From contig CACZMF010000017.1 in the NCBI GenBank assembly GCA_902782225.1, forward strand, positions 1-49,107: a stretch of DNA of 49,107 bases. The letters are read 5' to 3'. The translations under genes and the position numbers were made by a program. Numbering within the stretch: position 1 is the stretch's first letter; the number at the start of each line of letters is the position of its first letter. The notes under the pieces were generated by a model, which did no database searches, had not been told where the DNA came from, and worked only from the letters and a program-made list of their open reading frames with translations. Positions 1 to 49,107 of this stretch are shown piece by piece. The stretch is from an uncultured Bacteroidia bacterium. Lineage in GTDB: Bacteria; Bacteroidota; Bacteroidia; Bacteroidales; UBA932.

Positions 1-60
1 CATAAAACCAGGATCAAAGGGGCGCCGGGGTGCAGGTACGCCACTGAAGAAAACACATGA
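1..60 (+). CDS. Possible 3' end of an upstream gene (partial)
   Basis: Frame 1 is open from the window edge to a TGA at 58-60, which overlaps the ATG of the transporter gene at 57 as ATGA. That four-base overlap is the usual form of translational coupling and is the only reason to call this a gene end. Only about 19 codons are visible and a second frame is also open, so neither reading frame nor product can be confirmed. Confidence 0.25.
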   Translation, partial: HKTRIKGAPGCRYATEENT

Positions 61-1397
61 TTATGGCTGAAGTCAAAAAGACCAAACACAGTTTCAAGTA
101 CTGGCAGTGGAGAGTCATCATCTGCTCGATGATCGGCTATGCGATGTTCTACTTCGTGCGCAAGAACTTCTCTTTTGCCATCCCCCTGCTCCAGAACCAG
201 TATCCGGAAATCACCAAGGCCCAGTTCGGCGCCATAATGTCCGCCGGAGGTATCATCTACGGCATTTCCAAGCTCATCAACGGCGTCATAGGCGACCGCA
301 CCAATGCCCGCTGGCACCTGGTGCTCGGCCTGGGTATCTGCGTGGCCGTGAACTTCCTCTTCGGATGGACGGACAAGCTGACCACCATGATCACCGGTGC
401 TGCCGGCGGTCCCGACTTCATCGGCGGCTTCGTGACCATAATGTCTGTGCTCTACATCATCAACCAGATTTTCCAGGGCTGCGGTTTCGCCCCTTGCAAC
501 CACTTGATGGTCAGCTGGGTGCCGCCGCACGAGCTGGCCACCAAGATGAGTATATGGAACACGTCCCACAGCGTCGGCGCATTCGTCGCGGCCGTCATCT
601 GCGGCTATCTGACGAGCTGGCAGCTCTGTTTCTGGGTGCCTGCGTGCATCTCGCTCTTCGGCGTGTTCTTCATCATCGTGACCCTGCGCGACACCCCTAA
701 ATCAGTGGGCCTGCCCGAACTTCCCAAGGTGGAAGGAGAGCTGGACGAAAGCAAGGGCAAGGATACTAAAGAATGGCGCAAGTTCCTGGTGAAGAGGGTG
801 TTCCTCAATCCCGTGATCTGGATACTCGCCCTGACGGACCTCTTCGTGTATGTGGTGCGTTTCGCCATCCTCGACTGGGGCCCTTCGATGCTCCAGGAGA
901 TGGGGCTCAGCCAGGCGCTTTCCGGCTGGACCGTCGCCATCTTCGAAGTGGCGGGCTGCCTGGGAATGATTTTCGCCGGATTCGTGTCCGACAAACTGTT
1001 CAAGAGCCGCAGCCAGAGGGTCTGCGCCATCGAGATGGTGCTCGTGGCCCTGTGCCTCGTGGCGCTGCACTATATCCAGGACATGCACAGTCCTGTGCTC
1101 TTCCTGATAATGCTTGCCCTTGCCGGCTTCTTCCTCTATGGTCCCCAGGCCCTGCTCGGCGTGGTGGCTTCCAATGAAGTGTCGAAGAAAGCCGCTTCTT
1201 CAGCCGTCGGCATCATCGGCTTCATGAGCTACCTCAGCACCCTCATCACCGGTTATCCTCTCGGCAAGTTCGCCGACACCTACGGATGGCATCCCATCTT
1301 CATCCTCATGGCGGCAGTGTCCGTGATAGGATTCATCCTGATCGTCACCCTGTGGAACCTCAAGGACCGCTCGCGCAGCGCGGCAGAAGAAGAGTAA
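57..1397 (+). CDS. MFS transporter, organophosphate:phosphate antiporter (OPA/GlpT-UhpC family)
   Basis: A 446-residue, strongly hydrophobic protein with about 12 membrane segments and the length of the OPA branch of the major facilitator superfamily (GlpT, UhpT, UhpC, PgtP). The N-terminal stretch with an aromatic-rich first helix (MFYFVRKNFSFAIPLL) matches this family's substrate-side signature, and the central cytoplasmic loop (residues about 215-245) is charged. Family members exchange glycerol-3-phosphate or hexose phosphates for phosphate across the inner membrane; the exact substrate cannot be read here. HPr and Enzyme I genes follow 1 nt downstream, so it may be co-transcribed with PTS genes. 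An in-frame ATG at 63 is an alternative start. Confidence 0.85.
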   Translation: MIMAEVKKTKHSFKYWQWRVIICSMIGYAMFYFVRKNFSFAIPLLQNQYPEITKAQFGAIMSAGGIIYGISKLINGVIGDRTNARWHLVLGLGICVAVNFLFGWTDKLTTMITGAAGGPDFIGGFVTIMSVLYIINQIFQGCGFAPCNHLMVSWVPPHELATKMSIWNTSHSVGAFVAAVICGYLTSWQLCFWVPACISLFGVFFIIVTLRDTPKSVGLPELPKVEGELDESKGKDTKEWRKFLVKRVFLNPVIWILALTDLFVYVVRFAILDWGPSMLQEMGLSQALSGWTVAIFEVAGCLGMIFAGFVSDKLFKSRSQRVCAIEMVLVALCLVALHYIQDMHSPVLFLIMLALAGFFLYGPQALLGVVASNEVSKKAASSAVGIIGFMSYLSTLITGYPLGKFADTYGWHPIFILMAAVSVIGFILIVTLWNLKDRSRSAAEEE

Positions 1398-1398
1398 T

Positions 1399-1662
1399 AT
1401 GGTCTGTGATACAGTGATTCTGACAGCTCCCACCGGACTCCATGCGCGTCCGGCGGGAGACCTGGTTAAGCTGGTCAAAGGCTTCACCGGAAGCACGGTG
1501 AAACTTTCCGTGCCCGGCCGCAGCGTCAATGCTGCATCCATGCTGTCGCTGCTCTCCCTCGGCATCAAGTGCGGCACCGAGCTGGAAATCAGCGTCGAGG
1601 GCGGCGACGAGCAGGCAGTGGTGGCCGCCGTCCGGGATTTCATCGCCTCAATCAAGGAGTGA
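1399..1662 (+). CDS. ptsH: Phosphocarrier protein HPr
   Basis: An 87-residue protein with the HPr active-site motif GLHARPA, placing the phosphorylatable histidine at residue 15 as in the canonical protein. The second conserved element (NAASMLSLLSLG, residues 44-55) keeps a serine (S47) at the position corresponding to the regulatory serine of Firmicute HPr, but no HPr kinase gene is in the window. HPr passes phosphate from Enzyme I to sugar-specific EII components in the cytoplasm. It starts 1 nt after the transporter stop and is followed within 1 nt by Enzyme I. The likely EII partner is MtlA at 6401-8230. Confidence 0.93.
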   Translation: MVCDTVILTAPTGLHARPAGDLVKLVKGFTGSTVKLSVPGRSVNAASMLSLLSLGIKCGTELEISVEGGDEQAVVAAVRDFIASIKE

Positions 1663-1663
1663 T

Positions 1664-3079
1664 ATGATAGTTTCAGGACCTGCTGCGGTTTGGCGCCGGG
1701 CCTCGTCCGGGGAGCAGTCTTGCTCTTTTGATGAGGCGTTCGCCGCTGTGCGGGCCCGTCTGGAGAAACAGGCGGAAGGGAATCCCGTTTTCGCAGCGCA
1801 TCTTGAAATGCTCGACGATCCGGTGCTGGCCGAAAGCGTGCGCGGCAACGTGCTCGCCGGTATGGATGAACTTTCCGCGCTGGATGCCGCCCGGGACATG
1901 ATAGTGTCCATGTTCGGGCATATCGACGACGAGTACCTCGCCGCACGGTCGGATGATGTGCGGGACATTTTCGGGCAGATCCGTGATGCCATGACAGGAA
2001 ACGCCGTATCTTCCGTGTTCAAGGCGGCGAAAGGCAGCATACTCGTGGCCGAAGAGCTTTTCCCCTCCGATATGGGAGACCTGGATTTCAGCAGCCTGTC
2101 CGGCATCCTCTGCCACAAAGGCAGCACCACGAGCCACGTGTGCATCATTGCCCACGCCAAGGGCCTGCCCATACAGATGGGGGTCGAGGTGGCCGGCATC
2201 CGGGACGGAGACGCGGTGTGCGTCGACGACCCCGTGTTCGGAGGCGTCCCTTTCATTTCGGCAAGGGTACGGACAGCCGGGCGCAAGCTCTATGTCAATG
2301 CCGGCAGCGTGGATGAAATCAGGGCCGGAATAGCCGCCGGAGCCGACGGCGTGGGCCTTTTCCGCACCGAATTCCTCTTCCTTGGGCGCGACGCAATGCC
2401 TTCACGGGAGGAGCAGCGCGCCTTGTACAGGGAAGCGCTTGCCGCCTGCGAAGGCCGGCCCCTGCTGCTCCGCACCCTCGATGTGGGCGGGGACAAGATG
2501 CTGCCGTATATGCCCATGCCGGCCGAGGACAATCCTTTCCTGGGGCTTCGCGGCGTGCGTTTCTGCCTTGCGCATCCGGAGCTTTTCCGGGTGCAGCTAA
2601 GCGCCGTGCTTGACGCAGCGAGGGACGTGCGGGAGTCGCATCCGCTGTGGTTCGATGCCGGCACTCCGCTGCGGCTGATGCTGCCGATGGTGTGTTCCGT
2701 GGAAGAGATACGCCAGGTCAAGGAGATGCTTTCGGAAATCGATGCAGGGTACGCCTCGCTCGTGCGTGTGGGAATTATGGTGGAGACGCCTGCCGCCGCG
2801 CTTGAAGCTGCATCCCTTGCCGCCGAGTCGGCTTTTTTCAGCATAGGCACCAACGACCTGACCCAGTATGTGATGGCGGCGGACCGCGGCAATCCGGCTG
2901 TCGCCGGGCAGTACGACCCTTATGCTCCCGCGGTCCTTAAAGCAATCGCTCTGGCGGTGGAAGCCGCGCACGCATACGGTATTCCAGCCGGCATCTGCGG
3001 AGAGCTCGCATCCGATCCCAAAGCCACCGATATTTTGCTGTCCATGGGGCTCGATTCCCTGAGTTTATCCCGTCTGTAG
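1664..3079 (+). CDS. ptsI: Phosphoenolpyruvate-protein phosphotransferase (PTS Enzyme I), compact form
   Basis: A 471-residue protein; typical Enzyme I is about 570. The ATG at 1664 is chosen because it lies 1 nt after the HPr stop; the longer in-frame reading would run through ptsH. The phospho-histidine region reads GSTTSHVCI instead of the usual GG-x-TSH-x-AI, with the histidine kept. PEP-binding signatures are present: LFRTEFLFL, RTLDVGGDK, NPFLGLRGVR, GIMVETPAAA, IGTNDLTQY and the catalytic-cysteine motif GICGELASDP. The N-terminal HPr-binding part looks abbreviated and the C-terminus stops soon after the GMGLD-type motif. The enzyme autophosphorylates with PEP and phosphorylates HPr. 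The retained motifs suggest a functional enzyme. Confidence 0.9.
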   Translation: MIVSGPAAVWRRASSGEQSCSFDEAFAAVRARLEKQAEGNPVFAAHLEMLDDPVLAESVRGNVLAGMDELSALDAARDMIVSMFGHIDDEYLAARSDDVRDIFGQIRDAMTGNAVSSVFKAAKGSILVAEELFPSDMGDLDFSSLSGILCHKGSTTSHVCIIAHAKGLPIQMGVEVAGIRDGDAVCVDDPVFGGVPFISARVRTAGRKLYVNAGSVDEIRAGIAAGADGVGLFRTEFLFLGRDAMPSREEQRALYREALAACEGRPLLLRTLDVGGDKMLPYMPMPAEDNPFLGLRGVRFCLAHPELFRVQLSAVLDAARDVRESHPLWFDAGTPLRLMLPMVCSVEEIRQVKEMLSEIDAGYASLVRVGIMVETPAAALEAASLAAESAFFSIGTNDLTQYVMAADRGNPAVAGQYDPYAPAVLKAIALAVEAAHAYGIPAGICGELASDPKATDILLSMGLDSLSLSRL

Positions 3080-3101
3080 GGCTTTATTTGCGAAAAAACA
3101 T

Positions 3102-3109
3102 TATCTTTG
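3102..3109 (+). promoter_or_regulatory. Bacteroidetes -7 box TATCTTTG
   Basis: TATCTTTG fits the TAnnTTTG -7 consensus and lies 28 nt before the ATG of the glycosyltransferase gene in an otherwise empty 58-bp gap after ptsI. No well-spaced TTTG -33 box is evident. Confidence 0.5.
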
Positions 3110-3137
3110 CGCATCCAAAACTGACTTGTGAAGAGCA

Positions 3138-4283
3138 ATGAGAGTATTGTTTGTGTGCAATAACGCGTTCAACCCGGGCAACGGCCTGAGTGTTTCGGCG
3201 CGTAATACTATAAGGCATTTACGTGAACGCGGGATTGACGCCCGCCTGATGGCCGTGGCCAATCCCAACCCCGATGGCCCGCAGCCGGATTTCCCCCTGA
3301 AGCATTTCAAATTTCCCGTTTTCGAGCCTGTGATCAGGAAAAACGGATTCTGTTATGCCAAAATCGACCGTGACAGGATTGATGAAGCCATAAGATGGGC
3401 CGATGTGGTCCACTTCGAAGAAGCTTTTCCCCTCGAAGATGTGGCGATGCGTATGGCTAAGAAGCTTGGGAAAGCCTGCGTGGGCACATTCCATCTGTTT
3501 CCGCACAATGTCACCGCCAATCTCGGTTTCCGCAAGAATTCTTCCCTGAACGGGCTTCTGATGAAGTACTGGAACGCTGTCGTGTTCAACAAGTGTTCGG
3601 ATATTCAGTGTCCCACGCAGGTTGCGAAAGACTACCTTGCAGGAAGCGGATGCACGGCGCGCCTGCATGTGATTTCCAATGGAGTTGAGATCCCGGATGT
3701 ACCGGCTGCGCATATCCCTCCGGCAGATGACAGTATCCTGGATGTCCTTTGCGTCGGAAGACTGTCCAACGAAAAGTCCCAGGGCACTCTTCTCGAGGCA
3801 ATGCGTTATACCAAATATGCAGACCGCATCCGTATCACCTTCGCCGGCAACGGCCCCAAGGAAGCAAAATACAAGCGGCTGGCCCAGCGGCTGTTCGATG
3901 AAGGCGTCCTGAGCATTCTGCCCATTTTCGAATTTTATCCCCAGGACGAGCTCCGGGAGATTGCACGCCGGGCATATCTTTATGTCCACTGCGCGTGGGT
4001 GGAGATGGAAGGCCTTTCCTGTGCCGAGGCCGTGCAGGAGGGCGCCGTGCCCGTGATAGGGCAGGGAGCCCTCATAGGCACTCCCCAGTTCGCACTTGTG
4101 CCCGAGAGCCTGTATCCCGTGGGCGACAGCAAGGCCCTTGCCGAGCGCATCGACTGGTGGATTGAGCATAGGGACGAGCACGACAGGATGAGCGTGGAGT
4201 ACGCGCAGTCGATGAAACGTTTCGACGTCGAAGAGTCCATCGACAAGCTTATAGCCATGTACGAATCGGCCCTCGGGGCGTAA
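3138..4283 (+). CDS. Glycosyltransferase family 4 (GT-B fold)
   Basis: A 381-residue protein with a GT-B layout: an N-terminal acceptor domain beginning MRVLFVCNN with a glycine-rich loop, and a C-terminal nucleotide-sugar domain beginning near LCVGRLSNEKSQ. The latter carries the E-x7-E type motif of retaining GT4 enzymes (EMEGLSCAEA, about residues 293-302). Such enzymes transfer a sugar from a nucleotide donor to lipid, protein or polysaccharide acceptors in the cytoplasm; donor and acceptor are not readable. It has its own candidate promoter and is followed 5 nt later by the esterase gene, suggesting a two-gene operon. Confidence 0.85.
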   Translation: MRVLFVCNNAFNPGNGLSVSARNTIRHLRERGIDARLMAVANPNPDGPQPDFPLKHFKFPVFEPVIRKNGFCYAKIDRDRIDEAIRWADVVHFEEAFPLEDVAMRMAKKLGKACVGTFHLFPHNVTANLGFRKNSSLNGLLMKYWNAVVFNKCSDIQCPTQVAKDYLAGSGCTARLHVISNGVEIPDVPAAHIPPADDSILDVLCVGRLSNEKSQGTLLEAMRYTKYADRIRITFAGNGPKEAKYKRLAQRLFDEGVLSILPIFEFYPQDELREIARRAYLYVHCAWVEMEGLSCAEAVQEGAVPVIGQGALIGTPQFALVPESLYPVGDSKALAERIDWWIEHRDEHDRMSVEYAQSMKRFDVEESIDKLIAMYESALGA

Positions 4284-4288
4284 TCAGT

Positions 4289-5173
4289 ATGAGTTTCCGG
4301 CAATTAGTATTGCTTCTTGTCCCGGTGTCGCTGGTTTTCGGCTCCTGCGCTTCTTCCAGATATGCGCGGGGCCTGGATTCGGAAGACATCGAGACTCTGC
4401 CGGTGTGCGACGGCACGATCAAGGCCGTGCCCTACAAGAGCTCCGACGTGGGCCTGAGCGAGCGGCGCATGGTGGTGTATCTTCCCCGGTCTTATTACAA
4501 GGAGCCGGAAAGGCGCTACCCTGTGATGTATCTGCTCCACGGGGCCCGGGGCAATGAGTACACCTGGATAGAGAGGGGAGATGCGCTCCGCACCCTTGAC
4601 TCGCTGGTGCGTGCCGGAGGTGCCGGGGAGTTCATCCTCGTGATGCCGAACATGAACCGCTACTACGGCGACGGGGAATACAGGAACGGCCACGCGGTCA
4701 ATGCCGTGCGTGCTTTCTGGACCGTGGACGGGGAAGTGGAGTCGAATTTCATGACCGATGTCGTGGCGGCCGTGGACGGCACTTTCCGGACCGTCGCTTC
4801 GAAGAAGGGCCGGGCCATAGCGGGAATGTCTTCCGGAGGGCTACAGACCCTGTATCTGGCCGCCAACAATCCGGACAGCTTCGATTACGTGGGGCTTTTC
4901 TCGGCCTACACGCAGGATACCATATGGGGTTCGCAGCATCCGGAATTCTACGGAAATCTCGCCCGCAAGCTGAAAAAGCAGTTCGCCGACCCTCCTGCCT
5001 ATTACGGCCTGATGATCGGCGACACCGATTTCTTCTATCCCAATAACCTGCTGTTCGACAGGGAAATGAGGAACAGGGGCTACGACCACGAACTGCTCGT
5101 CCGCCCCGGCGGCCACGAATGGTACAACTGGAGAGCCTTCCTCATCCACTTCTACCAGCAACTGTTCAAATAA
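4289..5173 (+). CDS. Lipoprotein esterase, alpha/beta hydrolase (putative esterase/CE1-like)
   Basis: A 294-residue alpha/beta hydrolase of the esterase D/CE1 type. The N-terminus is a lipoprotein signal with lipobox VFGSC. The fold signatures are YPVMYLLHGARGNEYTW (oxyanion region), the nucleophile elbow GMSSGG, an acid residue in GDTDFF and the catalytic histidine in PGGHEW near the C-terminus. Known relatives hydrolyse acyl or feruloyl esters on sugars, or trehalose mycolates; the substrate here is unknown. It is co-directional with the glycosyltransferase (5-nt gap) and its stop faces the mtlD stop 4 nt away. Confidence 0.85.
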   Translation: MSFRQLVLLLVPVSLVFGSCASSRYARGLDSEDIETLPVCDGTIKAVPYKSSDVGLSERRMVVYLPRSYYKEPERRYPVMYLLHGARGNEYTWIERGDALRTLDSLVRAGGAGEFILVMPNMNRYYGDGEYRNGHAVNAVRAFWTVDGEVESNFMTDVVAAVDGTFRTVASKKGRAIAGMSSGGLQTLYLAANNPDSFDYVGLFSAYTQDTIWGSQHPEFYGNLARKLKKQFADPPAYYGLMIGDTDFFYPNNLLFDREMRNRGYDHELLVRPGGHEWYNWRAFLIHFYQQLFK

Positions 5174-5177
5174 CCCG

Positions 5178-6326
5178 TTATAAAAGAGTCACTTTGGCAT
5201 AGGCTTCGGAGATTTCGCTGACTAGCGGGTCGCCGGCGGGGATGCCCGTGTATTTGACGATCGCGGCTTCGAGGCCTTCTTCCTTGATGGCGGCGAGCAT
5301 CTCGACGCTCTGGGGATCCTGGGGATTGTCGAAGCGCAGGGCGGCTCCGATGGCGAGAAGGAGCTTGTCGTAGGGGAGTCCGAAGCTCTTCGCAGTCATC
5401 ATAGGGAGGATGAGGCGGTCGTTCGGGGCGAGCTTGCGAAGCGGCTCGCGGCCCACGCGGTCGCATTCATCGCGGAGATACGGATTGCTGAAGCGCCTCA
5501 GGATCTTCTCGATGTAGGCCAGATGCGCCTCGCGGTCGAAACCGAACTTGCGCACGAGGCCCTCGCCGCTCTGGCGCATGGCGCCCTTCACCACTTCGAA
5601 AATGGCCTCGTCTGCGACGCATTCGCCTATGGTGGCTATGCCCTTGAGCTTGCCAAGATAGGCGGCAGTGGCGTGTCCGGTGTTGAGGGTGAAGAGTTTG
5701 CGCTCCACGTAGGCAAGAAGGTTGTCCACGGGAGTCATGCCTTGGATCTCAGGCACCGGGCCGACGAAGCTGGAGCGCTCCACGTCCCACTCGAAATACT
5801 CTTCCACGGCCACGTCCAGGGGCACTTCGCAGCGCACGGGCGGCACGATGCGGTCCACTGCGGCGTCGGGGAAACCGACGTGCTCATCGGCCCAGAGTGC
5901 AACCGACTGAGGCAGCTGCGCATAGACCAGCTCCTTCAGCTGGGAAGTGGCCCGAAGGCCGTTTTCACAGGCTATGACGTTCAGTGGAGCGGCGATTCCG
6001 GCTTCCTTGCGGGCTATGATGCCCTTGGCTACCGTCGGAGCCACGAACTTGAGGATACGCAGGCCGACTGCGGTCGTGATGATGTCGGCATCAGCAATCT
6101 CGCGCACAGCGTCTTCGCTGCCGGAATTGACGGCGCGCACACCCTTCACGGGGATGTCGTAGCTGTTGTGGTCGCTGACGTGGACCACATACTCCCTGCG
6201 GGAGTTGATCTGGGAGAGAAGCTCCTCGACGACGTCTGCAAAGACCAGTTCATAACCTGCCTGCGAGAGCACGGCACCGATAAAACCGCGGCCAATATTG
6301 CCCGCACCGAATTGAATTGCTTTCAT
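5178..6326 (-). CDS. mtlD: Mannitol-1-phosphate 5-dehydrogenase
   Basis: A 382-residue protein, the normal family length. It opens with the Rossmann NAD-binding motif (MKAIQFGAGNIGRGFIG) and contains the polyol dehydrogenase signature K-x5-N-x2-H in KLFTLNTGHA. It oxidises mannitol-1-phosphate to fructose-6-phosphate with NAD, the step after PTS uptake of mannitol. It is divergent from mtlA, sharing a 74-bp intergenic region, which supports joint regulation of the pair. No mtlR-type regulator gene is visible. Confidence 0.95.
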   Translation of the reverse strand: MKAIQFGAGNIGRGFIGAVLSQAGYELVFADVVEELLSQINSRREYVVHVSDHNSYDIPVKGVRAVNSGSEDAVREIADADIITTAVGLRILKFVAPTVAKGIIARKEAGIAAPLNVIACENGLRATSQLKELVYAQLPQSVALWADEHVGFPDAAVDRIVPPVRCEVPLDVAVEEYFEWDVERSSFVGPVPEIQGMTPVDNLLAYVERKLFTLNTGHATAAYLGKLKGIATIGECVADEAIFEVVKGAMRQSGEGLVRKFGFDREAHLAYIEKILRRFSNPYLRDECDRVGREPLRKLAPNDRLILPMMTAKSFGLPYDKLLLAIGAALRFDNPQDPQSVEMLAAIKEEGLEAAIVKYTGIPAGDPLVSEISEAYAKVTLL

Positions 6327-6384
6327 ATAGCTTAAATTGTCAAAAAGTTGCCTTATATGTCCTGCAAAATTAGTAAAAATATCT

Positions 6385-6392
6385 TATCTTTA
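6385..6392 (+). promoter_or_regulatory. Candidate -7 box of mtlA
   Basis: TATCTTTA (consensus TAnnTTTG with the last base changed) ends 8 nt before the mtlA ATG at 6401, inside the mtlD-mtlA divergent region. Transcription would start within a few bases of the start codon. Confidence 0.45.
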
Positions 6393-6400
6393 CGATTCAT

Positions 6401-8230
6401 ATGAAAGAGAAGATTCAGAAATTCGGGCGCTCCCTGAGCGCTATGGTGATGCCGAATATCGGCGCTTTCATAGCCTGGGGCCTTATCACGGCCATTTTCA
6501 TCCCCGGCGGGTGGTGGCCCAACGAGAACGTGGCCAGGATGGTGGCCCCGATGCTGAAGTATATGCTCCCCATGCTGATCGCCTTCACCGCCGGAAAGAA
6601 CGTAGGCGGCTACAGGGGCGGCGTCGCGGGAGCGGTGGCTGCGATGGGCGTGATTATCGGCACGGACACTCCCATGTTCCTCGGTGCCATGATCATGGGT
6701 CCCATTGCCGGCTGGTGCGTGAGGAAGTTCGACAAGCTGGTCGAGGGCAAGATAGGCGCCGGCTTCGAGATGCTTGTGGACAATTTCTCCCTTGGCATCA
6801 TCGCCATGCTGCTTGCGATAGCGGGCTATCTCGTCATAGGGCATGCCGTCTCATGGGTCACCAACGGCCTTTCCGCCGGCGTGAACTGGATGCTAGCGCA
6901 CAAGATGAACCCGCTGCTGGCATTGCTGGTGGATCCCGCGAAGGTGCTCTTCCTCAACAATGCCGTCAACCACGGCATAATGACGCCCCTCGGCATACAG
7001 CAGGCTGCGGAGATGGGGCAGTCGATGCTCTTCCTGGTGGATCCGAATCCCGGTCCCGGCCTCGGTATCCTGCTGGCCTGCTGGGCTTTCGGCAAGGGCA
7101 ACACCAAGCAGTCGGCTCCCGGCGCGGTGGTGATACAGCTGCTGGGCGGCATCCACGAAATCTACTTTCCCTATGTGCTCGCGCGCCCCATACTGCTGCT
7201 CGCGGTCATTGCAGGTAACGTGTGCGCGCTCAGTTTCTTCACCCTCGTGGACTTCGGACTCGTGGCCCCTGCGTCCCCTGGATCGCTCATATCCATCATC
7301 CTGATGTCGCCGAAGGGCAAGACGCTGCTGGGCATATTAGGCGTGCTGATTGCGACAGTGGTGTCGTTCCTGCTTGCCTGGCCTATGGTCAAGTCGCGCC
7401 CGGACTTCCAGGGGGAGAGCGAGAATGAGCCGGTGCCCTCGCCCGCATCGTCCGGTGTCGCGGCCGGCATTGCTGCCGCAGCCGGCGCCATTCCCAAGAT
7501 AGTCTTTGCCTGCGACGCGGGCATGGGATCCAGCGCCCTTGGCGCCACCCGTTTCAAGGCCCGCCTGATGAAGGCCGGGCTTCCGGGCATCAAGTGCACG
7601 AACTGCGCCGTGGGTGAAATCCCTGCCGACGCCTCGCTGGTGGTGTGCCAGAAGGAGCTTGAGAGCCGCGCGCGCCTCTCCGGAAAAGAGGTGCTCGGCA
7701 TCACCAACTTCCTGTCCGACCCCGCCCTGGATGCGCTTCTGGAGGCCTGCAAGGCCGGGACTATGCCTTCCGTGCCGGAAGAGGCTGCGGATGCCCCGGT
7801 TGCAGCCGCCCCGGAGCTGCTTCGCCCCGAGAACATTCTCACCGGGCTGGCTCCGGAAAGCAAGGAGGCTGCGATCCGTCGCGCCGGCGTGCTGCTGCAG
7901 GTGTCGGGCTGCGTGGATGCCGGCTACATAGACGCCATGCTGGACAGGGAAAAGGTGGCCTCCACCTACATGGGCGAGGGGCTCGCGATTCCCCACGGGA
8001 CGGCTGAAGGCAAGGCCAGCGTGCGCCGCTCCGGAATAGTGGTGCTCCAGTATCCGGAGGGAGTGGATTTTGACGGGGAGAAGGCGCGCCTGCTGGTCGG
8101 AATAGCCGGCGTGGGCGACGAACACCTTTCGCTCCTTGCCAAGGTGGCCGGGGCCCTGGAAGACCCCGGGGTGCTTGAGCGGCTTTGCTCGACCTCTGAT
8201 CCATCAGAGATTTACAACACGTTGAAATAA
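6401..8230 (+). CDS. mtlA: PTS mannitol transporter EIICBA
   Basis: A 609-residue three-domain protein. Residues 1 to about 340 form the membrane EIIC domain (FGRSLSAMVMPNIGAFIAWG start, family-typical GGIHEIYFPYVL). The EIIB domain has the phospho-cysteine at C371 in FACDAGMGSSA. The EIIA domain has the phospho-histidine at H532 in MGEGLAIPHGT. It takes up mannitol and releases mannitol-1-phosphate inside, using phosphate from HPr. The domain linkers are Ala/Pro-rich. It is divergent from mtlD and followed 8 nt later by the NagB/PIG-L fusion gene. It is slightly shorter than the E. coli protein, but all three domains are complete. Confidence 0.95.
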   Translation: MKEKIQKFGRSLSAMVMPNIGAFIAWGLITAIFIPGGWWPNENVARMVAPMLKYMLPMLIAFTAGKNVGGYRGGVAGAVAAMGVIIGTDTPMFLGAMIMGPIAGWCVRKFDKLVEGKIGAGFEMLVDNFSLGIIAMLLAIAGYLVIGHAVSWVTNGLSAGVNWMLAHKMNPLLALLVDPAKVLFLNNAVNHGIMTPLGIQQAAEMGQSMLFLVDPNPGPGLGILLACWAFGKGNTKQSAPGAVVIQLLGGIHEIYFPYVLARPILLLAVIAGNVCALSFFTLVDFGLVAPASPGSLISIILMSPKGKTLLGILGVLIATVVSFLLAWPMVKSRPDFQGESENEPVPSPASSGVAAGIAAAAGAIPKIVFACDAGMGSSALGATRFKARLMKAGLPGIKCTNCAVGEIPADASLVVCQKELESRARLSGKEVLGITNFLSDPALDALLEACKAGTMPSVPEEAADAPVAAAPELLRPENILTGLAPESKEAAIRRAGVLLQVSGCVDAGYIDAMLDREKVASTYMGEGLAIPHGTAEGKASVRRSGIVVLQYPEGVDFDGEKARLLVGIAGVGDEHLSLLAKVAGALEDPGVLERLCSTSDPSEIYNTLK

Positions 8231-8238
8231 GAATAAAG

Positions 8239-10164
8239 ATGCAAAAACACTTCACCCTTCCTTATGACGGCGGCCTTATAGAAAAGGATCTTCCCGCCGG
8301 GATTTTGCACAGCTATGAGAAGATTTGGACCAAGGTCTATCCCGAGTCCCGTCCTGCATCCTATGCCATTGCCGACCAGATAGTTGCGGCCATCAATGCG
8401 CACACCGGAGGACTGTTCCGCCTCGGTCTCACCACCGGCACCACGCCCACGTCCCTCTACAATGAACTTGCCCGGCGCCATCAGGCCGGCGAAGTGTCTT
8501 TCCGGAACGTGGAGGTGGTCTCGATCGACGAGTACTACCCATCATCCAAGGATGAACTCCAGAGCCGCAACCACAGGCTCCACGAGGCCCTTCTCGACAG
8601 GGTGGATATCTGCAAGGAGAACATCCATATTCCCGACGGCACCGTGCCGCAGGAGGCGCTCACCGACTATTGCATCCAGTTCGATGCCATTGCCCGCGAG
8701 CTCGATTTCCTGGTCATAGGCGTGGGTGAGCAGGGGCAGGTGGGATTCAACGAGGCCGGCTCCAACGACAAGACCCGCACCCGCACGGTACGCCTGTCAT
8801 ACGCATCCCGGAAGCGTCAGTCGGCCAATTTCAACCACGATCTGGCCGCTACCCCAGATAAAGCCATCACGCTGGGTATCAGCACCATGCTTTCAGCCAA
8901 GCGCATCATCCTGATGGCCTGGGGCGAAGGCAAGGCTGAGGCTGTCAAGGCCATAGCGGAAGGGGATATCGATCCCGCCTGCCCGGCCTCGTTCCTGCAG
9001 CGCCACGACCATATTTCCTTCTATGTGGACGAGTCCGCAGCCAGCTTGCTCACACGCTCCGTGGCCCCCTGGCTTGTCGGCCCCTGCGACTGGACTCCCA
9101 AGTTCATCCGCAAGGCGGTGGTATGGCTCTGCCAGACTGTCGGAAAGCCCATACTCAAGCTCACTGAAAAGGACTACCTGGACAACAACCTGAGCGAGCT
9201 GCTCGAAAAGGTGGGCTCGTTCAACAAGATCAATATCGACGTTTTCAACGACCTCCAGCACACCATCAGCGGCTGGCCGGGCGGCAAACCCGGCGCCGAC
9301 GACAACACGCGTCCAGTCAGTGCCGCGCCGTATCCCAAGACGGTCCTCATTTTCTCCCCGCATCCCGATGATGATGTGATTTCGATGGGCGGCACCTTCA
9401 TCCGCCTGGTCAGCCAGGGCCATAACGTGCACGTGGCGTACCAGACCTCCGGCAACGTGGCCGTGGCAGATGATTTCGTGCTCCAGCAGCTGGATGCCGC
9501 ACACGAGCTCGGCTTTGCAGACAAGTTCCAGGAAATCAAAGAGATAATCGACAACAAGGTGCCGGGCGAGCCCGAGCCGCGCAAACTGCTTGATATCAAG
9601 GGTGCCATACGCCGCAGCGAGGCCCGCGGAGCAGTGCGCTCCTTCGGCCTGGACGAGAACGCCAACGTCCATTTCCTCAACCTGCCCTTCTATGAGTCCG
9701 GTGGCATCAAGAAGATGCCCCGCACGCAGGCTGACGTGGACATCATAAAGAACCTGATTTGCTCTCTGAAGCCCCATATGATTTTCATGGCCGGCGACCT
9801 TGCCGACCCGCACGGCACCCACAGGGTCTGCACGGAAGCGGCCCTGACGGCCCTCGAGCAGCTCAAGGCCGAAGACCACCCCTGGCTCGCCGACACGCAC
9901 GTATGGCTCTACAGGGGCGCCTGGATGGAATGGGAGCTCGGCCGCGTGGATATGGCCGTGCCGCTTTCTCCGGGGGAGGTCATCAAGAAGCGCCACGCCA
10001 TTTTCCGCCATATCTCCCAGAAGGACATCGTGCCCTTCCCGGGCGAAGATTCACGCGAATTCTGGCAGAGGGCCGAAGACAGGACGCAGAACACCGCCCG
10101 TCTCTACGACCAGCTCGGCATGGCCGAATATCAGGCAATCGAAGTTTTCTTGAAATTATTCTAA
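8239..10164 (+). CDS. Glucosamine-6-phosphate deaminase-like / PIG-L (LmbE) deacetylase fusion
   Basis: A 641-residue protein with an N-terminal NagB domain (about 35-290) and a C-terminal PIG-L/LmbE domain (about 365-600). The NagB part keeps the phosphate loop GLTTGTTPTS and D97 (equivalent to catalytic D72) in SIDEYY. At the active-site loop it reads GEQGQVGFNEAG, so the residues equivalent to D141 and H143 are Q165 and Q167, while the glutamate (E172) is kept. The PIG-L part has the zinc motif HPDDD at 375-379 and the second motif DPHGTHRV. NagB/PIG-L fusions are known in Bacteroidetes, where a deacetylase/deaminase pairing suits amino-sugar-phosphate use. Here the deaminase half may be inactive or altered, leaving deamination to the next gene. 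Confidence 0.88.
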   Translation: MQKHFTLPYDGGLIEKDLPAGILHSYEKIWTKVYPESRPASYAIADQIVAAINAHTGGLFRLGLTTGTTPTSLYNELARRHQAGEVSFRNVEVVSIDEYYPSSKDELQSRNHRLHEALLDRVDICKENIHIPDGTVPQEALTDYCIQFDAIARELDFLVIGVGEQGQVGFNEAGSNDKTRTRTVRLSYASRKRQSANFNHDLAATPDKAITLGISTMLSAKRIILMAWGEGKAEAVKAIAEGDIDPACPASFLQRHDHISFYVDESAASLLTRSVAPWLVGPCDWTPKFIRKAVVWLCQTVGKPILKLTEKDYLDNNLSELLEKVGSFNKINIDVFNDLQHTISGWPGGKPGADDNTRPVSAAPYPKTVLIFSPHPDDDVISMGGTFIRLVSQGHNVHVAYQTSGNVAVADDFVLQQLDAAHELGFADKFQEIKEIIDNKVPGEPEPRKLLDIKGAIRRSEARGAVRSFGLDENANVHFLNLPFYESGGIKKMPRTQADVDIIKNLICSLKPHMIFMAGDLADPHGTHRVCTEAALTALEQLKAEDHPWLADTHVWLYRGAWMEWELGRVDMAVPLSPGEVIKKRHAIFRHISQKDIVPFPGEDSREFWQRAEDRTQNTARLYDQLGMAEYQAIEVFLKLF

Positions 10165-10176
10165 CATTTTATATTT

Positions 10177-10956
10177 ATGCAAGTTATCATTCGCAACACC
10201 ATGGTTGAGGCCTCCGTGTGGGCCGCCCGTTACATCGCAGACAAGATCAACGCCAAGGCCGCCGTGTCCGACAAGCCTTTTGTCATCGGCCTCTGCACCG
10301 GTTCCACTCCCATCGAGACCTATGCCGAACTCATACGCCTGGTCAAGGCAGGCAAAGTGTCCTTCAAGAACGTGATTTCCTTCAATATGGATGAGTATGT
10401 CGGCCTTCCCGTCGAGCATCCCGAGAGCTACCACAGCTTCATGCACAAGTATCTCTTCGACCATATCGACGAGCCTGCCGCCAACATCCATATCCTCGAC
10501 GGAAACGCCCCCGATCTTGCGGCCGAGTGCGCTGCTTATGAGAAAGCCATCGAGGCGGCCGGCGGATTCGACCTCTTCCTCGGCGGCGTCGGTGAAGACG
10601 GCCACATCGCATTCAACGAGCCCTTCTCTTCCCTCCAGTCCCGCACCCGCGTGATCACTCTGACCCGCGAGACCCGCGAAGTCAATTCCCGTTTCTTCGA
10701 CGGAGACTTGGAGAAAGTCCCCGCCCAGGCGCTTTCCGTCGGTGTCGCGACCGTCATGGGAGCGAAGGAAGTGGTGGTGCTGGCATTCGGATCCAAGAAG
10801 GCCCGCGCCATCAAGGACGCGGTCGAAGGCCCCATCTCGCACTATTGCACCCTCAGCGCCCTCCAGAACCATCCCGCCGGCATCATAGCTTGCGACGAGC
10901 CTGCCGTGGGCGAACTCAAGGTCAACAGCTACAGGTACTTCAAGGCCACGGAATAA
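10177..10956 (+). CDS. nagB: Glucosamine-6-phosphate deaminase
   Basis: A 259-residue protein, normal NagB length. It retains the catalytic set: D72 in NMDEYVG and the loop GEDGHIAFNEP with D141, H143 and E148, numbered as in the E. coli enzyme. It converts glucosamine-6-phosphate to fructose-6-phosphate and ammonia. It lies 12 nt after the fusion gene and 3 nt before lnt. Product and mannitol catabolism converge on fructose-6-phosphate, fitting the mtlA operon context. Confidence 0.95.
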   Translation: MQVIIRNTMVEASVWAARYIADKINAKAAVSDKPFVIGLCTGSTPIETYAELIRLVKAGKVSFKNVISFNMDEYVGLPVEHPESYHSFMHKYLFDHIDEPAANIHILDGNAPDLAAECAAYEKAIEAAGGFDLFLGGVGEDGHIAFNEPFSSLQSRTRVITLTRETREVNSRFFDGDLEKVPAQALSVGVATVMGAKEVVVLAFGSKKARAIKDAVEGPISHYCTLSALQNHPAGIIACDEPAVGELKVNSYRYFKATE

Positions 10957-10959
10957 GCC

Positions 10960-12585
10960 ATGGCCCGGACTCTGTCGACGAAGGCCACGCTATGGTGCCT
11001 CTGCGCGGCGTCGGCCGTGCTGCTCAGCATCCCCTGGCTCGTGCCGCACACGGGGCTGCTTTCGCTGGTGGCGCTGGTGCCCCTGCTCCTTGCCGAATAC
11101 ATAGCGCAGGGAGCGGGTGTGAAGCGCTTCTGGATATGGCACTACAGCACTTTCGTGGTCTGGAACGCCCTGACTACGTTCTGGGTGTGCAATGCCACGG
11201 TGGGAGGCGGCATTTTCGCCGTCCTGGCCAATTCGTTGCAGATGTCGCTCGTTTTCGGACTGTTCCGTCTTTCGCGCAAGCGTCTCGGGGGAGTGGTGCC
11301 CTATGTGTTCCTCGCCGTGGCCTGGATCGCATGGGAGCGCTGGTATCTGACGAGCGCCGAGATATCCTGGCCCTGGCTTGTGCTGGGCAACGCTTTTGCC
11401 ACCAGCGTAGGGGACATACAGTGGTACAGCGTCACCGGCACCCTCGGAGGCTCCCTGTGGATATGGTGCGCCAACCTCGGAATCTTCGGGCTGCTGACCT
11501 CCCTTGGAAGCGGCTGCTGGCAGAGCTGGAACGGCAAGGCAAGGGCCGCCGCCCTTTCCGCCCTCGGCCTCGTCCTGCTGGGGCCGCTGCTGTGTTCCGG
11601 AATAATGTATCATACATATGAGGAACGCTCCGAACGCACGGTGGAGGTGGTCATAGGCCAGCCCAACCTCGATCCCTACAAGAAATTCGAATCGATGAGC
11701 CAGGCGCAGCAGACCGACGTGCTCCTGCGCCTGCTTGCCGATTCCCTCAAAACCGCCCCGGCTGACTTGCTGCTGGCTCCCGAGACCTTCACTTTCGACG
11801 TGATTCTCAATGATATACCGTCATCTCCGACCTGGCAGCGTTTCCATTCCTTCCTGCAGGACTATCCGGGCACGGACCTGCTTTTCGGCGCCGCCACCAA
11901 CGAAATTTTCTTCACCTCATCGCCTCCCGGGCTGCTCAGCTATCCTTACGGCCAGGGCTGGAGGGTGCCGCACAACAGCGCCCTTATGCTGTCTTCGGAC
12001 GGCCGCACGGAGGTCTTCCACAAGAGCAAGCTTGTGGTCGGCACGGAGCTTACGCCCTACCCCAAGGTATTCGTGCCGCTGGACAACTGGCTGGCCGGAA
12101 AGTTCAACGGCGGGCGTCCAATGATGGCCCGCGACAGCGGCCAGGACGAGATTTCGCTTCTCCATCTCTCGGACGGCACGCCGCTGGGCTGCGCCGTGTG
12201 TTATGAATCCGTCTATGGGGAGTACTGCTCGGGCTATGCTTCGCGGGGCGCCGGCTTCCTTGCCGTGATCACGAACGATTCCTGGTGGGGCAATACTCCC
12301 GGCTACAGGCAGCATCTTAGCTACAGTTCTCTCAGGGCAATCGAGCTACGGCGCGACATCGCCCGCTGCGGCAACAGCGGCATCAGCTGTTTCATAGACC
12401 AGCGGGGGCGCATCCTGCAACAGGGGCCCTGGTGGAAGGAAGCGACGCTGCGCGGCACGGTGAACGTGAACACCCGCCAGAGTTTCTTTACGCGCCACGG
12501 AGATATTGCCGGCAGGGTCTGCACCCTGGTTTTCCTCCTGCTTTTGGCTCTCCTCACGGTCAGGTGCTTGCTTCCGAAGAAATAG
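10960..12585 (+). CDS. lnt: Apolipoprotein N-acyltransferase
   Basis: A 541-residue inner-membrane enzyme with hydrophobic N-terminal helices (about 1-225) and a periplasmic nitrilase-like domain. The catalytic triad is visible as the glutamate in LLAPETF, the lysine in FHKSKLV and the cysteine in AVCYESVYG. It adds the third acyl chain to the N-terminal cysteine of lipoproteins. It follows nagB by 3 nt, so it probably shares the upstream transcript, a functionally unrelated pairing. Several putative lipoprotein genes in the window are potential substrates. Confidence 0.93.
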   Translation: MARTLSTKATLWCLCAASAVLLSIPWLVPHTGLLSLVALVPLLLAEYIAQGAGVKRFWIWHYSTFVVWNALTTFWVCNATVGGGIFAVLANSLQMSLVFGLFRLSRKRLGGVVPYVFLAVAWIAWERWYLTSAEISWPWLVLGNAFATSVGDIQWYSVTGTLGGSLWIWCANLGIFGLLTSLGSGCWQSWNGKARAAALSALGLVLLGPLLCSGIMYHTYEERSERTVEVVIGQPNLDPYKKFESMSQAQQTDVLLRLLADSLKTAPADLLLAPETFTFDVILNDIPSSPTWQRFHSFLQDYPGTDLLFGAATNEIFFTSSPPGLLSYPYGQGWRVPHNSALMLSSDGRTEVFHKSKLVVGTELTPYPKVFVPLDNWLAGKFNGGRPMMARDSGQDEISLLHLSDGTPLGCAVCYESVYGEYCSGYASRGAGFLAVITNDSWWGNTPGYRQHLSYSSLRAIELRRDIARCGNSGISCFIDQRGRILQQGPWWKEATLRGTVNVNTRQSFFTRHGDIAGRVCTLVFLLLLALLTVRCLLPKK

Positions 12586-12590
12586 TTTTG

Positions 12591-12598
12591 TATCTTTG
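12591..12598 (+). promoter_or_regulatory. -7 box TATCTTTG of the LysE-type gene
   Basis: A perfect TAnnTTTG box ending 6 nt before the ATG at 12605. The expected transcription start falls at or next to the start codon, so the mRNA may be leaderless. Confidence 0.6.
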
Positions 12599-12604
12599 TG
12601 GGCT

Positions 12605-13231
12605 ATGCTTACAGAGCTCCTGAAAGCCATATTGATCGGCATCCTTGCATCAGCCCCCGTGGGGCCGGTGTCGGTGCTCGTTATGCAGAAGTCTTTCTGC
12701 CACGGGCGTATGGCCGGTCTTGCAGCCGGAGCGGGCTCTGCCATCGTGGACACTTTCTTTGCAGTGGCCAGTCTCTTCGCCTTCATGGTGGTCAGCGATT
12801 TCTTCTCCAGGCACGAACTGTGGATTTTCATCGGCGGAGGCATCCTGGTGGCGGTGCTAGGCTTCTTTATGCTCCGCCGCAAGCCACTGGAGACCAAGAT
12901 AATGGTGGCTGAGACGAGCAAAAGCAAGGCGGTGCAGTATGCTCTCCAGGCCGCAGGTTGCTGCCTGGCGAACCCTGGCGCCATAGCTTATATGTTCGCC
13001 CTGGTGACCCTTTTCCGGCTGGATGTCGGCAATTCCGTGAGTCCTGTGTGGCTCATCGCGCTCTGCGTGTTCATCGGGGCCCTGGCATGGTGGTTTTCCC
13101 TGGCCTTTGCCGCCGACAAACTCCGCGAACGCTTCAATATTGAAACCATCAACCGCGTGAACAAGATTGCGGGCTACGCCGTCATCGGCTTCGGTCTCGT
13201 GCTCGTGGTGCGCGGAATCATACTGCTCTGA
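12605..13231 (+). CDS. LysE/RhtB-family amino-acid exporter
   Basis: A 208-residue membrane protein with six predicted helices and the family start (ILASAPVGPVSVLVMQKSF), where the glycine-proline-rich first helix is diagnostic. The ATG at 12605 is chosen because it starts at the conserved first helix and lies just after a good -7 box; the longer frame would run back into lnt. Family members export amino acids or related metabolites; substrate unknown. It is followed 2 nt later by the PASTA gene. Confidence 0.85.
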   Translation: MLTELLKAILIGILASAPVGPVSVLVMQKSFCHGRMAGLAAGAGSAIVDTFFAVASLFAFMVVSDFFSRHELWIFIGGGILVAVLGFFMLRRKPLETKIMVAETSKSKAVQYALQAAGCCLANPGAIAYMFALVTLFRLDVGNSVSPVWLIALCVFIGALAWWFSLAFAADKLRERFNIETINRVNKIAGYAVIGFGLVLVVRGIILL

Positions 13232-13233
13232 TT

Positions 13234-14022
13234 ATGGCAAAGAAGACTAATTCAATCCTTGGCAACTGGATTGTCAGGAATATTCTGCTCGGTGTGCTAT
13301 TCGTGGCCGTCGTGGTGGGAGTCGCAAGCATTTTCCTTTCCATCCGCACCAGGCACGGCAAGGAAGTGACCGTGCCCGACATGACCAGCCAGACCGTGCG
13401 TGACGCTGCCGCCACCGCATCCGCCGCCGGCCTGCGCGTGCAGGTCATCGACTCGGTCTATATGAAGAGGATGTCGCGCGGGGCCGTGGTGAGCCAGATT
13501 CCCAAGGCCGGCTCCAAGGTGAAGCCCGGACGCAAGATTTCCCTGACTATAAATTCAATAGTGCCCAAGAAGGTCTCTATGCCCAACCTTGTGCACGTGT
13601 CGCTCCGCCAGGCCAGGGCGGAACTCTCCTCCAAGGGGCTTGTGCTCGGCAAGCTTAACTATGTCAGCGACATAGCTACGAACAACGTGCTTCGCCAGCT
13701 CTACAGGGGGAATGACGTGGAGCCCGGCAGGCAGCTCTACACCGGCTCCGTGATCGACCTGGTGCTCGGCCTCAATGGCTCCGACGCCATGACCTACGTG
13801 CCCAATCTCCATGGCTTCAAGTATCTTCGCGCCGTGGATGCCCTGCACGACAACTCCTTGAATGTCAGCGGCCTGTTCTTCGACAAGACGGTCCGCAGCT
13901 ATACTGATTCCCTGAACGCCGTGGTCTATTCCCAGCGTCCCTCCGCGACCGGTTATCCGACAGTCATGGGCACGGGAGTGACCCTCTACCTCTCCCTCGA
14001 TGCAGAACGGACCTCTGACTGA
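13234..14022 (+). CDS. PASTA-domain membrane protein
   Basis: A 262-residue protein with a single N-terminal membrane helix (about residues 15-36) and three PASTA-like repeats outside: VTVPDMTSQTVRDA, VSMPNLVHVSLRQA and TYVPNLHGFKYLRA mark their starts. There is no kinase domain, unlike the Firmicute/Actinobacterial PASTA kinases. PASTA domains in other proteins bind peptidoglycan or beta-lactams, so an envelope role is likely but undefined. The 3' end overlaps the start of rluD by 23 bp, which suggests translational coupling. Confidence 0.85.
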   Translation: MAKKTNSILGNWIVRNILLGVLFVAVVVGVASIFLSIRTRHGKEVTVPDMTSQTVRDAAATASAAGLRVQVIDSVYMKRMSRGAVVSQIPKAGSKVKPGRKISLTINSIVPKKVSMPNLVHVSLRQARAELSSKGLVLGKLNYVSDIATNNVLRQLYRGNDVEPGRQLYTGSVIDLVLGLNGSDAMTYVPNLHGFKYLRAVDALHDNSLNVSGLFFDKTVRSYTDSLNAVVYSQRPSATGYPTVMGTGVTLYLSLDAERTSD

Positions 14023-15055
14023 TCCCGATTTCCTCCTGGACGAAGAGCAGGAGATGTTCGAGCACTTCCGCATGGAAGTCGATCCCGGGCAGGACCCCTT
14101 GCGCATAGACAAGTATATGGCGGCGCACATGGAGAAGACCTCGCGCCACCGGGTGCAGTGTGCCATCAAGGAGGGGTTCGTGCAGGTGGGGGAGAAGACC
14201 GTGAAAGCCAACTACATAGTCCGGCCCGGAGACGTGATACGCTTCGTGATGCCCTACCGTCGCCGCGGAGTGGAGATACTGCCCCAGGACATCCCGCTCG
14301 ATATCGTCTATGAAGATGAAGACGTGCTGGTGCTCAACAAACCGGCCGGAATGGTGGTGCACCCCGGCCACGGCCACTATGAGTCCACCCTCGTCAACGC
14401 CCTTGCCTTCCATCTCGGCATATCCCAGGGCCCTGACGCAGAGGACGAAAGGATGGGCATACTCGTGCACCGCATCGACAAGGACACCAGCGGCCTGCTC
14501 GCAGTTGCCAAAAATGACGAATCCCAGCTCAACCTTGCCCGCCAGTTCTTCGACCACACGATAGAGCGCCGCTATGTGGCCATAGTCTGGGGCGATATGC
14601 CCTCGGACGAGGGCACGGTGGACGCCGCGCTGATGCGGGATCCTTCAGACCGCCTTCGTTTCACCACCACCGACGATCCGGAGCAGGGGAAGAGGGCCGT
14701 CACGCACTGGCGCGTGCTCGAGCGCCTTGGCTTCGTGACCCTTGTCGAATGCAGGCTGGAGACCGGGCGTACGCACCAGATACGCGTGCATATGAGCAGC
14801 ATAGGGCATCCGATTTTCTGCGACGAACGTTACGGCGGCACCGAGATCCGCAAGGGCACCATCTATTCAAAGTACAAGCAGTTCATCCACAACTGCTTCG
14901 AGCTTTGCCCGCGCCAGGCCCTGCACGCCAAAACCCTGGGCTTCGTGCATCCCCGCACCCGCAAGTTCCTGAAGTTCGATTCGGCCCTTCCCGCCGACAT
15001 GACCGCCCTTCTGGACAAGTGGCGCCGCTACGCCTCCAATATGCCGGAAGAATAA
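14000..15055 (+). CDS. rluD: RluA-family 23S rRNA pseudouridine synthase
   Basis: A 351-residue protein with an S4 domain near the N-terminus (about 30-90) and the RluA-type catalytic domain. The active-site motif is HRIDKDTSGLL with the catalytic aspartate, followed by GRTHQIRVHM. RluD modifies helix 69 of 23S rRNA in the cytoplasm; the RluD assignment within RluA/C/D is by overall resemblance. The ATG at 14000 lies inside the PASTA gene; a later in-frame ATG at 14054 would avoid the overlap. A hairpin terminator follows the stop. Confidence 0.9.
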   Translation: MQNGPLTDPDFLLDEEQEMFEHFRMEVDPGQDPLRIDKYMAAHMEKTSRHRVQCAIKEGFVQVGEKTVKANYIVRPGDVIRFVMPYRRRGVEILPQDIPLDIVYEDEDVLVLNKPAGMVVHPGHGHYESTLVNALAFHLGISQGPDAEDERMGILVHRIDKDTSGLLAVAKNDESQLNLARQFFDHTIERRYVAIVWGDMPSDEGTVDAALMRDPSDRLRFTTTDDPEQGKRAVTHWRVLERLGFVTLVECRLETGRTHQIRVHMSSIGHPIFCDERYGGTEIRKGTIYSKYKQFIHNCFELCPRQALHAKTLGFVHPRTRKFLKFDSALPADMTALLDKWRRYASNMPEE

Positions 15056-15060
15056 AAAAA

Positions 15061-15090
15061 GAAGTTGCTACTCGAGCAACTTCCCTTTTT
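15061..15090 (+). terminator. Terminator of rluD, overlapping the RNase G gene end
   Basis: A 9-bp perfect stem (GAAGTTGCT / AGCAACTTC, loop ACTCG) followed by CCTTTTT on the + strand and preceded by an A-run, so it could stop transcription from both sides. The last codons of the convergent RNase G gene lie inside the stem. Confidence 0.75.
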
Positions 15091-16630
15091 CATCGTAGAA
15101 TTCGTACTGCAGGATGCTGTGTTCCGTCATTTCGACGACCTTCAGCTTACATTTGTGCTTGCGTTTCCATCTCGATACGAATGAATTCCAGCCCCGGGTG
15201 ATGTAGGCCCCGAGTATCGGGCTGACTTTCAGCGTGAATTGTCTGCACCCCGTGCTTTCGATGAGGTCTGCGAGCTTGCGTTCGATCTGCTCGTCGATGA
15301 CCACCGTGGAAGCGATTTTGCCGGTGCCGTGGCAGAGCGGGCATTTTTCCGTGGTGTTGATTTCAGTGACCGGGCGGATGCGCTGGCGGGTGATCTGCAT
15401 CAGGCCGAACTTGGTCAGGGGCAGCACGTTGTGCTTGGCCCTGTCGCTTGCCATAAGCTCGCACATGTACTTGTAGAGCTCGTTGCGGTGCTCGACGGTG
15501 TCCATGTCGATGAAGTCGACGATGACGATGCCGCCCATGTCCCGCAGGCGAAGCTGGCGCGCGATCTCTTCGGCCGCCAGTTTGTTCACCTCGAAGGTGT
15601 TCTCCTCCTGGTCGTTGGTCTTGGCGCGGATGCCGCTGTTGACGTCGATGACGCCGAGGGCCTCGGTGGTCTCGATGACCAGGTACGCGCCCTGTTTCAT
15701 AGGCACCACTTTCCCGAATGAACTCTTGATCTGGCGGGTGACCTCGAAATGGTCGAAGATCGACTCCTTGCCGTCGTAGAGTTTTACTATCCTCTCCTGC
15801 TCGGGAGAGATGAGGGAGATGTAGCGGCGAATCTCCTCGTAGATTTTCTCATCGTTGACGTAGATGTTGGAAAAACTGTCATTGAGGAGGTCGCGCAGGA
15901 TAGTGGTGGTCTTGGAATACTCCGTGAAGAGCAGCCCCATGCCTTTGTTTTTCGAGATTCTCTTCCAGGCGCTTTCCCATTTTTCGATCAGGGAGCGGAG
16001 TTCCGCCACCAGCACTGCGGCTGAGCTGCCTTCTGCGGCCGTGCGGATAATGGCTCCGTAGTTTTTGGGAAGGATGTTGCCTACGAGGGTCTCGAGTCTT
16101 CTCTTTTCCTCTTTCGAGGCGATTTTTTGGGAAACGCTCACTTTCTCTGCGAAAGGGAGCAGCACAATGTTGCGTCCTGCCAGCGAAATCTCAGCGGTCA
16201 GCCTGGACCCCTTTGTGGAAATCGGTTCCTTGACAATCTGTCCGATAATCATTTGTCCCGGCTTGAGGTAGTCTTCGATGCGTCCCTCCTTTGAAAGGGG
16301 AGCTCCCACTTTGATGCTCGAAAAGAGCTCCCCCATATTGCGGTTGGGGTTGCTCTCCTTGACAAAGCGGTCGAAGGCGTCGAAGTGCAGGCCGAGGTCC
16401 AGATAATGGACGAATGCCTCTTTGGTGTCGCCGATGTCCACGAAAGCAGCGTTCAGGGCGGGAAGTATCTTCTTGACTTTGCCAAGGTATACGTCCCCCA
16501 CTGAAAAACTGTGGCCCTGGCTCGATTCTCTGTTAAGCTCGATGAGGCGGTGGTTTTCAAGCAACGCAATACGCACCTCTGCCGAGCCCACATCGACCAC
16601 AAGGTCTTTTTCTTGGCGTTCGGACTCCAT
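15068..16630 (-). CDS. rng: Ribonuclease G/E family endoribonuclease
   Basis: A 520-residue protein of RNase G size, lacking the long C-terminal scaffold of RNase E. It has an N-terminal S1 domain (FSVGDVYLGKVKKILPALNA), the RNase E/G core with the catalytic-metal segment IVIVDFIDMD and GVIDVNSG, and the Zn-link cysteines CPLCHGTG near residue 430. It cleaves single-stranded, AU-rich RNA and matures rRNA. It is last in a minus-strand run after HU and the COX24-like gene, but a terminator separates it from them. Its 3' end overlaps the rluD terminator. Confidence 0.93.
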   Translation of the reverse strand: MESERQEKDLVVDVGSAEVRIALLENHRLIELNRESSQGHSFSVGDVYLGKVKKILPALNAAFVDIGDTKEAFVHYLDLGLHFDAFDRFVKESNPNRNMGELFSSIKVGAPLSKEGRIEDYLKPGQMIIGQIVKEPISTKGSRLTAEISLAGRNIVLLPFAEKVSVSQKIASKEEKRRLETLVGNILPKNYGAIIRTAAEGSSAAVLVAELRSLIEKWESAWKRISKNKGMGLLFTEYSKTTTILRDLLNDSFSNIYVNDEKIYEEIRRYISLISPEQERIVKLYDGKESIFDHFEVTRQIKSSFGKVVPMKQGAYLVIETTEALGVIDVNSGIRAKTNDQEENTFEVNKLAAEEIARQLRLRDMGGIVIVDFIDMDTVEHRNELYKYMCELMASDRAKHNVLPLTKFGLMQITRQRIRPVTEINTTEKCPLCHGTGKIASTVVIDEQIERKLADLIESTGCRQFTLKVSPILGAYITRGWNSFVSRWKRKHKCKLKVVEMTEHSILQYEFYDEKGKLLE

Positions 16631-16641
16631 TGGGGATTAAA

Positions 16642-16676
16642 TAAAAACAAAAGACCCGGCCGGATCTCCCGCCGGG
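16642..16676 (-). terminator. Terminator downstream of the COX24-like gene
   Basis: On the minus strand a CCCGGC / GCCGGG stem (16655-16660 with 16671-16676) is followed by a T-rich tract. It lies between the small basic gene and the RNase G start. Confidence 0.7.
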
Positions 16677-16686
16677 CCTAGAGCGA

Positions 16687-16776
16687 CTATTTCTTCTTGT
16701 GCCTGTTCAGACGCAAGCGCTTCTTGCGCTTGTGCGTCGCCATCTTGTGTCTTTTATGCTTCTTTCCGTTAGGCAT
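16687..16776 (-). CDS. AURKAIP1/COX24-domain-like very small basic protein (29 aa)
   Basis: A 29-codon ORF, too short for routine gene calling, encoding an almost entirely Lys/Arg/His protein: it begins MPNGKKHKRHKMATHKR and ends NRHKKK. This composition matches the small AURKAIP1/COX24-domain proteins found beside HU in Bacteroidetes genomes; the mitochondrial relative is a ribosomal protein (mS38). A ribosome-associated role is inference from that relation. It lies 17 nt after the HU gene and just before a terminator, so it is probably co-transcribed with HU. Confidence 0.75.
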   Translation of the reverse strand: MPNGKKHKRHKMATHKRKKRLRLNRHKKK

Positions 16777-16793
16777 ATGTTGTTAATATTGAA

Positions 16794-17069
16794 TTATTTC
16801 TGCAGCTCTGCCACAAAAGCCTTGCTGGGCTTGAATGCAGGGATGTCATGTGCAGGGATGGTGATGGTGGTCTTCTTTGTGATGTTGCGGGCGGCCTTCT
16901 GTGCACGGTGCTTGATGATGAAACTGCCGAATCCACGGAGATACACGGCTTCACCCTTGACGATGGAACCCTTGATAGACTCCATAGCTGCTTCAAAAAC
17001 TGTCTGTACTGTTACTTTTTCAATGCCGGTTGCCTTTGCAACTTCACTTACGATTTCTGCCTTTGTCAT
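16794..17069 (-). CDS. HU family DNA-binding protein
   Basis: A 91-residue HU/IHF-family protein: N-terminal helices (MTKAEIVSEVAKATG), the conserved GFGSF turn and a basic beta-arm (HRAQKAARNITKK) ending in the family-typical IPAFKPSKAF. It bends and compacts DNA in the nucleoid. It is the first gene of a short minus-strand unit with the COX24-like peptide. The 180-bp region upstream is AT-rich and shared with the divergent lon promoter. Confidence 0.95.
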   Translation of the reverse strand: MTKAEIVSEVAKATGIEKVTVQTVFEAAMESIKGSIVKGEAVYLRGFGSFIIKHRAQKAARNITKKTTITIPAHDIPAFKPSKAFVAELQK

Positions 17070-17214
17070 AATTTATAAATGTTTTGGTTGGTCAATTGTC
17101 CTTAAATATATTCAAAATCAATTGGGAACGCAAAAATAGAGTTAAATTTCCAACAATCAAAATATTTTGGCGCTTTTCTTTGGCACGGAGATTGACTTAT
17201 ACATTGTCCAACGT

Positions 17215-17222
17215 TATTTTTG
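17215..17222 (+). promoter_or_regulatory. Candidate -7 box of lon (TATTTTTG)
   Basis: TATTTTTG fits TAnnTTTG, with ATTG about 20 nt upstream as a weak -33 box. It ends 31 nt before the lon ATG at 17254, which supports that start over the longer in-frame one at 17167, since the latter lies upstream of the box. Confidence 0.5.
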
Positions 17223-17253
17223 TCGTTTTACTGACATTTTGGCACAAAAATTT

Positions 17254-19632
17254 ATGAAACAAGATATTAACATCATCCCTGTTGTCCAGGGAGAACAGGC
17301 TTTCAAGATCAACGAGTCTGAACTGCCGGATGTGCTGCCCGTGCTCGCGCTCCGCAACGCGGCGCTCTTCCCGGGCACCGTATATCCCATTACCATAGGC
17401 AGGGAAAAATCCATACGCCTGATCCAGGACGCCGAGGAAAACGGTTTCTATATCGGGGCCGTGCCCCAGAAGGACGTGACCGTGGAGAATCCCGGTGCTG
17501 AAGACCTCTACCGCTACGGTACCGTCTGCCGCATTCTCAAGACCCTCGAGATGCCGGACGGCACACTGACTGCCATCCTCCAGGCGTTCAAGCGCATCGA
17601 GCTGGATGCCGTGGTCAGTTTCGACCCCTACATCACCGCGCGCGTGCTCTATCTCAACGACAGGGTCTATGACTCCGGCAGCACCGACATCAAGGCGGTC
17701 TCGGAAGCGCTCAAGGATAAAGCGATGCAGGTGCTGCGGGCTTCCAACCTCGGCTCCAGGGAGTCGATAGGAGCCCTCAAGGCGATAGACAATTTCGAGT
17801 TCCTCGTCAATTTCATTGCCACCACCGTCGAGGTCGAAAATTTCAAGGAGAAGATGGAGCTTCTCCAGTACGACGACGTGAAGATGCGCGCCATGAAGCT
17901 CCTCACGATCCTGGACGTTCAGATCCAGCTGATCAAGCTTAAGCAGGACATCAACCAGAAGGTCAAGAGCGAAATCGACCAGCAGCAACGGGAGTACTAC
18001 CTCAACAGCCAGCTCCGCACCATCCAGGAAGAGCTCGGCATGGATGAGAAGGAAGACTTCGACAAGTTCCGCGAGCGCGCCGCTTCGAAGAAGTGGCCCG
18101 AAGAGATTGCCAAGGCATTCGAGAAGGAACTGGCAAAACTCGAGAAATACAATCCCAATTCCCCCGACTACAGCGTCCAGTACAACTACCTGGAGTTTAT
18201 GCTGCAGCTGCCCTGGGGCGAGATGAGCGTGGACAACCTCGATCTCAAGCATGCCCAGGAGGTCCTGGATGCAGACCACTACGGACTCGACACGGTCAAG
18301 GACCGTATCATCGAGTACCTGGCGGTGCTTAAGCTCAAGGGGAACATGAAGTCGCCGATCCTCTGCCTCTACGGGCCTCCCGGAGTGGGAAAGACCTCCC
18401 TCGGCAAGTCGATAGCCCGTTCCCTGGGGCGCAAATACGTGCGCATATCGCTGGGCGGCATGCACGACGAGGCTGAAATCCGCGGCCACCGCAAGACCTA
18501 TGTCGGAGCCCTGCCGGGACGTATCCTCAACGGCATCGCCCGCGCCGGCACCTCCAATCCAGTCATAGTGCTCGATGAGATCGACAAACTCGGTTCCGAC
18601 TTCAAGGGCGACCCTTCGTCCGCCCTTCTGGAAGCCCTCGACCCCGAGCAGAACTCCACCTTCCACGACAACTACCTGGACCTGGACTACGACCTCAGCA
18701 ACGTGATGTTCATCACCACGGCCAACAGCCTGTCGCCGGTCCAGCCCGCCCTTCTCGACCGTATGGAACTCATCAACGTGTCCGGCTACCTTGCCGAAGA
18801 GAAGGCTGAAATCGCAAGGCAGTTCCTTCTGCCCAAGCAGCTCAAGGAGCACGGCATCGATTCCAAGGCCCTGAAAATCAGTGCGGCCGGCATAAATGCC
18901 ATCATCGACCAGTACACGCATGAAAGCGGTGTCCGCGGGCTCGAGAAGCAGATAGCCAAGATTGCCCGCGTGACTGCGAAGAAGATAGCCCTCGGGCAGG
19001 AGTATCCTTCCACCATAAAGCCCGAACATCTGAAGGAATACCTCGGCCTGCCGACCAATTTCCACGACCTGCAGAAGGGTAACGAAGCCCCCGGCGTGGT
19101 CACCGGCCTGGCCTGGACCCAGATGGGCGGCGAGATCCTCTTCGTGGAAAGTTCCGTCAGCAACGGCAAGGGAGTCATGACCATGACCGGCAACCTGGGA
19201 GACGTGATGAAGGAATCCGCCACCATTGCCTACCAGTACATCAAGGCTCATCCCGAGATGGCCAGGACCGATTCCAAGACCTTCTCCGAGAAGGATATAC
19301 ACGTTCATGTGCCGGAGGGCGCAACCCCTAAGGACGGCCCGTCCGCAGGTATCACGATGGTCACTTCAATGGTGTCCGCCCTGCGCGGCGAAGCTATAAA
19401 GAAAGGCATCGCGATGACCGGTGAGATGACCCTTCGCGGCCGTGTCCTGCCCGTGGGCGGCATAAAAGAAAAGATACTCGCCGCCAAGAGGGCGGGAGTA
19501 TCCACAATAGTCATTTCCGAGGAAAACCGCAAGGACGTGGAAGACATCAAGGAAATCTACGTCAAGGGCCTGACATTCCACTATGTCAAGACCATTGCGG
19601 ATGTGATCGACTTCGTCTTTCCGAGCGCTTAA
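17254..19632 (+). CDS. lon: ATP-dependent Lon protease
   Basis: A 792-residue LonA protein: N-terminal substrate domain (LPVLALRNAALFPG), AAA+ module with Walker A GPPGVGKTS starting at 374 and Walker B VIVLDEIDK, then the protease domain with catalytic S697 in KDGPSAG and K740 in GGIKEKI. It degrades misfolded and regulatory proteins in the cytoplasm. The start is set after the promoter box. The stop codon overlaps that of the convergent small basic gene by 4 bp. No heat-shock operator is recognisable. Confidence 0.97.
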   Translation: MKQDINIIPVVQGEQAFKINESELPDVLPVLALRNAALFPGTVYPITIGREKSIRLIQDAEENGFYIGAVPQKDVTVENPGAEDLYRYGTVCRILKTLEMPDGTLTAILQAFKRIELDAVVSFDPYITARVLYLNDRVYDSGSTDIKAVSEALKDKAMQVLRASNLGSRESIGALKAIDNFEFLVNFIATTVEVENFKEKMELLQYDDVKMRAMKLLTILDVQIQLIKLKQDINQKVKSEIDQQQREYYLNSQLRTIQEELGMDEKEDFDKFRERAASKKWPEEIAKAFEKELAKLEKYNPNSPDYSVQYNYLEFMLQLPWGEMSVDNLDLKHAQEVLDADHYGLDTVKDRIIEYLAVLKLKGNMKSPILCLYGPPGVGKTSLGKSIARSLGRKYVRISLGGMHDEAEIRGHRKTYVGALPGRILNGIARAGTSNPVIVLDEIDKLGSDFKGDPSSALLEALDPEQNSTFHDNYLDLDYDLSNVMFITTANSLSPVQPALLDRMELINVSGYLAEEKAEIARQFLLPKQLKEHGIDSKALKISAAGINAIIDQYTHESGVRGLEKQIAKIARVTAKKIALGQEYPSTIKPEHLKEYLGLPTNFHDLQKGNEAPGVVTGLAWTQMGGEILFVESSVSNGKGVMTMTGNLGDVMKESATIAYQYIKAHPEMARTDSKTFSEKDIHVHVPEGATPKDGPSAGITMVTSMVSALRGEAIKKGIAMTGEMTLRGRVLPVGGIKEKILAAKRAGVSTIVISEENRKDVEDIKEIYVKGLTFHYVKTIADVIDFVFPSA

Positions 19633-19865
19633 AAAAGCGTAGGATGATTCTCCTCCAGGCCGCGAAGGACGCGTTCCATAACGGCCTGGCGGATGAGGGC
19701 GGAGCGGGAGCCCACCTTGAAGCGGCGGCAATACTCCTGGATTGCGGCAAGTTCCTTGTCGTTGAAGAAAACGGACTTGCGATGGCTGCGGCGAAGGGCT
19801 TCGCGCTGCTTGTAGAAATAGGCGGGGTCGACGCCTGCGGGTTTACTGCTTTTCTTTCTTGCCAT
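19629..19865 (-). CDS. Small basic protein, ribbon-helix-helix-like (hypothetical)
   Basis: A 78-residue protein with a very basic N-terminus (MARKKSSKP) and a central strand-helix-helix pattern (KSVFFNDKELAAIQEYCRR, then SRSALIRQAVMERVL) resembling CopG/ribbon-helix-helix DNA-binding proteins. I cannot assign a family with certainty. Its start lies inside the 3' end of the thioredoxin-like gene (23-bp overlap), so it is probably translated from that mRNA by coupling, and its stop overlaps the lon stop on the other strand. The conserved-looking packing argues for a real gene. Confidence 0.65.
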   Translation of the reverse strand: MARKKSSKPAGVDPAYFYKQREALRRSHRKSVFFNDKELAAIQEYCRRFKVGSRSALIRQAVMERVLRGLEENHPTLF

Positions 19866-20679
19866 AGTAATCGCAAATATAGTGAATTATTTCTGCAAGT
19901 GATTCAACTTCAAGGCGTCTGCCCAAAATTTCTCCGTCGGTATCGGTGAAATACAGGCGCGGAGTGGACATCACCCCATAGAGGCGGAGGTAGTCGCTTG
20001 CCACTTCCGGATCCCAGGCATGGACGATTCCGACCTTCTTGTTCCGCACCTTGAAGGAATTCCGGAACTTTCTCCAGGCCTTTTTGTCGTGGCCGCAATA
20101 CACGGCGTAGAACCTTGTCGGGAAGGTGATTTTCTCGAGCACTCCGGGCAGCACCTGAGCCGTGAGCTGGCATTTGCCGCAACTCGTGTCAAAGAAAAAC
20201 AGGATGGAATGGCTGCCTTGCTCCGGCACCTTGATTTTTCTCCCGCACGGGGTCTGCAGCGTCACTTCCGGGGCTTTCATTCCCAGCAGCGTGGAACGGT
20301 TGAAGCTGGCGAAAATATCTGCGTCGAAGCGGTCGAACTGGCTGCGCATGGCTATGGTGCCGGGCTTGAACCAGTTGTCGTAGATGTGGATGGCCACGGC
20401 CTCGTCGCCCATAAGTTCGGAGTCCTTGTAGTGGTCGTAGAGCCAGAGGGCTATGTGCTGGGTGGTGAGGGAATCGTGGACGGAACTGATCAGGAAATCG
20501 CATTCCGCGCTCTTCACGTCGAATTTCTCCTGCGCAATTGCCGCCGTGTATTTCTCCAGCATCCCGTCCAGCTTCTCGAAAGCGAGACTGTCGGAAACTG
20601 AGTTTGCTCCCGGTTCCTGTGCCTTGAGAGTAATCGCAAGGCACAGACCCAGAAGCAAAATGATAATTTTTTTGCCCAT
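19843..20679 (-). CDS. Exported thioredoxin-like protein
   Basis: A 278-residue protein with a signal peptide (MGKKIIILLLGLCLAITLKA), an alpha-helical middle region and a C-terminal thioredoxin fold (about 145-275) with the redox motif SCGKC and a conserved cis-proline region (GVMSTPRLYF). It is probably a periplasmic disulfide reductase/oxidase like those common in Bacteroidetes. The ATG at 20679 is chosen because a -7 box ends 7 nt upstream; the longer frame start lies beyond that box. The small basic gene overlaps its end. Confidence 0.82.
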   Translation of the reverse strand: MGKKIIILLLGLCLAITLKAQEPGANSVSDSLAFEKLDGMLEKYTAAIAQEKFDVKSAECDFLISSVHDSLTTQHIALWLYDHYKDSELMGDEAVAIHIYDNWFKPGTIAMRSQFDRFDADIFASFNRSTLLGMKAPEVTLQTPCGRKIKVPEQGSHSILFFFDTSCGKCQLTAQVLPGVLEKITFPTRFYAVYCGHDKKAWRKFRNSFKVRNKKVGIVHAWDPEVASDYLRLYGVMSTPRLYFTDTDGEILGRRLEVESLAEIIHYICDYYGKKEKQ

Positions 20680-20690
20680 AACAGGGCAAA
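20671..20690 (-). promoter_or_regulatory. Inverted repeat spanning the start codon of the thioredoxin-like gene
   Basis: TTTGCCC and GGGCAAA form a 7-bp perfect inverted repeat with a 6-nt spacer. It covers the ATG (20677-20679) and the downstream end of the -7 box, so it could be an operator or an mRNA hairpin affecting initiation. Confidence 0.4.
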
Positions 20691-20694
20691 TATA
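20687..20694 (-). promoter_or_regulatory. -7 box TATATTTG of the thioredoxin-like gene
   Basis: A perfect TAnnTTTG box on the minus strand, ending 7 nt before the ATG at 20679. It lies between the serpin stop (20713) and this gene, so the gene need not depend on the sigma-factor operon upstream. Confidence 0.6.
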
Positions 20695-20712
20695 GCGAAT
20701 TCTGCTCAATTA

Positions 20713-21996
20713 TTATCTGTAGCAGCCCAGGAAGAGTATGGCACCGGTCGTTTTCTCTGTTATTGCGAAGATGAACGGGTGGTCTGCGTGGAATTCTATG
20801 AATTGAGGCTCCGGAGCGTCGAGAGTGGCCCCTGCCACCATCGCAACCGTCACCGCAGCGGCTTCCGTGCCTTTTTCATCGACGGAAATGTTTGCTATGT
20901 GCTTCACTGTATCTATCCACAGCTGTGCAGACGAGAAATTGGATAAGTCCGCTTTTCTGCTGTCATAGGCAGTGCATATTCCGAGCTGCTTGAGAATGGA
21001 GTTGATATCCAGGTCGGCAGATGTCTCGAAGCGGGGAATCATAAGGTCTACAAGCTCCTTGGAAAGCGCTGCGTGGATATCGGCCCAGGCCTTTCCGTTC
21101 AGCCCCGAGAGGACTTTGTCTACGCTTATGCCGTCATCCGGCAGGAGGAAAGACATTTCAAACTGTCCCGGGTTGCGCAGCTCCTCGCCATAGGGGAGAC
21201 TGACCATTGAGAAGTTGGAACCGCGGGCATACTGGACACCAATATACGTATCCTTCTTATGCATCATCATCTCGGGCCTGGTCTTGCCGTCCGCGCCTTT
21301 GAAGGGACCTTCGGAAGAAAGGAACTCCATAAAGCCGTCCGCCCAGGAAGCCTTGAAATACAAGGCGTTGATAAATACGGAGAGAATGCTCGGCGGGATA
21401 TTGTCCACTACGTGCGTAATCCTGTCGTGGGTGCGCTCGGCCGCCCACTTGTTGATGTAGGATGCGACATCTTCGGCGTTGAAGTCCATCTGCAGGATGT
21501 CGGCATTGTAGTATCCCTTGACATTGCGGCAGAATGACTCTTTTACCGGGATGCTTTTGTCCGCAAGGATTGCATTGGCAATCTCCAAAGCTTCTTTCTT
21601 GGATGCGGCACGCTTCGCAATCACGCACAAGTCCCGGCAGAACTCGTTTATGCCCTGCTGGTCCTCGGGGTCGAATCCGAGGGCGGCGCAGATCTCGGAG
21701 CGCGTCTGCCCGGCCGCGCCTTCGGAGAGCATCCCGAGCACGAAAGCTATGCTAACGGGCGAAAACACATAGGAGCCGGCTTGCTCCTGCAGGCAGTTGC
21801 TGAAATCGAATGCGAAATCGTTCAGCTGCGCGACTTTCGCTTCTTCGGCCTTTGTCAGTGCCTTGGGCGCCTCATCTTCCAGAAATGTGTAATCGGTCGA
21901 CAATGGTTGAGGCTCGACATATGGCGGTACTACTGCAGGCACACAGGCGCAGAGGCAGAGCGATACGGCGGTGGATAAGATAACTTTATATTCCAT
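20713..21996 (-). CDS. Serpin-family protease inhibitor, lipoprotein
   Basis: A 427-residue serpin with a lipoprotein signal (lipobox LCAC). Conserved serpin segments include FDFSNCLQ, VFSPVSIAFVLGML, INKWAAERTHDRI and the C-terminal HADHPFIFAITEKTTGAILFLG. The reactive-loop hinge is EKGTEAAAVTVA, which keeps the small residues needed for loop insertion, so it is probably inhibitory. Counting from the hinge puts P1 near Ala-Thr after MVAG, which would suit elastase-like proteases (inference). The gene begins 12 nt after the anti-sigma/barrel gene, placing it third in the ECF operon. As a lipoprotein it should sit on the periplasmic face or cell surface. Confidence 0.93.
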   Translation of the reverse strand: MEYKVILSTAVSLCLCACVPAVVPPYVEPQPLSTDYTFLEDEAPKALTKAEEAKVAQLNDFAFDFSNCLQEQAGSYVFSPVSIAFVLGMLSEGAAGQTRSEICAALGFDPEDQQGINEFCRDLCVIAKRAASKKEALEIANAILADKSIPVKESFCRNVKGYYNADILQMDFNAEDVASYINKWAAERTHDRITHVVDNIPPSILSVFINALYFKASWADGFMEFLSSEGPFKGADGKTRPEMMMHKKDTYIGVQYARGSNFSMVSLPYGEELRNPGQFEMSFLLPDDGISVDKVLSGLNGKAWADIHAALSKELVDLMIPRFETSADLDINSILKQLGICTAYDSRKADLSNFSSAQLWIDTVKHIANISVDEKGTEAAAVTVAMVAGATLDAPEPQFIEFHADHPFIFAITEKTTGAILFLGCYR

Positions 21997-22008
21997 ATTG
22001 CAAAATAA

Positions 22009-23283
22009 TTAAAAATTCAGTTTGATGCCGACGGACAGGCTGGCGGCATAAGGATGCTGTGTGTAGTAATGCTCGCACAGGCCCGTGTGGAAGTAAGCGG
22101 CGAAGCCGGGCTCTGCATACAGGCTCACGGTAGGGGAGAGCGCTACTCCTATACCCGCGCCAATGCCTGCCGAGAAGAGAAAAGGCTTGTCGGGACCGTT
22201 GCCTGCGATGCATTTGAAAGCTTCCACGCCGGCAGCTACATACAGGGATACGGGACGGTAGTTCAGTATGTTATAGTCCACTTTCACGGGAATGCCGATG
22301 AAATGCAACTGCTGCTCCCAAGCTCCGGTAGAGCGCAGTAATAGATAATCAAAACCTGTATCGACGGAGAACCGTTCGCTGATGCTGAGACTGAGGGCCA
22401 CTCCGAATTTCACGGGAAAGAGGTGCTGCATTACTGGGGAATAACCGTCTTGTGCTTCCTGGACAAGGACCTGCCCCGGTTTGGATTTCGTCGGAGGTGT
22501 ACTTTCACTGCTCCCGGCTTCGCCCTGGTCGTCTTTGTTGTCATTGTCTCCGTTTGTAGAGCCGTCTTTGGGGCTCGCCCCACCGGGGTCGCTGACGCTG
22601 ACCGATGATCCGGGAGTGGCAGTTGATCCGGGAGTGGCAGTTCTGCGGAGATTCGATCCGAATGTCTGGGAGGCATTGAACCCGGTCAATGCATTTCCCG
22701 GAGAGACCTGGGCCTGCAGGGTTGCAGAAACGCGCGTGCGATGCCCGGGCTTTTCCCTGATCTCCGCCCAGAAGTCAGCGTCGGAATCGGGCGTCGGAAT
22801 GACAGTCCGGACTGGCGGGGCAGAAGGGGTATCGGAGGCGGTCTTGTTTTTCGCGCCTGTCGTCTCGGGCTCTGCCTGAGGGCCAGGCTCCAGGGGCTCA
22901 GGGGATTGCGCTGCCGGCTCGGAAGGCCCGGCGGGAGCAGCTGCCGTTGAAGATTTCCGGCTAACGGGAGCGGTAGCCCTGGAATGGCTTGCAGAGGGCA
23001 CTGCCGGGGCCTCGGAGATTAGCTGGGGCGCGCTAAAAGGCGCGGCTTCGGAGATCTGCTCGCTGATGCTTGTGGGAGCATCCGAAGGAAGCGGACCTTC
23101 TGCAGTGCTCCGCAGAAGCAGCACTGTGGCGACTGCCCCTGCTGCAGCAGGGGCCAGCAGCCACCAGGGGAAGAGAAAAACCCGTTTCCTTGTCCCGGAG
23201 ATGCTTTCCCAAACCCTGCCGGACACGGGCTCGGTGTAGCCCTGCATCCTGGAACTCAAGTTGTCAGCCCATTTTTCTTTCAT
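22009..23283 (-). CDS. Anti-sigma/outer-membrane beta-barrel fusion (dual membrane-spanning anti-sigma type)
   Basis: A 424-residue protein. Residues 1-35 are a short cytoplasmic segment resembling anti-sigma N-termini (MKEKWADNLSSRMQGY). One membrane helix follows at about 36-57 (FPWWLLAPAAAGAVATVLLL). Residues 58-290 are a low-complexity Pro/Ser/Ala/Thr/Glu-rich linker, and about 295-424 form a beta-barrel of the OmpW/OMP-b-brl kind ending in the C-terminal phenylalanine (VGIKLNF). This organisation matches the dual membrane-spanning anti-sigma factors described in Bacteroides, which tie an outer-membrane barrel to an inner-membrane anti-sigma segment. The start overlaps the ECF sigma stop as ATGA. 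It probably inhibits that sigma factor and responds to envelope state. Confidence 0.8.
   Translation of the reverse strand: MKEKWADNLSSRMQGYTEPVSGRVWESISGTRKRVFLFPWWLLAPAAAGAVATVLLLRSTAEGPLPSDAPTSISEQISEAAPFSAPQLISEAPAVPSASHSRATAPVSRKSSTAAAPAGPSEPAAQSPEPLEPGPQAEPETTGAKNKTASDTPSAPPVRTVIPTPDSDADFWAEIREKPGHRTRVSATLQAQVSPGNALTGFNASQTFGSNLRRTATPGSTATPGSSVSVSDPGGASPKDGSTNGDNDNKDDQGEAGSSESTPPTKSKPGQVLVQEAQDGYSPVMQHLFPVKFGVALSLSISERFSVDTGFDYLLLRSTGAWEQQLHFIGIPVKVDYNILNYRPVSLYVAAGVEAFKCIAGNGPDKPFLFSAGIGAGIGVALSPTVSLYAEPGFAAYFHTGLCEHYYTQHPYAASLSVGIKLNF
22607..22642 (-). repeat. 18-bp tandem duplication in the anti-sigma linker
   Basis: GATCCGGGAGTGGCAGTT occurs twice in immediate succession (22607-22624 and 22625-22642). 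It encodes a six-residue repeat of the TATPGS type in the periplasmic linker and keeps the frame. Confidence 0.85.
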
Positions 23284-23825
23284 TTATCTGCTTCTTTTAA
23301 CATTTTATACAACATCGCCCTTGCCTTGTGCAGCTGGGATGCGGAGGTGCCTTCGCTGATGCCCAGAAGCCGTGCTATTTCTTTGTGGCTCAAATCCTCA
23401 AATACATACAGATTCAAAACCGTACGGTATCCGCTTGGAAGCTTGGCTATCGCTTCCTGGATAGTCTCCTGGCCAATTCCGGAAAAGAGCGCTCCGTCAT
23501 CATCTTCCTCCTCAGGAATGTCCTGAAGGATAGGGATGAAGTTAAGGGGGCTCCGCTTCCGAAGCCACGACACTGCTTCGTGTGCCGAGATGCTGTGCAT
23601 CCAGGCCTGCAGGCTCCCGGCCTTTTGCGGTTTGAACCGGTCCAGGTTGTCAATGATCTTGATGAAACTGTTCTGCAATATGTCTTCGGCTTCCTGCCTG
23701 TCCGGAACATATCTCCGGATAGTCGCCTTCAGGGCGGGGGCGAAACTCTCATAGAGCTCTTGGAGTAAAGCCCTGTCGCCGTGTCTGATCCCCTCGATAA
23801 GCCGCTTTTCCTGCAGAATATCCAT
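23280..23825 (-). CDS. ECF-type RNA polymerase sigma factor
   Basis: A 181-residue sigma-70 family protein with region 2 (about 20-90, core-binding YVPDRQEAEDILQNSFIKI) and region 4 (about 125-175, helix-turn-helix YVFEDLSHKEIARLLGISEGT). The ATG at 23825 is used because upstream in-frame codons run through a hairpin and into the coaD side. Its stop overlaps the start of the anti-sigma/barrel gene (ATGA), and the serpin follows, so the three form one transcription unit. Such sigma factors usually activate their own operon; the promoter motif cannot be deduced from this single site. Confidence 0.92.
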   Translation of the reverse strand: MDILQEKRLIEGIRHGDRALLQELYESFAPALKATIRRYVPDRQEAEDILQNSFIKIIDNLDRFKPQKAGSLQAWMHSISAHEAVSWLRKRSPLNFIPILQDIPEEEDDDGALFSGIGQETIQEAIAKLPSGYRTVLNLYVFEDLSHKEIARLLGISEGTSASQLHKARAMLYKMLKEADK

Positions 23826-23849
23826 CTCGATTATATTAACGCGAAAAAT

Positions 23850-23873
23850 GCCGATCCCTTGCTTGGGACCGGC
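23850..23873 (-). terminator. Terminator downstream of coaD
   Basis: GCCGATCCC and GGGACCGGC pair around a 6-nt loop with one mismatch. On the minus strand the hairpin follows the coaD stop and a T-run, and is itself followed by ATTTTTC. It separates coaD from the ECF operon. Confidence 0.65.
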
Positions 23874-23892
23874 AAAAAAAAACTTATGATTC

Positions 23893-24363
23893 TTATTCGG
23901 CTTCAGGCAGCACCACGCCTTCCGGCAGGAAAAGGGAAGTGTCACCGTGGTGGCGGAGTATGTCACGGACAGCGCTGGAGGAGATATGGGCGAACTCCTG
24001 AGCCGTAGGGATGATGATGGTCTCTATCTCCGGGGCGAGGCGGCGGTTGGCGTCGGCGATGGCTCTTTCGTTTTCAAAGTCAAGCATATTGCGTACTCCA
24101 CGCACGATATGCCTTATGCCCAGGTCGCGGCACACGTCGATTGTAAGGCCGTCATACTCGATGACTTGTACACACTCCAGACCGCGGACCGCCTGCCTGA
24201 TGATGTCTTTCTTCTGCTCGTTGGTGAAGAACCCGCGTTTGTCCTGGTTGATACCTATGGCAACTACCACGTTGTCGAACATAGTAAGGGCACGCCTCAG
24301 TATGTTCAGATGACCTGCGGTGAACGGGTCGAATGATCCGGGGAACAATGCTGTCTTAGCCAT
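23893..24363 (-). CDS. coaD: Phosphopantetheine adenylyltransferase
   Basis: A 156-residue nucleotidyltransferase of normal CoaD length. It begins with the nucleotide-binding motif (PGSFDPFTAGHLNIL, containing the T/HxGH-type signature) and carries the family segments IRHIVRGVRN and the ISSSAVR loop that replaces KMSKS. It makes dephospho-CoA from phosphopantetheine and ATP, the fourth step of coenzyme A synthesis. It is divergent from ung across only 41 bp. Confidence 0.96.
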   Translation of the reverse strand: MAKTALFPGSFDPFTAGHLNILRRALTMFDNVVVAIGINQDKRGFFTNEQKKDIIRQAVRGLECVQVIEYDGLTIDVCRDLGIRHIVRGVRNMLDFENERAIADANRRLAPEIETIIIPTAQEFAHISSSAVRDILRHHGDTSLFLPEGVVLPEAE

Positions 24364-24370
24364 AACGAAG

Positions 24371-24378
24371 CAAAGATA
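24371..24378 (-). promoter_or_regulatory. -7 box TATCTTTG of coaD
   Basis: A perfect TAnnTTTG on the minus strand ending 7 nt before the coaD ATG. The divergent ung box lies 11 bp away, so the two promoters are packed back to back. Confidence 0.6.
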
Positions 24379-24389
24379 AATATTTTTGC

Positions 24390-24397
24390 TACATTTG
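24390..24397 (+). promoter_or_regulatory. -7 box TACATTTG of ung
   Basis: A perfect TAnnTTTG ending 7 nt before the ung ATG at 24405. This is another case in which the transcript would begin at or next to the start codon. Confidence 0.6.
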
Positions 24398-24404
24398 TGT
24401 CATT

Positions 24405-25073
24405 ATGCAGGTGAAAATAGAGGAAAGCTGGCGGGAAGCCCTCGCCCCTGAGTTCGAAAAACCATATTTTGCAGCCCTCGTGGAGCGGCTCCATTCCGAA
24501 AAAGCGGAAGGGCGGCGGATTTTCCCTCCGGGAGGGCAGATTTTCCGGGCTTTCGACCTGTGCCCCCTTCCGGACGTGAAGGTGGTCATCCTGGGGCAGG
24601 ACCCCTATCACGGCTATGGCCAGGCGATGGGACTGTCGTTTTCGGTGCCTGACGGAGTGCCGGCCCCGCCTTCCCTTAAGAATATCTTCAAGGAGATCGA
24701 AGACGACCTGGGTGTCAAAATGTCAGGACGGCCAAACCTTGAGCCCTGGGCCCGGCAGGGCGTGCTCCTGCTCAATGCGGTGCTCACTGTCAGGGCGGGG
24801 GAGCCGACATCCCATTCGGGGATAGGCTGGCAGGAATTTACGGATGCCGTGATCCGGTGTATATCAGACCGTTGCGATGGCGTGGTGTTTATGCTGTGGG
24901 GCAATTATGCCCGTTCCAAAGCCCCGCTTATCGACTCCTCGAAGCATTTCGTGCTGCAGGCCGCCCACCCTTCGCCTCTTGCCCGCGGCGCCTTCTTCGG
25001 ATGCAGGCATTTTTCGCAGGCGAACGCCATCCTCCGTTCGGAGGGAAAGACGCCTGTGGACTGGGTCCTGTAG
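24405..25073 (+). CDS. ung: Uracil-DNA glycosylase (family 1)
   Basis: A 222-residue UDG with the water-activating motif GQDPYHG (catalytic D66), the uracil-binding LLLNAVLTV segment and the DNA-intercalation motif HPSPLA (H188). It removes uracil from DNA as the first step of base-excision repair. The length is standard. The next gene begins 37 nt downstream with no visible terminator, so co-transcription with the peptidase gene is possible. Confidence 0.97.
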   Translation: MQVKIEESWREALAPEFEKPYFAALVERLHSEKAEGRRIFPPGGQIFRAFDLCPLPDVKVVILGQDPYHGYGQAMGLSFSVPDGVPAPPSLKNIFKEIEDDLGVKMSGRPNLEPWARQGVLLLNAVLTVRAGEPTSHSGIGWQEFTDAVIRCISDRCDGVVFMLWGNYARSKAPLIDSSKHFVLQAAHPSPLARGAFFGCRHFSQANAILRSEGKTPVDWVL

Positions 25074-25110
25074 GAACATTTTTTGCACGTTTCCGAAGAA
25101 AAACGATACT

Positions 25111-25785
25111 ATGAGCATTTGGATAATACTGATTGCCGTGATGGTGCTTTCCTTCATCATCCAGCGAGTCCTTCAACGCAAGTTTAACAAGTATTCCGAA
25201 GTGCCGTCGCCTGGCGGACTGACCGGTGCGGAAGTTGCGCGCCTGATGCTGGAACGGAACGGGATCCACGACGTGGAAGTCATTTCCATCGACGGCAAGC
25301 TGACCGATCATTACAACCCCGAGGATGCCACCATAAACCTCAGCAGGGACGTGTATGCCGGCAGGAGCGTCGCCGCCTGCGCTGTAGCCGCCCATGAAAC
25401 GGGCCACGCGATACAGCACGCCAAGGGTTATGGCCCCCTGCGCCTTCGCACCGCCCTGGTGCCCGTGGTCACTTTTGCCAACAACACCGTGCAGTGGGTG
25501 CTGCTTCTGGGCGTGATCCTTATAAATCTCACCCCTGCGCTGCTCTGGGCCGGCATCGCATTGTTCGCCATGACCACATTCTTCAGTTTCGTGACCCTGC
25601 CGGTGGAGATAAATGCGAGTTCACGCGCCGTGGAGTGGCTGACCAGTGAAGGTGTGCTGGATGCGCAGACCAGGCCGATGGCGGTAGATGCCCTGAAATG
25701 GGCCGCCTACACCTACGTGATTGCCGCCATAGGATCCCTCGCCACGCTTCTCTACTACATCGCGGTCGCGAACAGCCGCCGTTAA
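25111..25785 (+). CDS. YugP-like zinc-dependent membrane peptidase
   Basis: A 224-residue protein with an N-terminal membrane helix, the zinc motif HETGH in AVAAHETGHAIQHA, then two or three further hydrophobic segments and a final membrane helix. This is the layout of the neutral zinc metallopeptidase family typified by YugP. The start at 25111 puts the first helix at the N-terminus. Its function is not established in the family. Its stop overlaps the manA stop on the other strand by 4 bp. Confidence 0.85.
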   Translation: MSIWIILIAVMVLSFIIQRVLQRKFNKYSEVPSPGGLTGAEVARLMLERNGIHDVEVISIDGKLTDHYNPEDATINLSRDVYAGRSVAACAVAAHETGHAIQHAKGYGPLRLRTALVPVVTFANNTVQWVLLLGVILINLTPALLWAGIALFAMTTFFSFVTLPVEINASSRAVEWLTSEGVLDAQTRPMAVDALKWAAYTYVIAAIGSLATLLYYIAVANSRR

Positions 25786-26762
25786 GCGGAAAGGTAACTG
25801 TCTTTTTCTTCCCTGGGGGCTACTGTGGTCTCCAGGATTATCGTGTCCCTGTCCGTGGGCACGAGCAGGAAATCGGGGCACTCTGCGGGCACCAGCATGG
25901 TCTGCCCGGCCTCGAGGGGGAAGCGCGCGGTCTGCCCCAGCACCTCGATCTGCACGGAAGCCTCGCCCTGCAGACAGGAGTAGAGTATGAAGGAGTCGAA
26001 TTTCTCGCTGTAGATGTGCAGGGGGTCCGTGAGGCGCAGTTTCGTGACGGTGAATTCCGGTATGTCGACAAGTTTCTGCACGATGTCGCTTCCGGCTTCC
26101 GGCTTCTCCGGGGGAGTCCAGGCCCCGTAGTCTATGAAGTCCAGCGCATCCACGAGGCCGAGCGAGGGATCGAATTCCTCTTCGCTGACTTCCTGTCCCC
26201 AGCCGCACAGGCAGAAGTCCAGGGGGGAAGATTCGCTGATTTCCATTATCTCAATGTCTCCGGATGCCGCATGGGGCACGCCCGGACGTATGTGGAAGAA
26301 CTGTCCAGCCACTGGCACGGTCTTATGCAGCAGCCCCTCTATGCTGGAATCCAGGCACTTGGAATACACTTCGGAAGCATCAGTAGGGCGCTCGAAGCCG
26401 GTCATCACGCATGCGTCCGCTCCCGCCTTCAGCACATACCATAGTTTCTCCCGGCCGAGGAAGTCGTAGCGCTGCTCTGCGATTTCGGCCCCGGGGTGGA
26501 CGCGGAGGGGCATTTTCCCCTTCACGCGGATGTGCTTCACCTGCACGGGGAACTGCCGTCCCCAGAACTGATACACGTTGTCTCCGACCACGCGGTCCAT
26601 ATAGGTGTCCATCACTTCGCTGACCGCATTTCCTGCGAGCCAGCCGTCCCACACCAGGGAATCGCGGTAGCCGAGGTCGGCAATCTTGAACTCGTCGCTG
26701 CCCCAGCTGTATTCGTCCAGCAGCGTGCAGAAGCGCAGGGGATATAATTTCTTTTCTTCCAT
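25782..26762 (-). CDS. manA: Mannose-6-phosphate isomerase, class I
   Basis: A 326-residue type I phosphomannose isomerase. Metal-site segments are visible: VQVKHIRVKGKMPLRVHP (Q and H ligands), REKLWYVL (glutamate ligand region) and RPGVPHAASG (C-side histidine). It interconverts mannose-6-phosphate and fructose-6-phosphate, joining the same pool as mannitol and glucosamine catabolism upstream in the window. The ATG at 26762 is selected because the -7 box at 26781-26788 excludes the longer start at 26783. Confidence 0.9.
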   Translation of the reverse strand: MEEKKLYPLRFCTLLDEYSWGSDEFKIADLGYRDSLVWDGWLAGNAVSEVMDTYMDRVVGDNVYQFWGRQFPVQVKHIRVKGKMPLRVHPGAEIAEQRYDFLGREKLWYVLKAGADACVMTGFERPTDASEVYSKCLDSSIEGLLHKTVPVAGQFFHIRPGVPHAASGDIEIMEISESSPLDFCLCGWGQEVSEEEFDPSLGLVDALDFIDYGAWTPPEKPEAGSDIVQKLVDIPEFTVTKLRLTDPLHIYSEKFDSFILYSCLQGEASVQIEVLGQTARFPLEAGQTMLVPAECPDFLLVPTDRDTIILETTVAPREEKDSYLSA

Positions 26763-26780
26763 TTTCCAGTTTTTATGACG

Positions 26781-26788
26781 CAAAAATA
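26781..26788 (-). promoter_or_regulatory. -7 box TATTTTTG of manA
   Basis: TAnnTTTG-type box on the minus strand, 18 nt before the chosen ATG. It also overlaps the alternative start codon at 26783, ruling that one out. Confidence 0.5.
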
Positions 26789-26815
26789 CGGAAAAAACAG
26801 TATATTGCGAATATT

Positions 26816-27391
26816 ATGAAAGGGATCAACATATTTCTTGCCGACGGTTTCGAAGATGTCGAAGCTCTCGCGACCAATGACGTCCTGCGCAGGGGCGGTC
26901 TGGACGTCAATATAATATCCATCTATGACGAGACCTCCGTGGTCAGTTCTCATGGTATCAATGTCGAGGCCGGTTTCACCCTGGACGAGGTTGACCTGGA
27001 AGCGGCTCCCGACGGCCCCGGCGACTTTATGATTTTCCCGGGAGGCATGCCCGGCACCCGCAATCTTGCCTCCTGCGAGCCTCTTATGGAAGCAATGCGC
27101 AGGCACTATGCTTCCGGCGGCTCCCTTGCCGCAATCTGCGCCGCCCCCGGACTGGTGCTCAGTCAGCTGGATAGTCTCAAGGGCATAGAATTCACCTGCT
27201 TCGACGGCTTCCAGGATGCTCCTCAGGCCAAGGGTGCCGTGTTCACTCCCAAGCCGGCGGTGCGCAGCGGCCGGATAATCACCGGGCGCAGTGCAGGGCA
27301 CGCAGTCAGTTTCGGTCTCGAAATCCTTGGCTTTCTCTGCCCGGAAAGAGTGGAAGAAGTCAAAACCGCTATGTATCTATGGACAGTATAA
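26816..27391 (+). CDS. DJ-1/PfpI-family protein
   Basis: A 191-residue protein of the DJ-1/ThiJ subgroup: it begins GINIFLADGFEDVEA and has the nucleophile-elbow cysteine in AAICAAPGLVL, plus the conserved FPGGMPGT loop. Members include protein/nucleotide deglycases, chaperones and amidotransferase-like enzymes; the activity here is unknown. The gene overlaps the following S4 gene by 13 bp. The upstream TATATTG is only a partial promoter match. Confidence 0.88.
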   Translation: MKGINIFLADGFEDVEALATNDVLRRGGLDVNIISIYDETSVVSSHGINVEAGFTLDEVDLEAAPDGPGDFMIFPGGMPGTRNLASCEPLMEAMRRHYASGGSLAAICAAPGLVLSQLDSLKGIEFTCFDGFQDAPQAKGAVFTPKPAVRSGRIITGRSAGHAVSFGLEILGFLCPERVEEVKTAMYLWTV

Positions 27392-27759
27392 GAATCGACA
27401 AATACCTTTGGGCCATACGCGTCTACAAGACGCGCAGCGAGGCCACGGACGCTTGCGGAGGCAACAAGGTCCGCGTGGGCGGAGCCGTGGCAAAGCCCAG
27501 CAAGGCCGTCAAGATCGGAGACGAGATCGAAGTCCACAAAGGCCCCGCAGTGCTGACCTACAAGGTGCTCCAGCTTGCCGAGAACCGCATGGGAGCTCAG
27601 TTGGTGCCCGATTATGCCCAGGACCTCACGCCCGAATCCGAGCGGGCGAAATTCCACGCCCCGAAGGAGACCATAGTACTCAAGCGCGACAAGGGGGCCG
27701 GCCGTCCCACGAAAAAGGACCGCCGCGTGCTGGATGCCTTGATGGATATGCTGGATTAA
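27379..27759 (+). CDS. RNA-binding S4-domain protein (Hsp15 type)
   Basis: A 126-residue protein with an N-terminal S4 domain (IRIDKYLWAIRVYKTRS, residues about 3-65) and a basic C-terminal tail (KGAGRPTKKDRR), the organisation of Hsp15, which binds stalled 50S subunits carrying nascent chains. It starts within the DJ-1 gene (13-bp overlap), implying translational coupling, and its stop overlaps that of the convergent permease gene by 4 bp. Confidence 0.88.
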   Translation: MDSIRIDKYLWAIRVYKTRSEATDACGGNKVRVGGAVAKPSKAVKIGDEIEVHKGPAVLTYKVLQLAENRMGAQLVPDYAQDLTPESERAKFHAPKETIVLKRDKGAGRPTKKDRRVLDALMDMLD

Positions 27760-28949
27760 CGCTTCCTTGCGGCGAACAGCGCCACGCCTAGCCCTGTGAG
27801 CGCCACTCCCGCAACGGTCAGGAGCACGTCCGTGAATTTCACGACCACTGGATAGGCGGTCACTATGAAGCTGCCCGGCATCTTCACGAATCCGAAGTGC
27901 TGCTGCAGTAGCGCCAGCGCTATGCCGGCAATAAGGCCCACTGCCAGCCCGCTCAGCGAAATAAGCCACCCCTCCAGTACGAAGATACGCCGCACCAGCG
28001 TGTCCGTGGCGCCCATTGCCCGCAGGGTTTCGATGTCGTCCTCCTTCTCGATGATGAGCATAGACAGGGAACCGTAGATGTTGAGGGCCACGATGAGCAC
28101 CACGAAGATAAGGATAAGGAACACCGCCGCCTTTTCGTACTTCATCATCTTGAAGAGCGTGGGTTCCTGCTCGTATCGGTCAAGGAGTTGGCACCGGGCA
28201 GCGTAGTCACGCTTGAAGCGCTTCACGGCCCGGGGGCTGTTGTCCTTCAGGTGGATTTCCACCCCGCTGACGAGGTCCTCGCCCCCGCCCAGCAGGGAGC
28301 GCACGATATGCAGGGGCACGATGACGAGTTCGGCATCCTTGTCGCTGCTGATGGTCAGGATGCCCGACGGGAACACCCTGGCGCTGCGGGCGGAGGACGT
28401 GGGATCGCTTATTGAAATCCCGGCTTCACGGTCCGGGTAGTACAGCATAAGGGGATCGGTGAAACGGGGGTGCAGGCCCAGTTTCGAAGCCACGCCTGAA
28501 CCGACCGCCGCAAGGGCAAGGTCGCCCCTGCGCAGCTGGAAAACGCCTTCGGTGACGTGCTTTCCTATGTCGCTGAAACTGGCAAAATCGTCTTCCACAC
28601 CCTTGACCCTTGCTATGCACTGCTTCCCTGCATAGGTCAGGAATACATTGTCTTCAAGGGTAAACTGCAGGCTTTCAACCCTTTGGTCCTCGCAGAGGCG
28701 GTCGATGAGGGAGGAGTCCGGGACGAACTTGGCCACTCCTCCGGGACCCGTCATCAGCAGGTCGGGGGAGATGTCGCCGAGGTTCTTGCGGATAATGTCG
28801 TCGAAGCCGTTATAGACGCTGAGGATGAGGATAAGGGCAGCTGTGCCTATAGCCATCCCGATGGCGCTGATCGCTGAAATGACGTTGATTACGTTGTGGG
28901 ATTTCTTTGCGAACAGGTACCGGCGCGCTATGAACAGCGGAAAATTCAT
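27756..28949 (-). CDS. ABC transporter permease, LolC/LolE-FtsX type
   Basis: A 397-residue permease with one N-terminal membrane helix, a large periplasmic MacB-like domain (about 50-260) and three C-terminal helices of the FtsX domain (FLILIFVVLIVALNIYGSLSML; VGLIAGIALALL; VAGVALTGLGVALF). LolC/E homologues extract lipoproteins from the inner membrane for delivery outward. No ATPase (LolD) gene is adjacent. It starts 4 bp inside the rbfA end, so it is third in the tyrS-rbfA unit. Confidence 0.85.
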   Translation of the reverse strand: MNFPLFIARRYLFAKKSHNVINVISAISAIGMAIGTAALILILSVYNGFDDIIRKNLGDISPDLLMTGPGGVAKFVPDSSLIDRLCEDQRVESLQFTLEDNVFLTYAGKQCIARVKGVEDDFASFSDIGKHVTEGVFQLRRGDLALAAVGSGVASKLGLHPRFTDPLMLYYPDREAGISISDPTSSARSARVFPSGILTISSDKDAELVIVPLHIVRSLLGGGEDLVSGVEIHLKDNSPRAVKRFKRDYAARCQLLDRYEQEPTLFKMMKYEKAAVFLILIFVVLIVALNIYGSLSMLIIEKEDDIETLRAMGATDTLVRRIFVLEGWLISLSGLAVGLIAGIALALLQQHFGFVKMPGSFIVTAYPVVVKFTDVLLTVAGVALTGLGVALFAARKR

Positions 28950-29296
28950 TTGCGTAGGAGTTCGTCGATGTGTTCGGCGTAGTCCAGGGTGGTGTCGAGC
29001 AGGAAGTCGATCTCCGGCACGATGCGGAGCTGGGAGGCAACCTGGCGGCCGAGTTCTCCGCGCAGGGCTTTTTTATTCTCCTCGAGTATCTGCATCACGG
29101 AAGCCTGCTTCGCGGAGGGGAAAATGCTCACGAAGACCTTCGCTATGCTCAGGTCGGGACTGATGCGCACTTCGCTGACGGTGACCATGGCACCTCCGAA
29201 GACGGCCATTCCCTTGCTGCGTATGATTTCGGCAAGGTCGCGCTGGATCTCCCGCGCCACCTTGAGCTGGCGGGTGCCTGCAGGTTTGTTATCCAT
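28946..29296 (-). CDS. rbfA: Ribosome-binding factor A
   Basis: A 116-residue KH-fold protein of the RbfA family: it starts [17 protein letters not shown] and has the strand [20 protein letters not shown], both typical. It assists late 30S maturation near the 16S rRNA 5' end. Its start overlaps the tyrS end by 8 bp and its end overlaps the permease start by 4 bp, consistent with a coupled operon. Confidence 0.92.
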
Positions 29297-30581
29297 TGAT
29301 CTTGATTATGTAGTAATCCTTCTTGCCCTTCTGGGCGAGTATGTATTTGCCGTCGATGATGTCGGCTTCGGAGAGGGAGCCGCCGAAATCGGTGAACTTC
29401 TCCTTGTTGATGCTGAATCCGTTGCCCTGGATCATCTTGCGCGCCTCTCCCTTGGAGGGGAAGATGGAGGTCTCGACTGCGAGGGCCTCAAGTATGCCGA
29501 CAGGGAGCTTGGAACGGTCCATTTCGAAAGTGGGCACTCCGTCGAACACCTCCAGGAAAGTCTTCTCGTCGAGTTTGCGGAGGTCGTCGGAAGTGGCTTT
29601 CCCGAAGAGGATTCCGGATGCGCGGACTGCATTGTCGTATTCTGCCTGGCCGTGCACCATCACGGTGACTTCGCGGGCGAGGAGCTGCTGGAGGGTGCGG
29701 CGCTCGGGAGCGGCCCTGTGCTCTTCGATGGCAGCTTCTATGGTCTCGCGGTCGAGCAGGGTGAAAATCTTTATGTAGCGCTCGGCGTCGCTGTCGCTGA
29801 CGTTGAGCCAGAACTGGTAGAACTGGTAGGGGCTCGTGCGGGCCGGGTCGAGCCAGATGTTGCCCTTCTCGGTCTTGCCGAATTTGCCGCCGTCGGCCTT
29901 GGTGATGAGGGGACAGGTCAGGCCGAATGCCTCTCCCGCGCCGGTGCGGCGTATGAGTTCCGTGCCGGTGGTGATGTTGCCCCACTGGTCGGCGCCGCCG
30001 AGCTGGAGGCGGACGTTGTGGTGGCGGTAGAGATACAGGAAATCGTAGCCCTGGAGCAGCTGGTAGGTGAATTCGGTGAATGACATGCCCTCGGAGGAGT
30101 CGCGGCTGAGGCGCTTCTTCACGGAGTCCTTGCTCATCATGTAGTTGACAGTGATGAGCTTGCCGATGTCGCGGGTGAAGTTGATGAAGGTGTAGTCCTT
30201 CATCCAGTCATAGTTGTTGACGAGTTCGGCCTTGTTGGGGGCGTCGGACTCGAAGTCGAGGAACTTGCTGAGCTGGGCCTTGATGCAGGCCACGTTGTGG
30301 GCGAGGGTGGCTTCGTCCAGAAGGTTGCGCTCCTGGCTCTTCATCGAAGGGTCGCCGATCATGCCGGTGGCTCCGCCGACGAGGGCGTAGGGCTTGTTGC
30401 CACAAGCCTGGAAGTGCTTGAGTATCATTATGCTGACGAGGTGCCCGATGTGGAGCGAGTCTCCCGTGGGATCGATCCCCACATATGCGGACATGGGACC
30501 TTTTTTCATCTCTTCTTCGGTGCCCGGCATAATGTCGTGGATCATTCCTCTCCACTTAAGCTCTTGTACAAAATTTTTCAT
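29289..30581 (-). CDS. tyrS: Tyrosyl-tRNA synthetase
   Basis: A 430-residue class I synthetase with the HIGH-type motif in [10 protein letters not shown], tyrosine-recognition segments ([23 protein letters not shown]), the KMSKS-type motif KFGKT and a C-terminal S4 domain. It charges tRNA-Tyr. The ATG at 30581 is taken as start because it matches the family N-terminus ([12 protein letters not shown]); the longer frame only adds nine residues. It is divergent from tpiA and leads the tyrS-rbfA-permease unit. Confidence 0.96.
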
Positions 30582-30625
30582 ATCACATATCTTATAATTA
30601 ATCTGCAAATTTGGGCAATTATTAC

Positions 30626-30633
30626 TAAATTTG
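30626..30633 (+). promoter_or_regulatory. Candidate -7 box of tpiA (TAAATTTG)
   Basis: TAnnTTTG match 104 nt before the tpiA ATG. Transcription from here would give a leader of about 100 nt that includes the entire 24-bp inverted repeat at 30656-30719. Confidence 0.5.
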
Positions 30634-30655
30634 CAATCTGTAAAAGAAAAATTAC

Positions 30656-30719
30656 AGCCTGCAGGCCCGCCGGAGGCCCATAAAACATGGGAAAAGGGCC
30701 TCCGGCGGGCCTGCAGGCT
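30656..30719. repeat. Long perfect inverted repeat (24-bp arms, 16-bp spacer)
   Basis: Arms at 30656-30679 and 30696-30719 are exact reverse complements and very GC-rich. Each arm itself contains the palindrome GCCTGCAGGC. It lies between divergent tyrS and tpiA, within the presumed tpiA leader and ending 18 nt before its ATG. No T-run follows, so it is not an ordinary terminator. It could form a very stable RNA hairpin or a DNA cruciform. Confidence 0.9.
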
Positions 30720-30737
30720 ATAAAAGAATATTTAAAT

Positions 30738-31493
30738 ATGAGAAAGAAAATTGTTGCGGGAAACTGGAAAATGAACACCACCGTTCCCGAGGGCGTTGAG
30801 CTCGCCAAGGCTGTCGTCGCCGCTTCCGGCGAAGTGCCTGCCGATGTGAAATTGATTATCGCTACTCCTTTCACCCACCTCTATCCCATCGCCGAGGTGG
30901 TCAAGGGCACGCGCGTAGGCCTTTCCGCAGAGAACTGCGCCGACAAGGAGAAGGGCGCCTACACCGGTGAGATATCTGCCGCTATGCTCGCATCCGTGGG
31001 ATGCCAGTACACTATACTCGGCCACTCCGAGCGCCGTCAGTACTATGGCGAGACCGATGAGAAGCTCATCGAAAAGACCCGCCTGGCCCTCGCAAACGGC
31101 CTGGATGTCATCCTCTGCGTGGGTGAGAATCTTGAGGAGCGCGAGGCCGGCCGCCACTTCGAGGTCTGCGAAGCCCAGATCAAGAATGTCCTCTACAACT
31201 TCACCGAGGAGGACATGAAGCACATCATCGTGGCCTATGAGCCCGTCTGGGCTATCGGCACAGGCAAGACCGCCACTGCAGAGCAGGCCGAGGAAATCCA
31301 CGCCTTCATCCGCAAAACTATCGCTGCCAAGTTCGGCGCCGAGGTCGCTGAAGACACGACAATCCTCTACGGCGGATCCTGCAAGCCTTCCAATGCGCCT
31401 GAGCTGTTCGCCCAGAAAGATATTGACGGTGGATTGATCGGCGGCGCAGCCCTTAAGGCAGCCGATTTCATTGGTATCGCCGTGTCATTCTAA
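30738..31493 (+). CDS. tpiA: Triosephosphate isomerase
   Basis: A 251-residue TIM barrel of normal length. It carries the substrate lysine in AGNWKMN, the electrophilic histidine in LGHSERRQY, the catalytic glutamate loop [11 protein letters not shown] and the phosphate-binding ends LYGGS and GGAAL. It interconverts dihydroxyacetone phosphate and glyceraldehyde-3-phosphate in glycolysis. The ATG at 30738 matches the family N-terminus; the longer frame would start inside the hairpin. Its stop overlaps the convergent lipoprotein gene end. Confidence 0.97.
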
Positions 31494-31898
31494 CACCCGC
31501 ACGACGGCGGCCGTTCTCCTGCCGGCGTCGCAAAGCCAGATAAGGTCACCCTTGATGCGTTTCGCTTCGAGGGTGATTTTTTTTCTGCTCCTTTCCCCGT
31601 CGGTGCTGCTCCAATAGACGTCGGCCACGGCCGTGTCTCCCTCGGCCTGTGGAATGACGTCCAGCTCGACCACGAAATAATCGAGCATGGTGTCGGTGTG
31701 GGAGCGGAAACTGCCGCGCTGCCGGTTGAAAGACAACTGGCAGAACGTGTCGTCGTGAACGAAGACCCTGACCCCGTCCAGTTCGAGGCGCACGGTCTCG
31801 TCTTTGACAAAGGCGTCAAGGGCGGTGGTGCCGTTGGGGCTGCAGGCGCAGGCTGCGGCAAAGGCGGCAAGGGCGGCAAACAATAGTCTGGCTTTCAT
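31485..31898 (-). CDS. Small putative lipoprotein (unknown function)
   Basis: A 137-residue protein with a signal peptide and probable lipobox (AAACAC); the rest is a beta-rich domain of about 110 residues with no motif I recognise. Its start overlaps the M6 protease stop by 4 bp, so it is translated with the protease and may act with it at the envelope (inference). Its 3' end overlaps the tpiA end on the other strand by 9 bp. Confidence 0.7.
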
Positions 31899-33616
31899 CG
31901 TACGACGATTTTTTTTGTGATTATTTCCACGGAGCCGTCCCGGTAGCGTATTTCGGCCCTGAGGGTGCCGTCGGACTCAAAATGCCAGAATCCGTCGGTG
32001 CTGCGTCTGATGGGTTCTCCGTTGAAGAACCAGTCCACAGACACTGCTCCTTCCGCGTTGTAGATGCGCATCGGGAAGGAACTCCCGGAGACGAAGCTTC
32101 CGTCCGGCCTTCGTTCGTTTTGGTTGAAATACATGAACGGACGCAAACCGCTTTTGTAGCTCTTGGTGGTGAAGCGCCGTATGGTCGAGTATCTTTTCCC
32201 GTCTTCGCAATTTGCCACGATCTGCACTTCATAGTCCGTGGCCGGCTGAAGGTTCTCGAGGACAACGCCGAAGCGACCGTCTTCCTGTATTGGAGTAGCG
32301 CTGCTTTTCAAGGCGGACGGCCGTTTGTCTGTCGCGGGATGCCAGAATGCCTCGAGGCTCGTGATGTTGAGCGCGTTGTCAGTGATTCCGCTGAAGATGG
32401 CAGCATCCTGGAACACCTGGCTGGAGAACAGGATGATCGGGGAAATCAGGCGGAATTCCACGTAGCCGTATTCCGTTATCCTGATATTGTCTATGGCTTG
32501 TTCGGAAAGCTCTCCGCTCCAGTAATGGAAAGACGGGTCGGTCTCCGAACTGAATGAGTCATGTCCGGGTTGAGGGAAAAACACCTTGCTTATATCCCTG
32601 GTGCCCGGCGTGGCTTCAATGACGCGGGCGCACAAATGTTCCGGCCTGCAGTTCACCTGGTTGTGCTCCCAACGCTCCCTGGCAGTCAGGTTGCGCATGA
32701 AATAGTCGGAATACCAGGAGTTGTTGGAGGATTTGTCGATGTGGTAGATCACCAATCCTTCTCCGCCGATTCCTGCATCCCAGCCTTCGGGCTTCCTGTA
32801 TTCCAGCAGGAAATACTCGTCTTCGTTGTTGCTGTCTATGCGCAGGTATTCCTTGCTGCTCCCGACCGGATGGAGTTTGAGATAGCCGTATCCGATTGTG
32901 ACCGGCTTGCCGATGCCGAGGATTTCCAGTTCTATGGCGCTGAAATTCGGAGGCGTCGGCTGATTCTTGGACATGATTCCGTTGTCCATGAGGGAGAGGA
33001 CGCCCCACAGGCCGGCGGTTGTGCCGCCGCTGCCCGCCCCGTCTGTGTCGTAGAGGTCCGGCAGTCCCAGGCTATGGGCGAATTCATGGCAGAATACGGC
33101 CATGGAGGAGGTTTCGGCGCACACGGTGAAGCTGTCCACCGTCTTGCCCCCGGCCTGGATTGTGCCTCCGCGTTCCGAGAGGTAGCCCTGCTGGGGCCAC
33201 AGGTGGTCGGCGCCTGCGCCGTCTGATTCAGAACCGCCTGCTGCAATGATGCAGACGTTGTCGATGATGCCGTCCGAGTCGTTGTCGTAGGTGCTCCAGT
33301 CGACCTGCAGGGCGGAGCAGGCTTCGCGCACCAGATCCCCCAGCCTTTCGTCCCTGCGGACGGACGAATTAGCGCCGTACCAGGCATAATTCCTGGAGAG
33401 GCGCACCACGGGGGCGATATCGAAATTTATTGTCGGTCCGTAGGTGAACTGGTCGTTGAGATAGTCTCTGGATCTCTCGATTTTCACGACCACTCCGGTG
33501 TACCGGTCAGAGAAATAACTGTCGCTGAATTCCACCGGAATCACAATTCCCCGGTATCCCACAGCGCCTGCGGCGAGGGGGAGGAAAGCTAATATGGTGA
33601 AAATCAAGCGTTTCAT
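31895..33616 (-). CDS. Secreted M6-family metalloprotease
   Basis: A 573-residue exported protein. The ATG at 33616 gives a clean signal peptide (MKRLIFTILAFLPLAAGAVG); the longer frame start does not. The M6 zinc motif is CHEFAHSLGLPDLYD (HExxHxxGxxD), preceded by the calcium-binding-like DNDSDGIIDN. C-terminal to the catalytic domain is a beta-sandwich, fibronectin-like region (ATDYEVQIVANCEDG) and a last domain ending [10 protein letters not shown]6 enzymes (InhA-like) degrade extracellular proteins; the target is unknown. The small lipoprotein is coupled downstream. Confidence 0.88.
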   Translation of the reverse strand: MKRLIFTILAFLPLAAGAVGYRGIVIPVEFSDSYFSDRYTGVVVKIERSRDYLNDQFTYGPTINFDIAPVVRLSRNYAWYGANSSVRRDERLGDLVREACSALQVDWSTYDNDSDGIIDNVCIIAAGGSESDGAGADHLWPQQGYLSERGGTIQAGGKTVDSFTVCAETSSMAVFCHEFAHSLGLPDLYDTDGAGSGGTTAGLWGVLSLMDNGIMSKNQPTPPNFSAIELEILGIGKPVTIGYGYLKLHPVGSSKEYLRIDSNNEDEYFLLEYRKPEGWDAGIGGEGLVIYHIDKSSNNSWYSDYFMRNLTARERWEHNQVNCRPEHLCARVIEATPGTRDISKVFFPQPGHDSFSSETDPSFHYWSGELSEQAIDNIRITEYGYVEFRLISPIILFSSQVFQDAAIFSGITDNALNITSLEAFWHPATDKRPSALKSSATPIQEDGRFGVVLENLQPATDYEVQIVANCEDGKRYSTIRRFTTKSYKSGLRPFMYFNQNERRPDGSFVSGSSFPMRIYNAEGAVSVDWFFNGEPIRRSTDGFWHFESDGTLRAEIRYRDGSVEIITKKIVVR

Positions 33617-33639
33617 AGTAGGAAACAGGTAGAGATGCA

Positions 33640-33671
33640 AAAGGCCGGTAACCTCGCGGCTCCCGACCTTT
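33640..33671 (-). terminator. Terminator of the histone-like gene
   Basis: On the minus strand a 9-bp stem with one G-U pair (AAAGGTCGG with CCGGCCTTT) and a 14-nt loop ends in TTTT. It sits between the histone-like gene and the M6 protease start. Confidence 0.6.
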
Positions 33672-33747
33672 AAACGTGTACTAAAACCTAAACCTGCATA
33701 ATAGATGCAAATGGTTTTAGAAACGTTGCATCAAAATGCAAAAAAAA

Positions 33748-33924
33748 TTATTTTTTTGCTTCAGCAACGGAAACCTTGCGGAATTCCTTGAGATCCTTCA
33801 TCAGCTCAAGAGCGGCTTTGCGGGCGCGTGAGCCAGCGGCTTTGTTACCTTTGACAACCTGAGCCTCAGCATTGACCTTGAATGCCTCAATGTTGGCGTT
33901 GATTTTTTCAACAAGTGCTTTCAT
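33748..33924 (-). CDS. Histone H1-like small DNA-binding protein
   Basis: A 58-residue basic protein (starts MKALVEKINANIEAFKVNAEA, contains KGNKAAGSRARKAALELM). It matches the short histone H1/Hc1-like proteins widespread in Bacteroidetes, in which a helical N-terminus is followed by an Ala/Lys-rich segment. It is expected to associate with nucleoid DNA. The gene is below the size cut-off of many callers. A hairpin terminator follows about 75 nt after the stop. Confidence 0.85.
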   Translation of the reverse strand: MKALVEKINANIEAFKVNAEAQVVKGNKAAGSRARKAALELMKDLKEFRKVSVAEAKK

Positions 33925-34021
33925 AAAAAATACGTATTAAAATGTTTTGGTGTTAATGTCTAAAACCTGCGCAAGTTAGAAATATTTTTTGAAATAACAA
34001 TTCTTTTTTCGAGAAAATAAC

Positions 34022-34624
34022 TTATTGACTTGGTGCGTTTTCCGTGGTTTCAATCTTTGTATTGAGCTCCGTCATGGCTTTTTGCGGGCCTGCGAATGCC
34101 CAGGTCTTGATTCCGGAAACCACTCTTGCTGCAATTCCGGGCAGTTCCGGCAGTTGTTCTATGGAAAAGGTACTCAGGACATAATCGATCTGGCCCCCGG
34201 CCAGGTAATCGTGCCCTATTCCCACGCGAACCCGTGCGTAGTTCCTGGTTTCCAGCAGCCATTCTATGTTTTCGAGCCCGTTGTGACCTCCTGTGCTTCC
34301 GTTCATCCTCATACGGGTGGTGCCGAACGGAAGATTGAGGTCGTCGCAGACCACGATGAGGTTCTCAAGCGGTATTTCCAGCTCCTGCATCCAGTAGCGG
34401 ACGGCATTGCCGCTCAGATTCATATATGTGGAGGGCTTGAGGAGATAGAACTTGCGCCCCTTTATGGTGTCGACCGCAAGGTCGCCGTAACGCCTGGTCT
34501 CAAATGAAATATTGGACGCCTGAGCCCAGGCGTCCAATACGATGAATCCGATGTTATGTCTGGTGCCGGAGTATTCGGCGCCTATGTTGCCCAAACCGGC
34601 TACCAGATAACTCTTATCGGCCAC
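34022..34624 (-). CDS. pth: Peptidyl-tRNA hydrolase
   Basis: A 200-residue protein with the Pth signatures GLGNIGAEYSGTRHNIGF (catalytic histidine), KPSTYMNLSGNAV and DDLNLPFGTTRMR plus GGHNGLENI. It recycles peptidyl-tRNAs released from ribosomes. The start codon is GTG at 34624-34622, only 2 nt after the rplY stop, so the two are translated from one mRNA, a pairing common across bacteria. Confidence 0.95.
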   Translation of the reverse strand: MADKSYLVAGLGNIGAEYSGTRHNIGFIVLDAWAQASNISFETRRYGDLAVDTIKGRKFYLLKPSTYMNLSGNAVRYWMQELEIPLENLIVVCDDLNLPFGTTRMRMNGSTGGHNGLENIEWLLETRNYARVRVGIGHDYLAGGQIDYVLSTFSIEQLPELPGIAARVVSGIKTWAFAGPQKAMTELNTKIETTENAPSQ

Positions 34625-34626
34625 AA

Positions 34627-35202
34627 TTAAGCCTCCTCGGTGGTGACCACGGTGTTGCGGGTGGTCTTGACACCGCAGATGATGGCGTCCTTGTCGGTGG
34701 TCACGGTGATGCCTTCGAGCTTCACGTCACCAGCCTTGATGCGCTTGTCCAGACCGAGCTTGGTGATGTCCACGGTCACTTCGTCGGGCAGGTTTGCCAT
34801 GGTGGCGCAGATGCGGAGCTTGCGGGCGTTCTGATAGAACTTACCACCCTGCTGCACACCGACTGCGTGTCCGCTGATGACGATGGGAACTTCGATGTTG
34901 ATGGGCTTCTTCTCATCCACTGCGAGGAAATCCACGTGCAGGCAAGCGTCGGTGACGGGATGCCACTGGAGCTCATGGAGCACTGCGGTGTATTTCTTGC
35001 TGTCGTCGAGCACGAGGTCGATGATGTGGGCCTTGGGGGTCTCGGTGACGGCCTTGAGAGCCTTTGCGTCGATGGTGAAGAGGACGTTCTCCACTCCGTT
35101 GCCATAGAGGTTGCAAGGGACAAGTCCCTGTGCACGGAAGGCCTTGAGGGCCGCTTTGCCGGCCGCCTTGCGGGTCTGGCCTTTCAGTTCAAAATGCTGC
35201 AT
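34627..35202 (-). CDS. rplY: 50S ribosomal protein bL25 (CTC family)
   Basis: A 191-residue CTC-type L25: an N-terminal 5S rRNA-binding domain (about 1-90, with FRAQGLVPCNLYG) and a C-terminal beta domain (about 95-185). It binds 5S rRNA in the large subunit. It leads the rplY-pth unit. Its upstream region has a -7 box and overlapping hairpins that could be a control leader. Confidence 0.95.
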   Translation of the reverse strand: MQHFELKGQTRKAAGKAALKAFRAQGLVPCNLYGNGVENVLFTIDAKALKAVTETPKAHIIDLVLDDSKKYTAVLHELQWHPVTDACLHVDFLAVDEKKPINIEVPIVISGHAVGVQQGGKFYQNARKLRICATMANLPDEVTVDITKLGLDKRIKAGDVKLEGITVTTDKDAIICGVKTTRNTVVTTEEA

Positions 35203-35230
35203 TGTGTAAATAATTAAAATGTGTTACTCA

Positions 35231-35252
35231 TCCCGGATCGGGTCCGGGACCC
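35231..35252 (-). promoter_or_regulatory. Overlapping alternative hairpins in the rplY leader
   Basis: TCCCGG/CCGGGA (35231-35236 with 35244-35249) and GGGTCC/GGACCC (35240-35245 with 35247-35252) share bases, so only one can form at a time. Both lie in the presumed 80-nt 5' leader between the -7 box at 35290-35297 and the rplY ATG. Confidence 0.4.
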
Positions 35253-35289
35253 ATTGCACCAAAACCAAAGGGTTTTCTAAATGCGGGCG

Positions 35290-35297
35290 CAAAGATA
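35290..35297 (-). promoter_or_regulatory. -7 box TATCTTTG of rplY-pth
   Basis: A perfect TAnnTTTG on the minus strand about 87 nt before the rplY ATG, in the gap after htpG. It predicts a leader long enough for structured regulation. Confidence 0.55.
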
Positions 35298-35322
35298 ATC
35301 AGAATTTTTGATTAATAAAGCG

Positions 35323-37182
35323 TTAGCCGAGCAATTTTTCGCTGCGTGCGATGAAGTCCGCCAGGGCTTTGCCCTTCAGCATGCCTTTGCCGAGCAGGGC
35401 GAGGTCCACCACCTGCCGGAGCAGTTCGGAAGTGCCTTCCCGGTCGCCCCAGATGCGGGCGATGAGCGGATTCTCCATATTCACCTTGACGTCGTAGGAT
35501 TCGGGCATCGATCCGTAGAAGTTCATTCCTCCGCCCAGAGCGCTCATTTCGCGCCAGCGGCGCATGAATTCGCTCTGCGTAAGGACCACCGGTGCGTTTT
35601 CAGCTCCCAGGTTTTCCGGTTCCACGCGGTATTCGGCGCCTTCCGGAAGCACGCCCTTGAACAGCTCTTCGAGAGTTTTCTTGTCTTCGTCGCTCATTTC
35701 CGGCTTCACCCTGTCTTCCTTGGGAATGAGACTCTCGGGAGTGTCGCTGTCCACACGCGCGAACCTGGTGTCCTTCAGCTTCTGCTCGAGCATGTTGACG
35801 AAATGGCTGTCCAGCTCGCAGTCCATCAGGAGCACGTCGTAGCCGAGGTTCTTTGCGGCTTCAATGCTGCCATACTGCGTCTCTGCATCGGTGGCATAGA
35901 GATATACCACCTTCTTGTCCTTGTCGGTCTGGGTGCCTTCGATGGCCTTCCGGTAGTCCTCGAAGCAGAAATACTTGCCGTCCGTATTTTTGAAAAGGGC
36001 GAAGTTCAGGGCCCGCTCGCAGAACTTTTCGTCGGAGAGCATTCCATATTCTATGAACAGCTTTATGTTGTCCCACTTTTCTTCGAACTGGGGGCGCTGC
36101 TCCTTGAAGATTTCTTCCAGCCGGTCTGCGACTTTCTTGGTGATGTATGTGCTGATTTTCTTCACGTTGGCATCGCTCTGCAGGTAGCTGCGGCTGACGT
36201 TCAGGGGAATGTCGGGGGAGTCGATGACGCCGTGGAGGAGGGTCAGGAAGTCGGGCACTATGTTGTCCACGTGGTCCGTGACGAACATCTGGTTGCAGTA
36301 GAGCTGTATCTTGTTGCGGTCGATCGCCATGCGCTCCTTGATCTTGGGGAAGTAGAGTATGCCGGTCAGGTTGAAGGGGTAGTCGACGTTGAGGTGGATC
36401 CAGAACATGGGGTCTTCGTCCAGGGGGTAGAGCGCCTTGTAGAACTTCAGGTAGTCTTCATCCTTCAGTTCGGAGGGGGCCTTGGTCCAGAGCGGTTCGA
36501 TGCTGTTGATCACCTCGTCTTCGCCGGTCTCCACGCTCTTGCCGTCCTTCCATTCGGTCTTCTTGCCGAACACCACGGGCACGGGCATGAATTTGCAGTA
36601 CTTGTCCAGCAGGCTGCGTATCTTTCCCTTAGTGCCGAATTCTTCGGCGCTTTCGTCGTCGAAATACAGGGTGATGACGGTGCCGCGATCCGCTTTCTTC
36701 GAGGCGCCCATCGTGAATTCGGGGGAGCCGTCGCAGGTCCAGAGCACGGCTTCGGCGCCTTCCTGCCAGCTCAGGGAGTCGATCGTGACTTTTTTCGCCA
36801 CCATGAAGGCGGAATAGAATCCGAGGCCGAAATGGCCGATTATATTGGTCTGGTCCTTATACTTCTCGAGAAACTCTCCTGCGCTGGAAAACGCTATCTG
36901 GTTGATGTAGCGGTCCACTTCTTCGGCTGTCATGCCGATGCCGTTGTCGATTATCCTGAGGGTTTTCTTCTTTTCGTCCAGCTCCAGCTCCACCTTGAGC
37001 GGGCCGGTTTCGCCCTTGAAGGTGCCTGTGGACGCAAGGGCCTTGAGCTTCTGCTCGGCGTCGACTGCATTCGCCACAAGCTCGCGAAGGAAGATTTCGT
37101 GGTCGCTGTAGAGGAATTGTTTGATTACCGGAAATATGTTCTCGGTAGTTACTCCGATTTGTCCTTTTGTGTTCTTTGCCAT
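35323..37182 (-). CDS. htpG: Molecular chaperone HtpG (Hsp90)
   Basis: A 619-residue Hsp90-family protein. The GHKL ATPase domain is at the N-terminus (FLRELVANAVDAEQKL with an Asn-Ala-x-Asp motif, DNGIGMT, and the lid GHFGLGFYSAFMV). The middle domain contains SRSYLQSDANVKK, and a C-terminal dimerisation region follows. It assists folding and remodelling of client proteins with the DnaK system. It ends 25 nt upstream of the rplY promoter box; a hairpin between htpG and the next gene upstream marks an independent unit. Confidence 0.96.
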   Translation of the reverse strand: MAKNTKGQIGVTTENIFPVIKQFLYSDHEIFLRELVANAVDAEQKLKALASTGTFKGETGPLKVELELDEKKKTLRIIDNGIGMTAEEVDRYINQIAFSSAGEFLEKYKDQTNIIGHFGLGFYSAFMVAKKVTIDSLSWQEGAEAVLWTCDGSPEFTMGASKKADRGTVITLYFDDESAEEFGTKGKIRSLLDKYCKFMPVPVVFGKKTEWKDGKSVETGEDEVINSIEPLWTKAPSELKDEDYLKFYKALYPLDEDPMFWIHLNVDYPFNLTGILYFPKIKERMAIDRNKIQLYCNQMFVTDHVDNIVPDFLTLLHGVIDSPDIPLNVSRSYLQSDANVKKISTYITKKVADRLEEIFKEQRPQFEEKWDNIKLFIEYGMLSDEKFCERALNFALFKNTDGKYFCFEDYRKAIEGTQTDKDKKVVYLYATDAETQYGSIEAAKNLGYDVLLMDCELDSHFVNMLEQKLKDTRFARVDSDTPESLIPKEDRVKPEMSDEDKKTLEELFKGVLPEGAEYRVEPENLGAENAPVVLTQSEFMRRWREMSALGGGMNFYGSMPESYDVKVNMENPLIARIWGDREGTSELLRQVVDLALLGKGMLKGKALADFIARSEKLLG

Positions 37183-37195
37183 AGTATAAATAATT

Positions 37196-37220
37196 AAGCC
37201 GGTCCTGTCCGGGCCGGCTT
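37196..37220 (-). terminator. Terminator of the acyl-CoA synthetase gene
   Basis: AAGCCGG and CCGGCTT form a 7-bp perfect stem with a GC-rich 11-nt loop, followed on the minus strand by AATTATTT. It lies between the synthetase stop and htpG. Confidence 0.6.
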
Positions 37221-37256
37221 GATTATCTCAAATAGCATTCCAGTGACAAATTGTCA

Positions 37257-38903
37257 TTATTTATAGAGGAATCGCTTGATGCTCATCTTCGGGGTCTTTT
37301 CGAAGGGGGTAAGCACGGTCTCGACCTTGGCAATCTGGCTGTAGCCGGGAAGCTGGCGGTTGGAGGCGATGCGTATCTTTTCGGGAATGTCGGAAACCGC
37401 TTCGTTGTCGAGCTTGTCGCGCTTGATTGCGTCGTTGTCGAGATAGACCAGGGCGACAATCTTGCCGGCGCGGTCCACGACCACGGATTCACCCACGTAG
37501 GGTTGGTTGTTGATGATGGCCTCGAGCTCTTCGGGATAGATGTTCTGTCCGTTGGCTGAGAGGATCATGCTCTTGGAGCGGCCCTTTATGAAGATGTTGC
37601 CGTCCTTGTCCATGATGCCGAGGTCGCCGGTGCGGAGGTATCCGTCTTCCGTGAATGCGTTGGCGGAAGCTTCGGGGTTCTTGAAGTAGCCGATGGTGAT
37701 GTTCTCGCCCTTGGCCTGGATCTCTCCTGCGATATGCTGGGGATCTTCTGAATCGATGCGCACGGTGGCCACGTCAACCGCCTTTCCGCATGAGCCGGGG
37801 ACGAATTTTGTCCAGTGCTCATAGGCGAGCAGAGGGCAGGCTTCAGTCATACCGTAGCCCACCAGGTAAGGGAATTTGATGCGCTTGAAGAGTTTTTCGA
37901 CTTCGGGGTTCAGAGGCGCGCCGCCCATGATGAATTCCTGGACTTCGCCGCCGAATGCCGCCACGAGGCCGTCCTTGACCTTCTTGTAGATGATATTGTT
38001 GATTCCGGGCACTTTGAGGAGCACCTTGACTATGGGCTTGTCGAGGGTGGGCTTGACCTTTGATTTGTAGATCTTCTCCATCACGAGGGGCACGGTGATG
38101 AGAAGGTAGGGCTTCACGTCGGCGAACGCCTTGAGGAGCGTTGCGGGAGTCGGTGCCTTGCCCAGCCAGTAGATGGCCGTGCCGTTGCAGAGGGGATAGA
38201 TGAACTCGATCACCAGGCCGTACATGTGGGCCATGGGGAGCATGGAGACCATCCTTTCGCCTGCGGGGACGTGGCGCTGGCTGTAGTCCACGTTGGCGCT
38301 GAAATTGTGGTAGGTCAGCATAACGCCCTTGGGGTCGCCGGTGGAACCTGAGGTGTAGCTGATTGTGGAAAGGTCTTCCCAGTTGTCGGTGGGGTAGACT
38401 ACGTTTTCAGGGCCGTAGCCGTCCTGCCACTTGCTTTCGAAGAGTTCTTCCATCGTGCCGTATGTGGCCTTTGTCTGCTCGTCCTTCGCCCAGAGACAGC
38501 CCCAGTTGTCGATGTCGATGACGATGCGGAGACCGGGCATCTTGGAGAGGTCCATCTTCTCCCATTTGTCGGCATTGGTGAAAAGCGCGATGCTTTCGGA
38601 GTGGTCCACAAGGAAAGATGCGTTTTCAGGAGTGAAATCGGGCAGCAGGGGCACGATGACGGTTTCATAGGTGTTGACGGCAAGATAGGTCATGCCCCAA
38701 CGGGCACCGTTGCGTGCGTAAAGAGCTATTTTTTCGCCTTTCTTGAAGCCGAGGGCGTCGAATGCGAGGTGGAATTTCTCAATTTGGGTGGCCATCTGGC
38801 CATAAGTGAAGGAATCGCCGCCTATGCTGTTGAGGGCGGCCTTGTCCCAGAACTTGCGTGTTGCGTTCTGCAGGCGTTCCAGATAGTGGGGATAATTTGG
38901 CAT
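37257..38903 (-). CDS. Long-chain acyl-CoA synthetase (AMP-binding family)
   Basis: A 548-residue adenylate-forming enzyme with the AMP-binding motif SYTSGSTGDPKGVMLTY, GYGMTEACP, the TGDLG motif (LRTGDLGIMDKDG) and the C-terminal catalytic lysine region ending KTPKMSIKRF. It activates fatty acids with ATP and CoA for lipid synthesis or degradation. The ATG at 38903 fits the family N-terminus and lies after a -7 box; the longer frame starts upstream of that box's transcription start. Confidence 0.92.
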   Translation of the reverse strand: MPNYPHYLERLQNATRKFWDKAALNSIGGDSFTYGQMATQIEKFHLAFDALGFKKGEKIALYARNGARWGMTYLAVNTYETVIVPLLPDFTPENASFLVDHSESIALFTNADKWEKMDLSKMPGLRIVIDIDNWGCLWAKDEQTKATYGTMEELFESKWQDGYGPENVVYPTDNWEDLSTISYTSGSTGDPKGVMLTYHNFSANVDYSQRHVPAGERMVSMLPMAHMYGLVIEFIYPLCNGTAIYWLGKAPTPATLLKAFADVKPYLLITVPLVMEKIYKSKVKPTLDKPIVKVLLKVPGINNIIYKKVKDGLVAAFGGEVQEFIMGGAPLNPEVEKLFKRIKFPYLVGYGMTEACPLLAYEHWTKFVPGSCGKAVDVATVRIDSEDPQHIAGEIQAKGENITIGYFKNPEASANAFTEDGYLRTGDLGIMDKDGNIFIKGRSKSMILSANGQNIYPEELEAIINNQPYVGESVVVDRAGKIVALVYLDNDAIKRDKLDNEAVSDIPEKIRIASNRQLPGYSQIAKVETVLTPFEKTPKMSIKRFLYK

Positions 38904-38930
38904 TTTCTGTCTTATTTGGTTTAGTGGCCG

Positions 38931-38938
38931 CAAAAGTA
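38931..38938 (-). promoter_or_regulatory. -7 box TACTTTTG of the acyl-CoA synthetase
   Basis: A perfect TAnnTTTG on the minus strand, 27 nt before the chosen ATG at 38903. Confidence 0.55.
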
Positions 38939-39031
38939 GGCCGGCCCCGGATTTTTTGCAATTACTTTAGTGGGTATGTGGTGAATAATTCCGATATTTG
39001 TGGCGAATTAATAATATTTGTGGTGAAAAAT

Positions 39032-39874
39032 ATGAGCAAAAAACCTATTGTCGCATTGATTTACGACTTTGACGGGACGCTTTCTCCCGGTAATATGCAG
39101 GAGTTCGGTTTCATCCAGGCCGTTGGCTCCACTCCGGAGGAATTCTGGAAGATGAGCGATTCGATCGCAATAGGGCAGGATGCGTCTAATGTATTGGCTT
39201 ACATGAAGTTGATGTTCGATGAGGCGCATAAGCAGGGAATTCGTCTGCGCCGCGACCAGCTTCGCTGTTTCGGGGCTGGCATAGAGCTCTTCGACGGTGT
39301 GCGGGAGTGGTTTTCGCTTGTCAACGAGTACGGCAGGCAGCACGGCGTGCGGGTGGAGCACTACATCAACTCCAGCGGGCTTAAGGAGATAATCGAGGGC
39401 AGTCCCATCGCCTCCGAGTTCAAGCATATTTTCGCCGGTTCCTTCATATATAATTCGGAAGGGGAGGCGGAGTGGCCTGGCATTGCGGTCGATTACACGG
39501 CAAAGACCCAGTTCCTGTTCAAGATATCCAAGGGTATTTTCAGCTCACGCGACAACAAACGGGTCAATGCTTCCATCGCCGACGACAAGAAGCGTATTCC
39601 GTTCTCCCACATGATTTATTTCGGGGACGGTGAGACGGACGTGCCATGCATGAAGATCGTCGGGATGTTCGGAGGCAACAGCATAGCCGTCTATAATCCT
39701 GCCTCGGAGAAGAAAAAGGCTTCCGCTCTCAAGCTCAAGAGGCAGGGGAGGGTGGCTTTCGCCACCCCGGCCGTGTACACGGGCGATTCGCGCACGTTCA
39801 AGGTGGTCTGCGCCATCATCGATAAAATCAAGGCGGACTGTGAACTGGTCCGCCTGTCGAAGGCCGTCGATTAG
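39032..39874 (+). CDS. HAD-superfamily phosphatase
   Basis: A 280-residue HAD hydrolase with the nucleophile motif [10 protein letters not shown], motif II serine in YINSSGLKE, a lysine (motif III) region and motif IV in [12 protein letters not shown]. The cap region is helical (about 20-100). It resembles the phosphoserine-phosphatase branch, but the substrate is unknown. The ATG at 39032 is selected because it lies directly before motif I, at the normal distance. Its stop overlaps the folE stop by 4 bp. Confidence 0.85.
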
Positions 39875-40458
39875 CGGATCAGGTTCAGGAACTCGTTGCG
39901 GGTGCGGGCGGAACTCAGGAAGATTCCGCTGAACGCCGACGTGGTGGTCACGGCGTTTGATTTTTGCACGCCGCGTATCTGCATGCAGGTGTGGTTGGCT
40001 TCGATGACCACGGCCACGCCGAGCGGATGCAACGCTTCCTGGATGCAGTCGCGGATCTGCACGGTCAGGCGTTCCTGCACCTGCAGCCGGCGGGCGAAGG
40101 TTTCCACCACGCGGGCTATCTTGCTGAGGCCGGTGATTTTTCCGTTGGGGATGTAGGCGACATGGCATTTGCCTATGAACGGCATCATGTGGTGCTCGCA
40201 GGTGCTGTAGAGTTCTATGTCCTTGACCAGCACCATCTGCTGGTACTTTTCGTCGAAAATGGCCTGCCGTATGATGCTCTGCCCGTCCTCCTGATATCCT
40301 TTGGTCGTGAACTGCAGGGCCTTGGCCACGCGCTCGGGCGTTTTCACAAGTCCCTCACGCTCAGGATCTTCGCCAAGCAGGCGCAAGATTTCCCGCACGT
40401 GGGCGGCAATCGCTTCGGTGGTTTCGGGGGTGTAAAGCTCGTCTTTTGTGTAACTCAT
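39871..40458 (-). CDS. folE: GTP cyclohydrolase I
   Basis: A 195-residue FolE-type enzyme with the zinc-binding motif [18 protein letters not shown] and the catalytic segment [20 protein letters not shown]. It converts GTP to dihydroneopterin triphosphate, the first step to tetrahydrofolate. The ATG at 40458 is used because a -7 box ends 5 nt upstream of it; the longer frame begins before that box. It is divergent from the DUF2795-like gene. Confidence 0.95.
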
Positions 40459-40463
40459 AATTG

Positions 40464-40471
40464 CAAAAGTA
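40464..40471 (-). promoter_or_regulatory. -7 box TACTTTTG of folE
   Basis: A perfect TAnnTTTG on the minus strand whose end is 5 nt from the folE ATG. The transcript start would fall at or after the A of the ATG unless the alternative box about 10 bp upstream (TATTTTTG) is used. Confidence 0.5.
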
Positions 40472-40481
40472 CTCAAAAATA

Positions 40482-40511
40482 TTTGCACTTGAGAATAATT
40501 TTATATATTTG
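40482..40511 (+). promoter_or_regulatory. Promoter of the DUF2795-like gene (TTTG-N18-TATATTTG)
   Basis: TTTG at 40482-40485 and TATATTTG at 40504-40511 make one of the best -33/-7 pairs in the window, 28 nt before the ATG. After integration of the element it could also read across attL toward the integrase. Confidence 0.65.
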
Positions 40512-40539
40512 CGGCCGAATACTAAAAGGACTAGGTATT

Positions 40540-40761
40540 ATGTATTGGACACTTGAATTGGCCAGCAGCCTGGACGATGCTCCGTGGCCGGCAACTAAAG
40601 ACGAACTTATAGACTACGCCAACCGCTCCGGCGCTCCCGAAGAGGTCATCGAAAACCTTCAGGAACTCGAAGAAGAGGGCGAGATATACGAAACCATCGA
40701 AGACATCTGGCCGGACTACCCGACCAAGGATGATTTTTTCTTTAACGAGGAAGAATATTGA
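40540..40761 (+). CDS. DUF2795-like small acidic protein; integration target
   Basis: A 73-residue acidic protein (starts MYWTLELASSLDDAPWPATK; contains ENLQELEEEGE; ends in FNEEEY). The size and the 'APWPATKDELIDYANRSGAP' pattern resemble DUF2795 proteins, whose function is unknown. The last codons (40741-40759) are the left copy of a 19-bp att repeat, so the integrated element leaves the gene intact. The same codons with a stop are recreated at the right copy, though with no gene in front of them. Confidence 0.8.
   Translation: MYWTLELASSLDDAPWPATKDELIDYANRSGAPEEVIENLQELEEEGEIYETIEDIWPDYPTKDDFFFNEEEY
40741..40759 (+). repeat. attL core of the integrative element
   Basis: TTTAACGAGGAAGAATATT is repeated exactly at 48861-48879, in direct orientation and 8120 bp apart. 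It overlaps the 3' end of the DUF2795-like gene, with the tyrosine integrase gene immediately inside, which is the standard arrangement for integrase-mediated site-specific insertion. Confidence 0.88.
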
Positions 40762-40868
40762 TGGTTTCGGCGGGCTTTTATCCCGTGTAAATAATTGAAA
40801 ATCAATAAAGGGAGGCAAGCAGTCAATGTTTGTCTCTCTTTGTTTTACCTTGTTTTGAACCGCAAAAA

Positions 40869-40883
40869 GTTTGTCTATTTGCA
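40869..40883 (+). repeat. 15-bp direct repeat, copy 1 (candidate recombinase arm site)
   Basis: GTTTGTCTATTTGCA occurs at 40869-40883 and again at 40912-40926, 43 bp apart, between attL and the integrase gene. The first 11 bases recur near the right end at 48801-48811. Placement near both ends suits integrase or excisionase arm binding. Confidence 0.5.
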
Positions 40884-40911
40884 AACATCTATTTGGGGTA
40901 CCCCTTGATTT

Positions 40912-40926
40912 GTTTGTCTATTTGCA
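40912..40926 (+). repeat. 15-bp direct repeat, copy 2
   Basis: The second exact copy of the 15-mer. It overlaps the upstream part of the integrase promoter, so a bound recombinase could also repress its own gene. Confidence 0.5.
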
Positions 40927-40927
40927 T

Positions 40928-40935
40928 TACCTTTG
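40928..40935 (+). promoter_or_regulatory. -7 box TACCTTTG of the integrase gene
   Basis: A perfect TAnnTTTG 40 nt before the integrase ATG at 40976. It rules out the longer in-frame start at 40871, which lies upstream of the box. Confidence 0.6.
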
Positions 40936-40975
40936 TATCCGTCCTCCCGAATATTTAAGAAACGGACAAACATTA

Positions 40976-42361
40976 ATGGGTCGAGCGAAAAGAACTGCTG
41001 TTATCGGCAAACTCAGGTTGAAGTATCCCAAAAACAATTGGGATGCCAACAAGTCGTACACGATATACTATGAGTACAACTACAATCGTGCTATTATTAG
41101 GCGTCAATCACCATTCAAAGCACGGGTGCGTGAATGGAACGAGACTGCAAACAGCGGTAAGGGAGGACTGACTAACCAGTATGGTGATGATTATCGCCGT
41201 GACACTAATAGGATGCTTCGTTTCCTCAGCGACATGGACAACAAAATTCGTGATTACGCGGATAAGCACCCCAATAAACTGAACCAAAATATTATCCATT
41301 CTTTGTTGTTTGACGCTCCACTGACACGTGCTGATGAAGGGAGAGATTTCGTTCAGTACGTCAAAGATAACTTAAAAACAAGGCTTACTGAAAATAAGAT
41401 AAAGCAAAGTAGGTACGAGAATGGCATGTCGGGGATGAAGATTTTTCAAGAGTTTCTGCGCTCACAAGGCAAAGGTACGTACAAAGACGATTCTATTTAC
41501 GTTGGTGAGATTAGCGTAGAACTGATTTCTGATTACATAGCTTACAGAAAAGAAGTGTTGAAGAATGAGAACTCGACTATTAACCACGCACTGACACCGA
41601 TTATCATTGCTTGTCATCAAGCAGCGCTAAAACACTATATCACCGAGGAGACCTACAAAGAAATCAAGGATAAGAGAGTAGTTGAGGATGCTTCATCCGT
41701 TGATGATGCTGGATTTGATGGAAAGTATCTTACACGCGAGAATTTACAGAAGCTGGTAGAGTTTCACGATTCTGACACCGAAATACGGCGGAAGGAATAC
41801 ATTGAAATGTTCCTGTTTGCTTTTCACACAGGTGGACTTCGCATTGTTGATGTCATGACCCTTCAATGGAAGCACATTGATTTCACCAAGGAAGAAATGC
41901 GTAAGGTGCTGATTAAGACAGCGAAATACCAAAATCAACGTAATATAGTACCTTTAACCACACCCGCAATTAAAATCCTGAAACATTGGCAAAAAATGGG
42001 GAGACGGGAACGTTTCGTGTTTGACTTGCTACCTGATGATTTTGACGTCAAAGACCCGAAAAAATTATATTTAGCACGTAATAATGCTGACAGAAAGGTT
42101 AATCAGGCGTTGAAGGTTGTCGGAATCAAGATGAAATTACCGTTTACCCTAAGTTTCCATGTGGCAAGGCATTCATTTGCCATAAACGCCCTGAATGATA
42201 AAACACACCCTTTGGATATGTATCAGGTTTCACGACTACTGGGACATTCATCAACGATGGTCACGGAGAAGGTTTACGCCGATTACATAACTGAAACGTT
42301 ACAGGATAAAATGAATGACCTTCATTTCGATTTCTTGCCAGACCTCGACGCAGGGAACTGA
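40976..42361 (+). CDS. Tyrosine recombinase / integrase
   Basis: A 461-residue site-specific integrase. The N-terminal part contains a SAM-like core-binding region (about 130-260). The catalytic domain has the full set: R289 in GGLRIVD, K317 in TAKYQNQ, H395 and R398 in HVARHSF, H424 in LGHSS and the nucleophile Y434 in KVYADY. It should recombine the 19-bp att sites for integration and excision. The gene begins 217 bp inside attL, reads into the element, and its stop abuts that of the convergent Rep_trans-like gene. Confidence 0.93.
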   Translation: MGRAKRTAVIGKLRLKYPKNNWDANKSYTIYYEYNYNRAIIRRQSPFKARVREWNETANSGKGGLTNQYGDDYRRDTNRMLRFLSDMDNKIRDYADKHPNKLNQNIIHSLLFDAPLTRADEGRDFVQYVKDNLKTRLTENKIKQSRYENGMSGMKIFQEFLRSQGKGTYKDDSIYVGEISVELISDYIAYRKEVLKNENSTINHALTPIIIACHQAALKHYITEETYKEIKDKRVVEDASSVDDAGFDGKYLTRENLQKLVEFHDSDTEIRRKEYIEMFLFAFHTGGLRIVDVMTLQWKHIDFTKEEMRKVLIKTAKYQNQRNIVPLTTPAIKILKHWQKMGRRERFVFDLLPDDFDVKDPKKLYLARNNADRKVNQALKVVGIKMKLPFTLSFHVARHSFAINALNDKTHPLDMYQVSRLLGHSSTMVTEKVYADYITETLQDKMNDLHFDFLPDLDAGN

Positions 42362-43393
42362 TTATACCCCTTTTCTTTTTTTCTGCCCAAGTCTCTGTAA
42401 TGACCTAAGACTATTCACAGACAAGTCCAAAATGGATATCTGGGTTTTGGTGTGGTTGCGGAGTTTGAAATGGAGTAGGTGGTTAGCAAAGTAAGTAAAG
42501 AGTTCTTCTCTGACTCCCTCGTTCATCCCCAGGTCAAAGAAATAATGTTCAAGCCCTTTTCTGAATTCTTCCAACTGCTGGGAGCGAGTATGCAGGGGGT
42601 TATTGGTGTACCACTTGTTTGGGTAACTTTTGCATAGGTATTTGAAGTACGTTTTAATCTGTTTGTTTTCTACGTATATTTCCAGCCTTTGCATTGTGTC
42701 TGACATGCCATTCCATGCCCGCGTTAGGACATCTTTGTCGGGGCGTGATTGTGCAAGTTCCCGTGCCTTGTCATATACTTTTAACTCACAGGTGTTACCT
42801 GACTCCGTTTTGTTCCCATGAATGTATAGGGTCGGACGTGGCGCTTTCTTTAAACGGCTGCGTTGATAATATTCCCAATATCCTTCCAGTGTTTCGTCAG
42901 GCTTTCTGACCTTCTTCCAAAGTAAAATCATGTCGAAAACATCTGGTTTCCCTACGGCATAATTGATTCTGTTAATAACACTTGCCTCGGTGTCACAAGC
43001 GATTTCCATCGAAGTGATATTGTTGAATGTCAATCCCAGTGTTTGAAATGCAAAAAAAGGAAGCGAGAAATAATTGTATTTTTTGCCATCAATGACATAC
43101 GTAGTCTGGTACAAGCCCTTTGTGTCATAGCAAAAAAAACACTTGCTCCCATATTTCTGAGACTTGTTAAATGTGAAAGTTCCTAATAAGGTAGGGGGCG
43201 TGTCCTCTACGTATAACTGAGCAGTTATGTCCTTGTCGTTAACTTTTTCAGGACTTTCAAACGAAAGGAAAAAACCGTCATAATGGATTTCTCTTTTTCG
43301 GTCACTGTGATATGTATTGTATAAGGTGTCAAAGAAATTCTCTGGCTGTAAGAGGCAAATTCTTACTTTGTCTAAATTGAAAATCGTCTTCAT
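42362..43393 (-). CDS. Probable Rep_trans-type replication initiation/relaxase protein
   Basis: A 343-residue protein from the ATG at 43393 (MKTIFNLDKVRICLL). The ATG at 43420 is excluded because a -7 box covers it. The centre has features of the Rep_trans family (pT181 Rep, and the MOBT relaxases of ICEBs1/Tn916): a strand LYIHGNKTES, then ELKVYDKARELAQS, and RLEIYVENKQIKTYFKY, corresponding to the YDK and R-x-E elements. Such proteins nick DNA at an origin through a tyrosine. If correct, it would drive replication or mobilisation of the element. The assignment rests on motif pattern only. Confidence 0.5.
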   Translation of the reverse strand: MKTIFNLDKVRICLLQPENFFDTLYNTYHSDRKREIHYDGFFLSFESPEKVNDKDITAQLYVEDTPPTLLGTFTFNKSQKYGSKCFFCYDTKGLYQTTYVIDGKKYNYFSLPFFAFQTLGLTFNNITSMEIACDTEASVINRINYAVGKPDVFDMILLWKKVRKPDETLEGYWEYYQRSRLKKAPRPTLYIHGNKTESGNTCELKVYDKARELAQSRPDKDVLTRAWNGMSDTMQRLEIYVENKQIKTYFKYLCKSYPNKWYTNNPLHTRSQQLEEFRKGLEHYFFDLGMNEGVREELFTYFANHLLHFKLRNHTKTQISILDLSVNSLRSLQRLGQKKRKGV

Positions 43394-43417
43394 CTTATCG
43401 GTGCTTATTGTCGTACG

Positions 43418-43425
43418 CAAATATA
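43418..43425 (-). promoter_or_regulatory. -7 box TATATTTG of the Rep_trans-like gene
   Basis: A perfect TAnnTTTG on the minus strand, 24 nt before the chosen ATG at 43393. Confidence 0.6.
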
Positions 43426-43581
43426 CAAAATTGCGACAGCATTACCTTATTTGTTAAGAAACAATCTATATCTTTTATGAGTTCAAGAGGGAGGGAGTTT
43501 ACTGGTGTTTGTTTTCAATAATCATATATAAATCACAGGAACAACCCCAAAACCGACTATTATTGCCAAACCGACTATTTA

Positions 43582-43601
43582 TTGGCAAATGGATTTGCCA
43601 A
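43582..43601. promoter_or_regulatory. Perfect 9-bp-arm palindrome over the HNH gene start
   Basis: TTGGCAAAT-GG-ATTTGCCAA is a perfect inverted repeat covering the ATG at 43589 and ending at the next in-frame ATG at 43601. Just upstream CCGACTATT is repeated at about 21-bp spacing (43553 and 43571). The cluster looks like an operator. Confidence 0.5.
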
Positions 43602-44083
43602 TGAACGTAAAATATTATAGGGGGGAAATATGGATGCCGATTAAGGGGTATGAAGGTCGATATGATATCAGCAATTTTGGACGCGTTCGCTGCCACGACT
43701 ACCGTCGGAAGGGAGTGTTGAAGATAATGAAAACAACAGCTCAACAGGGTTATTACATTAAGGTAGCTCTTCGGGGTGATAATGGAAAAACTAAGTATTA
43801 TAGGGTTCATCGTTTGGTTGCAGAGGCTTTCCTTGATGCTCCACGACCAGAACAAACGCAGGTAGAACACCTTGACTGTGACAAGCATAATAACAATGTC
43901 GAAAATTTGCGATGGACACACCCCAAGGGCAATATGGCTAACCCCCTGACAAGATATCACCTTTCCGTAGGACACATGTGCCCATGTGAAGAAACAAGGG
44001 CAAGGATGTCAGCAGGTCAATTAAGAAGGTTTGCACGGGAACGGGCAACAAAAACGGGACGGTATGCACCCTCCCGTGTATGA
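43589..44083 (+). CDS. NUMOD4-HNH endonuclease
   Basis: A 164-residue protein: an N-terminal NUMOD4 motif (IWMPIKGYEGRYDISNFGRVR) followed by an HNH domain with VHRLVAEAFL, the metal-site segment VEHLDCDKHNNNVENLRW and a downstream basic tail. Free-standing HNH nucleases of this kind are homing endonucleases common on phages and mobile elements. The start may be 43589 or 43601; the palindrome at the start suggests control there. It is the only + strand gene between the integrase and the XRE gene. Confidence 0.88.
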   Translation: MDLPMNVKYYRGEIWMPIKGYEGRYDISNFGRVRCHDYRRKGVLKIMKTTAQQGYYIKVALRGDNGKTKYYRVHRLVAEAFLDAPRPEQTQVEHLDCDKHNNNVENLRWTHPKGNMANPLTRYHLSVGHMCPCEETRARMSAGQLRRFARERATKTGRYAPSRV

Positions 44084-44114
44084 TAGATTTTGATAACGAA
44101 GTAAACAAAAGTAA

Positions 44115-44756
44115 TCAGAGAAATCTCTTCAACTTCTGCAATGTTCCAAGCGACGTTCCAGTAATAGCCCTTACGTTTCGCATACTGATACCCTTTCGTA
44201 GCAGGCTGAGTTCCTTTGCGTATTCTTCACGGTAGGAATCTTCGCTCTTCTGATAACCCTGTCTCCCAAGTCGGAGTTCAGGGTTCTCCTTGCGCCTTTG
44301 TATGTATGCACGGTAGCCCATAGAGAGGCGTGTGCGAATTTGTTCGCGCTCGTAACTCGCAACGCTCAAAACCACAGATAACAGCATTTCTGTGATAGCC
44401 GATATCTTTCCGTCCTGTAACGTTTCAAGGTTATAATTTGCCAAGTAAAGGTTCACGCCATTGTCGGCAAGCGTCCTGATAATCTGCACCCCTGTAAGAA
44501 GGTCACGGCTCACCCTGTCAATGGAAGTGGCGCAGCAGTAGTCAATCTTGTTTTCTTTGACAAAGGCTATCAAGTCCAAGATTTCTTGTCTCTTCTCCAA
44601 AGGGGCGGCTCCTGACACATAGTTGCCAAACACCTTGACTATCTCCCAATCTCGCTGCTTGCAGATTTCGGTCAGCGTATCAATCTGATATTGGTAGTCC
44701 TGCAATCCTTTTTCTTTTTCTGTCGAACACCTTACAAGGCAAACACACCTTTTCAT
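44115..44756 (-). CDS. Serine recombinase (resolvase/invertase family)
   Basis: A 213-residue protein with the resolvase N-terminal catalytic domain: nucleophile S11 in LVRCSTEKEKG, conserved TSIDRVSRD and the arginine-containing YEREQIRTRLSMG helix. A C-terminal helix-turn-helix follows (LLRKGISMRNVRAITGTSLGTLQKL). It could resolve multimers or invert DNA. No inverted crossover sites are recognised nearby. It is the last gene of a minus-strand run of small genes starting near 46022, 7 nt after the preceding gene's stop. Confidence 0.9.
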   Translation of the reverse strand: MKRCVCLVRCSTEKEKGLQDYQYQIDTLTEICKQRDWEIVKVFGNYVSGAAPLEKRQEILDLIAFVKENKIDYCCATSIDRVSRDLLTGVQIIRTLADNGVNLYLANYNLETLQDGKISAITEMLLSVVLSVASYEREQIRTRLSMGYRAYIQRRKENPELRLGRQGYQKSEDSYREEYAKELSLLRKGISMRNVRAITGTSLGTLQKLKRFL

Positions 44757-44763
44757 ATCCTTA

Positions 44764-45078
44764 TTACTTTGAGATTCCGTAAGTTTTCTTAACCCTGTTA
44801 GCGTAGTCAGGGCAGCGTTCTACCATGCCGTCGATTGTCGATACCAGACAGTCCAAGTACACCTCTGTTTCTTCCTGTTTGATGCTGCCATCTGGATTGA
44901 AAGTTCGGACGGTGAAGGTGTCTGTTCCTTCGTCATATACGACATTAACAAGCCCTGTATGCATGTATCCACGCACATAGAATGCAAGCCCATTCTCAAT
45001 CGCATAGGCACTGTGAAAACCCCATGAAAACAGAACCATAAGGTTTGTTCGAAGTATCTGTAAAATGTATTTTGCCAT
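44764..45078 (-). CDS. Hypothetical protein (mobile-element small gene)
   Basis: A 104-residue protein with a hydrophobic N-terminal third (ILQILRTNLMVLFSWGFHSA), a beta-rich middle and a charged C-terminal helix (ERCPDYANRVKKTYG). I do not recognise the family. It sits between two short genes with gaps of 6-7 nt, so it is part of the same operon. Confidence 0.6.
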   Translation of the reverse strand: MAKYILQILRTNLMVLFSWGFHSAYAIENGLAFYVRGYMHTGLVNVVYDEGTDTFTVRTFNPDGSIKQEETEVYLDCLVSTIDGMVERCPDYANRVKKTYGISK

Positions 45079-45084
45079 GTCAGT

Positions 45085-45279
45085 TTAATGTTTCAGAATG
45101 TCGTAAATGGTGTCCAAATCAAATTCGCGGTCAATCGGTTCTGAGGGGTGTGCTGCATACACTATAATGAAGCCACAGTTGGCAATGTGACATTGTGCAA
45201 CACATTTATCGTACCCCTGATATTTGTCAAGTTCATCGGCTGTCAGCGTCTGGAATTCAAGTCCGTAGTTGGTCTTCAT
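45085..45279 (-). CDS. Hypothetical protein (64 aa)
   Basis: A 64-residue acidic protein (MKTNYGLEFQTLTADELDKY start, DREFDLDTIYDILKH end) with no motif I recognise. It is spaced 6 nt before the next gene in the operon. A strong hairpin lies just upstream, between it and the WYL_2-like gene. Confidence 0.55.
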   Translation of the reverse strand: MKTNYGLEFQTLTADELDKYQGYDKCVAQCHIANCGFIIVYAAHPSEPIDREFDLDTIYDILKH

Positions 45280-45299
45280 TTCTGTGTGTGTGGTGTAGT

Positions 45300-45323
45300 G
45301 GGGAGGTATATTTCAACCTCCCC
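45300..45323 (-). promoter_or_regulatory. Intra-operon hairpin
   Basis: GGGGAGGT and ACCTCCCC form an 8-bp perfect stem with an 8-nt loop (45308-45315). No T-run follows, so it is more likely an mRNA-stability or processing element than a terminator. Confidence 0.5.
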
Positions 45324-45333
45324 TTAGAAACAA

Positions 45334-45705
45334 TCAATAAACCTTCACCAAAGTTTCGTACGAGAAGCAACGGAACTGATTTTTCTGCAAATCGAGCACT
45401 GTGAAATTGCCATAAATGCTGTTAGGTACGCCTGTGCCCTTGATTTTGGGCTGAATGAGGTTTCCGTAAAGGCAGCACACCATGTGGCGAAGTTCTCCAG
45501 TGCTCTTTTTGATGAAATCTATCTCGACGATTTCGCCCTTTGAAAGCCTTTTCTTCAATTCCGAAATCATTGCGAGTTTGGCACCTAAAAGAACAGGATT
45601 GAGATTGCCGTGCGTCTTGGCAAGCATGTAGGAAGCACGTTCCATATCAACGTCGTTGACACTGATAACATTGGAAACAGGGGCGGAGGTAACAATAGTT
45701 GTCAT
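45334..45705 (-). CDS. WYL_2/SH3-barrel-like small protein (DUF2693 type)
   Basis: A 123-residue protein from the ATG at 45705 (MTTIVTSAP); a longer in-frame start at 45732 adds nine residues. The C-terminal half has the pattern LSKGEIVEIDFIKKSTGELRH and ends in a strand with FRCFSYETLVKV, resembling the Sm/SH3-like barrels (DUF2693, WYL_2) of Bacteroidetes phages and elements, whose function is unknown. It lies in the minus-strand operon. Confidence 0.6.
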   Translation of the reverse strand: MTTIVTSAPVSNVISVNDVDMERASYMLAKTHGNLNPVLLGAKLAMISELKKRLSKGEIVEIDFIKKSTGELRHMVCCLYGNLIQPKIKGTGVPNSIYGNFTVLDLQKNQFRCFSYETLVKVY

Positions 45706-45746
45706 ATCAAAATCTATTATGGGGTTAAACATTCAAAAACAATAAG

Positions 45747-46022
45747 TTAGTCACCATAGTAACGACCACGAACTCCGTAATAGTCGGAGGGGACTTCGCA
45801 GGGAAAGAAAGAAGGCTGAGGATTGGAAATCCTTTCGTCAATCTTATCAAGGAATCGGTTAGCCTCTTCAACGCTGTGGAAGATGTACCCACTGAAATGA
45901 TATCCGTCCTTATCGAAGTTCTTAAGGAACAGGGAGACACCAAGGAAGTCCTTGACAATTTGCCACTGTGCTCCGTTCAAGGTGGTGCGGTATGTGATTT
46001 CTTCTTTCATTTCTTGTCCCAT
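45747..46022 (-). CDS. Hypothetical protein, first gene of the small-gene operon
   Basis: A 91-residue protein from the ATG at 46022 (MGQEMKEEITYRTT). The longer start at 46085 lies upstream of the -7 box at 46033-46040, so it is rejected. The chain is acidic with a C-terminal aromatic stretch (SDYYGVRGRYYGD) and no motif I recognise. It leads the operon that ends with the serine recombinase. Confidence 0.6.
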   Translation of the reverse strand: MGQEMKEEITYRTTLNGAQWQIVKDFLGVSLFLKNFDKDGYHFSGYIFHSVEEANRFLDKIDERISNPQPSFFPCEVPSDYYGVRGRYYGD

Positions 46023-46032
46023 TTTGTTATTA

Positions 46033-46064
46033 CAAAGGTAAGAATAAAATATGACAAATGCAAA
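46033..46064 (-). promoter_or_regulatory. Promoter of the small-gene operon (TTTG-N20-TACCTTTG)
   Basis: On the minus strand TTTG (46061-46064) and TACCTTTG (46033-46040) are 20 nt apart, a good Bacteroidetes promoter. It is back to back with the XRE promoter. Confidence 0.65.
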
Positions 46065-46078
46065 TATTTTTATGCTGT

Positions 46079-46111
46079 TTTGCATATTTTTCCATGCTTT
46101 TACTATATTTG
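46079..46111 (+). promoter_or_regulatory. Promoter of the XRE gene (TTTG-N21-TATATTTG)
   Basis: TTTG (46079-46082) and TATATTTG (46104-46111) are well spaced, 16 nt before the XRE ATG. The divergent layout is the classic one for a regulator controlling both directions. Confidence 0.65.
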
Positions 46112-46127
46112 TCAGAAAAACACACTT

Positions 46128-46427
46128 ATGATTGAACTAACGAAGGAATACATTAGCGGTCTTATCGAGCAGCGGGGTATGACGAAGGTAGAATTTGCCG
46201 CCAAAATGGGCTATAAGGAGCGACAGTACCTTGATTCCGTCCTGAACAACAAGAAGAAGGATATCACTACTGTTGTTAAGATGGCAGAGGTTCTTGGAAT
46301 GCCCTTGTTGGAATTCATTGGTGAGGTGGAGCCTGAGCGAACAATCTACGGACAGGTGTTTGTGGATAGGAAGCCATATCAGATAAACTCCAAAGAAGAT
46401 TTGGAGTCTTTGCTCAGAATTGTTTAA
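46128..46427 (+). CDS. XRE-family transcriptional regulator
   Basis: A 99-residue protein with an N-terminal lambda-repressor-like helix-turn-helix (ISGLIEQRGMTKVEFAAKMGYKERQ, about residues 9-60) and a short C-terminal segment (ERTIYGQVFVDRKPYQINSKE) that resembles the extensions of Bacteroidetes XRE proteins. The start at 46128 matches the promoter. It is divergent from the small-gene operon and is the best candidate regulator of the element. Confidence 0.85.
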   Translation: MIELTKEYISGLIEQRGMTKVEFAAKMGYKERQYLDSVLNNKKKDITTVVKMAEVLGMPLLEFIGEVEPERTIYGQVFVDRKPYQINSKEDLESLLRIV

Positions 46428-46511
46428 TAATGATAATCTATTACGTTATTAATCTCTATTTGTTATTGCGTGTTAGTAGTTTATTCATATCTTTACAATA
46501 AAATTATGCTC

Positions 46512-46946
46512 ATGAAAACATTCATCAGACTTAGTGCAATTATTCTGTTGTGCTCTACACTTCTCTTTGGCTGTAATGGTATTCAGACAGACGACCCCTC
46601 TAAAAACGACCTCCCTAAAAACCCGTTAGCGGGCACCTTATGGAGTTATGATGATGTGACTTCTCTTGGTAAAGAACAATATACCCGTTATATTGAGTTT
46701 CTTGACGAGACCAATGTTAGGATTTGGGATACTAACAATATGTCGTCAAATGCAGTGGCAACAGGCACATACTCTATTAGCGGCTCTAATGTTACGTTTA
46801 ATGGAGTTTGGAGTAAGTATTGGATGAAGTATTATATAAGGGCTACATTTACAAGTAATACAATTACTGCATATTATAAATACACTGCATATGATTCAAG
46901 TGAAACGTGGGGCTCTGAGTTTCAAGAGATTTACACAAAAAAATAG
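46512..46946 (+). CDS. Cargo lipoprotein (lipocalin-like/DUF-type, unknown function)
   Basis: A 144-residue protein with a lipoprotein signal (lipobox LLFGC) and a beta-rich domain (TYSISGSNVTFNGVWSKY, ITAYYKYTAYDSSETWG) like the small exported 'lipocalin-like' domains of Bacteroidetes. An ATG at 46506 is an alternative start. A weak box TATCTTTA is at 46488-46495. The stop is followed in the same frame, with no gap, by a decapitated DNA methyltransferase, so it marks a recombination junction. Codon usage is AT-rich. Confidence 0.7.
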   Translation: MKTFIRLSAIILLCSTLLFGCNGIQTDDPSKNDLPKNPLAGTLWSYDDVTSLGKEQYTRYIEFLDETNVRIWDTNNMSSNAVATGTYSISGSNVTFNGVWSKYWMKYYIRATFTSNTITAYYKYTAYDSSETWGSEFQEIYTKK

Positions 46947-47327
46947 TGTCACATCATTGATTTCCCCGTAAGGGAATATGACATCATAACCAACCCTCCG
47001 TATGATGAAAACCTGATAGCAATTGTTAAACGCTGCCTATCCATTTGTAAGAACAAAGTTGCAATGCTGCTACCCATCCAGTATCTTAGTGGCAAGGAGC
47101 GTTATAGTGAGTTATATGTGAAGTTCCCTCCGTCACGGGTCTATATCTACTGTGAGCGAATCAACATTGCCAAAGACGGTGATTTTGAAAAATTCTGCGA
47201 CAGTGGAGCCAACATGACCATATATGCATGGTATGTATGGGAGAAGGGGTATCATGGTTCTACGGAGTTGCGGTGGATTCACAACGACAAGAATGAACAG
47301 AACACTCACGGTGAGGTCTCTTTTTAA
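46947..47327 (+). pseudogene. 5'-truncated N6-adenine DNA methyltransferase remnant
   Basis: Directly after the lipoprotein stop the same frame stays open and reads YDIITNPPYDENL, containing the catalytic motif IV NPPY of adenine methyltransferases. It continues with VAMLLPIQYLSGKERY, PPSRVYIYCERI and ANMTIYAWYVWEKGY, and stops at 47325-47327. The SAM-binding motif I half is absent, and there is no start codon until 47064, after the NPPY motif. The remaining 126 codons therefore cannot make an active enzyme. The intact ancestor was probably the phage/element type of orphan methyltransferase. Confidence 0.75.
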
Positions 47328-47408
47328 TCTAAAAGATGAAGGTTAGAATACGGTGTTCACCTTCCCTATACAAATAATTAGAACAAAACTTGTATAGGAC
47401 AAAATGAT

Positions 47409-47438
47409 GGCTCAGGAACAAGCTCCTGAGCCTTTTTT
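47409..47438 (+). terminator. Terminator after the methyltransferase remnant
   Basis: GGCTCAGGA / TCCTGAGCC, a 9-bp perfect stem with a 6-nt loop, is followed by TTTTTT. It is the strongest intrinsic terminator in the element. The stop of the convergent 75-aa gene lies at its end. Confidence 0.85.
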
Positions 47439-47664
47439 ACAGCAGAACATCATCAAAGGTGTCACCATCCTGTTCGCTCTTGGGCGGTATCTTCGACCAA
47501 TAACCTCCCGTATCGGCTTTCAGACCGTTTGATATCTTTGCGCACCATTCAGGATTGCGTGGGTTTGCTGCATTGTAAGCCTTCAACGAGGCGGAAATCT
47601 TTTGAGCGGTCTCAGGACTAACACCTCTGTCCTGACGTTTGTAGTTTTTCTTAGTTGTTTCCAT
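47437..47664 (-). CDS. Hypothetical protein with NUMOD3-like pattern (75 aa)
   Basis: A 75-residue basic/acidic protein. Its centre (SPETAQKISASLKAYNAANP, then EWCAKISNGLKA) resembles NUMOD3 DNA-binding repeats of homing endonucleases; the C-terminus is acidic (DGDTFDDVLL). No nuclease domain is present, so it may be a fragment or a small DNA-binding protein. It converges on the terminator at 47409-47438. Confidence 0.45.
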   Translation of the reverse strand: METTKKNYKRQDRGVSPETAQKISASLKAYNAANPRNPEWCAKISNGLKADTGGYWSKIPPKSEQDGDTFDDVLL

Positions 47665-48094
47665 GTTTCCTGTGTTTTACTATAAATAGTGGCTTGTTAA
47701 GAAAACTAAGGTTGTTAGGTCGTTTTTCTTTGTGCTGATTTTCACAGGGGAAAATTTTTCGGAAACGGCTCCCCGTCTTGGAAAACCTCAAAATTCTGGG
47801 AAAAATTTTTGTTCGGAACAGTGGTAGCGTAATAAGCCTAACAGATAAGTAAACTTAGTTAGGGGAGTGTACATCTAACAATTCTTAAAAATTTTTAATA
47901 ATTACACAAGCAACAGTTGGCACGTGGATTCCTGTGCGTTTTCAAAATGTAATTACTTAACGGGATATTAGGTTTTATCTACTGTGTAAAGAACTCTCAG
48001 TCAAAGCAAAACCTTGATATACATCGGCAAATCTGGCCGTAATAGTTTGTCGTGAATCTGAGCTGTTTTGGGGTGGAATGAGACAAATAGAAAA
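47665..48094. other. 430-bp gene-free AT-rich segment (possible origin or oriT)
   Basis: No convincing gene. It contains AT-rich runs, short palindromes (AAAAATTTTT at about 47888, GTAATTAC at about 47949) and a C/G-rich island at 47757-47785. It lies between the 75-aa gene and the right-end helix-turn-helix gene, where small mobilisable elements often keep an origin. No nick-site motif can be named. Confidence 0.3.
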
Positions 48095-48706
48095 TCAGTC
48101 AGGTTCGTGCCTTGCTTTCGGATGATTAAGAAATGCCTGAACGTCTTTTTGGGTGTACCAAAATTTGTCACTGCCCTCATATTTGGTGTAGCCCAGATAA
48201 CCCTTCTCCCTGAATTTCCTAAGACGTTCCTCTTTAATGTCGAGGAGGTTCATTATGTCCGCGTTTGTGAAGACAAGTTCATTATTAACCAACTTGTACT
48301 GTGGGCGTAATATGGAAATGAAATTGGACTTTGCCAGTGTTTTGAGGATATCAATTACACGAAGAATGGCTTGTTCTCGGAAATAAATAACAGCTCCGAA
48401 AGTCTCGTTAGGAACCTCTATCCATTCAAGTTTGGAATTAACTTCCAGTAAACGGCACGTTGATAGGTAATCGTCACCAATGATGTCCTGAACACAGAAC
48501 TGGCTGATGAGGTTAGTGAATTGCCACGGCAAGAATTCTTTTTCCCCCTTACCGTTAATATCTGTGCCGTCACCACATGATTCGTCATAGATAAGCTCTG
48601 CGGGTTCATTCTCGTGCCATTCTCCCCGTTGCTTTCTCTTCTCCTTGTTTTCACTAATCAAGGTAGCATACTGGGTCACAATCGATTCTTGCCTGTTGGG
48701 TTCCAT
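48095..48706 (-). CDS. Helix-turn-helix protein, possible excisionase/regulator
   Basis: A 203-residue protein from the ATG at 48706 (MEPNRQESIV); the longer start at 48757 lies upstream of the -7 box at 48727-48734 and is rejected. The last 70 residues form a MerR/excisionase-like helix-turn-helix (TNADIMNLLDIKEERLRKF, then KEGSD-like wing and YTQKDVQAFLNHP), common on Bacteroidetes integrative elements. The N-terminal part has no motif I know. At the right end of the element it is a candidate directionality factor for the tyrosine integrase. Confidence 0.75.
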   Translation of the reverse strand: MEPNRQESIVTQYATLISENKEKRKQRGEWHENEPAELIYDESCGDGTDINGKGEKEFLPWQFTNLISQFCVQDIIGDDYLSTCRLLEVNSKLEWIEVPNETFGAVIYFREQAILRVIDILKTLAKSNFISILRPQYKLVNNELVFTNADIMNLLDIKEERLRKFREKGYLGYTKYEGSDKFWYTQKDVQAFLNHPKARHEPD

Positions 48707-48726
48707 TCTATTTTTGATTAATAGTG

Positions 48727-48734
48727 CAAATATA
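48727..48734 (-). promoter_or_regulatory. -7 box TATATTTG of the right-end HTH gene
   Basis: A perfect TAnnTTTG on the minus strand, 20 nt before the ATG at 48706. Confidence 0.6.
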
Positions 48735-48800
48735 TAGAAAACCGATTGTTTGTCCAAAAGTACACTGGTGCGTGATTTGCCTTGTTTTATGTGGAAGTCT

Positions 48801-48828
48801 GTTTGTCTATTCTATGAATATACCTTTG
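48801..48828 (+). promoter_or_regulatory. Outward-facing promoter-like sequence at the right end
   Basis: GTTTGTCTATT (48801-48811, also found twice at the left end) is followed by TACCTTTG (48821-48828). It reads toward and across the right att copy. After excision and circularisation it would face the integrase gene. Confidence 0.45.
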
Positions 48829-48860
48829 TAATTGATTGATAATCATATATATTATTCCGT

Positions 48861-48879
48861 TTTAACGAGGAAGAATATT
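48861..48879 (+). repeat. Second att copy (attR of element 1 / junction with element 2)
   Basis: An exact 19-bp copy of the left att core (TTTAACGAGGAAGAATATT). It recreates the codons for NEEEY plus a stop. The sequence beyond it differs from that at attL and holds a new gene start. Confidence 0.88.
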
Positions 48880-48915
48880 AGGGGCTTAACTGACTGAAAT
48901 ACAGAGAATTAACTC

Positions 48916-48949
48916 GGATGGGTGCCATTTTAGCGAATGGTGCCCATCC
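48916..48949. terminator. Hairpin between att and the next gene
   Basis: A 14-bp stem with two G-T pairs (arms 48916-48929 and 48936-48949), loop TTAGCG, followed by TCATTTTATC. It could stop transcripts leaving element 1, or act as an attenuator ahead of the next gene. Confidence 0.55.
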
Positions 48950-48960
48950 TCATTTTATCG

Positions 48961-49024
48961 CATTCTGTCGCATCCTGTCGAAACGAAAGTTAACACAATA
49001 CTTAACACAAAACTTAACACAATT
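48961..49024 (+). repeat. Iterated repeats upstream of the right-edge gene
   Basis: Two 10-bp repeats (CATTCTGTCG, CATCCTGTCG at 48961-48980) are followed by three 12-bp repeats (GTTAACACAATA, CTTAACACAAAA, CTTAACACAATT at 48989-49024). These iteron-like arrays next to an att site resemble integrase arm or excisionase binding sites. Confidence 0.65.
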
Positions 49025-49065
49025 TTGTAAGAGGAATAGTAACGTTAACTTAAAAAGACAGCACT

Positions 49066-49107
49066 ATGGGTTCAGTAAAACCAAGAATTCCCTCAGGAAA
49101 GTTCGTC
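49066..49107 (+). CDS. Partial gene at the window edge, possibly a second integrase
   Basis: An ATG at 49066 opens 14 codons (MGSVKPRIPSGKFV) to the window end. Its position, about 190 bp inside an att copy with repeats upstream, matches the position of the element-1 integrase (217 bp inside attL), so a second integrase is likely. The few residues do not prove it. Confidence 0.4.
   Translation, partial: MGSVKPRIPSGKFV

Follow-up and report, generated by a model that had tools for sequence, protein, structure and literature searches.

Organization of the locus

The window analysed here is a whole contig of 49,107 nucleotides, with its end at position 49107. Its right part carries a small protein-coding gene followed by one complete integrative element and the beginning of another, with the following features:

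40540..40761, + strand: DUF2795 gene, 73 aa, the integration target (PF11387, E 5.1e-20, above cut-off); last codons FFNEEEY, then TGA
40741..40759, + strand: core copy 1, at the end of the DUF2795 gene (sequence reading, repeat search)
40760..48860, + strand: element 1, 8120 bp core to core
40869..40926, + strand: two copies of GTTTGTCTATTTGCA in the element 1 left end (repeat search, sequence reading)
40976..42361, + strand: tyrosine integrase, 461 aa (PF00589 E 5.3e-16, PF13102 E 1.3e-7)
42362..43420, - strand: protein of 343 aa (ATG start) or 352 aa (TTG start), without family match
43589..44083, + strand: HNH endonuclease with NUMOD4 motif (profile matches)
44115..44756, - strand: small serine recombinase, 213 aa (PF00239 E 2e-22)
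46128..46427, + strand: HTH regulator (PF01381 E 3.8e-7)
47064..47327, + strand: ORF like the C-terminal part of a phage-type DNA methyltransferase (phrog_799 E 9.1e-17)
48095..48757, - strand: right-end protein of element 1, no Pfam or NCBIfam match
48836..48845, no strand: TTGATAATCA motif before core copy 2, also present before many interior cores
48861..48879, + strand: core copy 2, then a new stop TAG (sequence reading, repeat search)
48880..49107, + strand: element 2 left end, cut by the contig end (matches to genomes G277 and G078 from the core on)
48916..48949, + strand: terminator-like hairpin (inverted repeat; repeat search, hairpin survey)
48983..49023, + strand: three 17-nt direct repeats (repeat search)
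49066..49107, + strand: first 14 codons of the element 2 integrase, MGSVKPRIPSGKFV (start codon at 49066)

The core is the 19-mer TTTAACGAGGAAGAATATT, and the two exact copies described in the initial annotation, at 40741-40759 and 48861-48879, were confirmed; they are the only ones in the assembly, a relaxed 18-letter pattern returned the same two positions, and 100 shuffles gave a mean of 0.00 for the 19-mer with up to three mismatches. A third copy was not found elsewhere in this assembly, which is rated 92% complete. The first copy had been described as the last codons of a DUF2795-like gene rather than a tRNA gene, and this agrees with the PF11387 match and with the lack of any tRNA or tmRNA gene in the window, so that the locus is not a tRNA-gene genomic island. 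Direct reading of the sequence likewise bears out that each copy restores the C-terminal codons and a stop, given that copy 2 carries the same NEEEY codons as copy 1, followed by TAG instead of TGA.

Element 1 has its own integrase and attachment-site repeats, as expected for an IME. The integrase starts approx. 217 bp to the right of core copy 1, and matches the integrase located at the same site in genome G091 at 72%. The two GTTTGTCTATTTGCA copies are possible arm sites for this enzyme, and GTTTGTCTATT is also found at 48801-48811, in the right part of the element; nevertheless, the GTTTGTCTATTTGCA/GTTTGTCTATT motifs did not line up in an alignment. The protein encoded at 42362..43420 is 23% identical to the product of a gene in the G092 element and perhaps has a role in replication, although this is a guess; a search of solved structures (E up to 5) gave no hit for it, viral contigs contained no relative, and the structure predicted for the protein of 42365-43390 had a mean pLDDT of 37.1, an unusable model. 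The phrog_799 match spans profile positions 314-390 of 458. Regarding the right-end protein, its C-terminal part is found again in many elements with an integrase at the site (tblastn, loci examined), and it could possibly act as a directionality factor. No relaxase was recognised in family and profile scans of the element 1 proteins, and ten of them scanned with PHROGs included no structural family, i.e., no virion genes of a prophage. The one circular-junction pattern of element 1 that was searched in viral contigs was absent.

A different element behind the second core

To the right of copy 2, the hairpin, the repeats and the ORF start at 49066 are present as initially annotated; of element 2 the window holds the left core and the integrase start only. 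Of the 244 positions running from copy 2 up to the contig end, 240 are identical to G277, in a match that starts with the core. In G277 this left end lies directly behind the DUF2795 gene and leads into an integrase of 448 aa, whose N-terminus is also MGSVKPRIPSGKFV, and into genes for MobB-like (E 1.7e-58, 198.7 bits, below the curated cut-off of 400) and MobC-like (E 3.2e-193, 643.7 bits, below the curated cut-off of 900) proteins. In G078 it is again directly behind the DUF2795 gene, with 99.6% identity over 244 bp, and the gene region compares with that of the window at 73% (550 bp) and 86% (201 bp). Since the matches in both genomes run from the core on, two different elements are stacked in the window.

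The same left end, beginning at the core, is found directly behind the DUF2795 gene in six genomes (G277, G078, G327, G396, G011 and G036), in accordance with the earlier proposal of two different elements at one protein-gene site. Compared pairwise, six carriers, copy 2 of the window among them, share 96-100% identity after the core in all 15 pairs; on the other side of the core the values are 78-89% for the ten pairs of gene copies and 45-50% for the five pairs that include copy 2. Matches to this left end occur in 69 of 400 genomes of the genus (own genome included), many over short stretches only; in 17 other genomes the match covers at least 99 bp with at least 97% identity and begins at the core. 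The integrases of both elements are 29% identical; only the first 14 codons of the second lie in the window. The idea of copy 2 as a chance or coding repeat, with both stretches belonging to one element or to an ordinary island, can practically be dismissed: another gene does contain a core-like FNEEEY stretch (GSAT context, three loci), but no copies are expected by shuffling, the matches in other genomes begin at the core, the integrases diverge as described, and the shared left ends already contradict it.

The 17-nt repeats had been called iterons, a reading that can be refined. These repeats are better taken as arm-type sites, probably of the integrase, because the motif also immediately precedes the right-end core in G327, G011, G027 and G242.

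Recurrence of the site in Bacteroidales

A relative of the DUF2795 gene is present in 54 of the 61 genomes searched, own genome counted, and a profile of the integrase matches 54 of 400 genomes. In all of the best 30 loci (8 used to build the profile and 22 not) a gene-end core precedes the integrase by 158-500 bp; among 25 weaker matches, six are beside a core as judged by coordinates. The suggestion that the DUF2795 gene is a recurrent insertion site is borne out by these loci, and its end appears from sequence comparison to be a recurrent attachment site in Bacteroidales. Not every match is at the site: in G077 it is shortened and separated from the gene core by 9.2 kb, and in G305 and G330 the matches are on contigs other than those with their listed cores. 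The profile gave one and two weak matches in plasmid and phage collections, respectively. Viral contigs contained 14 loci matching the profile, but a core (up to one mismatch) was absent from the stretch examined in all of them, and a prophage reading was for this reason dropped.

The core pattern itself occurs in 218 of 400 genomes, a figure that is not a count of sites, as it includes copies located in a different gene (three were seen) and overlooks genes that terminate in TGGAAY, as in 7 of the 30 best loci; about 73 of the 400 genomes have two or more matches (counted by eye). Many genomes are incomplete and many named records are MAGs; neither the record of SW299, with 14.3 kb between two cores and an element encoding DUF3987, DUF6371 and Mob_Pre, nor that of Muribaculaceae Isolate-013, with 19.2 kb, is labelled as such. 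In G286 the cores are 15.9 kb apart. The empty site sought in related genomes was found in the sister genome G167, which is 97.5% identical to G419 on the left side of the core (1520 bp) and 93.6% on the right side (1555 bp), with 21.46 kb between the cores of G419. Used as a query in the genome of the window, the right flank of G167 gave only two matches of approx. 50 bp, and the far side of the array was not located. G209 may carry a scar instead of an untouched site, because 295 bp that follow its gene are 74% similar to the sequence beyond the last core of G093. In P. faecalis, approx. 1.67 kb are extra beside the gene as compared with P. gordonii; this was not counted as a closed segment, given that no second core is present (best match with three mismatches).

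Hairpins resembling terminators, such as that at 48916-48949 of the window, follow 134 of 159 core copies (94/113 gene cores and 40/46 interior cores), versus 21/565 and 10/230, respectively, in shuffled controls.

Shared and modular segment termini could also be produced if the conserved gene were a hotspot of homologous recombination and not an integrase site; this seems very improbable, considering that the boundaries fall at the same 16-19 bp core and that integrases of one family are beside the core in 30/30 loci.

Proposed mechanism

The best explanation as a whole, in which we have high confidence, is that a family of integrative elements of Bacteroidales has its bacterial attachment site in the last codons of the DUF2795 gene, and that these elements stack. 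The tyrosine integrase would recombine the core of a circular element with that at the gene end; the gene would stay whole, as the incoming element supplies its own version of the final codons together with a stop codon and, in most cases, a terminator. As the rebuilt end would again be a target, later elements would land in front of earlier ones. In the window, element 1 (8.1 kb, both ends) lies next to the gene, followed by the left end of the different element 2. Excision, circle formation and the order of arrival are what this model would predict.

Segments without an integrase

Of 29 closed segments examined, 21, found in relatives, have attachment sites at both ends and no integrase, as described for a CIME; absence of the integrase was judged by tblastn with integrases and, for the G011 segment, by its one large ORF, Bro-N. 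The regions were chosen from listed matches, part of them for several copies on one contig, and for this reason the segment sizes lean short.

Whether these segments are decayed remains left by deletion, which nothing moves now, is in our opinion evenly balanced. One of them has both termini of the integrase-bearing element of G286 (first 210 bp 82%, last 102 bp 88%), the distal integrase ORF of SW299 has 344 aa versus approx. 450, fused segments occur, and accretion of IMEs and CIMEs has been described (PMC5704250). On the contrary, 17 of the 21 are shorter than 3.1 kb, in 20 the largest ORF has the direction of the gene, and 12 start at the gene core, where the stacking model would put the newest arrival; also, the right-hand 672 bp of one segment are 95% identical in G091 and G093, with gene regions at 73-76%. 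Independent movement, by an integrase acting in trans, would fit these latter observations. A broader proposal, tentative and rather doubtful when all its parts are taken jointly, is that the gene end heads a capture platform similar to an integron but based on a tyrosine integrase of conjugative type, in which integrase-bearing elements would provide the recombinase in trans and compact cassettes of one to few genes, some defence-like, would move independently between species and be stacked in one orientation behind the conserved gene.

Comparison with known systems

Integrons and integrase-free cassette arrays consist of short units of one to few genes, mostly in one orientation, beside a fixed site. 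The arrays described here are similar in having short units, mostly in one orientation, that adjoin a fixed site; however, the integrase scores 29.2 bits with the integron integrase model TIGR02249, against a cut-off of 265, and is not of the IntI type.

SCC elements are moved by Ccr recombinases, of the serine type. In staphylococci, SCC and composite islands are found at the 3' end of orfX (PMC6243372). The likeness includes the 3' end of one protein gene as the site, the gene remaining intact, the tandem composite islands, and the pseudo-SCC without ccr at the same site (PMC6243372). In contrast, the enzyme encoded beside the site here is a tyrosine integrase (PF00589), host and gene are others, and the integrase-free segments are mostly below the size given above; the small serine recombinase of element 1 reached at most 31 bits with Ccr models, whose cut-offs are 700-900.

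NBU-type mobilizable elements of Bacteroides combine a tyrosine integrase with mobilisation genes, and the SW299 proteins and the MobB/MobC-like proteins of G277 are reminiscent of them. Nevertheless, NBU1 and NBU2 are tabulated at tRNA genes (PMC5704250), whereas the site here is a protein gene. In the accretion of IMEs and CIMEs, tandem elements with and without integrase keep their attachment sites, and distantly related integrases have similar specificity (PMC5704250), as in our arrays; the differences are the many very short segments and the DUF2795 target gene, not met in the part of PMC5704250 drawn on here. By analogy, the arrays are like SCC composite islands or CIME accretion, but with a tyrosine integrase.

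Significance

No report of this site was found in the literature searches, subscription papers and supplements being outside their scope. The end of the DUF2795 gene is one place where mobile DNA can be predicted to land across a bacterial order, and where mobile defence genes might be sought. Stacking at this site may explain assembly breaks there, and if it is true that the short segments move alone, they would represent a route to cassette arrays besides integrons.

Two different elements in tandem

The 19-bp core occurs twice in the window, as in the initial annotation, and no copy would be expected in shuffled sequence. The features that define the arrangement are the following:

39871-40488, opposite strand: gene upstream of the DUF2795 gene, which we take to be folE-like
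40741-40759: first core, in frame ..FFNEEEY followed by the stop TGA
48861-48879: second core, last codons as in the first copy, followed by the stop TAG

A protein family match showed that the first copy is the end of the DUF2795 gene, and reading in frame revealed that each copy rebuilds the same last codons and a stop, as had been proposed. The window is one complete contig (49107 bp) of an assembly of 34 contigs; a search of all of these returned the 19-mer twice, and no third core was found in this assembly, even with a relaxed pattern.

Element 1, the 8.1-kb stretch between the cores, encodes a tyrosine integrase, an HNH endonuclease, a small serine recombinase, an HTH regulator and a methyltransferase-like fragment; for this fragment (ORF at 47064-47327), the match to a phage-type DNA methyltransferase profile is confined to the profile's C-terminal part. 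The right-end protein of element 1, whose C-terminal part is shared with many of the examined elements that have an integrase, may be a directionality factor. No relaxase was recognised in element 1 by protein family and PHROGs scans.

Right of the second core, the first 244 bp of element 2 match two genus genomes (G-numbers; C denotes their contigs and L loci), G277 with 240/244 identical positions and G078 with 99.6% identity, and both matches start at the core. In G277 this left end lies directly behind the DUF2795 gene and is followed by a 448-aa integrase, an HTH-like protein, a DnaG-like primase, and MobC-like and MobB-like proteins (both matches under the curated cut-offs); the sequence examined stops short of the right end of this relative. 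The integrases of element 1 and of the element 2 type share 29% identity over 377 positions. The left end was matched in 69 of 400 genus genomes, its own included, with many short matches; those of at least 99 bp at 97% identity or more came from 17 other genomes. Among the matches listed, all start at the core or are confined to the repeat region. For six carriers, identity after the core is 96-100% in all 15 pairs. Before the core it is 78-89% between gene copies (ten pairs) and 45-50% in the five pairs involving the second copy of the window, which has element 1 in front. The left end of element 2 matches other genomes from the core onwards. The tandem of two different elements is established, its right boundary excepted.

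The repeats right of the second core had been called iterons. The repeats are present; probable arm-type integrase sites are the better reading, because the same repeats recur immediately ahead of the core at the right end in G327, G011, G027 and G242.

The gene end as a recurrent insertion site

A profile built from eight integrases, picked for lying at the DUF2795 gene end, gave 55 matches in 54 of 400 genomes (E 1e-40). Position was checked for the best 30 of the 55, eight of them used to build the profile. The distance from the gene end rightwards to the integrase start is 158-500 bp in all 30 loci, or in 22 of 22 without these eight, which bears out the proposal that this gene is a recurrent insertion site. 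By coordinates, six of the 25 weaker matches adjoin a core (G176, G147, G340, G335, G416 and G078). The matches in G305 and G330 lie on contigs other than those with their listed cores, and the integrase of G077 is shortened and 9.2 kb from the gene core. This ORF of the same family (391 aa; L170:10358-11533, reverse strand, G077:C48) lies at a locus where a second exact core was not found.

Among 80 named loci of the gene, six have an integrase of the family alongside (RUG10765, SW299, a Paraprevotella MAG, a Dysgonamonadaceae MAG, Muribaculaceae Isolate-013 and RGIG8287). The second core lies 14.3 kb on from the gene core in SW299 and 19.2 kb on in Isolate-013; behind that of SW299 lies another integrase ORF, shortened (344 aa), followed by what are presumably fabH, era and der. 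Seven of 30 loci, the window's own included, have a contig end within 200 bp past the 3' end of the gene and none has one less than 1 kb from its 5' end, as expected if assemblies break at shared left ends. A core-like FNEEEY coding stretch in the context GSAT[EV] (G026:C29, G365:C15 and G380:C21; L182, L183 and L196) lies in a different gene and was rejected as a false positive of the pattern.

A related genome with one core and no element was also found. Left of the core, G167, G286 and G419 are mutually 96.7-97.5% identical; G419 has two cores 21.46 kb apart, G286 two cores 15.9 kb apart, and G167 the gene core only. Beyond the last core, on its right, G419 shares 93.6% identity with G167 across 1555 bp; for G286 the identity to G167 is 80% in the first 325 bp and 90% in the continuation, which lies on another contig. 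The first ~200 bp of the G167 flank have an 83% relative elsewhere in that genome and may be old element DNA, so this site is not necessarily untouched. G093 and G209 are 97-98% identical on both sides and differ by two closed segments, i.e., stretches between two cores, plus ~1.2 kb. Beside the gene, Parabacteroides faecalis has ~1.67 kb more than P. gordonii (L110, about 10220-11895), with one 380-aa ORF; a second core was not found there.

Of 113 distinct gene copies, element-free sites included, 94 have a terminator-like hairpin within 130 nt after the core (21/565 shuffles), as do 40 of 46 interior copies (10/230 shuffles). Incoming elements therefore seem usually to supply a transcript end besides the codons and stop.

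Closed segments with and without an integrase

Of 29 closed segments examined, eight carry an integrase and 21 do not; the segment starts at the gene core in 8/8 and 12/21, respectively. The integrase-free segments measure 1024-7659 bp, with 17 of 21 below 3.1 kb, in a choice of regions biased to short ones, and in 20 of 21 the largest ORF is co-directional with the gene. Their left ends match integrase-bearing elements in 13 of 21 cases (E 1e-4), eight over at least 80 bp and two over only 29-30 bp, mostly core; right ends match in five of 21, two over at least 80 bp, against a comparison set of only eight right ends. Assuming that the pattern and profile searches drew the same 400 genomes, 13 of the 16 genus genomes with such segments are outside the profile-hit genomes (E 1e-40), several genomes being incomplete. 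The segment L076:3595-6375 (G269) looks like a fusion of two: inside it, at segment positions 630-767, lies a right-end-like sequence that lacks an intact core.

Cargo

A Pfam scan of 20 proteins from integrase-free segments left five without a match and detected SLFN_AlbA_2 (two), Bro-N (two), RhuM, AAA_14/DUF4143, Barstar, FRG, DUF4238, PLD, CAP12/Pycsar-type TIR, MBOAT, DUF4279 and ORF6N, as well as one AIPR slightly under the cut-off. PADLOC was run on ten proteins, five from integrase-free segments and five from large elements. In the former, the TIR protein matched PDC-S35 strongly and one AlbA_2 protein parts of Argonaute-system profiles, the PLD protein gave a weak match to DrmC, and neither the AIPR-like nor the MBOAT protein matched anything. 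In the latter, the 19.2-kb element of Isolate-013 carries an AbiP2-like defence reverse transcriptase (L273:13491-15203), three further proteins gave matches to parts of defence profiles, and one from SW299 gave none. These are plain counts, and no defence enrichment is claimed. The Isolate-013 element also has a 2368-aa ORF (L273:4058-11161).

Relation to known systems

Tandem elements at the end of a protein gene are described for SCC at orfX (PMC6243372), tandem accretion for IME/CIME (PMC5704250), and 3' ends of protein genes as integration sites also in Thaumarchaeota. The literature searched yielded no report of the DUF2795 gene-end site or its spread in Bacteroidales, nor of the many short integrase-free segments there. 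Independent movement of these short segments would be the most interesting point.
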